A stretch of 64,000 nucleotides of DNA from Natrinema halophilum (lineage in GTDB: Archaea > Halobacteriota > Halobacteria > Halobacteriales > Natrialbaceae). Positions 1 through 64,000 of this stretch are shown here, one piece after another. The translations under genes were made by a program, and so were the position numbers. The notes beneath the pieces are model-generated. The model had not been told where the DNA came from. It saw only the letters and a program-made list of their open reading frames with translations, and ran no database searches. Where the stretch lies: assembly GCF_013402815.2 (NCBI RefSeq), contig NZ_CP058601.1, positions 1,488,001 to 1,552,000 of the forward strand, read 5' to 3'. Positions within the stretch are counted from its first letter, which is position 1; each line of letters opens with the position of its first letter.

Positions 1-903
1 GAGCTCTGGGGAGCTGAAGCGTACTACGATCCGGAGACAGTCACCGAAACCTTCGACAACGTCCCGTCCGAGTTCCTGGACGTCGGCTTTGCGCTGATGG
101 ACCCGGTTGCCAACAACGTCACGAAGTACGTCCGGTTCTACGACAACGTCGAGGACGAAGATTTCGTCGAAAACTTCGCCCGAATGGAGCGCTGGCTCGA
201 CGAGGGAATCGACGTCGCAGGCGAGGCCTACGAAGAGTTCATCCGCGACATTTACCAGGAAAACAAGCTCTACCGGAACGAACTGACGCTGGATGGCGAG
301 CGCGTCGATCTCTCCAAAATCGACATGCCCGTCCTTCAGATCGTCGCTGAATACGACCACCTCATCCCACCGTCGGCCTCCAAACCGTTCAACGACGTCA
401 TCCAGTCCGAAGACACCGAGATACTCGAGTTCGCGACGGGCCACATCGGGATGTCCGTCTCCTCGCGAAGCCACGCGGACCTCTGGCCCCAGGTCTGTGA
501 CTGGTTCGAGGAGCGGTCGAACGGGACGGAGGCCGAGCTCGAAACGGAGACGGATACCGAAACGCCGCCCGAAACGGATGCTGCGCTCGCCGAAGACGCA
601 GGTGACGAATCGGGTATCGAAGACCTCGCTGACGGCGGCTCGAACGTCGAGACGACCTCGAGTTCCGACGTCGCTGCCGAAGGCGAAGACGAAATCGAAC
701 ACGTCGCCGACGAGATCGGATCGAAAACCGACGACCTCACCGAACTAACCGGCATCGGTCAGACATACTCGGACGCTCTCGCCGCCGCCGGGATCGAGAC
801 GTTCGATGATCTCGCAGATGCCGATGTCGAGGAGCTCACGACCGAGACGGGGATTGCTCCAGCCCGGATCGAAGGGTGGATCGAGCAGGCTCGCGAACGG
901 TAG
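1..903 (+). CDS. phaC: Poly(3-hydroxyalkanoate) synthase subunit PhaC, C-terminal part, with HhH tail
   Basis: The reading frame is open from base 1, so the 5' end lies outside the window. The translated part shows the end of an alpha/beta hydrolase-fold class III PHA synthase: the region around the catalytic Asp (AEYDHLIPP, nt 340-372) and the catalytic His (GHIGMSVSS, nt 439-468). The nucleophile Cys is outside the window. PhaC polymerises 3-hydroxyacyl-CoA into storage polyester, normally as a complex with PhaE on the granule surface. After the hydrolase fold comes an acidic linker of about 75 residues, then a C-terminal helix-hairpin-helix-like domain (LTGIGQTYSDALAAAGI). A phaB-type reductase follows 168 bases downstream, supporting a PHA locus. 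The family call is firm; the role of the tail is unknown. Confidence 0.9.
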   Translation, partial: ELWGAEAYYDPETVTETFDNVPSEFLDVGFALMDPVANNVTKYVRFYDNVEDEDFVENFARMERWLDEGIDVAGEAYEEFIRDIYQENKLYRNELTLDGERVDLSKIDMPVLQIVAEYDHLIPPSASKPFNDVIQSEDTEILEFATGHIGMSVSSRSHADLWPQVCDWFEERSNGTEAELETETDTETPPETDAALAEDAGDESGIEDLADGGSNVETTSSSDVAAEGEDEIEHVADEIGSKTDDLTELTGIGQTYSDALAAAGIETFDDLADADVEELTTETGIAPARIEGWIEQARER

Positions 904-1039
904 TTCGCGTCCGAGCCGCGCCACCGATCGGGCACATCGGACGCTCGCCTCAGTCGGCTCGCGCTGCGGACTCTGGCCACCATTTCAGCCGGCAGCCGAA
1001 TTCACACCCACAGTGAATATTTTGCAAATCAATAGGACG

Positions 1040-1046
1040 TTATTTA
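1040..1046 (+). promoter_or_regulatory. TATA box for phaB-like gene
   Basis: TTATTTA lies 26-32 bases before the ATG at 1072 in an AT-rich stretch, the usual haloarchaeal spacing for a leaderless or nearly leaderless transcript. This suggests the reductase has its own promoter, although it follows phaC. Confidence 0.55.
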
Positions 1047-1071
1047 TCACCGGACGTCGAACGTTCAAACC

Positions 1072-1815
1072 ATGTCTATGGACGGTCGAACCTGTGTCAT
1101 CACTGGCTCAGCACGGGGTATCGGTCGAGGCATTGCCGAATACCTCGGCGAAGAGGGAGCGAACGTAGTCGTCAACTACCGGACGTCAGAAGGGGCGGCA
1201 CACGACGCCATCGACGCTATCGAATCCAAAGGTGGCTCCGCAGTCGCAGCCAAAGCCGACGTCAGCGACCGCGCGGAGGTCGAGCACATTCGCGAGGTCT
1301 GTCACGACGCATTCGGTCAGTGCGACGTACTGGTGAACAACGCCGGGATAACGGCCGACAAGCAATTCACCGAAATGTCCCGCGAAGAGTGGGACCGTGT
1401 GATGGACATCAACCTCGGCGGTATGTTCAACTGCACCCAGTTGTTCTACGACGATATCTGGAACGCCGACGAGGGCCGACTGATCAACATCTCGAGCGTC
1501 GTCGGGAAACAGGGTAACTTTGGACAGGCGAATTACGCCACCGCGAAAAGCGGCATGTTCGGATTCACGCGGACGATCGCCCTCGAATTCGCCCAGGGAG
1601 GGTCGACGGCGAACTGCGTCGCACCGGGCTTTACCGCCACCGACATGCTCGAGAGCGTCCCCGACAAGGTACTCGATCGGATCATCGCGGGAATCCCACT
1701 CGAACGACTCGCAGAAGTCGAGGACATCGCGGCGGTCGTGCGGTTTCTCGCGAGCGAAGATTCCTCGTACGTAACGGGAGAAGTGATCGACGTCAACGGT
1801 GGGATGGATCTCTAA
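1072..1815 (+). CDS. phaB: Acetoacetyl-CoA reductase, SDR family (PhaB/FabG type)
   Basis: 247-aa classical short-chain dehydrogenase. It has the N-terminal dinucleotide-binding motif TGSARGIGRG, the NNAG motif, a catalytic Ser in NISSVVG, and YATAK with the catalytic Tyr and Lys. The NYR after the second strand suits NADPH preference. In a PHA locus it would reduce acetoacetyl-CoA to (R)-3-hydroxybutyryl-CoA for PhaC. A FabG-like 3-oxoacyl reductase role cannot be excluded from sequence, but adjacency to phaC favours PhaB. The start at 1072 is supported by the TATA box; an alternative ATG lies two codons later. Confidence 0.88.
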   Translation: MSMDGRTCVITGSARGIGRGIAEYLGEEGANVVVNYRTSEGAAHDAIDAIESKGGSAVAAKADVSDRAEVEHIREVCHDAFGQCDVLVNNAGITADKQFTEMSREEWDRVMDINLGGMFNCTQLFYDDIWNADEGRLINISSVVGKQGNFGQANYATAKSGMFGFTRTIALEFAQGGSTANCVAPGFTATDMLESVPDKVLDRIIAGIPLERLAEVEDIAAVVRFLASEDSSYVTGEVIDVNGGMDL

Positions 1816-2060
1816 CGACCTCGCAGTCAGAATAATAACTCGACGGAGAGGGCTGTGTCGAGTGTCACTCGAACGAGAAATGTCGAACCCCGTTTCTCTT
1901 ACCGTCGCTGTAGAACAGGGCGTGTCAGCTCTTACAAGTGGCCATCAATCAGGAGAGAATCGTACGAAAGGACCGCGATCGCGGCCATATTTCGTCAATC
2001 TCTCTTCGACGACACTCCGTCGGATTTCCGAGACGATATATACTTAAACTCACTCGCCTC

Positions 2061-2066
2061 TTTTAG
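2061..2066 (+). promoter_or_regulatory. TATA-like element for the Lrp-type regulator
   Basis: TTTTAG at 21-26 bases before the ATG at 2087, with a further AT-rich block (ATATATACTTAAA) at 2036-2048. The spacing fits a leaderless start. The 1816-2060 stretch between phaB and this element holds no convincing gene. Confidence 0.4.
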
Positions 2067-2086
2067 ACTGAGTTCATATTTCACAG

Positions 2087-2572
2087 ATGGATAAGAAAGA
2101 CATCCGGATTTTAAGTACAATTGCCAAAATTGGAACGGCAAATGCAGATGAGATTGGAGAGGAGACAGAAATACCGAAGTCAACCGTTCACTACCGCCTG
2201 AACCAACTCCGTGAGTCCGGCATCGTCGAAAACGACATCTACGACATCGATTTCGAGAACGTCGGGCTTTCGATCACGATCATCTCCGAGATATGGGCAA
2301 CGTTCGAGGAAGGATACCACGAGATAGTTGGCGAGGAACTCGCCGCAGTCGAGGGGGTCAATCAGGTGTACTTTACCATGGGCGATACCGATTTCGTCGT
2401 CATCGCACACCTTACCGACCGGGAGATGGTCGAAAAACTCATCGAAGGGTACGAATCAATCGATCAAATCAACCGCACCTCTTCGAAGTTCGTTATTTCG
2501 ACCGTGAAAAACGAGAAAAACACGCTCAACGATTACGAAGTAGACGCGTTGATAGACGCTCTCGCAGCGTAA
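2087..2572 (+). CDS. Lrp/AsnC-family transcriptional regulator
   Basis: 161 aa. The N-terminal 60 residues are a winged helix-turn-helix (DKKDIRILSTIAKIGTANAD ... IPKSTVHYRLNQLRESGIV). The C-terminal part (about 65-150) is a RAM/AsnC-type ligand-binding and oligomerisation domain (VEGVNQVYFTMGDTDFVVIAHL). Members bind amino acids or other small effectors and control metabolic genes. The gene stands alone on the plus strand behind phaB and converges on moaC, so the target is not evident. Codon and AT content at its 5' end (2090-2180) are noticeably richer in A/T than the neighbours. Confidence 0.85.
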   Translation: MDKKDIRILSTIAKIGTANADEIGEETEIPKSTVHYRLNQLRESGIVENDIYDIDFENVGLSITIISEIWATFEEGYHEIVGEELAAVEGVNQVYFTMGDTDFVVIAHLTDREMVEKLIEGYESIDQINRTSSKFVISTVKNEKNTLNDYEVDALIDALAA

Positions 2573-2764
2573 ATCCTCCGCGTAACCATCTCGGACGATC
2601 CGCCCCGCTGCCTCGATATCTGGCCAGCCGATCCGAGACCGACCACAGTCGCCGAAAGTTGAGTCGGCGGTCCCCGGCTCGGGTTCGATTCGGCTGGCGG
2701 CCGGTGATTGCCGGCTCGGATGGCCGATGTCGAGCGGCCCATAGGGTTCGCGACCAGCGACCGA

Positions 2765-3274
2765 TCACGACCGACGTTTCGCTTTCTGGAGGACTCGCAC
2801 GTTCTCGATTCCGGTGTCGGGATACTGTCCCTCGTCGTCTTTCTCGACCGCTTTGACCATGTCCCAGACGACGTTCAGACCGGTCGTTACGCCTTCGAGG
2901 GCTTCCATTTCACAACCCGTCTTGCCGGTGGTCTCGACGGTGACCCGGAGTTCGACGCGGTCCTCGGCGAGCGAAAAGTCAGTATCGACGTTCGTGATCG
3001 GGATCTGGTGGCACATCGGGATCGTCTCCCACGTGTGCTTGACGGCTTGAATCGCTCCGATTCGAGCGGTCGCGAGCACGTCCCCTTTCCCGACCTCGTC
3101 GTCTCTGATCGCATCAACCGTCGAACGTCTGAGGCGAATCTCCCCGACTGCAACCGCTCGGCGATCGCTATCCGGCTTGTCGCCGACGTCGACCATCTGC
3201 ACGTCGCCTTCCGCGGTGGTGTGGGTCAGGTCGTCCGCGTCCGTGTTTCCGTCGATCGCCTCGTCTTCACTCAT
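2765..3274 (-). CDS. moaC: Cyclic pyranopterin monophosphate synthase MoaC
   Basis: About 169 aa from the ATG at 3274 (an upstream ATG at 3283 would add three residues). Recognised by MVDVGDKPDSDRRAVA near the N-terminus, the conserved MCHQIPI in mid-protein, and EMEALEGVTTGLNVVWDMVKA near the C-terminus. MoaC turns 3',8-cH2GTP into cyclic pyranopterin monophosphate in molybdenum cofactor synthesis, in the cytoplasm. It overlaps the 3' end of nnrD by a few bases, so the two are almost certainly co-transcribed, a pairing frequent in haloarchaea. Confidence 0.93.
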   Translation of the reverse strand: MSEDEAIDGNTDADDLTHTTAEGDVQMVDVGDKPDSDRRAVAVGEIRLRRSTVDAIRDDEVGKGDVLATARIGAIQAVKHTWETIPMCHQIPITNVDTDFSLAEDRVELRVTVETTGKTGCEMEALEGVTTGLNVVWDMVKAVEKDDEGQYPDTGIENVRVLQKAKRRS

Positions 3275-4694
3275 CGGCAACACCCCACAGGACGGCGGGG
3301 ATCTCCGCGAGCATCTCGGAGGCGAGAAACCCCATCGATCCGTCGTCGGCGAGCCGTTCTCCGGCTCGTCCGTTGACGTACGCGGCCGCCGCCGCAGCGT
3401 CGAGGGGACCGGCGTGCTCTAACAGCGCCGCGACGATTCCGGCCAACAGGTCGCCTGTGCCACCGACTTTCATGCCGGGTGCACCGCTACAACAGATCCG
3501 AGTTCGCTCGCCGTCGGTCGCCACGTCGTCGACGCCCTTCGCGAGGACGACGTGACCCAGTTCGGCAGCGAAGGCTTCGACTTCGTCTGCCGTCTCGCAC
3601 AGGGAATCGGTCTCCGGGCCGCCCATCCGGGCAAGTTCCCTGCGATTGGGCGTACAGACCAGCGTCGCGTCAGTCTCGAGGTCGGGAACCACCGCCAGCG
3701 CATCGGCGTCGACGACCGCCGGCCCTGTGTAGGACTCGAGAAATAGACGGGCGGCCTCGAGCGTTTCGTCCGCTGTACCGAGGCCGGGGCCGAGTACGAT
3801 CACGTCGTCGTGGCGCTCTGCTGTGTCGACCAGATCGTCGACCTGGTCCGGAGAAAGACGGTCGCTTTCGTAGGGTTGGACGATGAGGTCCTCGGCGTAT
3901 CCCTGAATCTCACCGGCGACGGACTCGGGCGCAGCGACAAACGATAGTTCCATCCCGGCCCGCAGCGCTGCCTGCGATGCGAGGGCCGGCGCGCCGGTGT
4001 ACGGACCGCCGCCGATCACGAACGCCCGCCCGTCACGGCTGGCCGGACGAGCGAGATCGACGTCGCCGGGACCCACGAACCGCTCTGCAGCAGGTGGAAT
4101 GCCGATGTCTGCGACGGTGACGTCGGCCGCGAGGTCACCGAGGCCCGGTTTCGTATCGTGGAAGGTAACGACGTGGTCGGCTTCGATTCGATTCTCTGCG
4201 TGATCGCCCTGGTCGGCGTCGAAGCCCGAAGGCACGTCGACCGCGACGACGGTTGCGTCGGCCTCGTTGATCGCCCATGCGGCGGTCGCCGCCGGTTCCC
4301 GGAGATCGCCGCTAATTCCCGTCCCCAGCATCGCGTCGACGATCACGTCCGCTTCGGGAAGCTCGAACCCGCTCGAGTCGGTCACCTGCCGTACGTCGTA
4401 GTCGGCCTGCTGCAAGGCCTCCCAGTTCTCGCGGGCGATGTCGGTTCCGATCACCTCGGCGCGACCGAGCAATATCGTCGTGACCTCGTACTCGTCTAAA
4501 AAGCGAGTCGCGACGAACGCGTCACCGCCGTTATTTCCACGACCGGCGACGACGGCGACCCGTGTGCCGGAATCGGCGATGGTTCGAATCGCACGGGCGA
4601 CCGCGTGCCCGCTCGACTCCATCAATTGCTTTCGCGGCACCCCGAGCGCCGCGGCGTTCTCGTCGACGGCGGCCATTCGCTCGCCAGTAATCAT
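3267..4694 (-). CDS. nnrD: Bifunctional NAD(P)H-hydrate repair enzyme (epimerase + ADP-dependent dehydratase)
   Basis: 475 aa. The N-terminal YjeF epimerase domain (about 1-210) carries GRGNNGGDAFVATRFL and VDAMLGTGISG. The C-terminal ribokinase-like dehydratase domain (about 215-475) carries GPGLGTADETL and the GGTGDLLAGI nucleotide motif. The protein repairs damaged NAD(P)H hydrates. I chose the ATG at 4694 (MITGERMAAVDENAA), which matches the usual start of the family. The frame stays open upstream to 5051, but only because it runs through a tandem repeat whose 27-bp unit lacks stops; that extension is not part of the protein. Confidence 0.92.
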   Translation of the reverse strand: MITGERMAAVDENAAALGVPRKQLMESSGHAVARAIRTIADSGTRVAVVAGRGNNGGDAFVATRFLDEYEVTTILLGRAEVIGTDIARENWEALQQADYDVRQVTDSSGFELPEADVIVDAMLGTGISGDLREPAATAAWAINEADATVVAVDVPSGFDADQGDHAENRIEADHVVTFHDTKPGLGDLAADVTVADIGIPPAAERFVGPGDVDLARPASRDGRAFVIGGGPYTGAPALASQAALRAGMELSFVAAPESVAGEIQGYAEDLIVQPYESDRLSPDQVDDLVDTAERHDDVIVLGPGLGTADETLEAARLFLESYTGPAVVDADALAVVPDLETDATLVCTPNRRELARMGGPETDSLCETADEVEAFAAELGHVVLAKGVDDVATDGERTRICCSGAPGMKVGGTGDLLAGIVAALLEHAGPLDAAAAAAYVNGRAGERLADDGSMGFLASEMLAEIPAVLWGVADE

Positions 4695-4793
4695 AGGGCA
4701 GGGTTCGACCGGCCGACCGTTGAAGATTGCGGACGGACCTGCGTGATATCGTCCGATTCGAGCCGACGGGATGCCGTCAGTTCGCAGTCGATC

Positions 4794-5063
4794 ACCGTTT
4801 CGAGCCGATTCGGGTGTCACACCGTTTCGAGCCGATTCGGGTGTCACACCGTTCCGAGCCGATTCGGGTGTCACACCGTTCCGAGCCGATTCGGGTGTCA
4901 CACCGTTCCGAGCCGATTCGGGTGTCACACCGTTCCGAGCCGATTCGGGTGTCACACCGTTTCGAGCCGATTCGGGTGTCACACCGTTCCGAGCCGATTC
5001 GGGTGTCACACCGTTCCGAGCCGATTCGGGTGTCACACCGTTTCGAGCCAATTCGGGTGTCGC
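4794..5063. repeat. Tandem array of a 27-bp unit, ten copies
   Basis: Ten head-to-tail copies of a 27-bp unit beginning ACCGTT(T/C)CGAGCC; copies start at 4794 and then every 27 bases. Nine are identical except for a T/C at position 7 (pattern T T C C C C T C C T), and the tenth has two further changes. Each junction forms GGTGTCACACC, an 11-bp inverted repeat. Because 27 is a multiple of three and the unit lacks stops in several frames, spurious ORFs run through it on both strands. It lies upstream of nnrD-moaC. No spacers are present, so it is not a CRISPR array. Confidence 0.95.
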
Positions 5064-5125
5064 GTCAGTTCTGGCGGGAAGACTTATAGCGGGCGGGAAA
5101 CATCATTTGTGCAACACAAAGACCG

Positions 5126-5296
5126 ATGGCGTGGCAATTCACGCCCTACACACCCGCCCTCGCGCTCGCGACGATCGGCGGGCTGGATGCCCCGCAGGGT
5201 TCGAGCCCGCTCTCTGACGAACGCATCACGGACGCGAATTCGCCAGTCGACGTGGGGGAAAGAACGTGGGTACGATCCACTCGGCCCCGGCAGTAG
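5126..5296 (+). pseudogene. Possible remnant of a 7TM-sensor histidine kinase start
   Basis: From the ATG at 5126 the frame begins MAWQFTPYTPALALAT, which resembles the start of haloarchaeal histidine kinases with an N-terminal seven-helix region. The similarity stops after about 16 residues and the frame ends near 5296 with no further transmembrane segments. A TATA-like CTTATAG sits about 35-40 bases upstream at 5084-5090. The rest of 5064-5669 shows no gene. A 7-bp hairpin (GCGGGCT / AGCCCGC) lies near 5173-5205. The match is short and could be chance. Confidence 0.25.
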
Positions 5297-5638
5297 GCAG
5301 TGACACAGTTGTCGGAGTCGAAGGCGCTCGCGAGCGTAGGATCAACAGATATGTGATGTGAACTGTTCCACCGTATGATACGACAACCGTCGCTGGGCCC
5401 CTCGCCGAAGATCGGAGTTCGGTTCCGCGCGATACTGATAGTCGGATTTCTTCCGGAATTCCGTCGGAGATCGACGGGTTTCTCCCGTCTGTTTCCTATA
5501 AACCGTCCGCTCGAGCGTGACTCCCGCTTACATCCCGGTTCCGTCGCGGTCGGAGATCGGAGACAGTGTGACGGCTACCCGTGAGTTGGTTTCACAATAA
5601 CGATTATTGCTTTGTTATTCAAAAACTATCTTTCCGAG

Positions 5639-5646
5639 TATATAAA
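5639..5646 (+). promoter_or_regulatory. TATA box for the 53-aa ORF
   Basis: TATATAAA, a strong archaeal TATA box, is centred about 28 bases before the ATG at 5670, so the transcript is probably leaderless. Just upstream, AATAAC (5596-5601) and GTTATT (5614-5619) form a 6-bp inverted repeat spaced by 12 bases, a possible operator. Confidence 0.7.
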
Positions 5647-5669
5647 GGCTCGAGGACCGTACGGAAGGT

Positions 5670-5831
5670 ATGGACGCGACACAAATCGAAGAATCCGCCG
5701 GAACTGGTCGCGCTGAGCAATTCGACACGCCGCGTGACCAACCTGCCGTTTCGTTTTACATGCCGGGCACGCCGACCGTTTCGTTCGTCGAATACGTCGA
5801 ACTAGCCATCAAAATGCTGATCGGCCGATAG
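5670..5831 (+). CDS. Small conserved-looking protein of unknown function (53 aa)
   Basis: An ATG at 5670 opens a 53-codon frame ending in TAG at 5829-5831. The protein is polar at the N-terminus (MDATQIEESAGTGRAEQFDT) and ends in a compact hydrophobic segment (YMPGTPTVSFVEYVELAIKM). It has no Cys pairs and no signal peptide. The perfect TATA box 28 bases upstream and the sharp drop in AT content at the ATG support a real gene. It stands between the repeat array and acyP on the opposite strand. I do not recognise the family and assign no function. Confidence 0.65.
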   Translation: MDATQIEESAGTGRAEQFDTPRDQPAVSFYMPGTPTVSFVEYVELAIKMLIGR

Positions 5832-5891
5832 AACGCTGTTCGCAGCTTTTCGTCGATCTCGAACGAACCACATCGCGTTCGTTCGCAACCG

Positions 5892-6170
5892 TCAGTACAC
5901 GATTTCGAATCCGTCCGCTCCCCGCGGTTCCTCGTACTCAGCTTCGACGCCGTCGACGTCGGCCGCGGGGCTCCCCGTGTGACACCACTCGATCATCGAC
6001 TCGACCGCGTCCTCGGGGCCCTCGAAGACCGCCTCGACGCGACCGTCCTCGAGGTTCTTTACCCATCCGTCGACGCCGTTTTCGCGCGCCGTGTCACGGG
6101 TGTTTGCGCGGTAGTAGACGCCCTGTACCGTCCCCGAGACGAACACGTGTGCGCGGGTTCGATCTGCCAT
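5892..6170 (-). CDS. acyP: Acylphosphatase
   Basis: 92 aa from the ATG at 6170 (MADRTRAHVFVSGTVQGVYYR). It carries the acylphosphatase signature VSGTVQGVYYRANTRDTA with the catalytic Arg, then GWVKNLEDGRVEAVFEGP with the catalytic Asn. The length is normal for the family, which hydrolyses acyl phosphates in the cytoplasm. Residues upstream of 6170 in this frame are not acylphosphatase-like. It is divergent from the nuclease gene at 6284, leaving a shared promoter region of about 110 bases. Confidence 0.93.
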   Translation of the reverse strand: MADRTRAHVFVSGTVQGVYYRANTRDTARENGVDGWVKNLEDGRVEAVFEGPEDAVESMIEWCHTGSPAADVDGVEAEYEEPRGADGFEIVY

Positions 6171-6283
6171 GTGCACGTGATCGACCGCGATCGTGAAAAA
6201 TCCGATTCCGTGGGCACCAGTGACGACGATCGATGGTCCACGCGAGTCTCGAATCGACAACGGCAGGTTCATAGAGTCCCTGT

Positions 6284-7375
6284 ATGAAACCAGTGAAGGT
6301 ACGGCACCGAGACGGAATCCATTTCGAACGGGAAAACGAGCCCCGCGTCGTTGCCGACGCCCGAAGCGCCGTCGGCAGGGTCAACGTGGTGAGTCACGCC
6401 CACGCCGACCACACCTTCCGGACGACGCCGGAGACGGTCGTCTGTTCTGCCGAAACCGCGGCGATCGCGGCGGCCCGAACCGGCAGCAGCTTCGAGTTCG
6501 TCGAGTGCATCCCGGGCGTCGATCTCGTCCCGGCCGGCCACGTCGTCGGATCCCGTGCGGCGATCATCGACCTCGAGGCCGGGGACCTACTCGTCGGCTC
6601 CGACGACGGTGGCCCCCAGCGCTACTGCTATACCGGCGACTTCTCGACGCGCGATCGGTGCTACCTCAAGGGGTTCGATCCCCACGCCGTCGATGCTGAC
6701 GCGCTCGTAATGGAAACCACATACGGACTCCCCAAGTATCGGTTTTCCCCACAAAACGAACTCGAGGCCGCGATTACCGACTGGCTTCGCGACAACGGCG
6801 ACCGGCCCTGTTTCCTGTTCGGCTACTCACTGGGCCGGGCCCAGAAGCTCCAGTGGCTCGCACGTAAAGCGACAGCCGACGAACGGGAAATTCTGATCTC
6901 CGACTCGATATACGACGTGAACCGGGCGATAGAGCGCGCGACGGACGGCAACTTCGCGAACGGAATATCCGTAAACTCGGAAGCGAGGTCGTCTTCAGAT
7001 GGTCTCGAGTTCTCAGGGCGGCGCTACGACTCGCTTCGCGGGTTGACCGACGAGATCGTGATCCTTCCCGCGAATCAGGCTCGAGCCGACTGGGTCGAGA
7101 CGGCGGTCGCCCGCGAGGACGGCTTGAAAGCGGGGTTCTCGGGATGGGCCGTCGACAGTTCCTTTCGCTACCGCGGAAACTACGACGTGACGTTTCCACT
7201 GACCGACCACTGCGATTTCGACGAACTCGTCGAAACGGTTCTCGCGATCGATCCGAACGTCGTCTACACGAATCACGGCTTCGACGAGGCGTTTGCAGAT
7301 CACCTCGCGACCGAGTACGGCTACCGAGCAACGCCACTGAAACGAAACCAGACGACGCTCGAGGAGTTCTGCTGA
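6284..7375 (+). CDS. Metallo-beta-lactamase-fold nuclease (CPSF/mRNA 3'-end processing-like)
   Basis: 363 aa. Metal-binding motif HAHADH near residue 38 (NVVSHAHADHTF), a second His in PAGHVVGS, the metal Asp in YTGDFSTRD, beta-CASP-like segments (METTYGLP, FGYSLGRAQKL), and a C-terminal His in TDHCDF and TNHGF. This is the archaeal family often annotated as mRNA 3'-end processing factor or exonuclease-like protein, related to the nuclease encoded beside ATP-dependent DNA ligases in bacteria. No ligase gene is adjacent here. Its TGA overlaps the ATG of the next gene (TGATG), so the two are translationally coupled. The substrate is not certain. Confidence 0.82.
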   Translation: MKPVKVRHRDGIHFERENEPRVVADARSAVGRVNVVSHAHADHTFRTTPETVVCSAETAAIAAARTGSSFEFVECIPGVDLVPAGHVVGSRAAIIDLEAGDLLVGSDDGGPQRYCYTGDFSTRDRCYLKGFDPHAVDADALVMETTYGLPKYRFSPQNELEAAITDWLRDNGDRPCFLFGYSLGRAQKLQWLARKATADEREILISDSIYDVNRAIERATDGNFANGISVNSEARSSSDGLEFSGRRYDSLRGLTDEIVILPANQARADWVETAVAREDGLKAGFSGWAVDSSFRYRGNYDVTFPLTDHCDFDELVETVLAIDPNVVYTNHGFDEAFADHLATEYGYRATPLKRNQTTLEEFC

Positions 7376-7623
7376 TGGGCATCATCGAACGGTTCGAAGA
7401 GGAGTACCTCGACGTCTCGACCAGTCGCACGACCGTCCGGGAATTGCTCGAATTATTCGTTGGTGCGGTGCTTTTCGTCATCGGAGCGAGCGTCGTGGCG
7501 TACTGGTTGCTCGGCCAGTACGTTGCCCGATGGATTGCGGGTATTCTCGTCGTTGTTTTCGCGATTACACTCGTGTCACAGGCTTACTGGGCCGTGACCG
7601 GCCGCGAAGACTACGACGAGTAA
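7375..7623 (+). CDS. Small membrane protein, two transmembrane helices
   Basis: 82 aa starting at the ATG inside the TGATG junction with the nuclease gene. Residues 1-22 are polar (MGIIERFEEEYLDVSTSRTT). Two hydrophobic helices follow at about 24-45 (ELFVGAVLFVIGASVVAYWL) and 52-74 (WIAGILVVVFAITLVSQAYW), and a short acidic tail ends the protein. No enzymatic motif is seen. The coupling suggests co-expression with the nuclease. Family not recognised beyond haloarchaeal hypothetical membrane proteins. Confidence 0.75.
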   Translation: MGIIERFEEEYLDVSTSRTTVRELLELFVGAVLFVIGASVVAYWLLGQYVARWIAGILVVVFAITLVSQAYWAVTGREDYDE

Positions 7624-7755
7624 CGGACCCACACGAGCGGCCGTAACACCCGTCGGATTCGTCGCGTCGAGCCGAGCAGATCATCAGAACAGGCAGAGAA
7701 ACGAACTATTTCGTGAGCGGAACTCGATCGTCTGCCCCGGCGCGCAACGGGACGT

Positions 7756-7801
7756 CACGCGCAGGAGCGCAAAGGGTTGTTACGCGCTAGAGCGCAAATG
7801 G
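7756..7801. repeat. Short direct repeat at the 3' end of ogg
   Basis: Two imperfect copies of a block of about 20 bases, ACGCGC(A/T)(G/A)GAGCGCAAA, lie 25 bases apart at about 7756-7776 and 7781-7801. The second covers the last codons and stop of the ogg gene. This looks like a small local duplication. Confidence 0.5.
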
Positions 7802-8673
7802 TGGAAGAGATACGTCTGAGCGTAGCCCGCGTATTCCCCGCCCAGGGCCTCACGAATCGCTCGCGACGTCTCTGCGTAGGAGCCGCGATCGCACTGCGGA
7901 TAATACTCCTCGATCGCCGACCTGATCCAGGTATCGAGCGGGACTGCCTCGTCGAACCCCAGCGAAAAGAGAAGCACGCAGTCCGCGACTTTGTCGCCGA
8001 CGCCCACGAACTGCGTCAGGTAGTCTCGAGCTGCCTCGTACTCCAGATCCCGTGCATCGGACGGATGGGCCTCGTCGCGCGCGACCATTTCGGCCGTTCT
8101 GACGACGTAGGGGGCCCGATATCCGAGTCCGAGATCGCGGAGTTCGGCCTCGGTCGCCGTCGCGAGTTGGTTCGGCGTCGGAAACGCGTGGTAGACGCCG
8201 CCATCGAACGGTATTTCCTCGCCGTATTCGCGTGAAAGCGTCGAGACCATCGAATGAATTCGACTCACGCGCATCTGTGCCGAACAGATAAACGAGATCA
8301 ACGTTCCAAATGCGGGATCGTCGACCAACCGCATCCCGCGGTGAGTCTCGTAGGCCTCGCGGAGCAACGGATCGTCCGGTACGGCGTCGGCCATCGCGTC
8401 GAGATCGTCGTCTAGCCGCAGCAGTCGACGAACGATCTGCTCGGCGTCGACCGTCGATTCCCACTCGAGGAGATCACCTGCGGCGTCACGATGGGTTCGA
8501 ACGCGTATCACGTCGGTTCCGACGACCGTCGAGTACCACGCGCCGGGAGCTCGCGTACCGGAGTACATCTCACCGTCCTCGCGCCGCCAGAGGTAGCTCT
8601 GCCCGCTCTCGAGCGTTCGATACAGATCCAGCCCGCCGGCCAGTTCTTCGATCGGGATCGTCCCCGTCTCCAT
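7780..8673 (-). CDS. ogg: 8-oxoguanine DNA glycosylase/AP lyase (Ogg1 type)
   Basis: 297 aa. The N-terminal domain carries GQSYLWRRE (equivalent to the GQSFRW region of Ogg1). The central helical domain has TLISFICSAQMRVSRIHSMV. The helix-hairpin-helix GPD motif FVGVGDKVADCVLLFSLGFDEAVPLDTW contains the catalytic Lys and Asp. It excises oxidised guanine opposite cytosine and nicks the abasic site, a base-excision repair step in the cytoplasm. It converges on the small membrane protein gene. Start as annotated by the METGTIPIEEL N-terminus; no better start is visible. Confidence 0.92.
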   Translation of the reverse strand: METGTIPIEELAGGLDLYRTLESGQSYLWRREDGEMYSGTRAPGAWYSTVVGTDVIRVRTHRDAAGDLLEWESTVDAEQIVRRLLRLDDDLDAMADAVPDDPLLREAYETHRGMRLVDDPAFGTLISFICSAQMRVSRIHSMVSTLSREYGEEIPFDGGVYHAFPTPNQLATATEAELRDLGLGYRAPYVVRTAEMVARDEAHPSDARDLEYEAARDYLTQFVGVGDKVADCVLLFSLGFDEAVPLDTWIRSAIEEYYPQCDRGSYAETSRAIREALGGEYAGYAQTYLFHHLRSSA

Positions 8674-8831
8674 TCGTTGGCCTCTTCGAGGGCGTGGGCA
8701 TTTGCCTTTCGAACCGGCTCGAAGTCAATCGTCCCTGTCGGAAATTCGACACCAACGGAACGGAGTCTGCAATCACCACGTTCGTCGCTATGAAGCGAAC
8801 CTTCTTACTGGAGGCCATAGAATGTGTGAGT

Positions 8832-9320
8832 ATGAATTGCAGGGTTGTCGTCGAAGCTGCCGTGCCGGTATTCGACGTTGAAACTGAAGACGAGGCGATT
8901 CGTATCGCCATCTCGAAGACGGGCGAGATGTTGAACCCTGACCTGAACTACGTCGAAATCAACATGGGCGAGCGAACCTCTCCATCGGGCGAGGAACTAC
9001 CGCCTGCTTTTATTGCGGCCGATGAAGCACTCGTCGCGCTCGAACTGGAGATGACCGTCTTCAACGTCGAGCGTGAAGAACACGCCTCGCGGATCGCACG
9101 AAAGGAGATCGGTCAGCGCCTCGAGAACATTCCACTCGAGATCGAACGCGTCGACGTATTAGAAGACGACTCTGAGGATTCGAGTGCAGCGGCCAGCGAT
9201 TCGACCGATGCCGATTCGACGGATGAGAAAGCAGACACAGACGACGAATCAGTGGCCGAATCAGATAACGAGGGGGACGACGACGAAATTCTCCCCGAAT
9301 TCGAAGACTTGGTCGAGTGA
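8832..9320 (+). CDS. UPF0212 (DUF555) family protein with acidic tail
   Basis: 162 aa from the ATG at 8832 (MNCRVVVEAAVPVFDVET); an in-frame GTG two codons earlier is possible. The first 110 residues match the archaeal UPF0212/DUF555 family (NPDLNYVEINMG, GEELPPAFIAADEALVALE, IARKEIGQRLENIPLEIE). Where many archaeal members carry a CPxC zinc motif, this one reads RTSPSGEE; from memory this is usual in haloarchaea. Residues 115-162 are an acidic, Ser/Asp/Glu-rich tail. Function is unknown. The gene is divergent from ogg with about 158 bases between them. Confidence 0.88.
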   Translation: MNCRVVVEAAVPVFDVETEDEAIRIAISKTGEMLNPDLNYVEINMGERTSPSGEELPPAFIAADEALVALELEMTVFNVEREEHASRIARKEIGQRLENIPLEIERVDVLEDDSEDSSAAASDSTDADSTDEKADTDDESVAESDNEGDDDEILPEFEDLVE

Positions 9321-9469
9321 CTCTGTCTCCGCCGTTGGATTTTGCCGATTTCGCCGAAATGCTGCGTGCGAGATTTTCAGTAGAGAATCGATAACCAGCG
9401 ACACGGCGTAAATCGACCGACAGTCTTACCAGTGGGGGTACTAATCAATCGGAGGATTCGATACGTTTC

Positions 9470-9706
9470 TCAGTCCGCAGTTGCGGCGACTGCTTCCTGC
9501 TCACCCTCGCGCATGTTCGTCGTGATTCCGCCGGCGAGCGCAAAAACAGCAGCTTTGTGGTCAGTTTTCGATTTATGGATCGAGGTCGGCCGAATTCCGC
9601 GCGATTCGTACTCTTCAAGATCGATTTGACAACCGTTCCACTCCGCGCACTGGTTCGATACCTCCGCGAGAAGGCCGTGAAGGTGAATGAGCTCCTGTTT
9701 CTTCAT
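9470..9706 (-). CDS. UPF0058 family protein
   Basis: 78 aa from the ATG at 9706 (MKKQELIHLHGLLAEVSNQC); an ATG two codons upstream gives MVMKK. The KQELIHLHGLLAEV start is characteristic of UPF0058, small haloarchaeal proteins of unknown function sometimes called metal-binding. Cys residues at about 20 and 26 and two His near the start could bind metal. A good TATA box sits about 31 bases upstream on the minus strand, and a palindrome lies immediately behind it. Confidence 0.85.
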   Translation of the reverse strand: MKKQELIHLHGLLAEVSNQCAEWNGCQIDLEEYESRGIRPTSIHKSKTDHKAAVFALAGGITTNMREGEQEAVAATAD

Positions 9707-9733
9707 AACCATGCGGTCCTACCCACTGCAGGG

Positions 9734-9744
9734 TTATATTATTA
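9734..9744 (-). promoter_or_regulatory. TATA box for the UPF0058 gene
   Basis: Read on the minus strand this is TAATAATATAA, centred about 31-33 bases before the ATG at 9706. It is a clear AT island in a GC-rich surrounding and fits a short-leader or leaderless transcript. Confidence 0.6.
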
Positions 9745-9750
9745 TCTTGA

Positions 9751-9768
9751 GTTGCGTTAACACGCAAC
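9751..9768. promoter_or_regulatory. Palindromic candidate operator
   Basis: GTTGCGTTAACACGCAAC: 7-bp arms (GTTGCGT / ACGCAAC) around TAAC. It lies just upstream of the UPF0058 TATA box, where an activator would bind. A related inverted repeat sharing GTTGCGTT and GCAACC is found upstream of the secreted-protein gene at 12796-12816. Confidence 0.5.
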
Positions 9769-9810
9769 CTTTATTGGCAGATTGGTGTGTCACTCTAGGA
9801 ATTGGTTCGA

Positions 9811-9921
9811 ATGCAGTCCCTACGCGAACGAACCACCGGACTGGAAGAGATAATACAGTGTATTACCCGAGTAAGAAAATATTTCTACTCTAATTCCGAT
9901 ATGATGACGACGAAGAGTTAA
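9811..9921 (+). CDS. Candidate 36-aa ORF
   Basis: The ATG at 9811 opens MQSLRERTTGLEEIIQCITR and continues for 16 more residues to TAA. It is short and helix-like, and a TTTATT element lies about 36-42 bases upstream. Length and composition do not prove it is translated. From 9922 to 10306 I see no gene; longer frames there have an Arg-rich composition typical of shadows. Confidence 0.25.
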   Translation: MQSLRERTTGLEEIIQCITRVRKYFYSNSDMMTTKS

Positions 9922-10306
9922 ACAGTAAATACAGATGGAACGATTGCCGGATACACTACCCCACCTTTACTTCGCCTGAGATTACCCGCGTTCGCTCGCT
10001 GCAGGGAGTACGGTATGGATCGGGGAAGAACAGTCACGCAAGCGCCTGCCATGCAGTGAGCGTCTTTCAGTGGTACGCAACGGTGATTGGGAGCGGCACG
10101 CACATCTCGAATTGCCACGGCCATCCCGCGTGCGCTTATTTTCGAACGCCAAGCGCGCGTCAACGCAGTTCGCCACTTCGGTAACAGAAATACACTTTTT
10201 CTGGAGTGGAAATCCCGACGATGGCGTCTCTCAGTTGCTCGCTTTGCCAATCGAAAAGGAAGAGAGGACCGCCGACGAGTCACGCAAATGACGAGACGAC
10301 AGCCGA

Positions 10307-10486
10307 TTAACCGAGTTGCTTCAGCGTCTGTAGGTCGCGATCCGTTCGCATAAATTCGGCAGTCCGGCGAGACGCGTGACAGTTCGGGCAGTGAAACATT
10401 TCGGCGGCGGTCGGGAGTTCGTCCGGAGAAGTCTGCCAATCTTTCGCACATTCTGGGCACAACAGCTGGACGGTCGTTTTATCCAT
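10307..10486 (-). CDS. Small zinc-ribbon protein (haloarchaeal, DUF7836-like)
   Basis: 59 aa from the ATG at 10486 (MDKTTVQLLCPECAKDW). Two CPxC knuckles (CPEC at 10-13 and CPNC at 33-36) form a probable zinc ribbon, and the tail reads RTDRDLQTLKQLG. From memory this matches a small family widespread in haloarchaea (DUF7836, putative zinc-binding); the family number is not verified. The function is unknown. The much longer frame running upstream to 10852 has no resemblance to the family and is not used. Confidence 0.75.
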   Translation of the reverse strand: MDKTTVQLLCPECAKDWQTSPDELPTAAEMFHCPNCHASRRTAEFMRTDRDLQTLKQLG

Positions 10487-10928
10487 GTCATACTCTTTCA
10501 CAGGGGAACTGAAAAACGTTACCGCAGTTCTCCGGGCAGTGGTAAGTTGTGCCTGAAACTCGAGACGGGACGACGTCCCCGGATCGTGGAAGCACCGACC
10601 GCCTCGAGCGTCGGACCGTCCGAACCGGCCTGCGCCGAGGGAGGAGGAAAACCGAGTTCGCGCCGGCCATCGGTGCTTCGTGTTCGATCCACCGCTCGAG
10701 AGTCGCTTCTGATGGGCGTACAAGTGCTTCAGGGACTCACTTTGCGAAAAAACGAGAAGTGGTAAACAGATATTACAGTCGGCTACAGTGCGTCGGTGGT
10801 ATTTTCGACCGAGGAAAAATACCCCGTCCCACAGAACCTGTTCGGGCGCCAACCACGAGGACGGCCTGAACCCGTCTCGGTCATCGTCTCACAGGACTCG
10901 ATGGTGGAGAACGGTTTTACCTGAATTG

Positions 10929-11035
10929 AGGCGCTAGGGCCTCTTCTGTTCACGGCTCCGCCGTTCGCATGGTCAGTGGGACCTTCGGTCCCGCGCTATC
11001 CTCAGCGAGCGCCGAAGGCGAGCGGTAGGGGGGTA
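10929..11035. mobile_element. Hairpin-rich block resembling an IS200/IS605-type end remnant (PATE-like)
   Basis: Within about 100 bases there are several compact hairpins: GAGGC...GCCTC (10928-10943), CGGC-TCC-GCCG (10953-10963) and a perfect GGGACC-TTC-GGTCCC (10978-10992), followed by a GCGAGCG/GGCGAGCGG stretch. The arrangement looks like the palindromic ends left by haloarchaeal IS200/IS605 (TnpB) elements, as I remember them. No transposase or TnpB frame is present nearby. The rest of 10487-11095 shows nothing else. Confidence 0.35.
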
Positions 11036-11095
11036 GTTCACAAAGAGAGTTCCGACGGTTTATCACTCGAAACACACTACTGGAGTGGTCCGAGT

Positions 11096-12766
11096 TCAGT
11101 TTGCCACCCGGTTTCTGAGGTCGAGTTCGTCCAACAGATCGTCGTTGCGATCCATGTCGGTTTCGAGTTCGACGTGGGCAGTTTCGACCATCAGGTTGAG
11201 GACTTCCTGACGGTCTTCTGCGGTCGGATATCGATCATTGAGTGGATCTCCGACGCTGATCTCGAGCGACCAGTACTGGTTGGGATACGCCGTTCGCATA
11301 TTGTACGGCGAATCGTGGTACGCAAGCCGGATAACGTATACCGAGAGGTCTCGTTCTTCATCGTAGACTATTTCGATGACGTCTCGCTGGGGATGGCCGT
11401 TCCCGTGGCTCGGTCGTTGCTCGTTGTTGTAGTGGGCGGCACTCATCGTCTTGCCGTACGCGGCTGGGCCAACCCACCAGAGTACTGCGCCATCGAGGTG
11501 GTGCGGAACGGAGCCCGTGTTCTTGAACAACAGTACCTGATGCCACCACCATCCGTCTCCGTGAATCTCGGCGGACACTTCCATGGGCGAATTGCTGGTA
11601 AAGCCATCACCGCCGAGCGGGTCACCGGTCACCGGATGGACGTTGTCGTCGATCGCATCCAGGACGGCGTTCTCCGAGTAGAGAATCTCGTCGGGCAAAT
11701 TGCGATGAAACGTCCAGCCGACCTTGTTCTCGTGTTCGGGTTGGTCGTGAATCCGGTCGCGTTCCGCGACCTCCTCTGGTTCCTCGCCGATTCCGTCGGT
11801 CGGCCACGGGTCCTGGATCAGCTCCGACGGATCGTTCGTCGATGCCATCGGACCCGCAGTTTCGTCCCACACGTTTTCGCGCGTACTCCCCTGATACGTC
11901 GGCGGTTCCGTCTCGGAGCCGAGCAACATCAATCGTGGCAGCAGCTGACAGGTCGCGTGCGTCGGAAACCCGGCCGATTCCAGGTTCTTGACGTGGTCGA
12001 GCGCTTCGGTACCACAGTCACCCAGCCGCAGGGAGCCGTCTCTGACGCCGGTTCGAACCGCCTCGAGATCGACGTCGTAGCGATCGATCTTCTCCTCATC
12101 GCTCAAATTTTCGGCGGCCGTTCCGACACTCGAGGAAGTCGATCCCGATTCAGCGGGGAGGCTCGCGGAGAACGTGCCCGGGATCTCGCGTTCCTCGTAG
12201 TCCGGATAGAGTTCGGCGAGCGTCGTATCGGCGGTGATCTCGCCAGTGTCGGGTTCGTCTCCGTCTCGACCGACGGTGAGCTCGCCGCTCTCGGTGGCCG
12301 TGTTCCTGGCGGTATCGACGACAGTGAGTTCGATCTGGTATGTCCCCCGCCCGTCGTACGTGTGGGTGATAACTGCGCCCGTCGCAGTCGTTCCGTCTCC
12401 GAGATCCCACTCGTAGGAGTCGATGTCGCCCGTGGAGTCGGAGCCGTCGAGTTCGACTTCCTGGCCCGCCTCGAGACCAGTCTCGAGGCCGGTAATCGTC
12501 GCGCGCAGCCCGGCGTCGGACGCGTCCACTTCGTCCCACGGCCCCCATTCGCCGCCAGTTCCGGGTTCGTTGCCGCGCGTCCACCAGTTGGCTTCCCAGA
12601 CGGAATCGGCGTGGAGGACGCGGTCGCCCTCGGTATAGACGGTCTCTGGATCCCAGGTCGGATAGTCACCGTCCTCGGCGGCGACTGACCCGGTCGCACC
12701 GAATCCTGCCGCCAGTACGGAGAGCTTCGTCGTGTTACTCAGTACGTTCCGGCGTGTTTCCTTCAT
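11096..12766 (-). CDS. Secreted protein with chitin-type carbohydrate-binding module, PKD domain and unknown C-terminal domain
   Basis: 556 aa. The N-terminus (MKETRRNVLSNTTKLSVLAA) looks like a Tat signal with a twin Arg, cleaved after about residue 30. Residues about 36-78 form a CBM5/12-like module (YPTWDPETVYTEGDRVLHA, EANWWTRGNEPG). Residues about 85-165 form a PKD domain (SYEWDLGDGT, ITHTYDGRGTYQIELTVVD). The remaining 350 residues form a domain I do not recognise, rich in Trp and His (GDGWWWHQVLLFKN, VLWWVGPAAYGKTMSAAHY). A role in binding or degrading an extracellular polysaccharide such as chitin is inference from the first two domains. No neighbouring glycosidase is present. Confidence 0.75.
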   Translation of the reverse strand: MKETRRNVLSNTTKLSVLAAGFGATGSVAAEDGDYPTWDPETVYTEGDRVLHADSVWEANWWTRGNEPGTGGEWGPWDEVDASDAGLRATITGLETGLEAGQEVELDGSDSTGDIDSYEWDLGDGTTATGAVITHTYDGRGTYQIELTVVDTARNTATESGELTVGRDGDEPDTGEITADTTLAELYPDYEEREIPGTFSASLPAESGSTSSSVGTAAENLSDEEKIDRYDVDLEAVRTGVRDGSLRLGDCGTEALDHVKNLESAGFPTHATCQLLPRLMLLGSETEPPTYQGSTRENVWDETAGPMASTNDPSELIQDPWPTDGIGEEPEEVAERDRIHDQPEHENKVGWTFHRNLPDEILYSENAVLDAIDDNVHPVTGDPLGGDGFTSNSPMEVSAEIHGDGWWWHQVLLFKNTGSVPHHLDGAVLWWVGPAAYGKTMSAAHYNNEQRPSHGNGHPQRDVIEIVYDEERDLSVYVIRLAYHDSPYNMRTAYPNQYWSLEISVGDPLNDRYPTAEDRQEVLNLMVETAHVELETDMDRNDDLLDELDLRNRVAN

Positions 12767-12795
12767 TTTGTCAAACCTCTGTATCTACTGCAGAC

Positions 12796-12816
12796 TGGTT
12801 GCGTTCCAAGCAACCA
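12796..12816. promoter_or_regulatory. Inverted repeat upstream of the carbohydrate-binding protein gene
   Basis: TGGTTGC and GCAACCA (7-bp arms) enclose GTTCCAA, 30-50 bases before the ATG at 12766. An AT-rich run (TACAATAAAATTTATTACG, about 12836-12854) follows further upstream and may hold the promoter. The repeat shares GTTGCGTT and GCAACC with the palindrome at 9751-9768. The rest of the 12767-13198 gap has no gene. Confidence 0.45.
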
Positions 12817-13198
12817 CTTGTGGAAACTACTATGTTACAATAAAATTTATTACGTATGTACCAGCCATTGTGATCACCGGTAGAGGGGAACATTTCGAGT
12901 TTCGACGGGCGAAATCCCGATAAAACCGTTACTCTGGCCCAAACGCTCCGCTCGACCAAGCGTTATCAGTACCGTAAGGTGGTTTTCCGGTAGTCGACCG
13001 GCGAGACCGGACAGAGGCCCATACTGTAAATAATGTTGTGTCTTTCGAACTCGGATAGACCGAAGACGGCCGATCGATGACGATACGGCGAACTGGCTAG
13101 CCGTTTCGCCGATACGAACCGTCCGTTGATCGGTTGCAGCACGAAAAAAGACCACCCGTAACAGAACGAGTCGCTAGATGACGACGGTCGAACCCGAT

Positions 13199-14176
13199 TT
13201 ACGCGGGTGCAGCCGTGTCAGAGGCCTCGAGCAGTTCTTTGTACCGGTTTCGGATGGTGACTTCGGAGATGCTCGCGACTTCGCTGACTTCGTTCTGGGT
13301 GACCTTCTCGTTGGTCAGCAGCGCTGCAGCATATACCGCCGCTGCGGCAAGGCCAACCGGAGATTTGCCGCTGTGGACACCCTCCTGACGGGCCGATTCG
13401 AGCAGTTCTCGAGCCATACGCTCAGTTTCGTCCGACAGGTCGAGGTCGCTGACGAATCGCGGGACGTAGTGTTCGGGGTCGGCTGGCTTAACTTCGAGGC
13501 CGAGTTCCCGAATGATGTAGCGGTAGGTACGGGTCAGTTCCATCTTCTCGACGCGGGAAACGGCCGAGATTTCGTCGAGACTGCGCGGAGTGCCTGCCTG
13601 ACGAGCGGCGGCGTATAGCGAGGCAGTCGCGACGCCTTCGATCGACCGACCCGGGAGGAGGTCCTCTTCGAGTGCGCGTCGGTAGATGACGCTTGCCGTT
13701 TCACGGACGTTCTCGGGGAGGCCGAGTGCGGAGGCCATCCGGTCGATTTCACCGAGTGCCTGTTTGAGGTTGCGCTCCTTGGAGTCGCGGGTTCGGAACC
13801 GCTCGTTCCAGGTGCGCAAACGCTGCATCTTCTGTCGCTGGCGACTCGAGAGTGCACGTCCGTAGGCGTCTTTGTCCTGCCAGCCGATGTTAGTCGAGAG
13901 GCCCTGATCGTGCATCATGTTGGTCGTGGGCGCACCCACGCGGGACTTCTCGTCTTTTTCGGCGGCGTCGAACGCTCGCCATTCTGGACCGCGGTCGATC
14001 TCGTCTTCTTCCACGACGAGACCGCAATCCTCACAGACTGTTTCGGCGTGTTCGTCGTCCGAGACGAGTCGACCGCCACATTCCGGGCAGCGTTCGCGTT
14101 CGTCGGATACCGCAGTTGTTTCTTCGTCTTCGGTCTCTCTTTCGTTCGTGTACGTCCTGATGCTGGTATCTGTCAT
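13199..14176 (-). CDS. tfb: Transcription initiation factor IIB (TFB)
   Basis: 325 aa. The N-terminal zinc ribbon (CPECGG about residue 30 and CEDCGLV about residue 49) is followed by the B-reader/linker (GPEWRAFDAAEKDEKSRVGAPTT). Two cyclin-like repeats follow: about 125-210 (ASVIYRRALEEDLLPGRSIEG) and 220-320 (ESARQEGVHSGKSPVGLAAAAVYAAALL). TFB recruits RNA polymerase to TBP-bound promoters. Haloarchaea carry several TFB paralogues; which one this is cannot be said. Upstream, an AT-rich region at 14260-14330 with TTTATAAAC suggests a promoter with a leader of some tens of bases. Confidence 0.96.
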   Translation of the reverse strand: MTDTSIRTYTNERETEDEETTAVSDERERCPECGGRLVSDDEHAETVCEDCGLVVEEDEIDRGPEWRAFDAAEKDEKSRVGAPTTNMMHDQGLSTNIGWQDKDAYGRALSSRQRQKMQRLRTWNERFRTRDSKERNLKQALGEIDRMASALGLPENVRETASVIYRRALEEDLLPGRSIEGVATASLYAAARQAGTPRSLDEISAVSRVEKMELTRTYRYIIRELGLEVKPADPEHYVPRFVSDLDLSDETERMARELLESARQEGVHSGKSPVGLAAAAVYAAALLTNEKVTQNEVSEVASISEVTIRNRYKELLEASDTAAPA

Positions 14177-14388
14177 GGTGGATCGGGTGGGTTACTCGGG
14201 GCTTCCGGGTGGGGTAACCAGAAGAAACCCGGTGGCCTCAGCTAACATTGAGTAAGGTCGTAAGCCACATAAATGTTTCGCCTACTTTATAAACAAATCG
14301 GGTTTGCTGTTATATATGTTCCGGTTATATAGCGATTAATCATTTGAGATAGCAGGGGCAATGTTCACACGCTTCCAGAGCGGACGCG

Positions 14389-14676
14389 TTAGTCCACCGT
14401 AAACAGGTGGCCCTCGCATGGGACGTCGAACAGTCCGATGCGAGCGCCTGCGTCGAGCCACGCATGGCCGTACGAGAACGAAGCCAGAGCGTTGACGAGG
14501 TCGTCTTGCTCTCGAAAGTGATTCCCGTCTTCGAGATAGGATGCCGCCATCTCGTAATAGTCGGCTGCTCCCTCGGCCATCGGCGTGCCCTCTGGCGGCG
14601 CTATTTCAGTTGCCTCGAGGGCTTCTGCGAGCAATTCGCCGTACCGATCAGTTTTCTCCTCGAGGTCGGCAGCCAT
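14389..14676 (-). CDS. DUF357 domain protein
   Basis: 95 aa. The helical sequence (MAADLEEKTDRYGELLAEAL, EMAASYLEDGNHFREQDDLVNALASFSYGHAWLDAGARIGLF split over the second half) matches DUF357, an archaeal family of unknown function often encoded near core information-processing genes. Here it lies behind tfb on the same strand but upstream of it in the transcription order, separated by about 210 AT-rich bases, so it is probably a separate transcript. Confidence 0.87.
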   Translation of the reverse strand: MAADLEEKTDRYGELLAEALEATEIAPPEGTPMAEGAADYYEMAASYLEDGNHFREQDDLVNALASFSYGHAWLDAGARIGLFDVPCEGHLFTVD

Positions 14677-15278
14677 AGTCGACGCTCGTTGCTCACGGTC
14701 GTAAATGCATCGTCTCGATCGATCGCAGCACGCAGTAGTGAGTTCCCGGTCGACTCATCCGATACCTTCGACTGGTACGTCCCGATCGTACTTCGGAAAT
14801 AAAGGTACAATCCTCAGTGATCTCAGGTAGCCGCTATTTTCTTTCCGAAGAGGCGACGTTCAGTAGTCTGTTTCCTCCGTTGTCTGAGACTATTACTCCT
14901 CTCTTTTCCGAGAAAACCATTTATTACATCCGGATCGCCGATCACGGCGACAGCAGCAAAAAGGAAACTCGATTCCGTTTCAACTTTGACCCGGGCGTCG
15001 CTCGCGTGCTACTCCCACCGTGGGAATCGATTCGAAGACGCCTTCATCTTCGCTTCGTCGATAGAATCGGTTCAGGGACCCGCATCGAGGAACGGGACCC
15101 GCCTCGAGGAACGATTCGTTACCGGTACCCGAAGGCCTCGAATACGTTACAGGGACCGAACGACCTCGGATTCGTGGAGACCGTTACGAGGGCTGCGAAA
15201 GCTACCCGATCGTCACAGTAAGAGGGGGTCGTTGCTGAGAACGTAATCGGTTTAGGTCCTCTATCCCAAACCTGATAC
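14677..15278. other. Intergenic region with a 19-bp direct repeat
   Basis: No credible gene in about 600 bases; the open frames are Arg/Ser-rich shadows. Two adjacent copies of GGGACCCGC(A/C)TCGAGGAAC occur at 15075-15093 and 15094-15112. Promoters for DUF357 (minus) and the reductase (plus) must lie at the two ends; GTTTAGG at about 15250 is a weak TATA candidate for the latter. Confidence 0.5.
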
Positions 15279-16646
15279 ATGACCGACCAGCCACGCGTCG
15301 AGATTTATACCAAGGAGGACTGTCCCTACTGCGAGAAGGCCAAAGACCTCTTTGAAAGAAAAGGCGTCGCGTACGAAGAACACGGCGTCAGCGGTGACGA
15401 CGAACTCTTCTCTGAGATGGTCGACCGAACGAACGGACGGAAGACAGCTCCCGAAGTGTTCGTCGACGACGAGTTGCTCGGTGGCTGGGACGAGACGAGC
15501 GCTCTGAACCAGACGGGTGAACTGGACGACATGCTCGGAATCCCACACGAAACACCGGAAATGATGTATCCAGACGGCGGTGCAACCGCAGCCGAGGACG
15601 ACGAGATTCTCGAGCATCGAACGCTCGTCATCGCGGGCACAGGCATCGCCGGCCTTACCGCGGCGATTTACGCCGGTCGGTCGAACAACGAACCACTGGT
15701 CATCGAAGGCGACGAACCCGGCGGTCAACTCACCCTGACCACCGACGTCGCAAACTACCCCGGCTTCCCCGACGGCATCGGCGGTCCCGAACTGGTCAAC
15801 AACATGAAAGAACAGGCCAGAAAATTCGGCGCTGAACTGAAAAACGGTATCATCGAGTCGGTCGACGACTCCAGTCGACCGTTCCGAATCGAACTGACGA
15901 ACGGCGACGTGTACACCGCAGACGCTGTCATTGCCGCCTCGGGTGCCAGCGCCCGCACACTGGGTATCCCTGGTGAGGACGAGCTTATGGGCTACGGGCT
16001 CTCGACGTGTGCGACCTGCGACGGTGCGTTCTTCCGCGGCGAAGACATGCTCGTCGTCGGCGGCGGTGACGCCGCGATGGAGGAAGCTACCTTCCTCACG
16101 AAATTTGCAGACACCGTCTATATCGCCCACCGCCGAGAGGAGTTCCGCGCCGAAGACTACTGGGTCGACCGCGTCTACGAGAAAGTCGAGGCGGGTGAGA
16201 TCGAGATCATGAAAAACACCGAACTGATCGAGATCCACGGCTCCCAGGAGGGCGGCATCGACCACGTTACGCTGGTCGAAAACGACGCAGGTCATCCCAC
16301 CGACCGTCTTGACGATCCCGAGACCGAGGAATTCGACTTCGATGTCGGTGCCGTCTTCTTCGCGATCGGTCACACTCCCAACACCGGGTACCTCGAGGAC
16401 ACGGGCGTCGAGATGGACGACGAGGGGTATCTCAAAACGAAAGGCGGCGACGGCGGCGGCCAGACCGAAACCAACGTCCCCGGTATATTCGGCGCCGGCG
16501 ACGTCGTCGACTTCCACTACCAGCAAGCCGTGACCGCCGCAGGGATGGGATCGAAAGCCGCATTAGATGCTGATGAGTACCTCGAGGACGGAGAACGAGC
16601 TAACTCGAGCGCCGAAGAAGCAGATCCTGCTGCGGCCGACGACTGA
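15279..16646 (+). CDS. Glutaredoxin-thioredoxin reductase fusion
   Basis: 455 aa with two domains. Residues 1-90 are a glutaredoxin (VEIYTKEDCPYCEKAKDLF) with a CPYC active site at 15-18 and a conserved TAPEVFVDD. Residues about 112-435 are an FAD-dependent thioredoxin reductase: the FAD GxGxxG as IAGTGIAGL, NADPH motif VVGGGDAAMEEA, redox-active CATC at 244-247, and the terminal FAD motif GIFGAGDV. The tail is acidic. The likely role is passing electrons from NAD(P)H through FAD and CATC to the attached CPYC, giving a self-contained disulfide reductase. Haloarchaea use gamma-glutamylcysteine rather than glutathione, so the usual glutaredoxin partner may differ. Confidence 0.9.
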   Translation: MTDQPRVEIYTKEDCPYCEKAKDLFERKGVAYEEHGVSGDDELFSEMVDRTNGRKTAPEVFVDDELLGGWDETSALNQTGELDDMLGIPHETPEMMYPDGGATAAEDDEILEHRTLVIAGTGIAGLTAAIYAGRSNNEPLVIEGDEPGGQLTLTTDVANYPGFPDGIGGPELVNNMKEQARKFGAELKNGIIESVDDSSRPFRIELTNGDVYTADAVIAASGASARTLGIPGEDELMGYGLSTCATCDGAFFRGEDMLVVGGGDAAMEEATFLTKFADTVYIAHRREEFRAEDYWVDRVYEKVEAGEIEIMKNTELIEIHGSQEGGIDHVTLVENDAGHPTDRLDDPETEEFDFDVGAVFFAIGHTPNTGYLEDTGVEMDDEGYLKTKGGDGGGQTETNVPGIFGAGDVVDFHYQQAVTAAGMGSKAALDADEYLEDGERANSSAEEADPAAADD

Positions 16647-17169
16647 CGAGTTTGGTCGTCTCTCCTGAACCGCTCACCGTATCGCTGTACACTTCCATCG
16701 GCGCGTCACTTCTGTCAGCGCGTCGCTCGAGATTCGAACTGTATTCCGAGAGGCGACGGTCCCGACCGTTCGTCGCAATCTGCCCCCGAAAGACCGACGA
16801 CGCCGGTTCGCTCGATCGATGTCGGACACGTTTCGGAGCCGTTCAGAATCACACGTCAACAAGCAGTGTGGCCCATGTGTCGATAGAGTACGATGCTCGA
16901 GGCGAAAGTGCGAACAGTATCACTCTTTGGGTCACAGCTGAAGCGACAGGTTCACGGCCCACACCGATACTGCACATCACCAGTTCCTTTGACAGTCAGC
17001 GGTGAGTCACCCAGCCAGTCTATGACTTCTTCGACTGCCAGTCTCGAGTCCCGAGTCGGAGTCCGGCGTTCGCTCCTGTCGTAACGGAGCGCTGTCGCTG
17101 GCCGATGTGACGTCCAATAAAAGAAAACCGCGGAAATTAGGGCCGGACGAAGTCCGGTAGTTCTACAGT
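16647..17169. other. Intergenic region between convergent genes
   Basis: About 520 bases separating the 3' ends of the glutaredoxin-reductase gene and the S-layer gene. Open frames here have no family resemblance and shadow-like composition. AAAAGAAAAC at about 17119-17128 could mark transcript ends. I see no RNA gene. Confidence 0.45.
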
Positions 17170-19743
17170 TTAGTTCTCGCGGCGCAGTGCGAGCATCGCA
17201 GCACCGAGCAGCGCAACGAGCGCAACGCCGACACCGAAGCCGGGCGTTCCGTCGCCGCCGGAGTCTCCACCGGAGTCGCCGCCGGAGTCTCCACCGGAGT
17301 CGCCGCCGGAGTCGCCGCTGGAGTCACTGCCGGAGTCGGAGCTGCCGGAGTCATCGCCGGAGTCTCCACCGGAGTCGCCGCCGGAGTCTCCACCGGAGTC
17401 GCCGCCGGAGTCTCCACCGGAGTCGGAGCTGCCGGAGTCACTACCGGAGCCGCTGCCCTTCGTGACAGTGACGGTACCGGAGTCGGAGGCGTCACCAGCA
17501 GAGACGTCCCAGCTGATTTCGCCTTCGGAGCTCGTGTCGAGCGTGTACTCCTTCGTGACTTCTTCGCCTGCGTCAAGCTGAAGTTCGCCCTTCTCGCTGA
17601 CGTCGGTCTCGTCGACGATGGCGGAGTAGTCGACGGTCGCCGCGGCGTCGCCGTCGTTGGCGATCGTCACGGTGAGCGTAGCGTCACTGTCGACAGCGAC
17701 TTCCGAGGGTGCGCTACCGGAGACGCTGATGTCGGCCTCGGGAGTCTCGCCTTCGACGAGAGTGGACGTAATTTCGACCGTGCTAGCAGGGTTGTTCGTC
17801 ACAACGTCGCGGACGCGAAGGTCGAATTCAGTGCCAGGTTCGTAGTCGCCGAGGTTGAATTCGGCGGTGAAAACCCGGTCACCGTCGTCGGCAACTTCGA
17901 CGACAGGTTCGTCGTTTTCGACGAAGTTACCCGACGATCGAGCACGGGTGCGCAGTTCTGTACCTGGCGCGACGTTAGTCTCACCATCTGCAGTGGCGCC
18001 GTCGAGGGCAGGGACTTCTTCAGCACTGTCCAGCCAATCAACGGACCGCTTTTCGAGCGTTATGCTGGTCGACGAGGAAACTTCGTCATCGGAGGTTTCG
18101 ATGAACGGATTGGCCTCGGTAACCGTTACGTTCGCTTCGTAGGCCTCAGTGTCGTAGCTGAAGTTCCCGTTGCCATCGACCTCGAGGATAAGCTCGCTAC
18201 CGGCATAATCGCCGCCGTTGAGTGCGGTGATGTTGACCGAGTCTGCACCGTCGTTACCGGTGAGGTTCAGCACCTGAGGATCTCGGTTCGTTCCAGGATT
18301 CTCCTGTACGAATTCGACCGAGATGCCGTTATTACGGAATTTCTGAGTGACGTCGTCGCCGTTGCTGGTGCCGACAAATGCACCAGTCATGCCGAGATCG
18401 TCAACTGTAACGATCAGGTGGTCTTGCTGGGCGATAGTCGTGGTTTCAGTAACTGTTGCATCCTCGTAGTCGTCCATGTCGGCGAGGTTGTCATTCGCCG
18501 GTGCAGTTTGGGAGCCAGTTTCGCCGAGGGCAGAACGCTCCTGGAGCAGCATGAACGTCGTATCTTGCTGGTTGGCGATCGTGGCGGAACCGTTACCATT
18601 GTCGGTATCAATCGTGTCCCACTGGTCGCCGATGGTCAGCAGGTACTCGCCGTTGCCGAGATAAGTACCGAGCGTACTGGATGTATCATCGCTTACATTG
18701 ACGTACGCGACGTCAACGGAAACATCGTTGCTGATGTCCTCTCCCTCACTGCTGACAGGCATGAAGGTACTTGGTTCTCCCTGGGTCTGTCCTGCCTTGA
18801 GGGTATTCATCGCGATGCCGAACTGGTCTTCATCGTAATCGGAGGCGGAGATGTTGAGGCCAACCTCGTAGTTGGTCTCTTCGTAGTCTCCGACCTGAAC
18901 GACGGAGTTAGCGGCGCCGTCAGTATCGACCGGCATCACGACGAGGTCGCCCTGCTCACCAGATGGGCTGTCGGTGAACGACCGCTCGTTTTCTTCGACG
19001 GCCGTGACGGTGATCGGTGCACTGTCTGCAGCCGTCGTATCGGTGACTTCGATGTCGAAGGTGAAGTCAGTCGTATCGCGATCAGCGAAGGACAGTTCGT
19101 ACGTACCGTCGCTGATGTTCTTGAGGGTGACACGGTCGTTTTCGCTGTCAGCGGAAACTTCATCGAACTCACCGCTATCATTAAGGACCGTTTTGAGTTC
19201 CGACGAGTCGAGGTTATCAGCCGTCACGTTGACGGAGTATACGCCGCGGTTGGAGTCGAACTTCAGGTCGGCAGTGCCGCCTTTTTCGACTTCACTGATC
19301 GTGTCACCGTTGGAGTCCACGAACGTGGTGTTGAGATTCTGCGTGGTAACCTCGAAGGTGTAACCGTTGCCATTACTGTCATTCGCCCACGCGGTACGAT
19401 TTACGGCGATACCGAACTCGCCGTCGAGTCCGGACGTATCCAGAACGTAATGGCCGCCGTTGTCAACAGTGAACTCCTCTTCGAGCGTTCCAGGGTCCCC
19501 ATTGTCGTCAATGGTTCGAACCTGGAGTGAGCCATCACCATTGTAGATCGTGTTGTTATCTATCAATACTTCCTGCCCTGACCAAAGGGTATCCGCCGCT
19601 TCGAGTGTCGTGTCCGTCGTTGTACCATGGTTCGCCGCGGCCGTTCCTGCGAACGATGCGGTCATGGCAACAACAGACAGGACCATAAGCGCGGCGAGGA
19701 CGACTGCTCGTCCCTTTTCGCGGTAGGTCGTTTCGCTTGTCAT
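17170..19743 (-). CDS. csg: S-layer glycoprotein with PGF-CTERM anchor
   Basis: 857 aa. The N-terminus YREKGRAVVLAALMVLSVVA with the following AAA is a Sec signal peptide of the kind starting haloarchaeal surface glycoproteins, cleaved near residue 37. The body is Asp/Glu/Thr-rich beta sheet with many N-glycosylation sequons (for example VNVTADN, LNISASD, VNITALN). Near the C-terminus (about 770-830) is a Ser/Gly/Asp repeat spacer (SGGDSGGD) likely to be O-glycosylated. The end is the PGF-CTERM sorting signal (GTPGFGVGVALVALLG then RREN), processed by archaeosortase A and linked to lipid. It forms the cell-wall lattice. The length is typical of the family. Confidence 0.95.
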   Translation of the reverse strand: MTSETTYREKGRAVVLAALMVLSVVAMTASFAGTAAANHGTTTDTTLEAADTLWSGQEVLIDNNTIYNGDGSLQVRTIDDNGDPGTLEEEFTVDNGGHYVLDTSGLDGEFGIAVNRTAWANDSNGNGYTFEVTTQNLNTTFVDSNGDTISEVEKGGTADLKFDSNRGVYSVNVTADNLDSSELKTVLNDSGEFDEVSADSENDRVTLKNISDGTYELSFADRDTTDFTFDIEVTDTTAADSAPITVTAVEENERSFTDSPSGEQGDLVVMPVDTDGAANSVVQVGDYEETNYEVGLNISASDYDEDQFGIAMNTLKAGQTQGEPSTFMPVSSEGEDISNDVSVDVAYVNVSDDTSSTLGTYLGNGEYLLTIGDQWDTIDTDNGNGSATIANQQDTTFMLLQERSALGETGSQTAPANDNLADMDDYEDATVTETTTIAQQDHLIVTVDDLGMTGAFVGTSNGDDVTQKFRNNGISVEFVQENPGTNRDPQVLNLTGNDGADSVNITALNGGDYAGSELILEVDGNGNFSYDTEAYEANVTVTEANPFIETSDDEVSSSTSITLEKRSVDWLDSAEEVPALDGATADGETNVAPGTELRTRARSSGNFVENDEPVVEVADDGDRVFTAEFNLGDYEPGTEFDLRVRDVVTNNPASTVEITSTLVEGETPEADISVSGSAPSEVAVDSDATLTVTIANDGDAAATVDYSAIVDETDVSEKGELQLDAGEEVTKEYTLDTSSEGEISWDVSAGDASDSGTVTVTKGSGSGSDSGSSDSGGDSGGDSGGDSGGDSGGDSGDDSGSSDSGSDSSGDSGGDSGGDSGGDSGGDSGGDGTPGFGVGVALVALLGAAMLALRREN
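17255..17450 (-). repeat. Repetitive DNA encoding the Ser-Gly-Gly-Asp spacer
   Basis: A near-perfect 12-bp-based repeat (GGAGTCTCCACC/GGAGTCGCCGCC on the plus strand) encodes the SGGD repeats of the S-layer protein. Such a tract can change length by slippage, altering the spacer between the lattice domain and the membrane anchor. Confidence 0.8.
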
Positions 19744-19864
19744 GTGTTGTGTGTTATATCGTGTTTCGATTGGTTAGCGCGCGATTCACCTGGAGAGTGA
19801 GCCGACCGTCAGCGCCGAACTGCTGGGCTGGCGGATACGCTCACACCGGGTAGGGGTAATCGAT

Positions 19865-19875
19865 CCTTTAGGTAA
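19865..19875 (-). promoter_or_regulatory. Candidate promoter of the S-layer gene
   Basis: On the minus strand TTACCTAAAGG lies about 125 bases before the ATG at 19743, which would give a leader of roughly 100 bases. A long leader is known for the Haloferax S-layer gene, so this is plausible but not proven. Further AT-rich DNA at 19890-20080 holds no gene; the whole 19744-20298 gap is non-coding as far as I can see. Confidence 0.35.
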
Positions 19876-20269
19876 CTCCATAATAAGCTTTCTGTCCCAC
19901 ACATCGAATGTACGATATATGGAAAGAAGCGATTACCACGGGACGTGAGCCCAATACACTCCGAAATACCGGAATAATCAACGCAGAACAGACGTTTCAG
20001 TTATAATACTATTAATTCGGTCAGTTGCGCCAGTGAAATTACTATCTGCGTGTGTTTCATAGAAACAACTGAATTATGGATGCTGTTTGCACGCTATATC
20101 CTGCCGGTCGGGAGGAATCCGGTACCCGAATGAGAACGAGTCTTCGGCTTCAGTAGTGTCTCCCAGACCGAGTTTCGATCGGTACGAGATCGGTTGTCCC
20201 GAGATCGCCGACTACCTCGCACCTATCGCACCCGCAGGCCCTCACGAAAATCACCCAGAAAGGCTGGAA

Positions 20270-20276
20270 TTATATT
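20270..20276 (+). promoter_or_regulatory. TATA box for carbonic anhydrase gene
   Basis: TTATATT is centred 26 bases before the ATG at 20299, implying a leaderless transcript and supporting that start over the upstream frame extension. Confidence 0.65.
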
Positions 20277-20298
20277 GGAAGCCGTTACCCCTTCACCT

Positions 20299-20979
20299 AT
20301 GCGCGACGATTTCATCGAGATGCTACAGCGCAATTCGGACCACGCAGAGAGCTTTCAAACCACGTTCGACGACGTTCAGGACTCCCAGCGACCGGACGTC
20401 GTCACCGTCTGTTGCTCCGATTCTCGAGTCCTGCAAGATCACATGTGGGGCAACGACGAGCCAGGACGGGTGTTCACGTGTGGAAACATCGGAAATCGCG
20501 TCGTCCAGCGAACCGAATCCGGAACGGCCGTCTCGGGTGACGTGCTCTATCCGGTCGAACACACCGGGACGAAGACCATCGTCGTCGTTGGACACACCGG
20601 GTGCGGAGCCGTTACAGCGACCTACGACGACCTGACGGACGGCGTTTCCGAGCCCGCCGGGATCACCCACTGTCTCGAGTTGTTGAAGCCGTTCCTCGAA
20701 TCGGGCGTCGAACGGCTCCCGGACGAGGTGGACAGAACGGACGCGATTAACCGCCTCGTAGAGTACAACGTCGATCGACAGGTCGAGTTCCTTGCGGAAA
20801 GCGACGACGTTCCCAGGGACGTCGACGTGATCGGGGTCGTGTACGATTTCCAGGACGTGTACTCGGGACGACGGGGCGACGTTCACGTGATCAACGTAAA
20901 CGGTGAAACCGACGTCGACGCACTCCGAGAGGAGTATCCCGAGGTCGAGTCGCGTATCGAACGGCGCTGGGAGTACTGA
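20299..20979 (+). CDS. Beta-class carbonic anhydrase
   Basis: 226 aa from the ATG at 20299 (MRDDFIEMLQRNSDHAESF). The zinc ligands are in CCSDSRV (Cys, with the catalytic Asp-Arg dyad) and GHTGCGAV (His and Cys). It interconverts CO2 and bicarbonate. The frame stays open upstream to 20194, but the TATA box and family alignment support the internal ATG. The gene converges on a formate/nitrite-type channel at 21095-21904, so the two may be physiologically linked but are not co-transcribed. Confidence 0.93.
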   Translation: MRDDFIEMLQRNSDHAESFQTTFDDVQDSQRPDVVTVCCSDSRVLQDHMWGNDEPGRVFTCGNIGNRVVQRTESGTAVSGDVLYPVEHTGTKTIVVVGHTGCGAVTATYDDLTDGVSEPAGITHCLELLKPFLESGVERLPDEVDRTDAINRLVEYNVDRQVEFLAESDDVPRDVDVIGVVYDFQDVYSGRRGDVHVINVNGETDVDALREEYPEVESRIERRWEY

Positions 20980-21094
20980 CTCGCAGCACGGATATCCGCC
21001 ATTGACTGGATTCAGACGGGCGAATTCCTGCTTTCGCTATCGTTCGTCGCTGCGAAGACGCCGAGTCCATCTCGCACCGACGACGAACCCGGGT

Positions 21095-21904
21095 TCAGCC
21101 GCCACCGCGAACCACGTGGCCGTACTTCAGGAGGGCGACGAACACGCCACCACCGACAGCGTTTCCAACGGTGGCCAGCAGGAGGAACTTCGCGTAGTGG
21201 AGTATCGAGACGCTCGGCGAGACGAATACCCCGAACAGCACCTCGACGTTGCCGGCGATCGAGTGTGGGAGGTGAAGCAGGCCGATCGAAGCGGTAACGA
21301 GCCAGATGATGACGAGTCGACTGATCGTCTCTTGTGCAGCGGTGACCAGCCACGCCACCAGTCCCATGAGCCAGCCCGCGAGGATACCGGCGACGAACAG
21401 CCACTGAAGATCGTGATCGATCAGCCGGTTGGCGATCGTTCCGAACGCTTCGGGCGACGCGACACCCAGGTTGGGCATCAGTGTCACGACGAACACGGTG
21501 AATATCACACCGCCCACGATGTTACTGACCCAGACCAACCCCCAGACCCGCGCCAGGCCTCCGAGCGAAGCTCGACCATCCAGGACTGGCATCACGGCGA
21601 GAGTCGTGTGTTCGGTGAACAACTCGGAGCGGGCGATGATAACGAAAATGAATCCGACTGCATAGGCGCTCGCCAGCAACAGTTCCGTTCCGAGATCACC
21701 GTAGCCACCCGTAGAGAGCGTGAGGAAGACGGCCATCAGCAACGGCCCGAAACCGATGTCGAGACCTGCCGAAAATCCTGACAACAGGAGCCCCTCAGTC
21801 TCTCGCTCCATCTCGTGTTGCCCGGATTCGATGGCAGACTCGAGGATAGTAGACGCCGACGTCTGTTCGCCAGCGACGGACGATTCAGGTTCCGGGTCCG
21901 CCAT
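21095..21904 (-). CDS. Formate/nitrite transporter (FNT) family channel
   Basis: 269 aa from the ATG at 21904 (MADPEPESSVAGEQTSASTI). About six transmembrane helices, including GFSAGLDIGFGPLLMAVFL, FIFVIIARSELFTEHTTLAV (the FNT segment with the conserved FTEHT), WVSNIVGGVIFTVF and HLPHSIAGNVEVLFGVFV. FNT channels pass small monocarboxylate or nitrite/hydrosulfide anions across the cytoplasmic membrane; the central His near HLPHSIAGN is the expected selectivity residue. The substrate cannot be told from sequence. The upstream extension to 22081 has no helix or signal features and was dropped. Confidence 0.88.
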   Translation of the reverse strand: MADPEPESSVAGEQTSASTILESAIESGQHEMERETEGLLLSGFSAGLDIGFGPLLMAVFLTLSTGGYGDLGTELLLASAYAVGFIFVIIARSELFTEHTTLAVMPVLDGRASLGGLARVWGLVWVSNIVGGVIFTVFVVTLMPNLGVASPEAFGTIANRLIDHDLQWLFVAGILAGWLMGLVAWLVTAAQETISRLVIIWLVTASIGLLHLPHSIAGNVEVLFGVFVSPSVSILHYAKFLLLATVGNAVGGGVFVALLKYGHVVRGGG

Positions 21905-22226
21905 CTTATCCACCGTCGGTTGGCGCGAAATCGGACGCACGATTTGTGAGCAAGGACATGTTCGGACGTACGGTCCGAGGGTGAAAGAAACGTAGGCCGT
22001 AACTGGTTCGCGAACCGCGTGCTCTCTGTCGGGGCCCACCACCAAATCAGGAGACCGCATCCGGTACGAGGATAGCGTCACCGACGCCAGGGAACGTAGA
22101 TAGCGTAGCTGACGCCAGGAAACGAAGACAGGGGAGCAGACACCAGGATTTCAGGACGGAAAGCGGTCCAGCAACGTTCGTGGGCTGTACCCGGAACGCT
22201 GTCGGCCCTTCTCGAGAGCGGGAGAA

Positions 22227-23096
22227 TCAGACCTCGCTTTCCGGTTCCGTCACGGACTCGACCGGTGGCCGTCGGGACGCAGGACCGATCGCGAACAAAA
22301 ACCGACGCAACAGGATGATACTCCCGAGCGTGATCGTCCCGAAGAGACCGATTTGTACCACCGGAACCGGTTGCCCGTCCCGGATCATGAAGACCGCCAT
22401 CGCCAACACGGCCCCGCCCAGTGTCGCGATTTTGACGAGCAGGACCGCAGTGAACGCATACCCCCACGCCCGACGGTTCCAGAGCCAATACGCGGAGACC
22501 ACCGCAGCAGGGAGAACGACACCCAGATCCAGGGAGTAGATGGCGGACGTCGGAAGTCCAGCCTCGGCGATACTCGCTGGGGTCGTCCCCGCCATCATCG
22601 CCGGGAATATCTCCGATAGCCACACGAACGCGATCAACACGACGAACAGCAGTTGGAACGCGATGAACGAGCGAATCGACGTCTCGCCGACCGATCGTTT
22701 CAGGGCGGTTGCGTCGAGTCTGACCATTCCGCCGACGAACGTGGCGAGCGAAAGCCAGAGCAACGCAACGTACACGAGATAGAGTTCGTTGAACGCCGTC
22801 ATGAACGCGTATGACGCGTAGGTGTACAGCAGGTACCCCGTCACGCCGAGCCAGAGCACGTATCCGCGAAGCGATCCGCCAGCGGCTAGATACAACGATC
22901 CGGCAAGCGCCGGGACGGCGACGGTCAGCGTTAGCAGGTCCTGTCCGTACAGCTGTGGGATGAGCACCGGCGCATCCCTGTAGATCCCTGGAACGAACAG
23001 CCCGACGAGCGTCGCGACGACTGTCAGGACCAGGGTCGCGAGCGTCGCAAGGAGGGACGAACGCGGGAGCCCGCGTTCGCCTCGAGAGTCGGTCAT
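22227..23096 (-). CDS. Polytopic membrane protein, unknown function
   Basis: 289 aa with about eight hydrophobic helices (SLLATLATLVLTVVATLVGL, LTLTVAVPALAGSLYLAAG, YVLWLGVTGYLLYTYASYAF, LVYVALLWLSLATFVGGMV, SFIAFQLLFVVLIAFVWL, and three more). There are no catalytic or cofactor motifs. The start codon overlaps the last bases of the upstream flavodoxin gene by four bases, so the two form an operon. This suggests a redox-linked membrane function, but the link is inference. Confidence 0.75.
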   Translation of the reverse strand: MTDSRGERGLPRSSLLATLATLVLTVVATLVGLFVPGIYRDAPVLIPQLYGQDLLTLTVAVPALAGSLYLAAGGSLRGYVLWLGVTGYLLYTYASYAFMTAFNELYLVYVALLWLSLATFVGGMVRLDATALKRSVGETSIRSFIAFQLLFVVLIAFVWLSEIFPAMMAGTTPASIAEAGLPTSAIYSLDLGVVLPAAVVSAYWLWNRRAWGYAFTAVLLVKIATLGGAVLAMAVFMIRDGQPVPVVQIGLFGTITLGSIILLRRFLFAIGPASRRPPVESVTEPESEV

Positions 23097-23728
23097 TCGC
23101 GCGTCTCCTCGTCATCCGATGCGTCACCACTGGTATCGCCGCCGCTCGTGGCACCGTCCCGCATATCGGCCGGTCGCACGCCGAGTCGGCTCTCGACGAA
23201 CGCGGCGAAGTCCGCCGCGAAGGCGTCAACCTCGTGCCAATCGGTGTACTCGTAATCACGAGACGTGTCCGTATCTCCGGTCGCGTTCCGGGCGATCCGC
23301 TTCATCACCAGCCGTTTGAGAAAGCCGTACTTCGAGTACCGGAGCGCGCCGCCGAAGAGCCCGATCCGGTCGGGGTGCCAGTCGGTTTCCTCGAGGAACT
23401 CGTCGACGTAGCCGGCAGCCGCCGCCTGACGCGTTTCGTCGGAGACGGCCGACGACATCGACAACTGGAAGAACGCGGTCGGTCGGTGGGCAAGCGCATC
23501 CCGGTTGGTGATCACGAACTCCCGGACGACCGACTGGTGTTTCCCGACGTGGATGGAGGCGCCGATGCAGACCGCGTCGAACGACTCGACCTTGAGGTCG
23601 GACGGGAGGTCGTCGACGTCGATTACCGTCGCATCGTGGCCGCGTTCGTCGAGACCGGCGGCGATTCGGTCGGCAACCGTCGCGGTCTGTCCCTCTCCAG
23701 TTCCGTACGGGATGAGAATCGAAACCAT
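23093..23728 (-). CDS. Flavodoxin-domain protein (HemG-like)
   Basis: 211 aa. The N-terminal flavodoxin fold starts MVSILIPYGTGEGQTATVAD with the FMN phosphate loop (YGTGEGQTATVA). The body resembles the flavodoxin_5/HemG family (FDAVCIGASIHVGKHQSVV, PTAFFQLSMSSAVSDE, HPDRIGLFGGALRYSKYGFLKRLVMKRIAR), which includes menaquinone-dependent protoporphyrinogen oxidase. Residues 185-211 are an acidic tail. It is translationally coupled to the membrane protein downstream. A HemG activity is possible but not shown, since no other heme genes are nearby. Confidence 0.8.
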   Translation of the reverse strand: MVSILIPYGTGEGQTATVADRIAAGLDERGHDATVIDVDDLPSDLKVESFDAVCIGASIHVGKHQSVVREFVITNRDALAHRPTAFFQLSMSSAVSDETRQAAAAGYVDEFLEETDWHPDRIGLFGGALRYSKYGFLKRLVMKRIARNATGDTDTSRDYEYTDWHEVDAFAADFAAFVESRLGVRPADMRDGATSGGDTSGDASDDEETRE

Positions 23729-23955
23729 GAGGAGTCACTAGTGGTACGCCGGTCACGCCGATAAAGGGGTGGCAGAAGTTCCGTGGTCGGGGAATCTCAG
23801 TCCGGATGCTGTCCCGGATCGAACGAGTGACGGCCACCGATCCGCGTCAACTCACGGTATCGAATTGGGGAACCATCGCCGCGCTATCTCGTCGATAGGC
23901 CGCTCGAGCGGACAACTCACGACGAAGGATTCCAAACGTCCGGCGATTGCAGCGG

Positions 23956-24732
23956 TTAGGTCTGTCCGGTGGGCGTGACGAGGAGTTCGTTCACGCTCAC
24001 GTGTTGGGGTTGCGCGGTCGCGAAGACGATGGAGCGTGCGATGTCCTCCGGTGAAAGCATTGGCATGTCCATCTCGGCGAACTCGTCCAGTATCTGTTCG
24101 TCGGTAATGTGGGTCGCGAGTTCGGTATCGACTGCGCCGGGTTCGATGACGGTCGTTCGGATATCGTCGGTCGTGACCTCTTGACGAAGCGCTTCGGTGA
24201 AGGCGTTCACCCCGAACTTCGTCGCGTTGTACCCGCTGACGTTGGCCGATGCTCGACGGCCCGCGACCGAAGAGACGTTCACGATGTGGCCCGCGTCCTG
24301 CGCTTGCATGAGCGGAAGTACGGCGTGCGTGAGGTTCATCAACCCGAGTAAATTGACCTCGACCATCTGCCGAAGGTTCGACCGCTCGGCACGTTCGAGG
24401 GGTTCGAGGAGCATCACGCCGGCGTTGTTGACGAGGATATCGATCCGCCCGAACTCGTCGACGGTCGTCTCGACCAGCGAGTCGATATCGTCTTCGACCG
24501 TAACGTCAGTCGGCACGACGAGTGCCTCGCCGCCGGCCGTCTCGATTCGGTCCGCGAGTTCCTCCAGTTCGTCGGTGCGACGGGCCGCAAGGACGACGCG
24601 TGCTCCTTCGTCTGCCAGCGCCGCGGCGGTCTCCTCTCCGATTCCGGAGGACGCACCCGTCACGATCGCAACTGCATCGTCTAATTCCCACGTTTCTCGA
24701 GTACCGCTCGTCGAAGCTGTCGGTTCTGACAT
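23956..24732 (-). CDS. SDR-family oxidoreductase
   Basis: 258 aa classical short-chain dehydrogenase. NADP-binding TGASSGIGEE, AARR after the second strand (NADPH preference), NNAGVMLLEP, active-site Ser in NVSSVAG and YNATK. Closest in type to the YdfG-like serine/3-hydroxy acid dehydrogenase group. The substrate is unknown. It lies just downstream of a Bat-type regulator on the same strand (gap of 38 bases), so the two may be co-transcribed and the regulator may control this enzyme. Confidence 0.87.
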   Translation of the reverse strand: MSEPTASTSGTRETWELDDAVAIVTGASSGIGEETAAALADEGARVVLAARRTDELEELADRIETAGGEALVVPTDVTVEDDIDSLVETTVDEFGRIDILVNNAGVMLLEPLERAERSNLRQMVEVNLLGLMNLTHAVLPLMQAQDAGHIVNVSSVAGRRASANVSGYNATKFGVNAFTEALRQEVTTDDIRTTVIEPGAVDTELATHITDEQILDEFAEMDMPMLSPEDIARSIVFATAQPQHVSVNELLVTPTGQT

Positions 24733-24770
24733 CGTGTATCGATACGAGCGCCGGACGGGAGAGCGGCGTG

Positions 24771-25448
24771 CTAAGCAGTAAGTCCGTTTAAGTGGCGCTT
24801 CGAGCCGAATAGCTGCGAGATGAGTTGGCGTTCAGCTCGTCGGAGCAGGTCGGACGCAGACGGGGCGGAGATTCCGAGTTCGTCGGCGAGTTCCTGCGTC
24901 GTCACGCCACGCGGTGAGTCGTAGTAGCCGCGTGAGAACGCCAGCGAGAGCGCCGTGTGCTGCCTCTCCGTGAGCCCGAACGTATCCCGTTCTCCGGGAT
25001 TTTCGGGATCGGAGGCGATCGTCAGCAACTCGAACGGGATATCGTGGACCTCACACCGGTCCCGAAGCGTGCTGAACGCCTCGAAATCCGAGAACACCTT
25101 CGACTCTCGGACGCCGTCGCCGGTAACCGTCGCGTCCAGAAGCACGCCTTCGAATTCCTCCGGGTCGTGTGAGGCAAATAACTCTGCCCCGCTGTCGACG
25201 GTCACCTGGTAGAACCATCCGTCCGCCGTCTGCCCGACTTCGGCCGTGTCGACGACCTCAGATTGGGCGTCCACTTCACGCTCGAAGGCGTCACGCGACT
25301 CGTCGTCGACGCTCACCGTGAGAAGGTATCTGTCGTCCTCGAGCGGAACCGAGTCAGAGACTGCGATCTCTCCGCTCGGAATCGAGTTCGCGAGGCCGAC
25401 CAGCGGGAGCGCGTGATCCTCGAGCAAGATCTCAGCGACGATTGCCAT
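24771..25448 (-). CDS. Bat-type helix-turn-helix transcriptional regulator
   Basis: 225 aa from the ATG at 25448 (MAIVAEILLEDHALPLVGLA). Residues 1-155 are the N-terminal sensor-like half common in haloarchaeal bacterio-opsin-activator relatives. Residues about 165-220 are the HTH-10 domain (FGLTERQHTALSLAFSRGYYDSPRGVTTQELADELGISAPSASDLLRRAE, shown here across the C-terminal third). It probably responds to a metabolic or redox cue. Its target may be the SDR gene directly downstream. The frame continues upstream to 25718 without family features. Confidence 0.87.
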   Translation of the reverse strand: MAIVAEILLEDHALPLVGLANSIPSGEIAVSDSVPLEDDRYLLTVSVDDESRDAFEREVDAQSEVVDTAEVGQTADGWFYQVTVDSGAELFASHDPEEFEGVLLDATVTGDGVRESKVFSDFEAFSTLRDRCEVHDIPFELLTIASDPENPGERDTFGLTERQHTALSLAFSRGYYDSPRGVTTQELADELGISAPSASDLLRRAERQLISQLFGSKRHLNGLTA

Positions 25449-25717
25449 GCTTGTAATTACGGTCGAGAGACATAATTGATGTCGGTACACCACGCGACGC
25501 TCGAAACAGCTCACTCGATGTGACCGGTCCTGTCGGAACGTGCCGGTCAGAGAGTCACAACGGACGGAATACGCGCTGCCATGCAACCGGATTCGTGCGA
25601 CCTCGGTGTGGGAATCGATATGAGACTGCCGCAAGCGTGACGGCGGACTGCTCGAGTTGTCTCCCGTTCTGTGCGGCGGCGACCGATTGCAGATCGATCG
25701 AATTGGCCTCGGACGCA

Positions 25718-25723
25718 TTATAT
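25718..25723 (+). promoter_or_regulatory. TATA box of the arsenic operon
   Basis: TTATAT lies 25-30 bases before a GTG at 25748 that opens the full-length arsR frame. The spacing implies a leaderless transcript beginning at or near that GTG. Confidence 0.6.
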
Positions 25724-25740
25724 GAATAGATGTTCAAATA
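25719..25740. promoter_or_regulatory. Candidate ArsR operator overlapping the promoter
   Basis: TATATGAA (25719-25726) and TTCAAATA (25733-25740) form an 8-bp inverted repeat with one mismatch around a 6-base centre. The form resembles the ArsR/SmtB-type operator (TGAA-N6-TTCA). It overlaps the TATA box, as expected for autorepression. Confidence 0.5.
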
Positions 25741-25816
25741 CTCGAACGTGACTCGAGAAACGACCAGACTCCGGCGCTTCATGGAAGACTAGGTCGGCGA
25801 GTGCTGTGACGCGGAC

Positions 25817-26140
25817 GTGGCGGCGAGGCGAAACGACCTCGACTCCCTCACGACGACTGTTCCCGGGGACTACGAACCCGACCTGGCCGGGCTGAAGGCT
25901 CTCGGAAACGAAACTCGCTACCGAGTCGTTCGACTCCTCGCCGCCGACGAACTTTGTGTGTGCGAAATCACGCCGCTGTTCGACGTGAGTGAGAGCGCCG
26001 TCAGTCACGCACGCTCCGACCTCACCGACGCCGGACTCCTGTCACGGCGAAAAGAGGGTACCTGGCGATACTATCGAACGACAGAGAGTGCCGAGAGTCT
26101 GATTGACGCACTCGATATCACACGAGAAGGTACCACGTGA
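25817..26140 (+). CDS. arsR: ArsR-family repressor; 5' end interrupted by an in-frame TAG
   Basis: 107 aa if started at the GTG at 25817. It contains the winged helix of ArsR proteins (LKALGNETRYRVVRLLAADE), the DELCVCEITPLF metalloid-binding helix with a Cys pair, and VSESAVSHARSDLTDAGLL. Upstream the same frame continues from a GTG at 25748, where the TATA box points, and reads VTRETTRLRRFMED, TAG, VGECCDADVAARR. From memory, family members have a Glu or similar residue where the TAG stands. So the natural start is probably 25748 and codon 15 is a nonsense mutation, or a sequencing error. Downstream arsC and arsM follow without gaps. Confidence 0.8.
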   Translation: MAARRNDLDSLTTTVPGDYEPDLAGLKALGNETRYRVVRLLAADELCVCEITPLFDVSESAVSHARSDLTDAGLLSRRKEGTWRYYRTTESAESLIDALDITREGTT

Positions 26141-26142
26141 AC

Positions 26143-26574
26143 ATGGCCGACAATTCAGAACCGATTCGTGTCGCATTCGTCTGCGTGCAAAACGCTGGCC
26201 GCGGCCAGATGTCGACGGCGTACGCCGAACGAGAACGAGAGCGACGCGGATTCGAAGGCAGGGTCGAGATCCTGACTGGGGGTACACACCCTGCAGATCA
26301 CGTCCACGACGTGGTCGCAACGGTGATGACTGAGGAAGGGTTCGACCTTTCGAACCGCACACCGCGTGCGATCACGACCGAGGAACTGGAGTCCTGTGAT
26401 CACGTCGCGACGATGGGTTGTTCGACGCTCCAGCTAAACGCGTCTGCGGGTGTGACAGTGCGTGACTGGGCACTCGATGACCCTGATGGGCGAGACCTCG
26501 AGCGCGTCCGCGAAATCAGGGACGAAATCGCCGAGCGGGTGGGAACTATTCGACGAAATAGAGGCGAACCGTAA
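26143..26574 (+). CDS. arsC: Arsenate reductase, low-molecular-weight phosphatase type
   Basis: 143 aa from the ATG at 26143; a GTG at 26137 overlapping the arsR stop is an alternative. The active-site loop CVQNAGRGQMS (C-x5-R) near residue 16 and WALDDPDGRD near the C-terminus match LMW-PTPase-like arsenate reductases. The enzyme reduces arsenate to arsenite in the cytoplasm. It overlaps or abuts arsR and its TAA overlaps the arsM ATG, so the three genes form one operon. Confidence 0.88.
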   Translation: MADNSEPIRVAFVCVQNAGRGQMSTAYAERERERRGFEGRVEILTGGTHPADHVHDVVATVMTEEGFDLSNRTPRAITTEELESCDHVATMGCSTLQLNASAGVTVRDWALDDPDGRDLERVREIRDEIAERVGTIRRNRGEP

Positions 26575-27404
26575 TGAGTGACGAACCGACGGCGGTAGCC
26601 GGCGAACGCGAGACGCTCGACCCCGCAGCACAGCGACGTGCCGTCCGCAATCGCTACGCTCGAATCGCCACCGATTCCGAAGAGAACGCTGACGGTTGCA
26701 CTGACTCGGGGAACTGCTGTACCGACGAGTCCTCACCGTCGGGTTCTCAGGAACTCGGCTACGACGATGCGGACCTGAACGCAGTAGCAGAGGGGGCCGA
26801 TCTGGGACTCGGGTGCGGGAACCCGAACGCTATCGCATCACTGGATAGTGGTGAATGGGTCCTCGACCTCGGGTCAGGGGCTGGGTTCGATTGCTTCCTC
26901 GCTGCTCGAGCGGTGGGTGAGTCGGGACAGGTAATCGGCGTCGACATGACCCACGAGATGGTCGAAAAGGCTCGAGGGAACGTCGTGAAGAACGATGCGA
27001 CGAACGTCGAATTCCGCCTCGGCGAAATCGAACACCTGCCCGTCTCGGACGAGACGGACGACGTCGTCATCTCGAACTGCGTCATCACCCTCTCGCCGAC
27101 CAAGGCGCAGGTATTCCGCGACGCGTATCGGGTGCTTCGCCCGGGAGGTCGTCTTGCTATCTCGGACGTCGTGATGACGGCCTCGCTTCCGGACGAGAGT
27201 CGAGCAGATCCTGAGTCGGTGGCTGCCTGTGTGAGTGGTGCGTCGACCGTCGACGAACTGCGAGCGATGCTGGACGATGCGGGCTTCCACGACGTCGGAA
27301 TCACACCGAAAGAAGAAAGCGAGGAGTTCACCCGCGAATGGGACGAGAGAATCGATATCGAGCGAGACGCATCTCGCCTCTCACTCCGACGAGAGCCAGC
27401 CTAG
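26574..27404 (+). CDS. arsM: Arsenite S-adenosylmethionine methyltransferase
   Basis: 276 aa. The SAM-binding motif LDLGSGAGFDCFLAAR and the ArsM signature LGLGCGNPNAIASL are clear, with the family's conserved Cys residues: a CC pair near 48-49, Cys in LGLGCG, Cys in ISNCVIT and Cys in AACVSGAS. It methylates arsenite to volatile or excretable methylarsenicals. It starts within the arsC stop codon (TAATG). The arsR-arsC-arsM set gives reduction plus methylation, with no efflux pump gene in this operon. Confidence 0.93.
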   Translation: MSDEPTAVAGERETLDPAAQRRAVRNRYARIATDSEENADGCTDSGNCCTDESSPSGSQELGYDDADLNAVAEGADLGLGCGNPNAIASLDSGEWVLDLGSGAGFDCFLAARAVGESGQVIGVDMTHEMVEKARGNVVKNDATNVEFRLGEIEHLPVSDETDDVVISNCVITLSPTKAQVFRDAYRVLRPGGRLAISDVVMTASLPDESRADPESVAACVSGASTVDELRAMLDDAGFHDVGITPKEESEEFTREWDERIDIERDASRLSLRREPA

Positions 27405-27471
27405 CCTCGAGAGGTAACAAAAAGCTCGACGATGAAACCAGCAGCATCGAGAACCACAAGTGGGTGATCCG

Positions 27472-28734
27472 TTAGAACCCACCGTCGGTAATAAGCTCGG
27501 TGAAGCTTTGAATCGACAGGGCCGCCAAGATGACCGCAAGGAGTACGAGCAACGCATTGACGACGTTTAGTGCGGTGGTGTTGCAGTACTCACCCATCAT
27601 CTCGCGATCATTAACTGCCCAGAACAGCAGCGTAGCCGCGACCGGCAGTGCGAAGATTCCATTGTACATCGGAAACAGGATCACCATATCGACGACTGAG
27701 AGATCCAGCCACCAGCTCACCAGCGGCGAGAGGACGCCGATCCCGGTCAGTGCCGCGAACAGCACGTTGAACAGCCGATCACCCTTCTGAACCGTGTAGC
27801 CCGCGGCCTGTGGAATAATGTAGGCCGGCGTCCACATAATCGGGATAATGCTGTTGAACGCCGCGGCAATCACACCGCCAACGAATAACACCATCGCCCA
27901 CGTCCCGAGCACCTCGACCATCGCTTTGCCCGGCGTGATGAACGACTCGAGTTCGGTATAGCCCATCGGACGCAGCAGCGCAGCCGCGGCGATCAAGATC
28001 ACGATCGTCGTGATTCCACCGACGGCATAGCCGATCGCCAGATCCGTCCGAGCCTCCGGCAGGTCGCTCTCATCTGTCCAGCCTTTCGTATGGACGAGAA
28101 TCGATTCCAGGAAGAAATTCGGCCATAATGCGGTCGTGCCGAGCAGACCTGCTGCCATCGCCAGCGCACCCAGTGTGTCAGTGCCTGGTACGAATCCAGT
28201 CGCGACACTGCTCGGGTCGGCGCCGCTCGGCAGGGCGACGACCACGTAGACGACCATTAGCGAGACCATCATCGCGATCATCATGTTCTCCACGGTGTCG
28301 TAGTGGAGCAGTCCGACGCCAATCGCAGCGAACGTCGTGAGTACGGCGAGGGGCTGCCACGCCACACCACCCCCGAGCAGGAACGAGATACCAGCACCGA
28401 CCGCAGCGACCAGCCCGAGCGTCCAGGCAACGCAGCCGATCGACAGGAAAATTGCGATTGTCGTTGCCAGTGGTCGACCCAGTTTCTCGCGAGTGAACAC
28501 CATCAGCGACTCTCCATGGATTCCCAGTCGAGCGCTCATATCTTGGGCAACAAATCCGAGCAACGCCGCTCCGACGACGGCCCATAGCAGCGTGTACCCG
28601 TGCATGACGCCGGCCTGGCTGGCAATGAATACCGAACCGGAGCCGAAGTAGCTGGCGACCATCACGAACGCTAGTCCATACCTTTGTGAGAGCCCCGTCA
28701 GATCCTGAAACGGAGTGAAGTTTTCTGTACTCAT
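27472..28734 (-). CDS. NRAMP-family-like membrane transporter lacking the canonical metal motifs
   Basis: 420 aa with about 11 hydrophobic helices. The fold resembles NRAMP divalent-metal transporters (SQRYGLAFVMVASYFGSGSV, LLGTTALWPNFFLESILVHT, FVGGVIAAAFNSIIPIMWTP). In canonical members TM1 has DPGN and TM6 has MPH, both binding the metal. Here the equivalent places read FGSGS and WPN. It may therefore move something other than Mn2+ or Fe2+, as in the NRAMP-related Mg or Al transporters. The gene stands alone next to the arsenic operon, convergent with it. Confidence 0.75.
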   Translation of the reverse strand: MSTENFTPFQDLTGLSQRYGLAFVMVASYFGSGSVFIASQAGVMHGYTLLWAVVGAALLGFVAQDMSARLGIHGESLMVFTREKLGRPLATTIAIFLSIGCVAWTLGLVAAVGAGISFLLGGGVAWQPLAVLTTFAAIGVGLLHYDTVENMMIAMMVSLMVVYVVVALPSGADPSSVATGFVPGTDTLGALAMAAGLLGTTALWPNFFLESILVHTKGWTDESDLPEARTDLAIGYAVGGITTIVILIAAAALLRPMGYTELESFITPGKAMVEVLGTWAMVLFVGGVIAAAFNSIIPIMWTPAYIIPQAAGYTVQKGDRLFNVLFAALTGIGVLSPLVSWWLDLSVVDMVILFPMYNGIFALPVAATLLFWAVNDREMMGEYCNTTALNVVNALLVLLAVILAALSIQSFTELITDGGF

Positions 28735-29375
28735 ATGTTGCTGGTCGTTCTTCGACGGTCAATATGCAACAGTAGCTGAAATCCGGTACATGCCCACGTT
28801 CTTCCTCGAAACAGTATGTTAGTTGATATAGTACTCATTTTGAATGGTGATGGAGGCGGTCGGATATCTTGTCACTTTGTTTTCACTTTGAGAGGGGTTC
28901 TGCCCTCACTTGCGCAATTGATGACGAGACGTCAGCGACCTACTCTCGCATTTATGACACCAGTCAATCCAAATCAATCGAACAGAATGGGATTGGAATA
29001 TATCATTGATAGTTATCGGAGAGGGATAAGTTGCTTGGATGTAACTCACCTAGAAAACCTGAAATATATATCGAAGTTGATATAAAAGGTTGCCAACTAG
29101 TCGGGGGGAAGTAGGGTAATGCCGCCAAATGATACCATTGCGCCCGAGCGCTGCCTGTTACCGGCTTTCTCGCTGCTCTACCTTGGTCAGGTAGTTGAAA
29201 TCCGTAATCGATGATAGGATTTAGACGCCTTGCTGAATACACTGCGCGTATTGGTCACGCCACGTTCTTGATGTCAGTATTTCTGGAATGAACAGATGGC
29301 CGTAGCTGGACCGAGTAATCGGCTGAAAAATCGAGGGTATTGTTCGTCGCTGTGAGCGATGAGTGTGTCTCGGTA
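28735..29375. other. AT-rich intergenic region with stray repeat copies
   Basis: About 640 bases, clearly poorer in GC than the surroundings (especially 28800-29100). No credible gene. It holds a 15-base match (CGGATTTCAGCTACT, minus strand, about 28770-28784) to the block at 30631-30679, a copy of the chorismate-mutase-like end at 29158-29210, and GCTGAATACACTGCGCG at about 29233-29249, which nearly recurs at 58173-58193. Confidence 0.55.
29158..29210 (-). repeat. Stray copy A of an AroQ-like C-terminus coding block
   Basis: On the minus strand this reads ITDFNYLTKVEQRESR followed by TAA. LTKVEQRESR-stop is nearly the same as the end of chorismate mutase at 31717 (LNKVEQRESR-stop). The DNA differs mainly at third codon positions. 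The block TDF-x-YL before it is shared with copy B (30631-30679) and not with aroQ. No full gene surrounds it. Confidence 0.5.
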
Positions 29376-29582
29376 TTACTGTCGGACGACGTTCGTCGCG
29401 CGAGGCCCCTTCGGTGAGGACTCGATGTCGAACTCGACCTCAGTACCTTCAGTCAGGTCCTCTCCGCCAACATCCTCCATATGGAAGAAAACGTCTTCGT
29501 CGTCGTCGAGGTCGCCGTCGTCAGTCGAAATGAAACCGTAGCCGCCAGTGTCGTTGAAGAAATCAACCTTACCGTTTGCCAT
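29376..29582 (-). CDS. cspA: Cold shock protein (CspA family)
   Basis: 68 aa from the ATG at 29582 (MANGKVDFFNDTGGYGFIST). The single cold-shock domain carries RNP1-like GYGFIST and RNP2-like DVFFHMEDV, ending KGPRATNVV. It binds single-stranded nucleic acid, probably as an RNA chaperone. Upstream residues to 29627 are not domain-like. It is divergent from the zinc-ribbon gene at 29764. Confidence 0.93.
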   Translation of the reverse strand: MANGKVDFFNDTGGYGFISTDDGDLDDDEDVFFHMEDVGGEDLTEGTEVEFDIESSPKGPRATNVVRQ

Positions 29583-29763
29583 TACAAGCAAACGTTGTCT
29601 CCGGTGACTGATAATCCTTCCGTGCATCGCGGTACCACGGCTCCTGTTTTAATATACACGTGGAACGGGTGGACGCGCGTACTGTTCGTCCAGATTTCGA
29701 CAGCCAGTTCGATTTCGGAGGCAGGTATTTACTATTCGGTTACGAGGTATACAATGCATTGCC

Positions 29764-30033
29764 ATGAAACCGTGCCACAACTGCCAGACAGTCATTGACG
29801 AGTATCTCCTCGATAAACGGCTCGAACCCCTGCGTGAACTCGCGGCTGACGACTTCAGCGTCTGTGCGGACTGCATGACCATCGTCGCGGATGAGTGCGT
29901 GAAGTGTGGCGGCGCGGTATACGTTCCCCGAAGCGAATCCGTTACCCCTGACTACTGTCCGGCGTGTCGGTCCGATCTCATAGACCGCACCGGCCACGAC
30001 CCCGGCTGGACCCGAGGCCACGTGTCCACCTAA
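29764..30033 (+). CDS. Small protein with four CxxC knuckles
   Basis: 89 aa. It has CHNC (4-7), CADC (34-37), CVKC (45-48) and CPAC (66-69), enough for two zinc sites. Between the first two knuckles lies a short helix (VIDEYLLDKRLEPLRELAAD). A likely double zinc-ribbon, perhaps DNA- or protein-binding; I do not recognise the exact family. A TTTACTATTC element about 30-38 bases upstream could be the TATA region. Confidence 0.7.
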   Translation: MKPCHNCQTVIDEYLLDKRLEPLRELAADDFSVCADCMTIVADECVKCGGAVYVPRSESVTPDYCPACRSDLIDRTGHDPGWTRGHVST

Positions 30034-30094
30034 ACGGAAGTCGCTCTCGAACAATATTTTTGTCAAGTCGCTGTTGCATACAGAGCGCATATTC

Positions 30095-30196
30095 ATAGGG
30101 ATTAGCGTTGGAATCCATAGATTCAGCTGTGTCGAATCGATACCCCTCGGCCAGTCGGAGGTGGCTGTGACCCCGGCTGGCTACGCTAATCCCTAT
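30095..30196. mobile_element. MITE-like element with 14-bp perfect terminal inverted repeats
   Basis: ATAGGGATTAGCGT at 30095-30108 and its exact reverse complement ACGCTAATCCCTAT at 30183-30196 bound a 102-bp segment with no coding capacity. Size and perfect ends fit a miniature inverted-repeat transposable element or a remnant. No clear target-site duplication is visible. It sits directly before a 5'-truncated PIN-domain gene fragment. Confidence 0.5.
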
Positions 30197-30217
30197 CAGC
30201 AGTTCACTCACTATTGA

Positions 30218-30436
30218 CAGCGATCCGAGAAGTTCGAACTCGTCCCCGTGCGAAACGAGGAAGGGAAACAGGTAGCTCTGAAAGCCGTCAACTACTACGA
30301 CGAAGGGATGACTCCATTCGACGCGTTCCACGCAGCGACTGCGGAAACGCGTGGGATGGACGTACTCTCGTCCGAGAAAGACTACGAAGAGATCGGGATC
30401 GAACGAGTTCCGCTCGACCCGATCGGCGAGGAATAA
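30218..30436 (+). pseudogene. VapC-type PIN-domain C-terminal fragment
   Basis: The open frame after a TGA at 30215 reads EKFELVPVRNEEGKQVALKA then MTPFDAFHAATAETR and VLSSEKDYEEIGIERVPLDP. This is the C-terminal half of a VapC-like PIN ribonuclease, with the conserved Asp of TPFDAFHAA and the Ser-Ser-Asp-like strand. The N-terminal half with the first catalytic Asp is missing, and a MITE-like repeat ends 21 bases upstream. It is best seen as a decayed toxin gene. Confidence 0.75.
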
Positions 30437-30630
30437 CTTCGAACTGAGGAGAGAGTTCCAACTGAACGAAGCGAGGTACTCGTAGCGGTTGTCGTGGCTG
30501 CGTGTGTAACAGACCTGGTCGAATCTTCCGGTTGCTCGTGAGTCCAAAAATTCGTGAGATGATGTCGAGAATCGACGCACCCGTAACGAATTTCCCTGCT
30601 AGAAGTCCCGTAACACCCGTTCTCTCGGCC

Positions 30631-30679
30631 ACCTACTCTCGCGCTGTTCGACCTTGTTCAAGTAGCTGAAATCCGTAAC
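30631..30679 (-). repeat. Stray copy B of an AroQ-like C-terminus coding block
   Basis: On the minus strand this reads VTDFSYLNKVEQRESR and then runs on (WPRERVLRDF-stop). LNKVEQRESR is identical to the last ten residues of chorismate mutase at 31717, while the codons differ at third positions. It shares TTACGGATTTCA-like sequence with copy A and a 15-base string with 28770-28784. The surrounding 30437-30805 stretch has no credible gene. Confidence 0.5.
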
Positions 30680-30805
30680 AGATCTGCGTGAAAATTGGCT
30701 CTCAGCCCAATTTCAAGGCACCGAATACGGGCGTTACAGACTTTCTATTGCCACCACATATAAAATAAAGTGATTCCTCGTTCTACAGGCGCCTGTTGGG
30801 ATCGT

Positions 30806-31216
30806 CTAGAGCGTATCGAACGATTCGATCACGTCGCTCGTCGAGTGGGCCTTGACGACATGCTGTTCCTCGAAATCGGAGTCGTCGCTCCAAATATTGG
30901 CGTCGCTGGCAAGAGCACACGCGATATACAGCACGTCATCCGGGTCGGTGTCGCCGATTGCCTTTTCGGCCTGCTCTATATACGGATAGAATTCGCTGGC
31001 GGGAACGACTTCGATGTACTGGAAAAGAAGGTCAATGAACTGCGTCACTCGATCTGGAGTCAAACCTGACTTCTCGACGATCGGTTCCTCGTAGTTCTCA
31101 ATTTCATTGTGGACGAACTCGGGTGTCAGGAGATTTGGTTCGAGCGTAACAATGAGTTCGCGGGTTTTCGAGTCGGCGATGAGTGCAGAGATGACGACAT
31201 TGGCGTCAATAACCAA
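30806..31216 (-). CDS. PIN-domain toxin/ribonuclease
   Basis: 136 aa. It starts MVIDANVVISALIADSKTRE with the first catalytic Asp (DANVVISAL). Further acidic residues are in FVHNEIENYEE, DTDPDDVLYIACAL and WSDDSDF. This is the PIN ribonuclease family. The gene lies 14 bases downstream of a small ribbon-helix-helix-like protein, the usual antitoxin-toxin order, so it is probably the toxin of a VapBC-like pair acting on RNA. Confidence 0.85.
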   Translation of the reverse strand: MVIDANVVISALIADSKTRELIVTLEPNLLTPEFVHNEIENYEEPIVEKSGLTPDRVTQFIDLLFQYIEVVPASEFYPYIEQAEKAIGDTDPDDVLYIACALASDANIWSDDSDFEEQHVVKAHSTSDVIESFDTL

Positions 31217-31230
31217 TTCATTCGTCGGGA

Positions 31231-31461
31231 CTACTCCGAATCCTCTTCGACACGGTCGCGTGCGTTCTCGTTGACCTTGTTGGCTATTTCTGCGACATCG
31301 CTCTCAGTAAGTTGGCTTCCGGACGTGAGTTCGTCCATCATGTCAAGTGTCTCGATCTTCTCCTGGATAGCCTGGCGAGTGACCTCGCTCCAATTGATTT
31401 CCGGATGTTTCTCCATCCGGTCTTTGAGGTCGTCGTCGACATTGACAGTGATACTGGGCAT
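31231..31461 (-). CDS. Antitoxin-like protein, ribbon-helix-helix N-terminus
   Basis: 76 aa. MPSITVNVDDDLKDRMEKHP with NWSEVTRQAIQEKIETLDMM is a CopG/VapB-like ribbon-helix-helix, and the rest is an acidic helical tail that would wrap the toxin. It precedes the PIN-domain gene by 14 bases on the same strand. It is likely to repress its own operon. Confidence 0.8.
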   Translation of the reverse strand: MPSITVNVDDDLKDRMEKHPEINWSEVTRQAIQEKIETLDMMDELTSGSQLTESDVAEIANKVNENARDRVEEDSE

Positions 31462-31716
31462 ACAGAAACCTATGCATACACAGAATCGTGTGTCTTTGGG
31501 TCAGAACACAGCAGCAAGAACTGACCGCAGCTTCGCTGTGTTCCTCTCATTGTGACTGAGCGGGGTACCGGGCGGTGTTGTTGGAACGTATTCGACGCGG
31601 ACGAGTATCCGGACTTCCGGCTGCTCATCGACTCCGACTGAACGAGAAGAATCTCTCAGAAACGATCTTCAAATCTCTCCGTGAAAGATAGAGTGCCTAA
31701 TACCTGTGTTTGAACC

Positions 31717-32052
31717 TTATCTGCTCTCCCGCTGCTCAACCTTGTTCAGTTCGATGAGCAACCGAAATATCGCTTTGACCAGATTCGCGTCGACGTCGAA
31801 CTGTTCTGCGTTGTCCCCCGCCCGCTCCATCACCTGTTGTTCCTGTTTCTCGTCGGTGGTCGGCAGGCCCTGTTCGTCTTTGACCGCTGCGATCGTGTCG
31901 GCGACGTAGGTTCGCTGAGCGATCAACTCGACGATTTCCTGATCGATCGCGCGGATTTCTTCGCGTAGTTCGTCGAGATTCATCTCGTCCGGTGTTCGGT
32001 TCGCTTCGTCGGTTCCGCCGTCCGTCTCCGCGTTCACTGACTCTCGAGTCAT
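31717..32052 (-). CDS. aroQ: Chorismate mutase (AroQ class)
   Basis: 111 aa from the ATG at 32052. After about 25 acidic residues comes the helical AroQ domain: LDELREEIRAIDQEIVELIAQR, then ADTIAAVKDEQGLPTTDEKQE and a C-terminal helix (KAIFRLLIELNKVEQRESR). It converts chorismate to prephenate for Phe and Tyr synthesis. Its ATG overlaps the shikimate kinase stop (ATGA), so both form one operon. The C-terminal ten residues recur in two stray blocks at 29158 and 30631, suggesting that the 3' end of this gene has been an integration site. Confidence 0.92.
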   Translation of the reverse strand: MTRESVNAETDGGTDEANRTPDEMNLDELREEIRAIDQEIVELIAQRTYVADTIAAVKDEQGLPTTDEKQEQQVMERAGDNAEQFDVDANLVKAIFRLLIELNKVEQRESR

Positions 32053-32921
32053 GTCGTTCGTGTTCCGTCTGTGCGCGTCTGCAGTAATCGTGTCGTTCCG
32101 TTCCGGTCGTCCCATCGATCCCGAACCGCTTCGAGCGTCTCCCGATCCCCGACAGCGACGTAGCTCGGGCCGGTTCCGGAGAGCGAAACACCGTCGACGT
32201 CGGGAAGAACATCAATCATCGGCCCCGTCGAAAACTCGAGTGCGCCGCAGAATGCGAACCCGTTGACGGTCATGGCTTCGCCGTAGCGACCGTCGAGCGC
32301 GAGTTCCTCGACGAGGTCGGCCATCGGGGCGACGCGCTCGCAGGCCGAAACGTCGGCATCGGCGCTATAGGACTGTTCGGGTGGCGTATAGACCAACGCA
32401 AGCCAGTCGATCTCTTCGTGGGCGAGCAACGCGTCGGTCGCATTATCGGTCACCGTCACGCCGCCGAGCATGCTCGCGCTGGCGTCGTCGAACGCGCCGG
32501 TTACCGTCACGCCGGCGTCGCGGGCGGCCCGAACGCCGAGTCGACAGGCTTCGATTCGCTCGACTGCGTCGGCAACCGCGAGGGCGTCGAGCGTCGCCAG
32601 TACCGTCGCGTTGGCCGCAGCGCTGGAACTCTTCAGTCCGGATGCCATCGGCACTTCGCTCTCGGTTCGAACGCGGGCACCGACGGTTGCCTCCTCGAGG
32701 CCCGCCTGGCCTGCGTATTCGGCGATCGTCATCGACGCACACCGCTCGACGAGCGTCGTATCGGCCTCCGGTTGGCCGGCGACTTCGCCGATGACCTCGC
32801 CGTCGTCGGTGAGTTCCACGGTCGCCGTCGTTTCGAGATCGATCGCGAACGCGGACCCGGTTCCGGTCGCGAGCGCGTTGAGTATCGTCCCGGCTGCGGG
32901 GGCGACAGCACGGCCGTCCAT
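32049..32921 (-). CDS. aroK: Shikimate kinase, archaeal GHMP type
   Basis: 290 aa. GHMP-kinase features: an early AVAPAAGTILNALATGTGSAF segment, the ATP-binding VPMASGLKSSSAAANATVLA and the C-terminal VSLSGTGPSYVAV loop. This is the archaeal shikimate kinase, unrelated to bacterial AroK. It phosphorylates shikimate in the aromatic amino acid pathway, and sits directly upstream of chorismate mutase with a 4-base overlap. Confidence 0.93.
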   Translation of the reverse strand: MDGRAVAPAAGTILNALATGTGSAFAIDLETTATVELTDDGEVIGEVAGQPEADTTLVERCASMTIAEYAGQAGLEEATVGARVRTESEVPMASGLKSSSAAANATVLATLDALAVADAVERIEACRLGVRAARDAGVTVTGAFDDASASMLGGVTVTDNATDALLAHEEIDWLALVYTPPEQSYSADADVSACERVAPMADLVEELALDGRYGEAMTVNGFAFCGALEFSTGPMIDVLPDVDGVSLSGTGPSYVAVGDRETLEAVRDRWDDRNGTTRLLQTRTDGTRTT

Positions 32922-33046
32922 ACTCGATACTCTCAGACGGGATACTTACGGCTGACGATACGCGGGGTCCGATGGCAGGCGACCCGTTGGGAGCGGTGGT
33001 TCGAGGAACGCATTTCTTTTGCCCGGTCCGGACGAAAGGGCACCTA

Positions 33047-33478
33047 ATGAGTGCACGCAACAACGTCGCCCCCAGTACGATCGGCGTCGATTTCGTCGAC
33101 GGCGGCGTCGTCGTCCAGTACCTCGATGGCCGAGACGTATTCTATCACGGCCCGCCCGAACCGGTCGAAGGGGCCGTCACGACGCCGCCGGGCAAGGAGG
33201 TTCACGTTCTCGTCACCGATCCCGACGGCGTCGAGGGCGTCATGACCTACGTCAACGACCGAAACACGCACGACGACATCCTCGAGACGACTGGCGTCGG
33301 TCGCGTGATGCTCGAATCCGACGACGAAGAGGAACTCTTTCCGGGCATAACGGTTGCGACGGAAGCCTACTCGATCCGCATCGAGGCAGACCTCTCGGCG
33401 GTCGACGGACGCGTCTTCGTCTTCGCCGAAGACGAGATGAGCGAACACGCTTACGAACTCGTCGAGGAAAGCAACTGA
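33047..33478 (+). CDS. DUF5796 family protein
   Basis: 143 aa from the ATG at 33047 (MSARNNVAPSTIGVDFVDGG). The order of motifs (VVVQYLDGRDVFYHGPPEPV, VHVLVTDPDGVEGVMTYVND, RVFVFAEDEMSEHAYELV) fits the haloarchaeal DUF5796 family, known only as conserved hypothetical. It is soluble and acidic. The stop overlaps the next start (TGATG). Divergent from aroK; function unknown. Confidence 0.85.
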   Translation: MSARNNVAPSTIGVDFVDGGVVVQYLDGRDVFYHGPPEPVEGAVTTPPGKEVHVLVTDPDGVEGVMTYVNDRNTHDDILETTGVGRVMLESDDEEELFPGITVATEAYSIRIEADLSAVDGRVFVFAEDEMSEHAYELVEESN

Positions 33479-33723
33479 TGCCCCTGCAGAAACCGTGGCG
33501 CGACTTCGAGCGAGAAACGATCGGCCACGCCCCGGATCGACCCGGCGTCTACGAACTCGGCGACGAATCGGGGACGGTACTCGCGGTGGACCACGGCGTC
33601 CTGCGCGACGAACTCAAGACCGCGCTGGCCTACGGAGACGGCGAACGCGTCCGATGGACCGAAACCCACACGCTCGATCAGGCCCGCGAGCTCGCGATCG
33701 ATCACCGCGATCGACTCGAGTGA
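33478..33723 (+). CDS. Small haloarchaeal protein, possible GIY-YIG-like start
   Basis: 81 aa, coupled to the DUF5796 gene by a TGATG overlap. RPGVYELGDESGTVLAVDHG resembles the first strands of GIY-YIG-type domains (xPGVYxLxD), and the C-terminal half is helical (THTLDQARELAIDHRDRLE). The catalytic residues of GIY-YIG nucleases are not evident, so this is at most a structural resemblance. Function unknown. Confidence 0.7.
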   Translation: MPLQKPWRDFERETIGHAPDRPGVYELGDESGTVLAVDHGVLRDELKTALAYGDGERVRWTETHTLDQARELAIDHRDRLE

Positions 33724-33745
33724 CTATTTATCGAACGAGGGCGGC

Positions 33746-33880
33746 TTACTGGATATAGGACGGATCGCTGTCGTCACAGTGCTTTTCGTGCTCTGTTGCA
33801 TCCGACTTCTCGTCGAAGAGAAGGCCACAGGTCTCACACTCGTACCAGATTGTGTCGTCACGTTCTGTCTGGGCGACCAT
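33746..33880 (-). CDS. 44-aa zinc-finger-like protein
   Basis: Reading from the ATG at 33880: MVAQTERDDTIWYECETCGL, then a Cys/His pair in HEKHCDDSD, ending SYIQ and TAA at 33746-33748. CETC plus H-x2-HC makes a compact zinc site of C2H2 type. It fits the many very small zinc-finger proteins of haloarchaea (it resembles the family I remember as DUF7128, unverified). It is convergent with the preceding pair. Confidence 0.75.
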   Translation of the reverse strand: MVAQTERDDTIWYECETCGLLFDEKSDATEHEKHCDDSDPSYIQ

Positions 33881-33971
33881 GGGAAACGGTGAGAGACGAA
33901 CGACAAAAGGCATTTCTCCGGTGACTGCAGCCGATTCGATCGAGACGCACCGATTCTGTGGCTCGCTATCG

Positions 33972-34874
33972 TCAGGCCTCGATTTCGGTCAGTTCTTCGA
34001 CGTCCGGAATAGTCTCGCTCGCGGTGGTGATCTGTCGCATTCGTTGTTGGTGTTTCGAATACGCATAGTCCGCCAGATCGGACGGGCTCAGTCCAGGACC
34101 CGCTTCGGAACTGGCCCCATCTCCGTGGGTCAGGCTCTCCTGGACGAGTGGAACCAGAGTATCGACCGTCTCACGGAGGAGATCGGGATCGACCTCACCG
34201 CTGCTCACGAGTTGTTTGAGCTTCGCCATGCCGAAGCCGACGTGGCGTCCCTCGTCGCTGCGAACCAGTTTGAGCCCCTCGACCAATCCTGGCAGATCGG
34301 GCAAGGCGGGTTCGGTCTCACCGTACGCGAGCGTGAGTCCGTAGTAGCCGGTCTGGGCGAGGATTCCCTCGATCGTCAAGTGGTAGTGACAGTGGGCCTT
34401 CGCCCGGTTCTCGGGTGTGTCCTCGTCGAGGAGTCGTGCCATCGCACGGTCGTTGCGCTCGAACAGTTCGTCGTAGGGCTCGTTGAACCACCGTTCGTCA
34501 GTCGGCGACGAGAGATCCTGTCCCCGGCGTTTTTCTTCCGGGTGAACCACTTCGCGCCAGTAGCGATCGAAGAAGTCGACGTGTTTGGACTCCTCGTAGA
34601 GCTGTGTGGTGATGAACATCTGGTCTTCGACGTCTTCGAGTACGACTGCCAGCGGTGCGAGATCCTCCGTCACCGATTCCTCGCCAGCCCCGAACAGTGC
34701 GAGTGATTGCTTGAGTCCCTCGAACGCCGGTCCCGGGAGTTCGGCTACACCCTCGAGATCCGCTTCGAGATCGATCTCGTGAGGATCCCAGTGTTTCTCG
34801 ACCGCGTTTCGGTAGTAGTTGTGCGGGCGAATCGACGTGTCGAGTTGCATCGCGGGGAGATCGTCAGCACTCAT
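33972..34874 (-). CDS. R2-like ligand-binding oxidase / ribonucleotide reductase R2-like protein
   Basis: 300 aa from the ATG at 34874 (MSADDLPAMQLDTSIRPHNY). It is a ferritin-like dimetal protein: metal ligands are expected in VLEDVEDQMFITT, EESKH (ExxH), HLTIEGILAQ and DEGRH (second ExxH). The pattern fits the R2-like ligand-binding oxidases with a Mn/Fe or Fe/Fe centre rather than a class I RNR small subunit, since no large-subunit gene is adjacent. The substrate is unknown. The frame upstream to 34973 overlaps the promoter of the divergent regulator and is not used. Confidence 0.8.
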   Translation of the reverse strand: MSADDLPAMQLDTSIRPHNYYRNAVEKHWDPHEIDLEADLEGVAELPGPAFEGLKQSLALFGAGEESVTEDLAPLAVVLEDVEDQMFITTQLYEESKHVDFFDRYWREVVHPEEKRRGQDLSSPTDERWFNEPYDELFERNDRAMARLLDEDTPENRAKAHCHYHLTIEGILAQTGYYGLTLAYGETEPALPDLPGLVEGLKLVRSDEGRHVGFGMAKLKQLVSSGEVDPDLLRETVDTLVPLVQESLTHGDGASSEAGPGLSPSDLADYAYSKHQQRMRQITTASETIPDVEELTEIEA

Positions 34875-34932
34875 GCTCACCTTGAACGTGTACACCGCTT
34901 TGCGATCAACCTGTATCTCATCTATTAGGCTG

Positions 34933-34938
34933 TTTAAG
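34933..34938 (+). promoter_or_regulatory. TATA-like element in the divergent regulator/oxidase promoter
   Basis: TTTAAG about 25-30 bases before the ATG at 34963, the expected spacing for a leaderless transcript of the Bat-type regulator. Being nearly symmetrical, it might also serve the opposite gene, whose start is about 60 bases away. Confidence 0.45.
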
Positions 34939-34962
34939 TGCCAGGAGTGGGAAACAGGATGC

Positions 34963-35595
34963 ATGGGACTCATTGCGGAGTTTCAACATCGCTCCCCCGA
35001 TTTGCCGTTGACCGAGGCGGTAGCGGCCGTCCCAGATGTGACGCTCTACATCGAACGGATTCTCGTCGTCGATCCGGATCGACCGATCGTCCTCTGTCGA
35101 GCCGTTGGGGCGGCCGATGACTTTGCTGATGCACTGTCGGACGATCCGACGGTCGGAACACACACCGCGATACGCGATACGGACGGTGGCGAGATATACC
35201 GAATCAAGTTGCGGGATCCGCCACTTCCGATCTATCGGAAGTACGTCGAACTCGGAACCACTCCCCTCGGTGGGATCGTCACTCTCGACGGCTGGTGGGG
35301 TCGGGCGCGATTCCCGGATAGAGAAGCGCTTGCGGAATACCGATCGTTCTGTACGGATCGGGGCGGGACGTTCAAACTCGAGCGACTCACCCGGGAATCG
35401 TCGACTGACGATCCGCCTTTCGGACTGACCCGCGAACAGCACGACGCTCTGGTTGCAGCTCACGAAGCAGGCTACTTCGCAGTTCCGCGAGAAGCCTCGA
35501 CCGAGGAGATCGGGGATCGGTTGGGTATCTCCGCACCGTCGGCCTCCGAGCGACTCCGCCGCGGAATCGATCGACTGCTCGAAAACGCGCTCTAA
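34963..35595 (+). CDS. Bat-type helix-turn-helix regulator
   Basis: 210 aa from the ATG at 34963 (MGLIAEFQHRSPDLPLTEAV). The N-terminal 150 residues are a ligand-sensing half of the haloarchaeal bacterio-opsin-activator type. The C-terminal HTH-10 reads FGLTREQHDALVAAHEAGYF, then ASTEEIGDRLGISAPSASER. It is divergent from the R2-like oxidase with an 88-base spacer, so it may control that gene. Confidence 0.87.
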   Translation: MGLIAEFQHRSPDLPLTEAVAAVPDVTLYIERILVVDPDRPIVLCRAVGAADDFADALSDDPTVGTHTAIRDTDGGEIYRIKLRDPPLPIYRKYVELGTTPLGGIVTLDGWWGRARFPDREALAEYRSFCTDRGGTFKLERLTRESSTDDPPFGLTREQHDALVAAHEAGYFAVPREASTEEIGDRLGISAPSASERLRRGIDRLLENAL

Positions 35596-35694
35596 TCTGC
35601 GCTCGAGTTGGCGTCGCGCCACTTGAGTCACCGCGGAGGCTCGACTGCTCGCGAGGGGACAATTCTCAAGACGACCGGGCCGAAAGGAACGTGT

Positions 35695-37926
35695 ATGAGT
35701 TCGTCGGAGTCGGACGGCGTCACGCTATCGGTGCGCGCCGCCGAAAAAGGAGACGCGGGCCGAGGTGTCGCACGGATACCCGAATCGGTACGGCGTCGAC
35801 TCGGCATTCTGAGTGGCGATGCCGTCGTGATCGAGGGAGATGCGTCGACCGTCGCCAAGATGTGGCCGGCCGACCCATCGACACCCGACGATGCGATTCA
35901 GATCGACGGCGATACACGAGCTAACGCCGCCGTACACGTCGGTGATACGGTCACCGTCCGGCCGAAAGACAAGTCCACCATCGCCGACGCCGAACGGATC
36001 ACGCTGATCGCACCACCGGGTCTCTCCGAAAGTCAGCGCCGAACCGCCGAAAACGGCGCTGCAGAGAAACTTCGCAACCGACCGGTCCGTAGCGGCGAAC
36101 AGGTCCGAATCGAAGGCATCGATCAACAGCCGCTCAGAGTCAGCGATACTGATCCCGGCGGCGACGTCCGAATCACGAGCGCAACCACCGTTCACCTCGT
36201 TACCCCCGGCGATGGGGAAGACGGAGCCAAACGCTCGAGCGCGTCCGGCTCAGTCGACCGAGACCGGGGGGCCAACGGATCGACGGGGACGCAAGCATCC
36301 GCCGATCCCGCTTTCGAAGCTCAGTCGGCCGATTCCGGGCCGAGTTCGGGCGTCACCTACGAAGACATCGGCGGTCTGGACGAGGAACTCGAACTCGTCC
36401 GCGAGATGATCGAACTCCCGCTGTCGGAACCCGAGTTGTTTCGGCGGCTCGGCGTCGAATCGCCGTCCGGCGTGTTGCTGTACGGTCCGCCCGGCACCGG
36501 CAAGACGTTGATAGCACGCGCCGTCGCCAACGAAGTCGACGCCTCGTTCGAGACGATTTCGGGCCCGGAGATCATGTCGAAATACAAGGGCGAATCCGAG
36601 GAACAGCTCCGGCGAACGTTCGAGGACGCCCGCGAGAACGCACCGACAATCATCTTCTTCGACGAAATCGACTCGATCGCCGGTACGCGCGACGACGAAG
36701 GAGATGCAGAAAACCGGATCGTCGGCCAGTTACTCACCCTGATGGACGGCCTCGATGCCCGCGGTGAAGTGATCGTCATCGGCGCGACCAACCGCGTCGA
36801 CGTGATCGATCCCGCGCTCCGCCGCGGCGGTCGCTTCGACCGCGAAATAGGGATCGGGGTCCCCGACGAGGAAGGGCGCAGAGAGATCCTCGAGGTACAC
36901 ACCCGAAACATGCCGTTAGCCGACGACGTCGATATCGACGCCATCGCACGACGGACCCACGGCTTCGTCGGTGCTGATCTGGATGCCGTCGCGAGCGAGG
37001 CTGCGATGGCCGCCATCCGGGATCGACCGACCGAAGCCGACGACCGCCGCGAGTGGAATCGGAATCCGACGGTCGGGAAAGAGCACTTCGACGCCGCGCT
37101 CGCGTCCGTCGAGCCGTCCGCGATGCGCGAATACGTCGCCGAGTCACCGACCATCGACTTCTCGGACGTCGGCGGTCTCGAAGACGCAAAGCAAACCCTT
37201 CGGGAATCCGTGGAGTGGCCGCTGACCTACGATCGACTCTTCGAGGAGACCAACACGGATCCGCCCTCCGGCGTCTTGCTCTACGGACCGCCAGGAACCG
37301 GGAAAACACTGCTTGCTCGGGCGCTCGCGGGCGAGACGGACGTTAATTTCGTCCGCGTCGACGGCCCCGAAATCGTCGATCGCTACGTCGGCGAAAGCGA
37401 GAAGGCGATCCGCGAGGTGTTCGAACGCGCCCGCCAGTCGGCCCCCTCGATCGTCTTCTTCGACGAACTCGACGCCATCGCGGCCGCTCGAGGAGACGGC
37501 CACGAAGTCACCGAGCGTATCGTTTCCCAACTGTTGACCGAACTCGACGGCATGCGGGAAAACCCCAATCTCGTCGTCCTGGGCGCGACCAACCGCAAGG
37601 ACCAGATCGATCCGGCCTTGCTCCGTCCCGGCCGACTCGACACTCACGTCTTCGTCGGCGAACCGGATCGAGCGGCTCGAGAAAAAATCCTCGCGGTCCA
37701 CACCGATGACAAACCACTCGACGACGTCGACGTCGCCGAACTCGCCGCCGAACTCGAGGGGTACACCGGCGCCGACCTCGAGGCGCTGGTCAGAGACGCG
37801 TCGATGCGCGCGATCCGGGAGGTCGCGAGCGAGCACGACCCCGAAACGGCAAACGAGCGGGCATCGGACGTTCGGATCGAGCGGCGTCACATCGAGGCCG
37901 CTCGGACGGCAACGGATCGACAGTAA
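35695..37926 (+). CDS. CDC48-family AAA+ ATPase (paralogue 1, with acidic linker)
   Basis: 743 aa from the ATG at 35695 (MSSSESDGVTLSVRAAEKGD). N-domain: double-psi barrel about 5-90. A Ser/Gly-rich linker (about 175-220) separates it from D1. D1 has Walker A GPPGTGKT, Walker B FFDEIDSIAG and RRGGRFDRE. D2 has [18 protein letters not shown] and RPGRLDTHV. It unfolds or segregates proteins with ATP, working with the proteasome. The last residues (TATDRQ) lack a HbYX-type tail. A second CDC48 gene lies 125 bases away on the opposite strand, convergent. Confidence 0.92.
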   Translation: MSSSESDGVTLSVRAAEKGDAGRGVARIPESVRRRLGILSGDAVVIEGDASTVAKMWPADPSTPDDAIQIDGDTRANAAVHVGDTVTVRPKDKSTIADAERITLIAPPGLSESQRRTAENGAAEKLRNRPVRSGEQVRIEGIDQQPLRVSDTDPGGDVRITSATTVHLVTPGDGEDGAKRSSASGSVDRDRGANGSTGTQASADPAFEAQSADSGPSSGVTYEDIGGLDEELELVREMIELPLSEPELFRRLGVESPSGVLLYGPPGTGKTLIARAVANEVDASFETISGPEIMSKYKGESEEQLRRTFEDARENAPTIIFFDEIDSIAGTRDDEGDAENRIVGQLLTLMDGLDARGEVIVIGATNRVDVIDPALRRGGRFDREIGIGVPDEEGRREILEVHTRNMPLADDVDIDAIARRTHGFVGADLDAVASEAAMAAIRDRPTEADDRREWNRNPTVGKEHFDAALASVEPSAMREYVAESPTIDFSDVGGLEDAKQTLRESVEWPLTYDRLFEETNTDPPSGVLLYGPPGTGKTLLARALAGETDVNFVRVDGPEIVDRYVGESEKAIREVFERARQSAPSIVFFDELDAIAAARGDGHEVTERIVSQLLTELDGMRENPNLVVLGATNRKDQIDPALLRPGRLDTHVFVGEPDRAAREKILAVHTDDKPLDDVDVAELAAELEGYTGADLEALVRDASMRAIREVASEHDPETANERASDVRIERRHIEAARTATDRQ

Positions 37927-38051
37927 CAGAGCTCTTCCCTCGACGAGCCGCCTTGCTATTCGGTCGGTAGCGTTCGAGAAGCATCGTATCGACGAGACGG
38001 GGAATCGGTCCGAGAAAGAAGCCGGAGTTAGTCCGGAACGATCGGCCGCGC

Positions 38052-40280
38052 TTACTGGAATCCGATCCGACTGCCGCGACGGCCCGTCGGGGTGGGGCCG
38101 CTCGTGCCGCCCTGGAACTCTTCTTCGATCTGCTCGTAGTACTCGAGGATGTCGTCGGTGATCGTCGGCCGGACGTTCTCCATGGCCTGTCGGAAGTGGC
38201 GCATTTCGACAACGTCCGCCTCATGGTCCTCGCGCAGGGCCTCGATGGCTGCCTCGCGGGCGATCGACTCGAGGTCGCTGCCGACGTAGCCGTCGGTGAT
38301 CTCGGCGATTTCGCGCAGCGTGACGTCAGCAGCGAGCGGCGTCTCCTCGGTGTGGATCTCGAGGATACGTTCGCGGCCGTCGACGTCGGGTTCGCCGATC
38401 ATAACCAGGCGGTCGAACCGGCCCGAGCGCAGCAATGCTGGGTCGATCATGTCCGGCCGGTTTGTCGCACCGATGACCATCACGTTCTCCATCTCCTCGA
38501 GCCCGTCGAGTTCGGTCAGGAGTTGGTTGACGACGCGCTCGGAGACGTTCGAGCCGGTTTCACCGCCCCGACCGGGCGCGAGCGCGTCGAGTTCGTCGAA
38601 GAAGATAACCGTCGGTGAGACCTGCCGCGCCTTGCGGAAGGTTTGCCGGATGGCCTTCTCCGATTCGCCGACCCACTTGGAGAGCAGTTGCGGGCCGCGA
38701 ACGGAGATGAAGTTGGCGTTGGTCTCGTTGGCGACGGCCTTCGCCATCAGCGTCTTCCCGGTTCCGGGTGGCCCGTAGAGCAAGACGCCTGCCGGCGGAT
38801 CGATCCCGAGTCGTTCGAACCGTTCGGGGGTCGAGAGCGGCCACTCGATGGACTCTTTCACCTGATCTTTCGCCTCGTGGAGACCGCCCACGTCGTCCCA
38901 GGTGATTTTCGGGAGTTCGACGAGAACTTCCCGCATCGCCGAGGGCTCGACTTCGTTCAACGCGCCACGGAAGTCCTCGCGCTTGACGATCATCCGGTCG
39001 ATGAGGCTCGGCGGGATGTCCTCCTCGTCGAGATCGATTTCGGGAAGATACCGCCGGAGCGCCTTCATCGCCGCCTCTTTGGTCAGGCTTTCGATGTCGG
39101 CACCGACGAAGCCGTGGGTCTCGTCGGCCAGGTGGCCGAGGTTGACGTCGTCCGAGAGTGGCATGCCCCGGGTGTGAATCTGAAGGATCTCCTCGCGGCC
39201 GGTCTCGTCGGGGACGCCGATCTCTATCTCGCGGTCGAAGCGGCCGGGGCGACGCAGCGCGGGATCGACGCTGTCGACGCGGTTGGTCGCTGCGATGACG
39301 ATCACCTGACCCCGCGATTCGAGACCGTCCATCATCGTCAGCAGCTGGGCGACGACACGGCGTTCGACCTCGCCGGTGACGTCCTCCCGTTTCGGGGCGA
39401 TGGAGTCGAGTTCGTCGATGAAGATGATAGAGGGTGACTCCTCGGTGGCGTCTTCGAAGATTTCCCTGAGTTGTTGCTCCGATTCGCCGTAGTACTTCGA
39501 GATTATCTCCGGGCCGGCGATAGAGAAGAAACTGGCGGAGGTCTCGTTGGCGACGGCTTTGGCGAGCAGGGTTTTCCCGGTCCCGGGCGGACCGTGCAGG
39601 AGAACGCCCTGTGGGGGCTCGATTCCGAGTTTCTTGAAGATCTGTGGGTGTTTCATCGGGAGCTCGACCATCTCCCGGACCCGCTGGATCTCGTTTTGGA
39701 GGCCGCCGATGTCTTCGTACGTGATGCCGCCGCCGGTCTTCTCGAAGCCCGAGATGGGTTCCTCGCGGAGTTCGACGTCAGTGTCTTCGGTAATAAGAAC
39801 GACCCCCTCCGGTTCGGTTTCGACGGCGATTAGCGGGATCGCCTGTCCCGGAGACCGCATGAACGGATGGTTCGTCGAGGACATCACGGGAACGATGTCG
39901 CGGCCGACGACCGGGCGCTTCAAAATCTGTCGTTTGACCATGCCGGCGGCGTCTGAGCCGAACTGGACCGACGCCTCTTCCGGTGGTGCGAGTACGAGCT
40001 TGTCGGCTTTCGTCGCTTCGGCTTTCCGGATCGTCACCCGTTCGCCGATGCCGACGTCGGCGTTCTGTCGGGTGAACCCGTCGATCCGGACGGTGTCCGT
40101 GTTCCAGTCCTGCCGGTCTGCACGCCAGACCTTCGCGGCAGTCGTGTCTGCGCCCTCTATTTCGATGATGTCGCCCGGACTGAGCTTCAGGTGTAACAGC
40201 GTGTCCGGGTCGAGCCGGGCGATACCACGACCCGAGTCGTTCGGGTACGCCTTGGCAACCTCCAATTGGACTTCGTTCAT
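38052..40280 (-). CDS. CDC48-family AAA+ ATPase (paralogue 2, canonical)
   Basis: 742 aa starting [21 protein letters not shown]-domain, D1 with [21 protein letters not shown] and D2 with [22 protein letters not shown]. This follows the archaeal VAT/CDC48 pattern more closely than the neighbouring paralogue: no long linker, a standard [16 protein letters not shown]1 loop, and a D2 [17 protein letters not shown] loop. It unfolds substrates in the cytoplasm, probably as a hexamer. Confidence 0.94.
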
Positions 40281-40491
40281 GATTTAGGGATGGACGGCGA
40301 TGTCAATGACTCCGATACGTGAGCGGATATGTTTTGTGTTAGCCCACATTCCTATGCTAGTTGCTACCATAGATACTTGGGACTGGATGCTACAAAGATG
40401 TACCGGACTCGGTGGGTTTTGGGCCTATCGATACACCGTTTGATCGCCGGTGACAGGAGGATTTTTGCGGCTTCCCGACCCGACAGTACGC

Positions 40492-41907
40492 ATGCGAGTT
40501 CTGGCTTTCGACGGCCGCATGGGAGCGAGTGGTGACATGATCCTCGCCGCTCTGCTCGATGCCGGTGCTTCCCCCGACGCCCTCGAGTCCGTAACGGACG
40601 CCCTCGAGGTCGAGTATCGAATCGACTCGGCGATGAAAAGCGGCATTGCCGCGACGACGGTCGACGTGTTCTTGACGGGCGACGATGACGGCGATAACGG
40701 TGACCGCTCGTACGACGATTCGGAACACGAGCACGAACACGAACACAGTCACGAGCACGATCACGAGCACGGTCACGACCACAGCCACGACCACGACCAC
40801 GAAGACGAACACAGTCACGAGCACGACCACAGCCACGACCACGACCACAGCCACGACCACGACCACAGCCACGATCACGACCACGACGCTGTCCGCGCCG
40901 AGGGCCACGGCCCGCATCGCAGCTATCTCGAGGTCCGCGAGATCGTGACCGACATGGGCCTCGAGCCGGCGGTCGAACGCGACGCCCTCGCGATCTTCGA
41001 ATTACTCGGTCGGGCGGAGGCGGGCGTCCACGGCGAAGAGCTCGAGGGGATTCACTTCCACGAGGTCGGTGCCGACGACGCGATCGCGGACGTGGTCGGT
41101 GCAGCGGCCCTGTTGCACGATCTCGAGCCCGATCGGGTCGTGACGACGCCGCTTTCGACCGGTGACGGGACGGTGTCGATGAGCCACGGCGAATATCCCG
41201 TCCCGGCGCCGGCTGTCGTCGAGATCGCACAGCAGGCCGACTGGTCACTGCGCGGCGGGCCGGTCGACGCGGAGTTGCTCACCCCGACCGGGGCCGCGAT
41301 TCTGGGCCACGTCGCGGACGGCGTCGACTCGCTGCCCCCGCTCTCGCTTTCGGCCTCGGGCTACGGCGCAGGTGGCTACGACCTCGATCCACATCCGAAC
41401 GTGCTTCGAGTACTGGTCGGAGCCGGTGAGGGCGGCCTCGTGAAAGACGATATCGCCGTTCTCGAAACGAACCTCGACGACGCAACGCCGGAGGTGCTCG
41501 GCGGACTGCAAGAGACGCTCTCCGACGCAGGTGCGCGAGATGTCTCGATCGTGCCCGCGACGATGAAAAAGTCCCGACCCGGTCATCTCGTGAAAGTCAT
41601 CTGCAAGCCGGCGGATCGGGAGCGCATCGCTCGGCGACTGGCCGCGGAGACCGGGACGCTTGGCGTTCGCGATGCAGGGGTGACCCACCGGTGGATCGCG
41701 AATCGGGAGTTCGAGACGGTTCGTCTCGAGATCGGCGGCGACGAGTACGAGGTCGTCGTGAAAATTGCGAGCGACGACGATGGCGAGGTCCACGACGTGA
41801 GTGCAGAGTACGACGACGCCGAAGCGGTGGCTCAGGAGAGCGGTGTGCCGGTTCGCGAGGTGATCAGGCGGTCGGAGACGATCGCTCGCGAGTCGGTCTC
41901 TCGCTAG
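40492..41907 (+). CDS. larC: Nickel-pincer cofactor biosynthesis protein LarC, with long His-rich insert
   Basis: 471 aa from the ATG at 40492 (MRVLAFDGRMGASGDMILAA). The start and the ETNLDDATPEVLGGL, GIHFHEVGADDAIADVV and VPATMKKSRPGHLVKVICK segments match LarC (DUF111), which inserts nickel into the pyridinium dithiocarboxylate pincer cofactor of lactate racemase. Residues about 78-135 are an almost pure His/Asp/Glu/Ser tract (HSHEHDHEHGHDHSHDHDH and similar). It could store or capture nickel. Family members commonly have a shorter His stretch here. No larA, larB or larE gene is in the window. Confidence 0.9.
   Translation: MRVLAFDGRMGASGDMILAALLDAGASPDALESVTDALEVEYRIDSAMKSGIAATTVDVFLTGDDDGDNGDRSYDDSEHEHEHEHSHEHDHEHGHDHSHDHDHEDEHSHEHDHSHDHDHSHDHDHSHDHDHDAVRAEGHGPHRSYLEVREIVTDMGLEPAVERDALAIFELLGRAEAGVHGEELEGIHFHEVGADDAIADVVGAAALLHDLEPDRVVTTPLSTGDGTVSMSHGEYPVPAPAVVEIAQQADWSLRGGPVDAELLTPTGAAILGHVADGVDSLPPLSLSASGYGAGGYDLDPHPNVLRVLVGAGEGGLVKDDIAVLETNLDDATPEVLGGLQETLSDAGARDVSIVPATMKKSRPGHLVKVICKPADRERIARRLAAETGTLGVRDAGVTHRWIANREFETVRLEIGGDEYEVVVKIASDDDGEVHDVSAEYDDAEAVAQESGVPVREVIRRSETIARESVSR
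40724..40893 (+). repeat. His-codon-rich tandem repeat inside larC
   Basis: Imperfect repeats of CACGACCACAGC/CACGAGCAC encode the His/Asp/Glu tract. The regular short units make the length prone to change by slippage without breaking the frame. Confidence 0.8.
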
Positions 41908-42093
41908 GGGGCAGCGTCCTCCGTCCTCTCGAACCGCTCTTGTTCATCTGTTCACGGATCGAATTGCGTCGAACGCGATGGGATCGACGGCGGTCGGATC
42001 GGAGACGAACTGGTATCGGCTCCTGGACGAATCCCTGAATCGCCACGAGGTACCGCCTCCAAAAAAAATCGGCTACGACGTTGTGTCGGTGCG

Positions 42094-42627
42094 TTATCCG
42101 ACGACGATACCGCGGAGGGAGACAGCCGTTGCATCGGCGTTCTGCCGTTGGCTGTTGGATTGGTCCGCGGTCTGCGTTATGTTCGCGTTGTTGGTCACGG
42201 TTGCACTGGCGTTGTCGGCCGAACCGCCACTCGCATCGACGACGACCGATTCGTTGGCCGCCGCCGCGTCATCGAGGAATGGCGGCGGACCATTATTCAT
42301 GGCGCTGACATCGTTAGACTGGGCGGTGTTCGGCGGGCCCGGTGGGAAGTCGTCCCCAGTCGTAGTCGCATTCTCGGAGACGACGACGTTACCGCCGTCG
42401 CCCGCTTCAACGCTCGCGTTCCCGTCCTGGATGATCGGTCCAGCCTCCTGGTTATTGAGGTTCACCTGTACTCCGTCCTGCTCTTGGTCCACGATTGCGT
42501 CCGCGCTCTGGAAGTCGAGATCGTCAAGGCTAGTCCTTTCGGTTGCCGCTGCCGTTCCGGCGAACCCCATCAGAAAGAGGCTGCCGATCATCGCTACCGT
42601 CAGTGTGATTGTGAGTTGACGTTTCAT
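42094..42627 (-). CDS. Secreted Gln/Asn-motif protein, partner of the repeat protein at 43236
   Basis: 177 aa with a Sec signal peptide (MKRQLTITLTVAMIGSLFLM, cleaved about residue 28 after TAAA). Residues 48-60 (QEQDGVQVNLNNQ) fit the motif QxQxxxQxNxNxQ exactly; residues 152-162 (QTADQSNSQRQ) fit the related second-half motif in part. The same motif is repeated five times in the protein at 43236. The middle is Gly/Pro/Asn-rich and disordered-looking. It may be a minor or nucleating subunit of an extracellular fibre, by analogy with CsgB of curli; this is inference. Confidence 0.7.
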   Translation of the reverse strand: MKRQLTITLTVAMIGSLFLMGFAGTAAATERTSLDDLDFQSADAIVDQEQDGVQVNLNNQEAGPIIQDGNASVEAGDGGNVVVSENATTTGDDFPPGPPNTAQSNDVSAMNNGPPPFLDDAAAANESVVVDASGGSADNASATVTNNANITQTADQSNSQRQNADATAVSLRGIVVG

Positions 42628-43235
42628 GGTTGATCGTCAGGCACACGTCATTGGGGACTGGGAACGAAACGGCCTCAATCGCAGAGCCGTGGCTCCTCGT
42701 CTACGGGCTCTGGTGGCCCCCAATTTTGCGCTTCTGACGTGTTGCCCAGTCGCTACACAGTACCGGGACCCATTTGAACCCGGCAAACGGTTTCAGGACG
42801 AATTAGCGGATTAGATATCGTTTTGGGTCGCTCTATACCCTGTGAGGGATTTTTTATCGTCTGTGAGGGAAAATTATCCTCGTTACGACCACACTATTAC
42901 ATCAGTTTCGTATCGTTTCAATACGGATAACTCCGCCTGCCGTACGCGAAATGTTGTATATCTAATGGCAATGATCGGTGATACTCTTCGGTAATTCCTA
43001 GGTAGAATGGCTGTAACGATTCCAAGACGAACGATAATTTATAGAAAACATACGCTGTAGAATAGAATTAGCCGTTCAGGCTGCTGTGAGCGGACGGAGA
43101 CTCTCCGAGACAAGGGTTTCCGTGACCTACTCGTTACAGCCGGTCGTTTCCGGGCATAATGCACTAATTTCTACGCTCTAGCCACGTTCATACCTTCTGC
43201 AGTAAATCGATAACAAAGTAAGTCATCCGGATAGG
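42628..43235. promoter_or_regulatory. AT-rich divergent control region of the Gln/Asn-motif gene pair
   Basis: About 600 bases between the two divergent secreted-protein genes, with several AT-rich stretches (TTGTATATCTAATGG near 42953, ATAATTTATAGAAAAC near 43031) and no credible gene. GATAACAAAG at about 43209-43218 is about 20-28 bases before the first possible start of the plus-strand gene. The length is unusual for two small operons and may hold regulatory sites. Confidence 0.45.
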
Positions 43236-44855
43236 ATGGTTCGCGGCGTACAGATTCGGAAACGAAAGACAATCACGACAGCAATCACGCGATCTATGAC
43301 AAACAACACGACGAGACGGTCACGATCTACGACGATCCTTATGGCCTGTATGGTCGCCTTGGCGATGATGGGTGCCGGTGTCCCGGCAGCCACCGCGGGC
43401 GGCGACGGCGATCTCGAGAACGGGACAGTACACGCACTCGAGAACGGTGAAGAACTGTATCTGGTCTTCGGCGCGGACCTCGGCGAGCAGTCGCTCGAGG
43501 AGTACGTCAACCAGCACGCGGGTGACTCGGCCGACACAGCGGCCGAAGTCGTCCAGTACCAGAACGTCGATCAGGTCAACATCAACGAGCAGGGCTCCGC
43601 GGTGTCGATCTCGATCGACGGCGGTGACGCAACCGCGATCCAGGAGTCGAACCAGCACAACGACAACGTACAGAGCGGAGAGGTCACGGCTGAGAACGTC
43701 GACGTTCGAAGCGCCCAGACCCAGTTCGAGAACGTTGGTGACGTCAACATCATCATCGGTGATGGCGGGGACCAGCAGTTCGACGGCTGGGCAGTCAAAG
43801 ACAAGAAAGACAAAGACGAGACGGTCACGCAGGAAGCCATCGCCGCTGTCGGCCAGTCTCAAGAAGTTGCGCAGGCTAACTTCAACAACCAGAGTACCGC
43901 GTTCGCACTCGCCGTCGACGACAGCGAGGCGACTGCGCTCCAGCAGTCCTACCAGCGCAACGAAAACCTCCAGAAGGGCGTCGCCAACGCGTCCAACGTC
44001 TACCTCGGAGACGGGAAATTCGGACACAAAAAGGACAAGTCTGGTGATAGCGGTCCGTCCACCGGCCAGAGCGCGGAGGCTCTCGTCACGCAACAACAGG
44101 ATGCCGAGCAGGCGAACGTCAACGAACAAGACGGTGCAGTCGCCATCGCGGTCGGCGAGAACAGCACCGCCACGGCGATTCAGTTCACTGACCAGAGTAA
44201 CCTCAACGAACAACTCGGCAGCGCCAGCGCCTCGAACCTGTTGGCGTCTAGCCCAGGTATGAACGTCGCGACGGCAGGCGACGTCAGCGACGAGGTTCTC
44301 GAGAGCCAGGTCGAGCCGGCCAAGCCGGACAAGAAAAACAAGGACGACGATGTCGAGCAGACTGCGACGGCCGGCGTCGCCCAGGAGCAAGGCGTCGAAC
44401 AGATGAACGTCAACCTGCAAAACAGCGCCATGGCGATCGCACAGAACGGGAGCGAGGCAACTTCCGTTCAGATGGCCTACCAGACGAACTACAACGCACA
44501 GGTGGCCTACGCCAACGCGCTCAACGTCTACGCGAGTCCGGGCTACGTCACCGACGACGTCACCCGAACCTCGAGTACGACGGTGACGGTCGACGGAAAC
44601 GCGGGTATGTCCAACCCCGGTATGTCGTACGACTACGGCGCAAACGCGACGCAAACGAACGATGCCGATCAAGCGGCAAGCGCCGCGATCGAACAGCACC
44701 AGTTCATTACCCAGCAGAACGTGAACGAACAGCACACCTCCGTTGCGGTCGCCGAAGACGGTGGCAGTGCAAGCAGTTCGCAGGTCACCCTGCAGGAGAA
44801 CGAGAACGTTCAGTTAACGTCCGTTTCTTCGACGAACGCCTGGGTAGGCGCCTAA
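43236..44855 (+). CDS. Secreted five-repeat Gln/Asn protein, curlin-like (candidate functional amyloid)
   Basis: 539 aa from 43236; an ATG at 43296 gives a more normal signal peptide (MTNNTTRRSRSTTILMACMV, cleaved near AATAGG). The mature part holds five copies of one unit. Each contains QxQxxxQxNxNxQ (residues 107-119, 207-219, 286-298, 383-395, 487-499) and, 29 residues after the unit's first Gln (30 in unit 3), QxxxQxNxNxQ (136-146, 236-246, 316-326, 412-422, 516-526), with alternating small residues (AVAIAV, AFALAV) between. The spacing is nearly invariant. Such Gln/Asn ladders are a hallmark of curli-type beta-solenoid amyloids. Lys-rich spacers separate the units. No transmembrane anchor or sorting signal is present. 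Confidence 0.8.
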   Translation: MVRGVQIRKRKTITTAITRSMTNNTTRRSRSTTILMACMVALAMMGAGVPAATAGGDGDLENGTVHALENGEELYLVFGADLGEQSLEEYVNQHAGDSADTAAEVVQYQNVDQVNINEQGSAVSISIDGGDATAIQESNQHNDNVQSGEVTAENVDVRSAQTQFENVGDVNIIIGDGGDQQFDGWAVKDKKDKDETVTQEAIAAVGQSQEVAQANFNNQSTAFALAVDDSEATALQQSYQRNENLQKGVANASNVYLGDGKFGHKKDKSGDSGPSTGQSAEALVTQQQDAEQANVNEQDGAVAIAVGENSTATAIQFTDQSNLNEQLGSASASNLLASSPGMNVATAGDVSDEVLESQVEPAKPDKKNKDDDVEQTATAGVAQEQGVEQMNVNLQNSAMAIAQNGSEATSVQMAYQTNYNAQVAYANALNVYASPGYVTDDVTRTSSTTVTVDGNAGMSNPGMSYDYGANATQTNDADQAASAAIEQHQFITQQNVNEQHTSVAVAEDGGSASSSQVTLQENENVQLTSVSSTNAWVGA

Positions 44856-45051
44856 CCCGGTTCGTCACACGGTCGGTTTTCGACCGACGTGACTGAGGGT
44901 TTCTGTTTCTTTTTCGGTTTCGCGTTCATTGCTCGATCGTCGCGCGTGACGCCGATTCAGGCCCGGAGCACCGGTGACAGAGCCAGTACTGGGCCCCGCG
45001 ATCGCAACCGGAACGGGATTCCGGAACGAACCACGCGACGTTTCGACACAG

Positions 45052-45900
45052 CTACGTTTCGTCGGGATCGCCCAGTTCCCTCGATTCCGGTTCAGAACCG
45101 TCGCCATCGTCACGATGCGCGGCAAGCGCTTCGTCAATAGATAGTTCGCCGGCGGCAACCTGACGCGCCAGGACCTCGTCGATCGCCCGGTTGTGTTCGC
45201 TTTGCTCGCGCGAACGGTCTTTGATGACCTGAATCTCCCCGTCAGTCGGCTCTATCTCCCGTGCGTCGACGACTTCGCCCTCGAGACGGGCGATGTTGAC
45301 CGCGGCGAGAACGTCGCCCATCCCTCGCGATCCGGTGCCGAGGTAGGGTGTCGTCCCGGTTTCGTCGACCAGTTCGACTCGGATATCCTCGAGATCGGTG
45401 AGCAGTCTCGCACCCTCGAGGCGTGAGCCGTCGCCGATTCGGACGACCGGGGAGTGTGCCTCGGCCGCCTCGCGTTGAATCACGTCAACCGCGTCACCGA
45501 TGGGGACCTGAAAGGCGGCGACGATCGTTTCCCCAGAGAGGACGGCGATACCGGGTTTCTGACCCGGGTCGACGCCGATAATCGTTCGACCACCGTCGCT
45601 TCGAAGGGCCGCCAGTGCCTGATCGACCGCGCGCCGTGGGTCGTCGGGATCGGCGACGACCGTCGTCACGTCCCCGAAGGCATCGACGTGATCAGCCCCG
45701 GTGACGACGACAGTCGTCTGCTCCGGCAACTCTTCGCCGGGTTCAACGGTTGTAAACGTCGTTCCGCGGTCGCGGAGTTCGTTGACGACGCCGTGATATA
45801 CTTCGAAATTAGACGTGGCGACGACGATCACGGGAGAAACTTCGCCCCCGTGACGAATAAACGTACGTAAGCGACGTGCTAGTCGATCTCGATCGACCAC
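45052..45900 (-). CDS. RNase H/RuvC-fold protein, unknown function
   Basis: 282 aa. An N-terminal Rossmann-like half (VIVVATSNFEVYHGVVNELR, VVVTGADHVDAFGDV) precedes a RuvC/RNase H-like core starting TIIGVDPGQKPGIAVLSG, with a second strand VVRIGDGSRLEG and a C-terminal acidic residue near RGMGDVLAAVNIARLEG. The catalytic Asp of GVDPG is present. The family is an archaeal hypothetical with a nuclease-like fold; activity not established. Its start overlaps the end of the lipoprotein gene by 22 bases. Confidence 0.7.
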   Translation of the reverse strand: MVDRDRLARRLRTFIRHGGEVSPVIVVATSNFEVYHGVVNELRDRGTTFTTVEPGEELPEQTTVVVTGADHVDAFGDVTTVVADPDDPRRAVDQALAALRSDGGRTIIGVDPGQKPGIAVLSGETIVAAFQVPIGDAVDVIQREAAEAHSPVVRIGDGSRLEGARLLTDLEDIRVELVDETGTTPYLGTGSRGMGDVLAAVNIARLEGEVVDAREIEPTDGEIQVIKDRSREQSEHNRAIDEVLARQVAAGELSIDEALAAHRDDGDGSEPESRELGDPDET

Positions 45901-46571
45901 TCGCCGTCAGACTTGACCTCGAGGTAGCCGACACCGTCGAAATCGAACGCGGTCGGATTGGTGATACTCCCCTGATGGAAGACGAACGTGCGGGAGGTAT
46001 CCGACGCGGAGAGGACGTTAACGCCGATTTCTTCTCCCTCGTAGTCGCCGGATGGCCAGTGTCTACCCCCGAACTCGAAGGGGCCATGTACTTCGTTCCC
46101 CTCACCAGCGATGGAGACGGGCGGACGGTCGCCGCTCGTGTCGCGCGGTTGTTGAACGATCACTTCCCAGTCACCGTCTGCGACGACGCTCAGTTCGTAC
46201 GTTCCGCCCGGGGTATGCCAGGCCGTCTGACCCGCATACGAGCCAGACGAGTCGGCAAAGAGAAATCCGTCACCGTCCTCGGGGATGAGGCGAACGCCGA
46301 ATTCGTCGTCACCCTGGTGTGTGGCATCGATGATGGTGAGACCGCCTCGAAGTGAGACGTCGTCGACGATACCGACGTTCGCCCCGGTGAATTTCTGGCC
46401 ATCGGGTTCGTTCGCGGGTTCATCTTCTTCCTCCTCGCTCGTCTCGTTTCCACCGCCAGCACCGGCGTGATCCTCGCCACCCTCTGTGCCTGCTGGCTCG
46501 TTAGTGCAACCGGCGACTGAGAGAGTGACGACGCTCATCGTCGCCAGTTCCACGACGCGTCTTCGATGCAT
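45879..46571 (-). CDS. Secreted lipoprotein
   Basis: 230 aa from the ATG at 46571 (MHRRRVVELATMSVVTLSVA). A signal peptide ending in the lipobox LSVAGC (Cys about residue 22) predicts lipid anchoring outside the membrane. A Gly/Glu/Asp-rich spacer to about residue 55 follows. The globular part (RLIPEDGDGFLFADSSGSYA, GTYELSVVADGDWEVIVQQP, GVGYLEVKSDGEWSIEID) is beta-rich, like cell-surface domains of no known function. An ATG six codons upstream is possible. The twin Arg-Arg-Arg is compatible with Tat export. Confidence 0.82.
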   Translation of the reverse strand: MHRRRVVELATMSVVTLSVAGCTNEPAGTEGGEDHAGAGGGNETSEEEEDEPANEPDGQKFTGANVGIVDDVSLRGGLTIIDATHQGDDEFGVRLIPEDGDGFLFADSSGSYAGQTAWHTPGGTYELSVVADGDWEVIVQQPRDTSGDRPPVSIAGEGNEVHGPFEFGGRHWPSGDYEGEEIGVNVLSASDTSRTFVFHQGSITNPTAFDFDGVGYLEVKSDGEWSIEID

Positions 46572-46595
46572 GTGAGACGGATCGTGCAACAGGTT

Positions 46596-46605
46596 ACAAT
46601 TTAGG
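46596..46605 (-). promoter_or_regulatory. TATA-like element for the lipoprotein gene
   Basis: On the minus strand CCTAAATTGT lies about 25-34 bases before the ATG at 46571, with ATGCCTATA just upstream. It fits a leaderless transcript. From here to 46885 I see no gene. Confidence 0.45.
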
Positions 46606-46885
46606 TATAGGCATCTTTATAGAAAGGAGAATAGGTAGGTGCGATCTGATGGTTCAGTTGTCGTGGTCTACAGATGAGCCACGAGTTATATCGTAGCGAC
46701 TCGAAATCCGTGTGGGATGATAGATCTTCTACTGGGCGAAGGCGACGACCCACTCGAGCGGTGCAAACGAGCCGATCGTCTGGGAAAGAAACGGGATGGA
46801 TCTCGATCAAGTCGCCACTGTGTAAATCGATCGGGTTCGAGCAGCCGAGACGAGCAACTCCGTTCCCATCTACAGCGGGTGAGCA

Positions 46886-47032
46886 ATGGAACATCGTCAT
46901 GAATACGTACTGACGAACGATTTGCAGAGACGGTGGCAACAGCAGTATTACTGCCCTCATCAGATGGAATGTGTTAGTTGTGGACAAGACTCATCGAAAG
47001 TGTGGGGAAATTCAAAATCGAAGTGTAAATAA
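46886..47032 (+). CDS. Candidate 48-aa Cys-containing protein
   Basis: The ATG at 46886, directly after an in-frame TGA, opens MEHRHEYVLTNDLQRRWQQQ, then YYCPHQMECVSCGQDSSKVW, and ends SKCK-TAA. CxxxxxC, CxxC and a terminal Cys make a plausible zinc site. The composition looks more protein-like than a shadow. No convincing TATA box is at the expected distance, so confidence is limited. Confidence 0.45.
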   Translation: MEHRHEYVLTNDLQRRWQQQYYCPHQMECVSCGQDSSKVWGNSKSKCK

Positions 47033-47080
47033 TTCGAAATAGGCCAGAGGAGTCAAATAATAGCATCTACGTTTCAGATT

Positions 47081-47434
47081 ATGGCTACGGAGAGGGGTAT
47101 CCCAGTCTTGTGCGTCAATGACGATACTGAGCTACTGAGGTTACTCACCACTCGATTGGAACGCGAAAGTGAGCGCCTCGACGTTTGCACTGCCGGGTCG
47201 ACGGAGGAGGGACTGAAGGTACTCCAGACAACGCGAATCGATTGCATTTTGAGCGACTACCATATGCCGGGTCAGACCGGCGTCGAGTTTCTCCAGTCGG
47301 TTCGAGCTATCGATGACGCGATTCCGTTTATTCTCTTTACCGAAACGGGGAGCGAACAAGCAGCGAGTGACAGTATCGAAGCCGGTGTCACGGATTACAT
47401 CGTCAAAAAGCTATCGGGAACCAATCGCCGCTGA
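47081..47434 (+). pseudogene. Response-regulator receiver domain, 5' part of a frameshifted sensor kinase
   Basis: 117 aa: MATERGIPVLCVNDDTELLR, phospho-acceptor Asp in CILSDYHMPGQTGVEF, Thr in FILFTETG and Lys in YIVKKL. The frame ends at GTNRR-stop. One base later a different frame continues SPLIAQKIIAHVDSYRSQKR, which is the normal linker of haloarchaeal REC-PAS-kinase proteins. A single-base deletion near 47424 therefore separates this domain from the kinase at 47494. A sequencing error would look the same. Confidence 0.8.
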
Positions 47435-47493
47435 TCGCTCAAAAAATAATCGCTCACGTCGACAGCTATCGGTCACAGAAACGGACGGAACAG

Positions 47494-48498
47494 TTGAACC
47501 AGCAACTTCGTGAGTTAGCCGATACGACAGACGACGTCTTCTGGGTTTTTTCATCGGACTGGGAAGAACTCCGCTTCGTCAACGCGGCGTACGAGGCCAT
47601 CTTCGGACAACCAGTAGCGGAGTTCGAAGCGAATCCGCTCTCCTTTTTGGACCAGGTTCATCGGGATGACGTTGATCGAGTAATACGGGCAACCGAGCGC
47701 GCATCAGCGGGAGAAAGCCTCCAGATCGAGTATCGCGTGAACAAGTCGGAGGCGTTTACCCTCTGGGTAGAATCACGCTGCAAACCGGTCACGGACGCTG
47801 ACGGGAACGTCGAGTCGATCGCCGGGTTCACCCGGGAAATTACGGAACGGAAAATCCGCGAACAGAGTCTCGTCGAGAAAAACGAGCAGTTAGAACAGTT
47901 CGCGTCGACGGTCGCACACGACTTGCGCAACCCGCTGAACGTAGCCGACGGAAACATCGAACTCGCGATGGAAGATTCTGAGAGTGAGTACCTGGATATC
48001 GTCTCGGAAGCCATTGCTGCTATGGACGTACTCATCGAGGATCTCCTTGCGCTCGCGAAAGAAGGGGCAACGATCGATCACCGCTCGCAGGTATCGTTCG
48101 AGGAAGTCGTCGAGACGAGCAGCGAGAACATCGTGATGACGGATTCGACGCTCGAAATACGCGGACGAGGGCTCTTGAATTGCGATCCATCACGGGTGAG
48201 AGAAGCACTCGAAAACCTGTTCCGGAACGCGATCGAACACAGTGATACGTCCGTCACCATCACAGCCGGTATACTCGATACGAGAGACGGGTTTTACGTC
48301 GAAGACGACGGGCCCGGAATCGACCCATGCGATCGGAACCATGTTTTCGAGAGGGGGTATACGAACGTAACGCAGGGAAGCGGCCTCGGCCTTGCGATTG
48401 TAAAGAACATCATCGATGCGCACGGCTGGGATATCGACGTCTGTACAAGCCCCACTGGCGGGGCACGATTCGAAATTACTGACGTTGAATTCGTCTAG
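47494..48498 (+). pseudogene. PAS-histidine kinase, 3' part of the frameshifted gene
   Basis: The kinase frame is open from about 47425 and gives 334 aa from the first ATG at 47494. PAS domain about 5-115 (DTTDDVFWVFSSDWEELRFV). HisKA: phospho-acceptor His in FASTVAHDLRNPLN. HATPase: NLFRNAIEHSD, EDDGPGI and GSGLGLAIVKNI. It would autophosphorylate and pass phosphate to a regulator; here the receiver domain is in the upstream frame. Both halves are intact apart from the one-base shift. It may still be made as a free kinase from the internal ATG. Confidence 0.85.
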
Positions 48499-48741
48499 CG
48501 AGGAATTTCCTCGCGCTATCGTTCACAGACACCGGGACCTCGACGCCATTTTCGAGGGGTCCGCGGCGTACACCGCTCGACCGGTCGACGTCCGCCACTG
48601 CGGGTCCGTCCATCACACCGAACGCGAGGAATACCCGCCGAGGACGGAGAGGGTACCCGATACCCCGGACGTGAGGCGCGGCCGATCGCCAGTGCGGGCA
48701 CGTTCCGGGAGGTTTTTGCGCGTACCCTGCAAACTCGAACC

Positions 48742-49476
48742 GTGACAGACGAGGCGATTCCAACCGGCTGTAACCCAGTCGACGAGTTGCTCGGTGGGGG
48801 GTTCGAACGCGGGACCGTCACGCAGTTGTACGGTCCGCCGGCCGCGGGAAAGACGAACCTCGCGCTGTCGGCGGCCGTCCGGACGGCGGTCGACGACGGA
48901 ACTGTCGTCTACATCGACACAGAAGGCGTCTCGGTCGACCGCTTTCAACAACTGCTCGAGGCAGCAGTCACCGACGGTATTTCCCAGGAGACGGACGCCA
49001 CCGAGGACGTCGAAGCCGTCGCCTCAAGGATCGTCATCGAGGATGCGCTTGATTTCGAAGAACAGGCTGAGGCCGTCCGCGACGCCGAGGAGTTCGCCGA
49101 ACGCGCGGATCTGATCGTTCTCGACAGCGCAACTGGTTTCTACAGACTCGAACGTACTGCCGACGGCGACGAGGGCGAAGCGCTGCGCAGCGTTACTCGC
49201 CAGGTGACCCATTTGCTCTCGCTGGCCCGAAAATACGATCTGGCCGTCGTCCTGACGAACCAGGTCTTTGCCGATCCGGAATCAGATCGCACCAAGGGCC
49301 TCGGCGGCAACACCCTGGAACACTGGACAGGGACCATCGTTCGCCTCGAGCGCTTCCGCGGCGGGAACCGGCGCGCGACGCTCGAGAAGCACCGGTCGAA
49401 GCCCGCCGGTGAATCGGCTCAGTTCAGTATTACGGAACGCGGACTCAGCGGCGGGGATGGAACGGCCAGGCCCTGA
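48742..49476 (+). CDS. radB: DNA repair and recombination protein RadB
   Basis: 244 aa starting at a GTG (MTDEAIPTGCNPVDELLGGG). RecA/RadA-like ATPase core: Walker A YGPPAAGKT, Walker B LIVLDSAT, LTNQVF. It lacks the N-terminal HhH domain of RadA and so is the shorter RadB paralogue, a RadA mediator in Euryarchaeota. The usual length is kept. Confidence 0.93.
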   Translation: MTDEAIPTGCNPVDELLGGGFERGTVTQLYGPPAAGKTNLALSAAVRTAVDDGTVVYIDTEGVSVDRFQQLLEAAVTDGISQETDATEDVEAVASRIVIEDALDFEEQAEAVRDAEEFAERADLIVLDSATGFYRLERTADGDEGEALRSVTRQVTHLLSLARKYDLAVVLTNQVFADPESDRTKGLGGNTLEHWTGTIVRLERFRGGNRRATLEKHRSKPAGESAQFSITERGLSGGDGTARP

Positions 49477-49657
49477 TGGGGTCCCCGCTTGCCACACGTC
49501 GTCCAACGGGTCGGCGCGTCCTGCCGGCCGCGCCGGACCGGACACTGTGCGACGGACGGGTAACGGACCGAAGAAATTCCGGCCCGGTACTGTACCCGGG
49601 GCCAAAATATGACGATCGAGTTGACCGCGCTCACCCCCGAGGTCGTCACTTCCGGAA

Positions 49658-50815
49658 TTACAGTTCGTTCAGTTTTCGCAGGAGCTGTCCGCGGTACTCC
49701 TCGTCGCTGGTGACGCCTTTGAGCTCGAGGACGTTGCGCTCGAGTTTATCGAGTGCGACGCGGAACGAGTTCTCAGCGCCGTACCCTTCGCCTGTCCCGG
49801 CGACCTGGCCCTTGTTGGTCCGCAGTCGGATCTGACACAGAACCAGCGGGGTGCCACGAAGTTTCTCGTCGTGTTCGTGAAAGCGGACGTGGGCGTGCAT
49901 CACCTGCATGTCGGCGTACTTGTCGGAGACGTCCTCGACGCTCTGAACGATCGATTCCCGGGTGATCGTGTCGAGCATCGAAACGTTCGTAATCTGGACG
50001 TCCATGTGTTCTTCCTCCGTGAACGTAAGCGCGCGGAGAACGTCCGTCTTCGTGATGACGCCGATGACCACCCGGTCGTCGTCGTCCGGCGTGACCATCA
50101 GCCCCGCGTAATCGTCCTCGAGCATGGCTTCGACGGCCTCCTTTGCGGTCGCGTCGAGCGTCGTTGTCTCGACGGGGCTGGTCATGATGTCGTAGACCGG
50201 AACGTCGAGCATCCGCTGGGAGTCGCCGACCCGGTCGCCGGTCGTCGTCGAGTTGCTCTTTCGAATGACGAAATCGGCGATGTCGTGGGTCGTCACGACG
50301 CCGGAAAGGTAGCCGTTCTCGTTCATAACCGGCAGTCGAGAGATACCGTGTTCCCGCAGGAGATTGATCGCCTTGCCGATCCCGTCGTCCTCGTCCAGTG
50401 TGACCGGATCCGTCGTGTAGATGTCATCGACGGTGAGTGCGTCGAGATTTTCGAGGACCGCCTCGAGAATCGCGTCGTTGGAAATGACACCCCAGAGCGA
50501 TCCGTTCTCGAAGACCGGCGCGACTTTCGCGTTGCTCTCGACCAGTACGCGCGCGGTCTCACGAACGTCCTCCCGACGGTCGACCTTGGGAGCCGGTGCG
50601 TTCCGGCTGGGTTTGGTAAGTGCTGCCACCTTCGCGTCGTCCTCGACGTGGGACTGGAGGACCTCCCGCTCGCTGATGACGCCCTCGTATTCCCCATCGT
50701 TAGTGACGATGATTCCCTTGGGGTTGCCGTCCTCGAACATGGATCGGATTTTACCCATTCGCGTGCCGACGTCGACTTCGATGAACTCCGTAGTGGCGAT
50801 ATCAGCGATATTCAT
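49658..50815 (-). CDS. CBS-domain protein with C-terminal ribosome-hibernation (HPF)-like domain
   Basis: 385 aa from the ATG at 50815 (MNIADIATTEFIEVDVGTRM). Four CBS repeats fill residues 1-270 (for example FEDGNPKGIIVTNDGEYEGV, VTLDEDDGIGKAINLLREHG, DYAGLMVTPDDDDRVVIGVI). The last 115 residues (MDVQITNVSMLDTITRESIV, HVRFHEHDEKLRGTPLVLCQ, AENSFRVALDKLERNVLEL) look like HPF/RaiA, the fold that blocks the ribosomal decoding site. CBS modules bind adenine nucleotides, so it could couple energy state to ribosome inactivation. CBS-type archaeal hibernation factors have been reported, as I recall; not checked. Confidence 0.8.
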   Translation of the reverse strand: MNIADIATTEFIEVDVGTRMGKIRSMFEDGNPKGIIVTNDGEYEGVISEREVLQSHVEDDAKVAALTKPSRNAPAPKVDRREDVRETARVLVESNAKVAPVFENGSLWGVISNDAILEAVLENLDALTVDDIYTTDPVTLDEDDGIGKAINLLREHGISRLPVMNENGYLSGVVTTHDIADFVIRKSNSTTTGDRVGDSQRMLDVPVYDIMTSPVETTTLDATAKEAVEAMLEDDYAGLMVTPDDDDRVVIGVITKTDVLRALTFTEEEHMDVQITNVSMLDTITRESIVQSVEDVSDKYADMQVMHAHVRFHEHDEKLRGTPLVLCQIRLRTNKGQVAGTGEGYGAENSFRVALDKLERNVLELKGVTSDEEYRGQLLRKLNEL

Positions 50816-50879
50816 CCTTCTATCGGGACGTACTGTCGCCGAGGTATTTAACATACTGCCCGTTTTATCCGGGTGGCTA

Positions 50880-50970
50880 CAGGCACGGGGGTTTTTGACT
50901 GCGGACCGTTCCAGGCACGGGGGGTTCGACTGCGGACCGTTCCAGGCACGAGGGTTTTTGATCGTGCCGT
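50880..50970. repeat. Three tandem copies of a 32-bp unit upstream of the lycopene-cyclase-domain gene
   Basis: CAGGCACGGGGGTTTTTGAC-type units begin at about 50880, 50912 and 50944. The first two continue with TGCGGACCGTTC; the third is cut short. The array lies in the gap between the divergent CBS gene and the gene at 50986, within the plus-strand promoter region. Confidence 0.8.
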
Positions 50971-50985
50971 TGAATCAGACTCGTG

Positions 50986-51324
50986 ATGGTCGATATCAGC
51001 GTCTTCGGGAGATACACGTACCTCGTGACCGAAATCGTCTGGGGAAGTGTCGCCGTCGTCCTTCTGCGTCGGGCAAACGCCCTGCGGAAGGCGGCGGTTA
51101 CCATACTTGTGCTGTACCCAATCGCCTACGTCTGGGACCGATATACCCTCGCCGTCGGCGTTTTCGATATCAAACTTCGGACCGGAATCGACGTCGCCGG
51201 CATCCCGCTCGAGGAACACCTCTTCATGGCTGTCGTCCCCGCACTCGTCATCGGAATCCACGAGACGGTCTTCGGCGAGACCACCGATAGAACGGACGCA
51301 ACGCCTTCCAGGTCCACGATCTGA
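50986..51324 (+). CDS. Half-size lycopene cyclase domain protein
   Basis: 112 aa from the ATG at 50986 (a GTG one codon earlier is also possible). Three helices: FGRYTYLVTEIVWGSVAVVL, AAVTILVLYPIAYVWDRYT and EEHLFMAVVPALVIGIHETV. The IPLEEHLFM segment is the PLEE signature of CrtYc/CrtYd-type lycopene cyclases and of the related carotenoid elongases. A full archaeal cyclase has two such domains; this protein has one. It could act as a homodimer or with another half-protein. No other carotenoid gene is in the window. Confidence 0.75.
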   Translation: MVDISVFGRYTYLVTEIVWGSVAVVLLRRANALRKAAVTILVLYPIAYVWDRYTLAVGVFDIKLRTGIDVAGIPLEEHLFMAVVPALVIGIHETVFGETTDRTDATPSRSTI

Positions 51325-51390
51325 CAGCTACCTCTCACGGACTGGAAGCGACCACGACTATCTTGTACCGACGGTTCAATAGTCGACCCG

Positions 51391-52134
51391 ATGGCGGGCA
51401 AGAGCCGCGAGACGAGGGAGGCGAACACGGACCGGAGCGCAGACCGTGCGCTCCTTCGGGGACTGGTGAACTTCCTCGTCGTCGTCGCCCTCGTCTGTTC
51501 GCTTGCACTCGGAACCGCGCTATTCGCACCCCAGCTCATCGACGGGTTCGGCCTCGACGGGGCGCCGACGCCGAGTGCTGATCCTCCCCCGGCTGGAGAG
51601 CGAAACCCCGACGTAACCGATCCGGACGACCCCGGGAACACGAGCTACGAAACCGGCGTCGAAACGATCAGGTCCGCGACAGTTGAAGACTTCGTCCACG
51701 CGAAAGTCAACGACCGCCGGACCGATCACGGTCTGGAGCCACTCGAGTGGGACGGAACGATCGCCTCCGTCGCGCGGGCTCACAGCTATGACATGGCCAC
51801 TCGCGAGTACTTCAGCCACACTAACCCGGACGGTGAAGGCCCATACGGCCGGTTCAGTGACGTCGACGATTACTGCCAGGGGTACGGCGAAAACATCGCC
51901 AGGACCTGGATCGACCGGCGGACGAGACAACCCGATGGCGACGGCGTCGTTCGCCACCAGACAGCAGAAGGCCTCGCGACCGGATTAGTCAACCAGTGGA
52001 TGAACTCCACGGAGCATCGACAGGCCATCCTCGAGGACGGTGACGTGCCGCAGTGGGACCGGGCTGGTGTCGGCGTCTACATCGCCGACGATGGCGCGGT
52101 CTTCGCGAGTCAGAATTTCTGTCACGAGTGGTGA
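51391..52134 (+). CDS. CAP-domain (SCP/PR1) extracellular protein with N-terminal membrane anchor
   Basis: 247 aa. Residues about 27-46 (VNFLVVVALVCSLALGTALF) form a signal anchor. A Pro/Asp-rich spacer follows, then the CAP domain (about 95-247): HAKVNDRRTDHGLEPLEWDG, ARAHSYDMATREYFSHTNPD, YGENIART, WMNSTEHRQAIL and AGVGVYIADDGAVFASQNF. CAP proteins are extracellular and have varied or unknown biochemical roles. The conserved His of FSHTNPD and EHR are in place. Confidence 0.87.
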   Translation: MAGKSRETREANTDRSADRALLRGLVNFLVVVALVCSLALGTALFAPQLIDGFGLDGAPTPSADPPPAGERNPDVTDPDDPGNTSYETGVETIRSATVEDFVHAKVNDRRTDHGLEPLEWDGTIASVARAHSYDMATREYFSHTNPDGEGPYGRFSDVDDYCQGYGENIARTWIDRRTRQPDGDGVVRHQTAEGLATGLVNQWMNSTEHRQAILEDGDVPQWDRAGVGVYIADDGAVFASQNFCHEW

Positions 52135-52252
52135 TCGGGTCGCAAGCGATCGCCACTGCACCGACGAGACCATCGAAATCGATCGAAACGAAACGTACGC
52201 AGTAACTGCGAACAGCTAACAGGTTATTGGTCCCGGGAGCCGTAGCATCTCT

Positions 52253-53035
52253 ATGACCAGTTCAGGGACGGTCACCGCAGTCTACCGGACGGCCCGGGAC
52301 CGCGATCTGACCTTTCTTGCGGCCGGGTTCGCGTACTACGCGTTCGTTTCGCTTATTCCACTGATCTTGCTCGCACTCGTCGTCGGGTCGCTGATCGGCG
52401 GCGAACAGGCTGCTCAGCGGCTGATTACGGTCGCTGGCGACTATCTTCCAGCGGCGGGCGAACAGCTGGTCACGGAGGCGCTGACCACGGAAACGGGGCG
52501 TACAGAAGCGACCGTAGTCGCGCTCCTCGTCGCCGCCTGGGGCGCGCTCAAAGTCTTTCGTGGGTTGAGCCTGGCGTTCGACATGGTTTACGGCGAGGTG
52601 GCCGAAAACTCACTAGTCGACCAGATTCGCGACGGACTTACCGTAATCGTCGCCGGTGCGGGCGCACTCGCGTTGATGATCGGGATCGGCGCGTTGCTCA
52701 CGACCGTCGCCAGTGCCCTCCCGTTCGTCGGTGTCCTGAGCTGGCTCGTCCTGTTGGTCGGGCTCGTTCTCGTGTTCCTCCCCGTATACTACGTCTTGCC
52801 ACCCGTCCCGGTCGAACTGAGCGAAATCGTCCCTGGTGCGATTTTCGCCGCCGTCGGCTGGACAGTCCTGCAGGTCGGCTTTCAGGTGTACGCAGCAAAC
52901 GCCGCCCAGTACAAAGCCTACGGCGCCGTCGGTGCCGTTCTCTTGTTCGTTACCTGGCTCTACTTCGCCGGGATCATCATCCTCATCGGGGCCGTCCTCA
53001 ACGTCGTCCGATCCCATCCGACGCTCGCGGAATAG
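52253..53035 (+). CDS. YihY/virulence factor BrkB family membrane protein
   Basis: 260 aa with about six helices. FLAAGFAYYAFVSLIPLILL is the family's signature first helix, followed by AAWGALKVFRGLSLAFDMVY and LPFVGVLSWLVLLVGLVLVF. It ends with VTWLYFAGIIILIGAVLNVV. The family was once annotated as RNase BN, wrongly; its function is not established. It stands alone between the CAP-domain gene and a hypothetical acidic protein. Confidence 0.88.
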   Translation: MTSSGTVTAVYRTARDRDLTFLAAGFAYYAFVSLIPLILLALVVGSLIGGEQAAQRLITVAGDYLPAAGEQLVTEALTTETGRTEATVVALLVAAWGALKVFRGLSLAFDMVYGEVAENSLVDQIRDGLTVIVAGAGALALMIGIGALLTTVASALPFVGVLSWLVLLVGLVLVFLPVYYVLPPVPVELSEIVPGAIFAAVGWTVLQVGFQVYAANAAQYKAYGAVGAVLLFVTWLYFAGIIILIGAVLNVVRSHPTLAE

Positions 53036-53175
53036 CTCTGTCCGTCGACTGTGAGAGAACACCCCAGTTACGCCGACGAGACACACTCACCGGCGAGGCT
53101 TCCGATCATGGGTCGAATTTATACACTGAACGTCCAGGGGAAAGGTTATGCCTCCCGCACCGACAGACCTCCACC

Positions 53176-53868
53176 ATGAGCGACGAGCGATCATCATCCT
53201 CCGCGACCGACGAGGCCGGCGCAGATGAGACCGATACGAGCGCCAGCCTCGAGCCCGGCGGCGGTCCCCAGCGCGTCGTCTCCGAGCAGAACGTCGACGA
53301 CATTCTCGACTCACTCGAGGCGACGGAGTCGACCTCGATGGACGTACCCGACGCATCCTCTGCGACTACCGAACCAACCGACGCCGTTGCGGTCGAGCCG
53401 GACGGGGACGGCGACTCCGACGCGCCCGAATCAGAGTTCGACGGTGACGGAAGCGCTCGAGCAGCGGCTACCGACGGCGCGACCGAGAGCGGATCGGCGT
53501 CGATGGAGACGTCAGCAGCCGGCGCATCGCCGGTTCCCGACGAGCGGTCCGAGGATTTCACGGGCTCGGTCGAGGATCTGGCTGCCCGCATCGAAGATGG
53601 AACCGTCACCGGCGCGGACGTCCGGGCGGCCGAAGCAGGCGAGGGTCGCGAGTCGTCTCCCGAAATCGACGACGTCGACCTCTCGATGGACGACCTCGAC
53701 AGGACCCGATCGGAGGCGGGCATATCCGGTACCGCGGACGATTTGTCCGCCGATGCTGGCCCGCTCGCTGGATCGGTCGACCCCGATTCGAGCAGTGAGG
53801 AGAGTGAGCGGACAGCGGACGACGAGTACGGATTGATCGGGCGTCTCAAGCAGTTCTTTTCTCGATAA
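53176..53868 (+). CDS. Acidic low-complexity protein
   Basis: 230 aa, rich in Asp, Glu, Ser, Ala and Thr. Two ordered islands are suggested: GPQRVVSEQNVDDILDSLEA near 30-50 and FTGSVEDLAARIEDGTVTGA near 125-145. It ends in a short basic amphipathic stretch (YGLIGRLKQFFSR). No signal peptide, membrane helix or known domain. An AATTTATACACTG element about 50-60 bases upstream could be its promoter. Haloarchaeal hypothetical protein; function unknown. Confidence 0.7.
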   Translation: MSDERSSSSATDEAGADETDTSASLEPGGGPQRVVSEQNVDDILDSLEATESTSMDVPDASSATTEPTDAVAVEPDGDGDSDAPESEFDGDGSARAAATDGATESGSASMETSAAGASPVPDERSEDFTGSVEDLAARIEDGTVTGADVRAAEAGEGRESSPEIDDVDLSMDDLDRTRSEAGISGTADDLSADAGPLAGSVDPDSSSEESERTADDEYGLIGRLKQFFSR

Positions 53869-53928
53869 CGGGAGCCACGGGGCTGATTCCTCACGTCTCT
53901 TTGCCCGCCGCTTGCAGCCTGCGATCGG

Positions 53929-54837
53929 TCAACCGACCAGCGTTATCAGGACGAACAGCGTCGCGACGGAAGACAGCGTCGTGATGAAGACGTTCAGCGA
54001 TGCGAACTCACTGTCGCCGCCCAGTTCGCTCGCGAAAACGTACGTAGACACGGCCGTCGGCGTCCCGAGCATCACCACGGCGGCAGTAAACGCCGCAGGT
54101 TCGACGGGGAGAACGGAGAAGACGAGCCAGGCGAAAGCGGGCATCCAGCCGATTTTCAGCCCGACGACGGTAACTGTCGCACCCACGTCGACCGAGGGCA
54201 GATCGACCTCCAGAGACGCCCCGACACAGAGCAGTGCGACGGGCAGTGCAAGCGAGCCGACGGCCTCGAGACCGGTTGTAAGCGGCGACGGAATAGCCAG
54301 ACCGATCGAGCCGACGGTAAGCCCGACGACCAGCGTCGCCAGTACCGGGTTCGTGACGAGTCCGCGGAGTTCGCGTCCGATCGAAACGTCCGTACCGTTG
54401 AGCGTCGAGAGAACGAGAATCGTCATCGGTAGCTGGGTCAGCGTCGTGATCCCAAGTACGACGCTCGCCATCGCCGTTACCGACGGGCCAAACGTCGCGG
54501 CCACGAGCGGCAATCCGAGATACCCGAGATTCGAGTGATACGATTGGACGATCGCGACGCTTCGACGCGCCCTCGAGTCGCGATTTCGATGAACGAGCCA
54601 CGCGAGGCAAGCGGTCGCAAACAGGACGACCAGGAGGCCGACGAGCAACGCAGGCGAGAGCAATGCCCCGATAGACTGCTCGAACGTCGAGACGAAAATC
54701 AGCGCCGGCAACGCGACGTAGTATGCGACGGCGTTCAGGCGTTGGGTCCGGCTGCCGTTGAGGATGCCGGAAGACCGAAACCCGGAACCGAGCAGCAACA
54801 CCACGAGCAACGCCAGCAGCCGGCCGACGACGTCCAT
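53929..54837 (-). CDS. AEC-family transporter (auxin efflux carrier-like)
   Basis: 302 aa from the ATG at 54837 (MDVVGRLLALLVVLLLGSGF). About ten helices in two inverted halves, including LNAVAYYVALPALIFVSTFE, HSNLGYLGLPLVAATFGPSV and AFTAAVVMLGTPTAVSTYVF. The pattern fits the AEC/PIN-like transporters, which export or exchange organic anions. The substrate is unknown. The upstream extension to 54900 is not hydrophobic and was left out. Confidence 0.86.
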   Translation of the reverse strand: MDVVGRLLALLVVLLLGSGFRSSGILNGSRTQRLNAVAYYVALPALIFVSTFEQSIGALLSPALLVGLLVVLFATACLAWLVHRNRDSRARRSVAIVQSYHSNLGYLGLPLVAATFGPSVTAMASVVLGITTLTQLPMTILVLSTLNGTDVSIGRELRGLVTNPVLATLVVGLTVGSIGLAIPSPLTTGLEAVGSLALPVALLCVGASLEVDLPSVDVGATVTVVGLKIGWMPAFAWLVFSVLPVEPAAFTAAVVMLGTPTAVSTYVFASELGGDSEFASLNVFITTLSSVATLFVLITLVG

Positions 54838-54927
54838 GACCCCACTCAGATGACTCGCCGATTTGTACCGTTCGATCTCGATCTGTGAGAAAGTCCGCAC
54901 TCGTCGCTCGAGACGGGTGCAGTCGGT

Positions 54928-55590
54928 TTATCCGTCGGCGCAGATTTCGACGAAGTTCCGCAGGATTTGCAGCCCCGTTTCCCCGCTCTTTTCGGGGTGA
55001 AACTGCGTGCCGAAGACGTTGCCCGCCTCGTTTGCGACGATCGACGGGAACTCGAGTTCGTAGTCCGTCGTTGCGACCGTCGCACTGGCGTCCTCCGGCA
55101 CCGCATAATACGAGTGAACGAAGTAGGCGTAGTTTCCGTCTACCCCGTCCACGAGCGGGTGATCGCGCTGGACGTCGAGTTCGTTCCAGCCCATGTGCGG
55201 GACCTTCTGTCCTTCCGCGAACCGGACGTTGGTTCCGGATATGAGATCCAGCCCTTCGACGGCCGATTCGCCATCAGTTTCCCCTTCCTCGCTCGCGGTC
55301 AGCAGCATCTGCATCCCGAGACAGATGCCGAACAACGGCTGGCCGCGGTCGGCTACCTCGAGAAGGTCTTCGCGGATCGGATCGGCGTTTTCGACGCCCT
55401 CGCGGAACGCACCGACCCCCGGAAGGACGACACCGTCGGCCGCGGCGAAAGCGGCTGGATCGTCGGTGATCTCGACGTCCGCGCCCGCGCGCTCGAGGCC
55501 GCGAGTGACGCTTCGGAGGTTCCCCAGTCCGTAATCGACGACGACGACGGAGGCCAGTGTTTGTTCCTGCGTCGCTGAGACACTGCTCAT
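54928..55590 (-). CDS. hisH: Imidazole glycerol phosphate synthase, glutaminase subunit HisH
   Basis: 220 aa. Class I glutamine amidotransferase: VVVVDYGLGNLRSVTRGLER at the N-terminus, catalytic Cys in GICLGMQML, and His-Glu in GTQFHPEKSG. KVPHMGWNEL is the HisH signature. With HisF it makes imidazole glycerol phosphate from PRFAR and glutamine. No hisF or other his gene is in this window, as usual for the scattered his genes of haloarchaea. Confidence 0.95.
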   Translation of the reverse strand: MSSVSATQEQTLASVVVVDYGLGNLRSVTRGLERAGADVEITDDPAAFAAADGVVLPGVGAFREGVENADPIREDLLEVADRGQPLFGICLGMQMLLTASEEGETDGESAVEGLDLISGTNVRFAEGQKVPHMGWNELDVQRDHPLVDGVDGNYAYFVHSYYAVPEDASATVATTDYELEFPSIVANEAGNVFGTQFHPEKSGETGLQILRNFVEICADG

Positions 55591-55665
55591 ACCGTTACTC
55601 GGACAAACGCGTTGAAGTGCATTTCCCTTCGTGCAATCGGCCAGCCCCGCCTTCGGTTCGTCACG

Positions 55666-56262
55666 TCAAAAGCCGTCGAGCCGCGTCTGACCGCCCCCGC
55701 TGCCGTCGACAGCCGCAAGATCCGCTGCACGCGTGATCGCGTTCTCGAAGGTCTCACGCTGACTCCTGTCGTACAGCGTTGCCGCCGGGTGGACACAGAG
55801 CAACACTCGTCGCGGCGTCCCGTCGATTCGGACCTCTTCGAGGTCACCCGCTTCTTTCGTCACCGCCACCGAGCGTCCAATCACGTGTTCGCTCGGCACC
55901 TTTCCCAGCGTGACGATCACCTCGGGGTCGACCAGGTCGATCTCCCGCTCGAGGTACCCCCGACAGTTCTCGAGTTCGTCTGCCGACGGATCGCGGTTCT
56001 CCGGCGGTCGACAGCGAACGCAGTTCGTGATGCGAACGTCGGCGCGCGCGAGTCCGACCGCCCTGAGACCGTCGTCGAGGACGGACCCGCTCCGGCCGAC
56101 GAACGGTTCGCCCTGCTCGTCTTCAGTGGCCCCCGGTCCCTCGCCGACGAACAACAGGTCAGCGTCCTCGGGTCCGGTGCCGTTGACGATCCGGCTTCGG
56201 GAATCGACGAGCGCCGGACAGCGCGTACACTCCGTTACGCAGAGATCCTCCATGTCGCCCAT
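55666..56262 (-). CDS. Uracil-DNA glycosylase, family 4 (iron-sulfur)
   Basis: 198 aa. Motif A GEGPGATEDEQGEPFVGRSG matches the GEAPG...FVG motif, and motif B is HPAATLYDRSQ. Cys residues CTRC near the start and CVRC/CRGYL in mid-protein are placed for the 4Fe-4S cluster of family 4. It removes uracil from deaminated DNA. It is next to DUF99 on the same strand. Confidence 0.9.
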   Translation of the reverse strand: MGDMEDLCVTECTRCPALVDSRSRIVNGTGPEDADLLFVGEGPGATEDEQGEPFVGRSGSVLDDGLRAVGLARADVRITNCVRCRPPENRDPSADELENCRGYLEREIDLVDPEVIVTLGKVPSEHVIGRSVAVTKEAGDLEEVRIDGTPRRVLLCVHPAATLYDRSQRETFENAITRAADLAAVDGSGGGQTRLDGF

Positions 56263-56337
56263 ACTGGTGGCTCAGGCGGCCGCCTCCTACCTCTTTCGGC
56301 TCGCCACTGTCGGGCCGTCTGCCGGCTCCCGCCCGGA

Positions 56338-56904
56338 TCAGCTGTCCGACCCAGCGTACACGTCGGCGGCTCGAGCCGCCAATCGAGCGACGCGAATCGG
56401 CTCCGGACGGCCGCCCTCGGGCGTGAACGCCCTGACGATCTCGTTCGCCTCGGCGGGCTCGAGACCGACGGCTCTGACGTACACCGTTTCGTCGTTCACC
56501 GACAGGCGTCGTCGGCCGGGAAGCGACCGATAGATAGCGAGACGCGCCGTGAGTTCCGGGCCCGAAAACGCGTCACGAAGACTGGACTCGAGTCCGGCGC
56601 TGCCCTCGAACGTGACGGCCAGTACCGGTCGGTCGACAGCCTCGTGAATGCGCGACGGATCGAGTACATTGAACCAGGCGGGGGCGATAGCACCGAGCAG
56701 GACGTACCTGACGTCCGGCCGGTTCAGTTCGTCGATCAGTTCGATAACGGCGTCAGTCGCGTCCGTACCGCCGACAGAACAAGCGCTGTAGGCCAGTCCG
56801 TCACAGACGCGGTCGGCCCGAACGATGGCACCGGCGAGCGTACTCCGATTCCGGTCAGTACGGTACGACTCGGCGATGCCAAGTGCCCGGACCCCGGGTT
56901 TCAT
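56338..56904 (-). CDS. DUF99 family protein
   Basis: 188 aa: MKPGVRALGIAESYRTDRNR, then AGAIVRADRVCDGLAYSACS, VRYVLLGAIAPAWFNVLDPS and RPVLAVTFEGSAGLESSLRD. Typical DUF99, conserved in archaea with unknown function (endonuclease V-like in fold, from memory). It overlaps the DUF5786 gene by one base (TCAT junction) and lies upstream of the uracil-DNA glycosylase, perhaps a repair-linked cluster. Confidence 0.87.
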   Translation of the reverse strand: MKPGVRALGIAESYRTDRNRSTLAGAIVRADRVCDGLAYSACSVGGTDATDAVIELIDELNRPDVRYVLLGAIAPAWFNVLDPSRIHEAVDRPVLAVTFEGSAGLESSLRDAFSGPELTARLAIYRSLPGRRRLSVNDETVYVRAVGLEPAEANEIVRAFTPEGGRPEPIRVARLAARAADVYAGSDS

Positions 56905-57095
56905 CAGGGCTCGCCGTTGTTTTCCTCGTCGTCTTTGATCTCCTTGAGCCGGTCGAGTAATTCGTCGCTGGACGCCCCGTTTTCGAACTCGATTGTTCCC
57001 TTATGCTTGTTCTCTCCCGACTTCACTGCATCATCGTCGTCAAAATCAGCATCCACTTCTTGCTGCTCGGATTCGTCGTAGCTCCCGAATCCCAT
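56904..57095 (-). CDS. DUF5786 family protein
   Basis: 63 aa from the ATG at 57095 (MGFGSYDESEQQEVDADFDD). The start MGFGSYDESEQ and the end ASSDELLDRLKEIKDD are characteristic of this small, very acidic haloarchaeal family of unknown function. The frame runs upstream to 57194 but the extension lacks the family pattern. It is co-oriented and coupled with DUF99. Confidence 0.87.
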   Translation of the reverse strand: MGFGSYDESEQQEVDADFDDDDAVKSGENKHKGTIEFENGASSDELLDRLKEIKDDEENNGEP

Positions 57096-57321
57096 ACGGT
57101 GTTCACTACGGTATTCCGGTTGAAAAGTTCCATGGTTACCAGCGTCGTATTTACCTACATGAGATGATATTTTCTGATGGTAGTCCACCTCCATCAGTGT
57201 TCTCTATGATTATAATATATCCGATAAATATTGGGCGGAGCAACGCCTACCGTTTTTGACGGACGAACGACGGACGATATGGATGACACCGTTTTTCACA
57301 TCGGCCATCGAGCGTTTGGAT

Positions 57322-57933
57322 ATGGAAGTCTATCACGTCACCGAGGATGCAACGACGTTTACCTGTAACGCGTACCTCGCTATCGGCGACCGGACGACAC
57401 TGGTCGACGCCGGTGCGATGGACGGCGTCGTCGACGAAATTCGCGCCCAGACAGACGATCTCGAGGCGGTCGTCCTGACCCACCAACACGGGGATCACGT
57501 CGCCCAACTCGAGGCCGTGGTCGACGCCTTCGACCCGGACGTGTACGCGTACGCCGACCATTCTGCGCGAACGCACGAACTAACCGACGGCGACGCAGTC
57601 CGGATCGGGGACGAAGAATTCGACGTAGTCTTCACGCCAGGCCACGCCGAGGACCACGTTTCGTTCGTCTCTGACTCGTCGCTGTTTTCCGGCGACGTCG
57701 TAGTCCACGACGACGGGGCGTTCGACTACGGTAGCTTCGGCCGCACCGACATGACCGGCCAGTCTCGCGAGCGACTCATCGAGAGCATACAGGACCTGTT
57801 AGAGCGACTGCCCGACGGAGTCGAGCACATGTATGCCGGTCACGGCGGGGTTTTCCACGGCGACGTTCGGGACGTAGTCGAGACGGCACTCGAGCGTGCA
57901 GAGAGGCGAGAGCCCAAATATCCCGACGAGTAA
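57322..57933 (+). CDS. Metallo-beta-lactamase-fold hydrolase (glyoxalase II-like)
   Basis: 203 aa from the ATG at 57322 (MEVYHVTEDATTFTCNAYLA). In-frame starts at 57256 (TTG) and 57283 are alternatives; a TATA-like run (ATTATAATATATCC) at 57207-57220 would allow a short leader. Metal motif LTHQHGDHV (HxHxDH), HAEDHVSFVS, FSGDVVVH and YAGHGG near the C-terminus. Compact hydroxyacylglutathione hydrolase-like enzyme; substrate unknown. Confidence 0.85.
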   Translation: MEVYHVTEDATTFTCNAYLAIGDRTTLVDAGAMDGVVDEIRAQTDDLEAVVLTHQHGDHVAQLEAVVDAFDPDVYAYADHSARTHELTDGDAVRIGDEEFDVVFTPGHAEDHVSFVSDSSLFSGDVVVHDDGAFDYGSFGRTDMTGQSRERLIESIQDLLERLPDGVEHMYAGHGGVFHGDVRDVVETALERAERREPKYPDE

Positions 57934-58341
57934 CGCGAGCGAAAGCGGACGCAAAACGCGCGACCTGCCACCGTGCCTCGACGTCCGGAGCGGTACTGTC
58001 GGTTGGCAGGTTTACCCGCAACTGCCGTAATCGTGGCCGAGATACTGGATACGACCGCTCTCGATGCCCCGAAGACGCGCTGAACGAGTTTGCTGACAGC
58101 CTCAGCCATCGAAATTCGGGGGATATCCCGTCGAAATTCTCGTCCAGTGATAGGTTTCAGCAGCCATGCTGAATACACAGCGCGACTGTTCTGCGCCATT
58201 TGGCTGGGCCTGCAAAGGCGTTGCTCAGTACAGGCGGGCAATAAAACGCCACAGATACTAATTTCTCATTTCCTATCGAAATGAAAAAAGTATCAGATTT
58301 ACCAGCGCCTTCGTTATATCACCAGAGCACCTAGCACTACC
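57934..58341. other. Intergenic region with a probable insertion-sequence relic
   Basis: About 400 bases with no intact gene. GCTGAATACACAGCGCGACT at 58173-58193 nearly matches GCTGAATACACTGCGCG at about 29233-29249, near other relics. The surrounding frames (minus 57840-58241, plus 58090-58284) are not recognisable proteins. Promoter DNA for the next regulator fills 58300-58341. Confidence 0.4.
58314..58319 (+). promoter_or_regulatory. TATA box for the Bat-type regulator
   Basis: TTATAT lies 23-28 bases before the ATG at 58342, consistent with a leaderless transcript. Confidence 0.6.
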
Positions 58342-58995
58342 ATGCTAATCGCCACCTTCCAACTCGATCTCGATGCGGTGGCACTCGAACAGGCGTTTGA
58401 TGCGGTCCCGGAGATGACGGTCGAAGCCGAACGTATCGCCGCGCACAGCACCCAATGGACGATGCCGTGCCTCTGGATCGCTGCAGATGACTTCAAGGCC
58501 GTCGATAACGCTCTCGAAAACGATCCTTCTGTGGATGAAACCATTGGGAGCGACGAATATGGTGACGTGAAATATTATCATATCAATTGGAACGAGGAGA
58601 CGTACGAACGGCTCTCCTCTTACATCGATAAAGAGGGATCAATCCTACGGGCAGATGCAACCGACGACAGATGGGAGTTGGAGATACGCTTCGTTAGCCG
58701 TGATCAGTTCGACGAATTTCGGACGATATTGCAAAAACGAGGCCATACCTTTAAACTGCTGAACCTCTACGAACCGGGTGCCCCACGGCAGACAGAGGGT
58801 AAGGTGACACCCGCTCAAAGAAACGACCTTGTAACCGCCGCTGAACTCGGATACTATACGGTGCCTCGTGATATCTCTACGAGAGAACTCGCAGACGAAC
58901 TCGACATCTCTCATCAATCCGTCTCAGAACTCCTCCATAGAGGGACGGAAAATCTCATCACTTCCCATCTCATGACGACTACTGTCGAGGCTTAG
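58342..58995 (+). CDS. Bat-type helix-turn-helix regulator
   Basis: 217 aa starting MLIATFQLDLDAVALEQAFD. The N-terminal 150 residues are the sensing half; the C-terminal HTH-10 reads VTPAQRNDLVTAAELGYYTV, then STRELADELDISHQSVSELL. This is the third regulator of this type in the window. It precedes a DUF7344-like HTH gene by about 100 bases on the same strand. Codon use and the AT-richer sequence hint at a less central part of the chromosome. Confidence 0.85.
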   Translation: MLIATFQLDLDAVALEQAFDAVPEMTVEAERIAAHSTQWTMPCLWIAADDFKAVDNALENDPSVDETIGSDEYGDVKYYHINWNEETYERLSSYIDKEGSILRADATDDRWELEIRFVSRDQFDEFRTILQKRGHTFKLLNLYEPGAPRQTEGKVTPAQRNDLVTAAELGYYTVPRDISTRELADELDISHQSVSELLHRGTENLITSHLMTTTVEA

Positions 58996-59096
58996 TCACT
59001 CTCCGGCAACGTTGGTCGCTGACTTCTCTTGTAGCGATTTAAAAGCCTGACACGGCGGGCCGAAACCCCAACCGACACCATGAACTAGTGTGGAAT

Positions 59097-59444
59097 ATGA
59101 GTGACAGACCGCCCGAATTTGGCAAGAACCACCGTGACACAGTTGATACGGCCTTAGAGGCTCTCTCTCACGCACGGCGCTTCCAACTTTTACAGTCACT
59201 ACGTGAAGAGAACCCGCAGGAGGGCGTAATCGCTTCCGTCACCAATAGCGTGGAGAGCAGTAGAGACTTAGAATCGGCTCAAATTGAAATGTATCATCTT
59301 CATCTTCCGAAGCTCGAAAAGGCGGGGTACATCGAGTGGGAGCAAGAGTACGATCAGGTTAGTAAAGGGCCAGAATTCGATAGAATCGAGGAGTTACTCG
59401 GACGGGTGGATGGAAACAGAAACGACAGCCTCGTATTCAGATAG
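59097..59444 (+). CDS. DUF7344-like helix-turn-helix protein
   Basis: 115 aa from the ATG at 59097 (MSDRPPEFGKNHRDTVDTAL). The winged helix (ALEALSHARRFQLLQSLREE, QIEMYHLHLPKLEKAGYIEW) matches the small haloarchaeal HTH proteins often annotated as DUF7344. It is probably a transcriptional regulator. Short gap to the Bat-type gene upstream. Confidence 0.78.
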   Translation: MSDRPPEFGKNHRDTVDTALEALSHARRFQLLQSLREENPQEGVIASVTNSVESSRDLESAQIEMYHLHLPKLEKAGYIEWEQEYDQVSKGPEFDRIEELLGRVDGNRNDSLVFR

Positions 59445-59460
59445 CTCTGTCTCTGATTCT

Positions 59461-60133
59461 TCACCTCCACCCATCGATATTGATATCGGATGAGTATCGT
59501 GCGATCATTTCGCAGGGTACCTCGAACTCGACGCCGATGTCGGCACCAACCACCTCGGGTTTGTCGGCGAACAGTACTGTCCCGACGGTCCCGAGGTAGG
59601 CGTTGGCGCCCGCGACAACGAGCATCGCCGTCCGCATTCCGAACGCCGAGATGAGGACGTCGGCGCCCAGGGTGACGACGAGGCCGACACCCAGCCCGGC
59701 GGACGCGGCCCGTTGCGGCGCCGCGGCGTCGCTCGAATCATGCGGATAACGTCGCGTAGCCGACAATGTACAGCCCCGACATGCCCAGGGCGGCAACGAC
59801 GCCGAACACAAAGAGCAACTCGAGGTACGATCGCGAGAGCGCCGTCCAGACGATCCCGGCAGTTACTAGCAGCGAGGAGACCGCCGTCATCTTCCGCTGT
59901 CCCCATCGCTCGACGTGGCGTCCGGAGCCGACGGCTGCGACGTAGAGGACGGCGGTCTGTAGGCCGAACACGAGCGCCAGAAGCGACCGGGAGGCGCCGA
60001 ACGCCTCGATCGCATCATAGAAGACCCCGAACGCGTAGGAGGTTCCAAAGACGGCGACGGACGCGAGAAAGCACGCGATGATCCACCCGTAGTAGATTCT
60101 GTTCGCCAGGGCGCGGCGGGGATCCGAGATCAT
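59461..60133 (-). pseudogene. Decayed MFS transporter
   Basis: From the ATG at 60133 (or 60175) the frame gives about four helices (IYYGWIIACFLASVAVFGTS, LLALVFGLQTAVLYVAAVGS) typical of an oxalate/formate-type MFS N-terminus, and then a TGA after YIVGYATLSA. Beyond it the original frame continues for about 12 residues (FERRRGAATG) before shifting by one base into the frame ending at 59461 (ASAGLGVGLVVTLGADVLIS, FGMRTAMLVVAGANAYLG). So there are a nonsense codon, a frameshift and a missing C-terminal half. It is not expected to be functional. Confidence 0.8.
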
Positions 60134-60175
60134 CGACGTCGGCAGTACAGAACGCCAAAACATAAATCGATACAT

Positions 60176-60818
60176 ATCGAAACTTTGTCACAGGAAGCAA
60201 TGTGCAACGTGGGCTCGAGATCACTTACAATCCCATGCTGACTCCAAGCTCTCTATTCAGCAGCCCGTTCCTCTCAGAATCTCGGACAGTCGCACTCCTC
60301 GTGTGAGATGTAGTACCATTCGAGCGGGAGATATATGAACAACCGAGTCTGAGATGTGACATCCTCCTCGCCGGAAACGGAGCGGGATCGAAGATTCCGC
60401 AGGCAGTCGGGCATAGCCCGACGACGAGGCTTCCCGCCAGAGCCGGCTGATTTTGGAATTTGCGTTTACAGACCGACACTGCTGGGAGTGTCACGTCCCC
60501 GGTACTCCTATCCGTTGGTGGGATCACGGTTCTGCCCCAATGACTCGGAGGAATCGTTCTTGCTTTCGTCGGTAAGTATTTCTACGGTATCCGAACACGC
60601 AAACCGTGCCCCACCACGGCGAGCCAGGATCAGAGCCCGTTCAACGAACCGGAGAAGTCGTGACTTGGGAGGCCTTCCATCGTGACCGAGTTCATTCAAT
60701 CGTCACGTATCTCAGCAAGGGTTTCGACAAGGCCGGAGCGTCGTACTGGGAAGTATTCGGGAGAAACGACCGAGCGAAGCGTCTGTGCGTTCGAACGCAC
60801 GCCAGAAGTGATCGGGCG
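60176..60818. other. Non-coding region with hairpins resembling a transposon end
   Basis: About 640 bases with no convincing gene. GTCGGGC-ATA-GCCCGAC forms a perfect 7-bp hairpin at about 60408-60424, between GTGACATCCTCCTCGCCGG and GGCTTCCCGCC, an arrangement like the right ends of haloarchaeal IS200/IS605 (TnpB) elements as I remember them. A perfect 16-bp palindrome (GTGCGTTCGAACGCAC) lies at 60785-60800, just past the eL40 stop, and may act in transcript termination or processing. Confidence 0.4.
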
Positions 60819-60968
60819 TTATGCTGCGCGAGGTTCTTTCGCTTTGGGCCGAAGCTTCTCGTACCCGCATTTACGACAGCGGTCCGACCGCGGGGGGTTG
60901 CGAGCGTTACAGCGCATACAGATCATCTTCTCGAGCGTCCGTTTCTCAGCGGCGTCGAAACTGGCCAT
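60819..60968 (-). CDS. rpl40e: Large ribosomal subunit protein eL40
   Basis: 49 aa from the ATG at 60968: [20 protein letters not shown], then [20 protein letters not shown] and PKAKEPRAA. The CxxC...CxxC zinc site (residues 17-20 and 31-34) and length match archaeal ribosomal protein L40e. It lies 91 bases downstream of tsr3 on the same strand, a pairing that fits a ribosome-assembly cluster. Confidence 0.93.
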
Positions 60969-61059
60969 ACCCTCCCTTTTTCCGTGGCGCATTTAACGGC
61001 TGTGATTACCGCCCCGTTCGGCGGTGCTCGGATTCCAGACCTCGAATCGGGCGAAGCCG

Positions 61060-61563
61060 TCACTCCTCGTCGGCGAGATAGTCCTCCTGAACCGCGACGA
61101 CTTCGCCCGAGTCCGTACACTCGCTGTAGCGACGGAGCGGTTCCTCGTTGAGCGTCAAGAAGGTATCGCCCCAGCGAAACGGCTCGAGTACGTCAGCGGC
61201 CAGTTCCCACTCGTCGAAAATACAGGCTGCACCGGCCAGTGCCTCGGCGGTGGTCAGTCGGAACGGCCGGCCGTAGTTGATCGGGTTCGCGGCGACGAGA
61301 AAGGGAAGCGCTCGGTGGACGCCGCGCATCGAAAACGATGCCGCCTCGGCGGACTCCCACGAGCAGTCGAGGGCGACCAGCGTTCCCAGACCCTCTTCGG
61401 CGTCAGCCGGCGAGAGCGCCCGCTCCGCGTGGGGATTGAGAACGACCCCGTACGGCACCTGCCCCATCGATCGGTAGAGGGTCGCCTTGTCGAACTTCTC
61501 GAGACGACGCGCCGTGCATTTGTCGGGATCGTCGTCACCCTCGTAATAGACGTGACACTCCAC
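61060..61563 (-). CDS. tsr3: 18S/16S rRNA aminocarboxypropyltransferase, Tsr3 family
   Basis: 167 aa from a GTG at 61563 ([20 protein letters not shown]). Family features: [88 protein letters not shown]. Tsr3 transfers an aminocarboxypropyl group from SAM to a uridine in small-subunit rRNA. The frame continues upstream to 61650 but without family match. Confidence 0.9.
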
Positions 61564-61839
61564 ACGTGCGACGACGAGGAGCCGAGACAAAAGGAAATCG
61601 ACCCGTGCTCGATAGTACCGACAACGATTGTGCCCATTCAGGCCCGACACTTCTCGAAAGAGCGTGGATGCAGTGTCCGGTACGCGGCGACTTCCGGAGA
61701 GCGATAGCTCGGGCTGCTGGCCGCTCTTGGTCGCCGATCCAGATTAGATTCTGAGGAGATCTCGAGCCGCGGTGATCGGCAAAACGGCCGAAGCGAGGAG
61801 ACGAAAAGCCTCTTTAGTACTACCGTCCCCACATAAGAT

Positions 61840-62415
61840 ATGTTGCTCACAGTCTCTGGCCCGCCGGGAAGCGGGAAGAGTACGACCGCGGAGCTACTCG
61901 CGGACGCATTCGGTCTCGCTCACGTCAGCGGCGGCGACATCTTCCGGGATCTGGCCGACGAACGAGGCTACACCCCGCTCGAATTCAACAAACTCGCCGA
62001 GGAAAACGACGAGATCGATCGTGACCTCGACAGGCGATTGCGGGAAATCGCCGTCGAGGAGGACGATCTTGTACTCGAGTCCCGTCTCGCCGGCTGGCTG
62101 GCAGGCGACGAGGCCGATTTTCGGTTCTGGTTGGATGCGCCGGCCCGGGTTCGCGGCGAGCGAATCGCCGACCGCGAGGACAAAGATCCCGATCGGGCGA
62201 CCGAAGAGACGAAAGCCCGCGAGGCCAGCGAGGCCCAGCGGTATCAGGACTACTACGGGATCGACATTCGAGATCTGACCATCTACGACCTCTCGGTGAA
62301 CACGGCTCGCTGGGAACCGGATGCCGTCCTCGACATGCTCGTTACCGCCGTCGAGCGCTACGACGCCGACGGCGACGAAGGAAAAGTGCTCGTCGACCTC
62401 GAGTCGGACTTCTAA
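61840..62415 (+). CDS. cmk: Cytidylate kinase
   Basis: 191 aa: P-loop [20 protein letters not shown] at the start, then [20 protein letters not shown], the lid Arg-rich region ([20 protein letters not shown]) and [14 protein letters not shown]. The archaeal type of CMP kinase phosphorylates CMP/dCMP with ATP. Its TAA overlaps the next ATG (TAATG), so it is co-transcribed with the pseudouridine synthase. Confidence 0.93.
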
Positions 62416-63323
62416 TGGTTCTCCGTGGCCCCCCGGCAGACCGGTCGCCAGCCGAATTGCTCACCTTCGGCGTCGTCAACCTCGACAAACCGCCGGGTCC
62501 CTCCTCGCACCAGGTCAGCGGCTGGTTGCGAGACGCCGTCGACGAGACGCTCGCGGAGCGCGACACCGGCACGACGATCGACCGAGCGGCTCACGCGGGG
62601 ACGCTCGATCCCAAAGTGACCGGCTGCCTCCCGGTGATGCTCGGCGACGCGACTCGGCTCGCGCCGGTTTTTCTGGAGGGAAGCAAGGAATACATCGCCG
62701 TCCTCGAGTGTCACGCTCCGGTCCCCGGTGACGCAGCAGCCATCGTCTCCGAGTTCGAGGGACCGATCTACCAGAAACCGCCGCGCAAGAGCGCGGTCTC
62801 CCGTCGCCTCCGCGTGAGGGAAGTATACGATCTCGAGGTGCTCGAGACCGACGAGCGTCGGCTCCTCTTGCGCATACGATGCGAGAGTGGAACCTACGTC
62901 CGCAAACTGTGTCACGACCTGGGACTGGCACTCGGTACCGGCGGTCACATGGGCCATCTGCGCCGGACCGCGACGGACCCGTTCGACGACCGCACGCTCT
63001 ACAGCCCGTTCGACTTTCTCGACGCGCTGGCGTTCTGGCGCGAAGACGATGACCCCGACGTACTGTACGACGTCGTCGATCCCGCCGAACGGATCCTCGA
63101 GGGGATACCGAGCGTCGTAATCGCCGACAGCGCGGCTCGCGAAGTGGCCGAAGGGGCACCCGTCTACGCGCCGGGCGTCCTCGAAGCCGATGACGGACTG
63201 GACCGGGGGTCGCTGGTGGCCTGCTATACGCCGAACGAGGCGGCCGTGTGCCTCGGCGAACTGGTCGGCGATCCGAACGCCGAGCGCGGGACCGTCGTGG
63301 AACTCGAGCGCGTGCTGGTTTGA
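62415..63323 (+). CDS. cbf5: tRNA/rRNA pseudouridine synthase, Cbf5/TruB family
   Basis: 302 aa: LLTFGVVNLDKPPGPSSHQV, catalytic Asp in HAGTLDPKVTGCLPVMLGDA, RIRCESGTYVRKLCHDLGLA, and a C-terminal PUA domain (about 220-300). In archaea it is the catalytic subunit of box H/ACA RNPs and also modifies tRNA U55. It is coupled to cmk and stands 87 bases before a tRNA gene. Confidence 0.93.
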   Translation: MVLRGPPADRSPAELLTFGVVNLDKPPGPSSHQVSGWLRDAVDETLAERDTGTTIDRAAHAGTLDPKVTGCLPVMLGDATRLAPVFLEGSKEYIAVLECHAPVPGDAAAIVSEFEGPIYQKPPRKSAVSRRLRVREVYDLEVLETDERRLLLRIRCESGTYVRKLCHDLGLALGTGGHMGHLRRTATDPFDDRTLYSPFDFLDALAFWREDDDPDVLYDVVDPAERILEGIPSVVIADSAAREVAEGAPVYAPGVLEADDGLDRGSLVACYTPNEAAVCLGELVGDPNAERGTVVELERVLV

Positions 63324-63410
63324 ACCGGCACGGTCACAGTGGGGTGGCTCAGTACCACCCCGACCGCGAAACGACACTGTTAAACAGCAGACGACCATCG
63401 GTTCGGTTGC

Positions 63411-63481
63411 GGGACCGTGGGGTAGTGGTATCCTCTGCGGATGGGGTCCGTAGGACCCGAGTTCAATTCTCGGCGGTCCCA
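63411..63481 (+). tRNA. tRNA-Pro (anticodon GGG)
   Basis: The acceptor stem GGGACCG pairs with CGGTCCC. D-arm GGGT/ATCC. Anticodon stem TGCGG/CCGTA encloses ATGGGGT, so the anticodon is GGG (63443-63445). Four-base variable loop GGAC. T-arm CCGAG/CTCGG with loop TTCAATT. Discriminator A at 63481; CCA is not encoded. A CTTTTTG run follows directly and could terminate transcription. No intron is seen. Confidence 0.95.
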
Positions 63482-63651
63482 CTTTTTGCGACGCAAAACA
63501 GGGAGCGGAGACCACCGCAAAGCGATATTTCGGCCGCTGCATGCTTCTCACTCGCGTTCCGAAGAGTAGTCGGAGCAGCGAAAGGTCTGCCGACGGTCGT
63601 CCCCAGCCTGCGATCGAAAATCGGTCGACGTTCTCTCGACAGAGACTGACG

Positions 63652-63909
63652 TTATTCGAGATCTCGCGGATCGATGTGAGTGACTTCCCGGATCGTCGGA
63701 TACAGCGTGTCCGTGGAGAGTATCGGTTCGTCGAGTACCGTTGCGACGCCGAGGTGGACGGCATCGAAAAGGTTCAGGCGGTCGTACGCCCGTTGCAACG
63801 TCGACCCGGCAGCGAGGTGTTCGTGACGCAGTGGAACGAGCGCGACTCCTGCCTCGTCGAGTTGTTCGTGAACTGTTGTCCGTCGTTCTCGATCCCAATC
63901 GTCCTGCAT
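63652..63909 (-). pseudogene. PIN-domain (VapC-like) protein, N-terminus missing
   Basis: 85 aa from the ATG at 63909: MQDDWDRERRTTVHEQLDEA, then AYDRLNLFDAVHLGVATVLD and PILSTDTLYPTIREVTHIDP. It carries the C-terminal half of a PIN nuclease (LFDAVHLG and STD strands). In-frame sequence upstream (SVATCIEVQYA) still looks PIN-like, but a TGA lies about 50 bases before the ATG, so the first catalytic Asp is absent. Probably a decayed toxin gene. It could be a shorter active form, but this is unlikely. Confidence 0.65.
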
Positions 63910-64000
63910 TGCATACTGTACCTCGATACAGGTCGCGACGGAGGTTTTTGGTTGTCAACGGCATCGAACTCAACTTCAGAACTGAGCCAATCGTCGACCT

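Follow-up and report, generated by a model that had tools for sequence, protein, structure and literature searches.

The two genes at positions 42094–42627 (minus strand) and 43296–44855 (plus strand) of the analysed window, i.e., of a stretch of 64,000 nucleotides from Natrinema halophilum (contig NZ_CP058601.1), belong to a real family of haloarchaea, hitherto undescribed, whose two-component design is clear: a large exported protein with five repeat units and a small secreted partner with a single unit. A first-pass annotation had proposed such a system, with one regular Gln/Asn repeat common to both exported proteins, and this proposal was borne out, as were both open reading frames and their export signals. 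Neither protein was matched in Pfam, NCBIfam or PHROGs, and no match for the large protein was obtained with PDB sequences; short PDB matches to PhoQ and ribosomal S12 (E 0.1–1) were taken as chance. Profile searches with the window proteins and their relatives recognised no adhesin or S-layer domain, and the annotation of plasmid-borne relatives does not go beyond "hypothetical protein" or "PGF-CTERM sorting domain-containing protein".

The large gene, identified from its open reading frame, conservation and motif shuffles, encodes a protein of 519 amino acids, whose residues are numbered here from the ATG at 43296. The signal peptide (43296–43397, plus strand) was assigned from the sequence, its n- and h-regions being conserved in the alignment of relatives, and the mature part begins at about Gly35. 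Five units, delimited by motif search with shuffles and by a unit profile, are encoded on the plus strand at 43536–43700, 43836–44000, 44073–44240, 44364–44528 and 44676–44840. Each consists of two Gln/Asn half-repeats, with one additional residue between the halves of unit 3. The 13-mer QxQxxxQxNxNxQ starts at residues 87, 187, 266, 363 and 467, and QxxxQxNxNxQ follows 29, 29, 30, 29 and 29 residues after these starts, which is the arrangement and spacing annotated before. All ten motifs are exact at each Gln/Asn position; in 20,000 composition-preserving shuffles of the mature protein, by comparison, the eleven-mer occurred with a mean of 0.0044 and never more than once. Alanine, glutamine, valine, asparagine and serine are abundant in the mature protein, cysteine is absent and the net acidic excess is 57. 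Such a composition is typical for an exported haloarchaeal protein.

Translation of the large gene probably starts, as judged from the alignments, at ATG 43296 rather than at the in-frame ATG 43236, which had been chosen earlier, since conservation sets in at 43296 and the extension of several close relatives is closed by an in-frame TAG. The 20 codons of this extension (43236–43295) may represent a fused upstream mini-ORF or a conserved 5' leader. The divergent intergenic, presumably regulatory region (42628–43295) comprises 668 bp with 49% GC; most relatives possess a similar one of about 550–730 bp. It contains a conserved element, GATAACAAAG (43209–43218, plus strand), about 87 nt before ATG 43296, which recurred, with little change in position, in 27 of 33 intergenic regions of relatives, compared to at most three occurrences for any 10-mer in shuffled sequences. 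The element probably belongs to the core promoter of the large gene and is not a regulon site. A role as regulon-wide site was rejected, because the extended pattern GATAACAAAGTNNGT has a single exact site in the whole genome and a reversed control was equally frequent at one mismatch. No structured RNA in this region was matched by Rfam; scans for bacterial promoters and terminators carry no information for archaea.

The partner gene (42094–42627, minus strand), recognised by its open reading frame, homologues and a half-repeat profile, encodes 177 amino acids including a signal peptide (residues 1–28). Its first half-repeat (residues 42–62; 42442–42504, minus strand) was located by motif search with shuffles and includes QEQDGVQVNLNNQ; the 13-mer occurs here exactly and once, at residues 48–60, with an expectation of 5e-5. 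The second half-repeat (residues 152–169; 42121–42174, minus strand) is degenerate, with QTADQSNSQRQ at about residue 152. One exact 13-mer and a partial second half, as described in the first pass, were thus confirmed. The scores of both halves with the half-repeat HMM are weak in the window partner (3.7 and 5.0 bits, respectively). Across the family, 37 of 56 partner proteins exceeded 8 bits, compared to 4 of 1120 shuffles, and two half-repeats above 3 bits were present in 30 of 56 and in 1 of 1120, respectively. By these profiles, the partner is a single-unit relative of the large protein, and more than a neighbour with a chance motif. Partner genes are situated upstream of the large gene in divergent orientation, in arrays of one to four; the description as a two-gene locus therefore holds for the window, but not for those relatives with tandem partners. 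Among partners, the mean identity is 68% for the signal peptides, but only 28% for the mature parts. Four tandem paralogues were found in Natrinema gelatinilyticum (L103:4791-9326), of which the longest carries an additional C-terminal domain without repeats. In Natronorubrum bangense a near-identical five-unit gene with two partner genes is present on both chromosome and plasmid (L113, L114).

The large protein was present in 99 of 125 genomes of Natrialbaceae and in 87 of 392 sampled genomes of Halobacteriales; beyond Natrialbaceae it was found in Haladaptatus, Halalkalicoccus, Halegenticoccus, Halomicrococcus and Halocatena. A scan of 84,980 species yielded 67 loci, all of them haloarchaeal, and the closest named relative is N. 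gelatinilyticum (85% identical). A viral or phage origin was rejected, as two scans of viral contigs contained no relatives and PHROGs gave no match. The 67 partner-positive genomes are all among the 99 Natrialbaceae with the large protein (hypergeometric P = 4e-11, a value which overstates independence, since the genomes are related). Five genomes of a genus outside Natrialbaceae, Haladaptatus, whose large proteins are of the Tat type, encode exported single-unit proteins with both half-repeats in canonical order at unlinked positions, and one genome of Natrialbaceae likewise encodes such an exported protein at a distance from its large gene. Five-unit and single-unit proteins are thus paired beyond the syntenic locus as well.

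The conserved gene order across Natrialbaceae is Cdc48 – LarC – partner(s) – large protein – DUF460-like – RadB. Because the flanking genes are housekeeping genes, this neighbourhood demonstrates synteny, but does not indicate a function. In the window, two genes for Cdc48-type AAA+ ATPases (35608–37926, plus strand; 38052–40280, minus strand) are arranged tail to tail. The LarC-like nickel-insertion protein (40450–41907, plus strand) contains a long His/Asp/Glu repeat insert at about residues 85–150, HEHEHSHEHDHEHGHDHSHDHD..., which is probably a metal-storage stretch. A response regulator followed by a PAS histidine kinase (47081–48498, plus strand) is located near the locus in the window and is not kept beside it in relatives.

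The consensus of the 55-residue unit is AxAxVxQxQxVxQxNxNxQxxAVAIA..DGSxAxAxQxSYQxNxNxQxxxAxAxN. Ten units, five from the window and five from Haladaptatus, could be aligned nearly without gaps over 55 residues, with twelve invariant Gln/Asn positions and a strict alternation of the conserved polar residues. Exactly five matches to the unit profile were obtained in 64 of the 87 positive Halobacteriales genomes; higher counts were found mainly in genomes with paralogues or small relatives, which explain the departures from five at least in part. When half-repeats were compared between species, 561 of 580 were closest to the half-repeat at their own position and not to those at other positions. 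This positional matching, together with the fixed count, indicates that the five units are of old origin, differ from each other and have not undergone turnover by slippage. The linkers between them are unit-specific and contain the conserved motifs FDGW, GMNVATA and YDY, which would be superfluous for a pure stacking protein and count against a polymer. Members of the Haladaptatus type possess His/Lys-rich tracts, in a linker (L161:9878-11449) or as a C-terminal tail (L163:9959-11611), which are not present in the window protein.

With respect to export and anchoring, the relatives differ. A PGF-CTERM archaeosortase signal is present at the C-terminus of 8 of 65 relatives of the large protein. 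The window protein has neither the C-terminal PGF motif nor the transmembrane segment and Arg tail, although its genome encodes an archaeosortase; its partner is also without a sorting anchor. The earlier remark that no anchor is visible was therefore correct for both window proteins, but does not extend to these eight relatives. Signals of the Tat type were found in 18 of 65 relatives, and in the phylogenetic tree one clade of 19 sequences, nearly all of the Tat type, was obtained with a support of 0.99, the other branch being of the Sec type. PGF-CTERM tails occur in several Sec-type members that branch early, and the Natrinema/Natrialba lineage, to which the window belongs, lacks them, a distribution from which the direction of loss can only be inferred, since the tree was midpoint-rooted. 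Linkage to a partner was found for 33 of 39 unanchored Sec-type and 6 of 8 PGF-type large proteins, but for only 1 of 18 of the Tat type. Export by the Tat pathway, which is widely used by haloarchaea, implies folding prior to export; in this respect the Tat-exported clade differs from CsgA, which counts likewise against a polymer.

Structure prediction with AlphaFold2 for the window protein, using 58 homologues, resulted in five beta cores of high pLDDT and disordered linkers (mean 64.5, pTM 0.62); the best ten-residue blocks reached pLDDT 93–97, the linkers remained below 50. In this model each unit forms two long, unbroken hairpin strands about a DGG-type turn, and by arithmetic on the sequence the QxNxNxQ motifs of both halves are in symmetric register around this turn. 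A second model, of a homologue from Halalkalicoccus, contained shorter and broken strands (mean 62.3, pTM 0.58). Five beta units with floppy linkers were thus predicted, but as the two models, both of low to medium confidence, disagree on topology, neither the beta-solenoid suggested in the first pass nor a hairpin is claimed. Foldseek placed CsgA at the top of the list for the first model (8c50_A, E 0.55) and FapC second (9nqd, E 0.95); FapC headed the list for the second model (9nqd, E 0.44). With E values of 0.4–1 and TM scores of about 0.05–0.14 these matches are not significant, so the suggested likeness to functional amyloids is reflected in the order of the lists, but not in their statistics. 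VIA gave a weak lead for the first model, whose only match was to CsgA (8c50_A), with Z 2.7 over 97 residues across all five units, and no match for the second; FapC and HELLF were not matched at Z ≥ 2 with either model, which does not exclude them.

Regular Gln/Asn ladders, export and paired genes are shared with curli CsgA/CsgB. Membership of the curlin family, for which a Pfam search had been recommended, was rejected: the curlin repeat profile PF07012 did not match the window proteins or 58 relatives, no protein of 41 genomes scored above its cut-off (E. coli control positive), and the CsgG pore (PF03783) was not found in the window genome with positive controls. The motif differs from the CsgA consensus, as had been noted, in that half-repeats of about 27–29 residues carry QxxxQxNxNxQ in its place; further differences are the Tat-exported clade and the fixed unit number of the large protein, since many curlins vary in repeat number. 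FapC possesses three near-universal repeats, long flexible linkers and conserved Gln/Asn (PMC12822426). Like FapC, the large protein has imperfect repeats in a fixed number, which contain conserved Gln/Asn and are separated by long linkers, although it has five double repeats compared to three repeats. In design FapC rather than CsgA is the closer analogue. The stacked Greek-key layers of FapC, one per repeat, were compared with both models by Foldseek (9nqd, E 0.44–0.95), and the two models differ in topology. FapC chains of the PDB were not found by family or unit profiles at E up to 5–10; as archaea have no outer membrane, an export of the Fap type does not apply.

Among archaea, the sheath protein SH (MspA) of Methanospirillum is an extracellular, amyloid-like beta-arch protein, whose antiparallel arches form rings around the methanogen cell (PMC10593813). 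The family described here may be a further archaeal extracellular beta-arch protein; a sequence relationship to the sheath protein did not emerge from the searches with this family. The eight relatives with PGF-CTERM, but not the window protein, resemble archaeosortase substrates of haloarchaea. Biofilms of Haloferax are stained by Congo red and thioflavin T, and HVO_1403, the only gene proposed for this staining, is a homologue of a Sulfolobus acylphosphatase (PMC4180959), which led to its rejection as a relative of the family. A genetically defined functional amyloid of haloarchaea was not found in the literature searched.

The explanation which we tentatively prefer, while giving it somewhat less than even credence, is a two-component extracellular or surface system, in which proteins would stack via 55-residue beta units, the five-unit protein perhaps acting as base and the single-unit proteins as its subunits. 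Each unit would fold outside the cell as a beta-arch or hairpin layer; Gln/Asn side chains of one layer would form ladders with the next, as deduced from CsgA and FapC; and five-unit and single-unit proteins could stack via their common interface to a fibre or matrix, in the manner of FapC/CsgA layers. More speculatively, the five-unit protein, being fixed and sometimes anchored or Tat-exported, might serve as a folded base or template, to which the Sec-exported, multi-copy and fast-evolving single-unit proteins might be added. These roles are proposed because of the anchoring, the Tat export with folding beforehand and the multiplication of partners. In the window species, where the large protein lacks an anchor, a role as surface base would need another attachment. 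The reverse assignment made in the first pass, in which a curli-like amyloid would polymerise mainly from the five-unit protein and be nucleated by the small protein as a minor component, appears improbable. It could draw on the unit number, which equals that of enterobacterial CsgA repeats, on the ladders, the divergent gene pair and the leading, if not significant, Foldseek position of CsgA with the window model; yet neither curlin repeat nor CsgG was found, the multi-copy, fast-diverging component is the partner, and some species anchor the large protein and others export it via Tat. PGF-CTERM, Tat export, a fixed large protein and multiplying partners fit the base and subunit roles at least as well.

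The main rival to the polymer is a non-polymerising surface beta-repeat protein, e.g., an S-layer-associated adhesin or spacer, whose ladders would merely keep the molecule's own fold stable at high salt and whose small relatives, soluble or at the surface, would cap or bind it. We consider it a quite possible explanation: the PGF-CTERM anchors of relatives, the Tat-type clade with its implied folding before export, the five fixed units with conserved linkers and the acidic composition all agree with it. It leaves unexplained, however, why the large protein should be accompanied by one to four relatives of a single unit, in which the Gln/Asn positions are the same, and an adhesin or S-layer domain was not recognised. 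A repeat for binding of salt crystals, ice, polysaccharide or metal, with the spaced Gln/Asn as a flat face, would suit the strictly alternating polar residues; it is very unlikely, as the ice-binding protein low in the Foldseek list of the first model is far from significant and no gene of the neighbourhood points to a ligand. Returning to the preferred two-component stacking system, it may work by design like curli or Fap, while being by sequence a member of neither. Its most specific form, an archaeal functional amyloid unrelated in sequence to both, in which an ancestrally archaeosortase-anchored five-layer template would receive Sec-exported, single-layer subunits sharing its ladders, is rather doubtful.

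The family offers a concrete candidate gene pair for a haloarchaeal functional amyloid, in culturable species. Proteins with five layers and with one layer provide a natural experiment on the way in which the number of layers might separate a template from its subunits, and the stacking of Gln/Asn ladders could here be an independent invention outside the bacteria.
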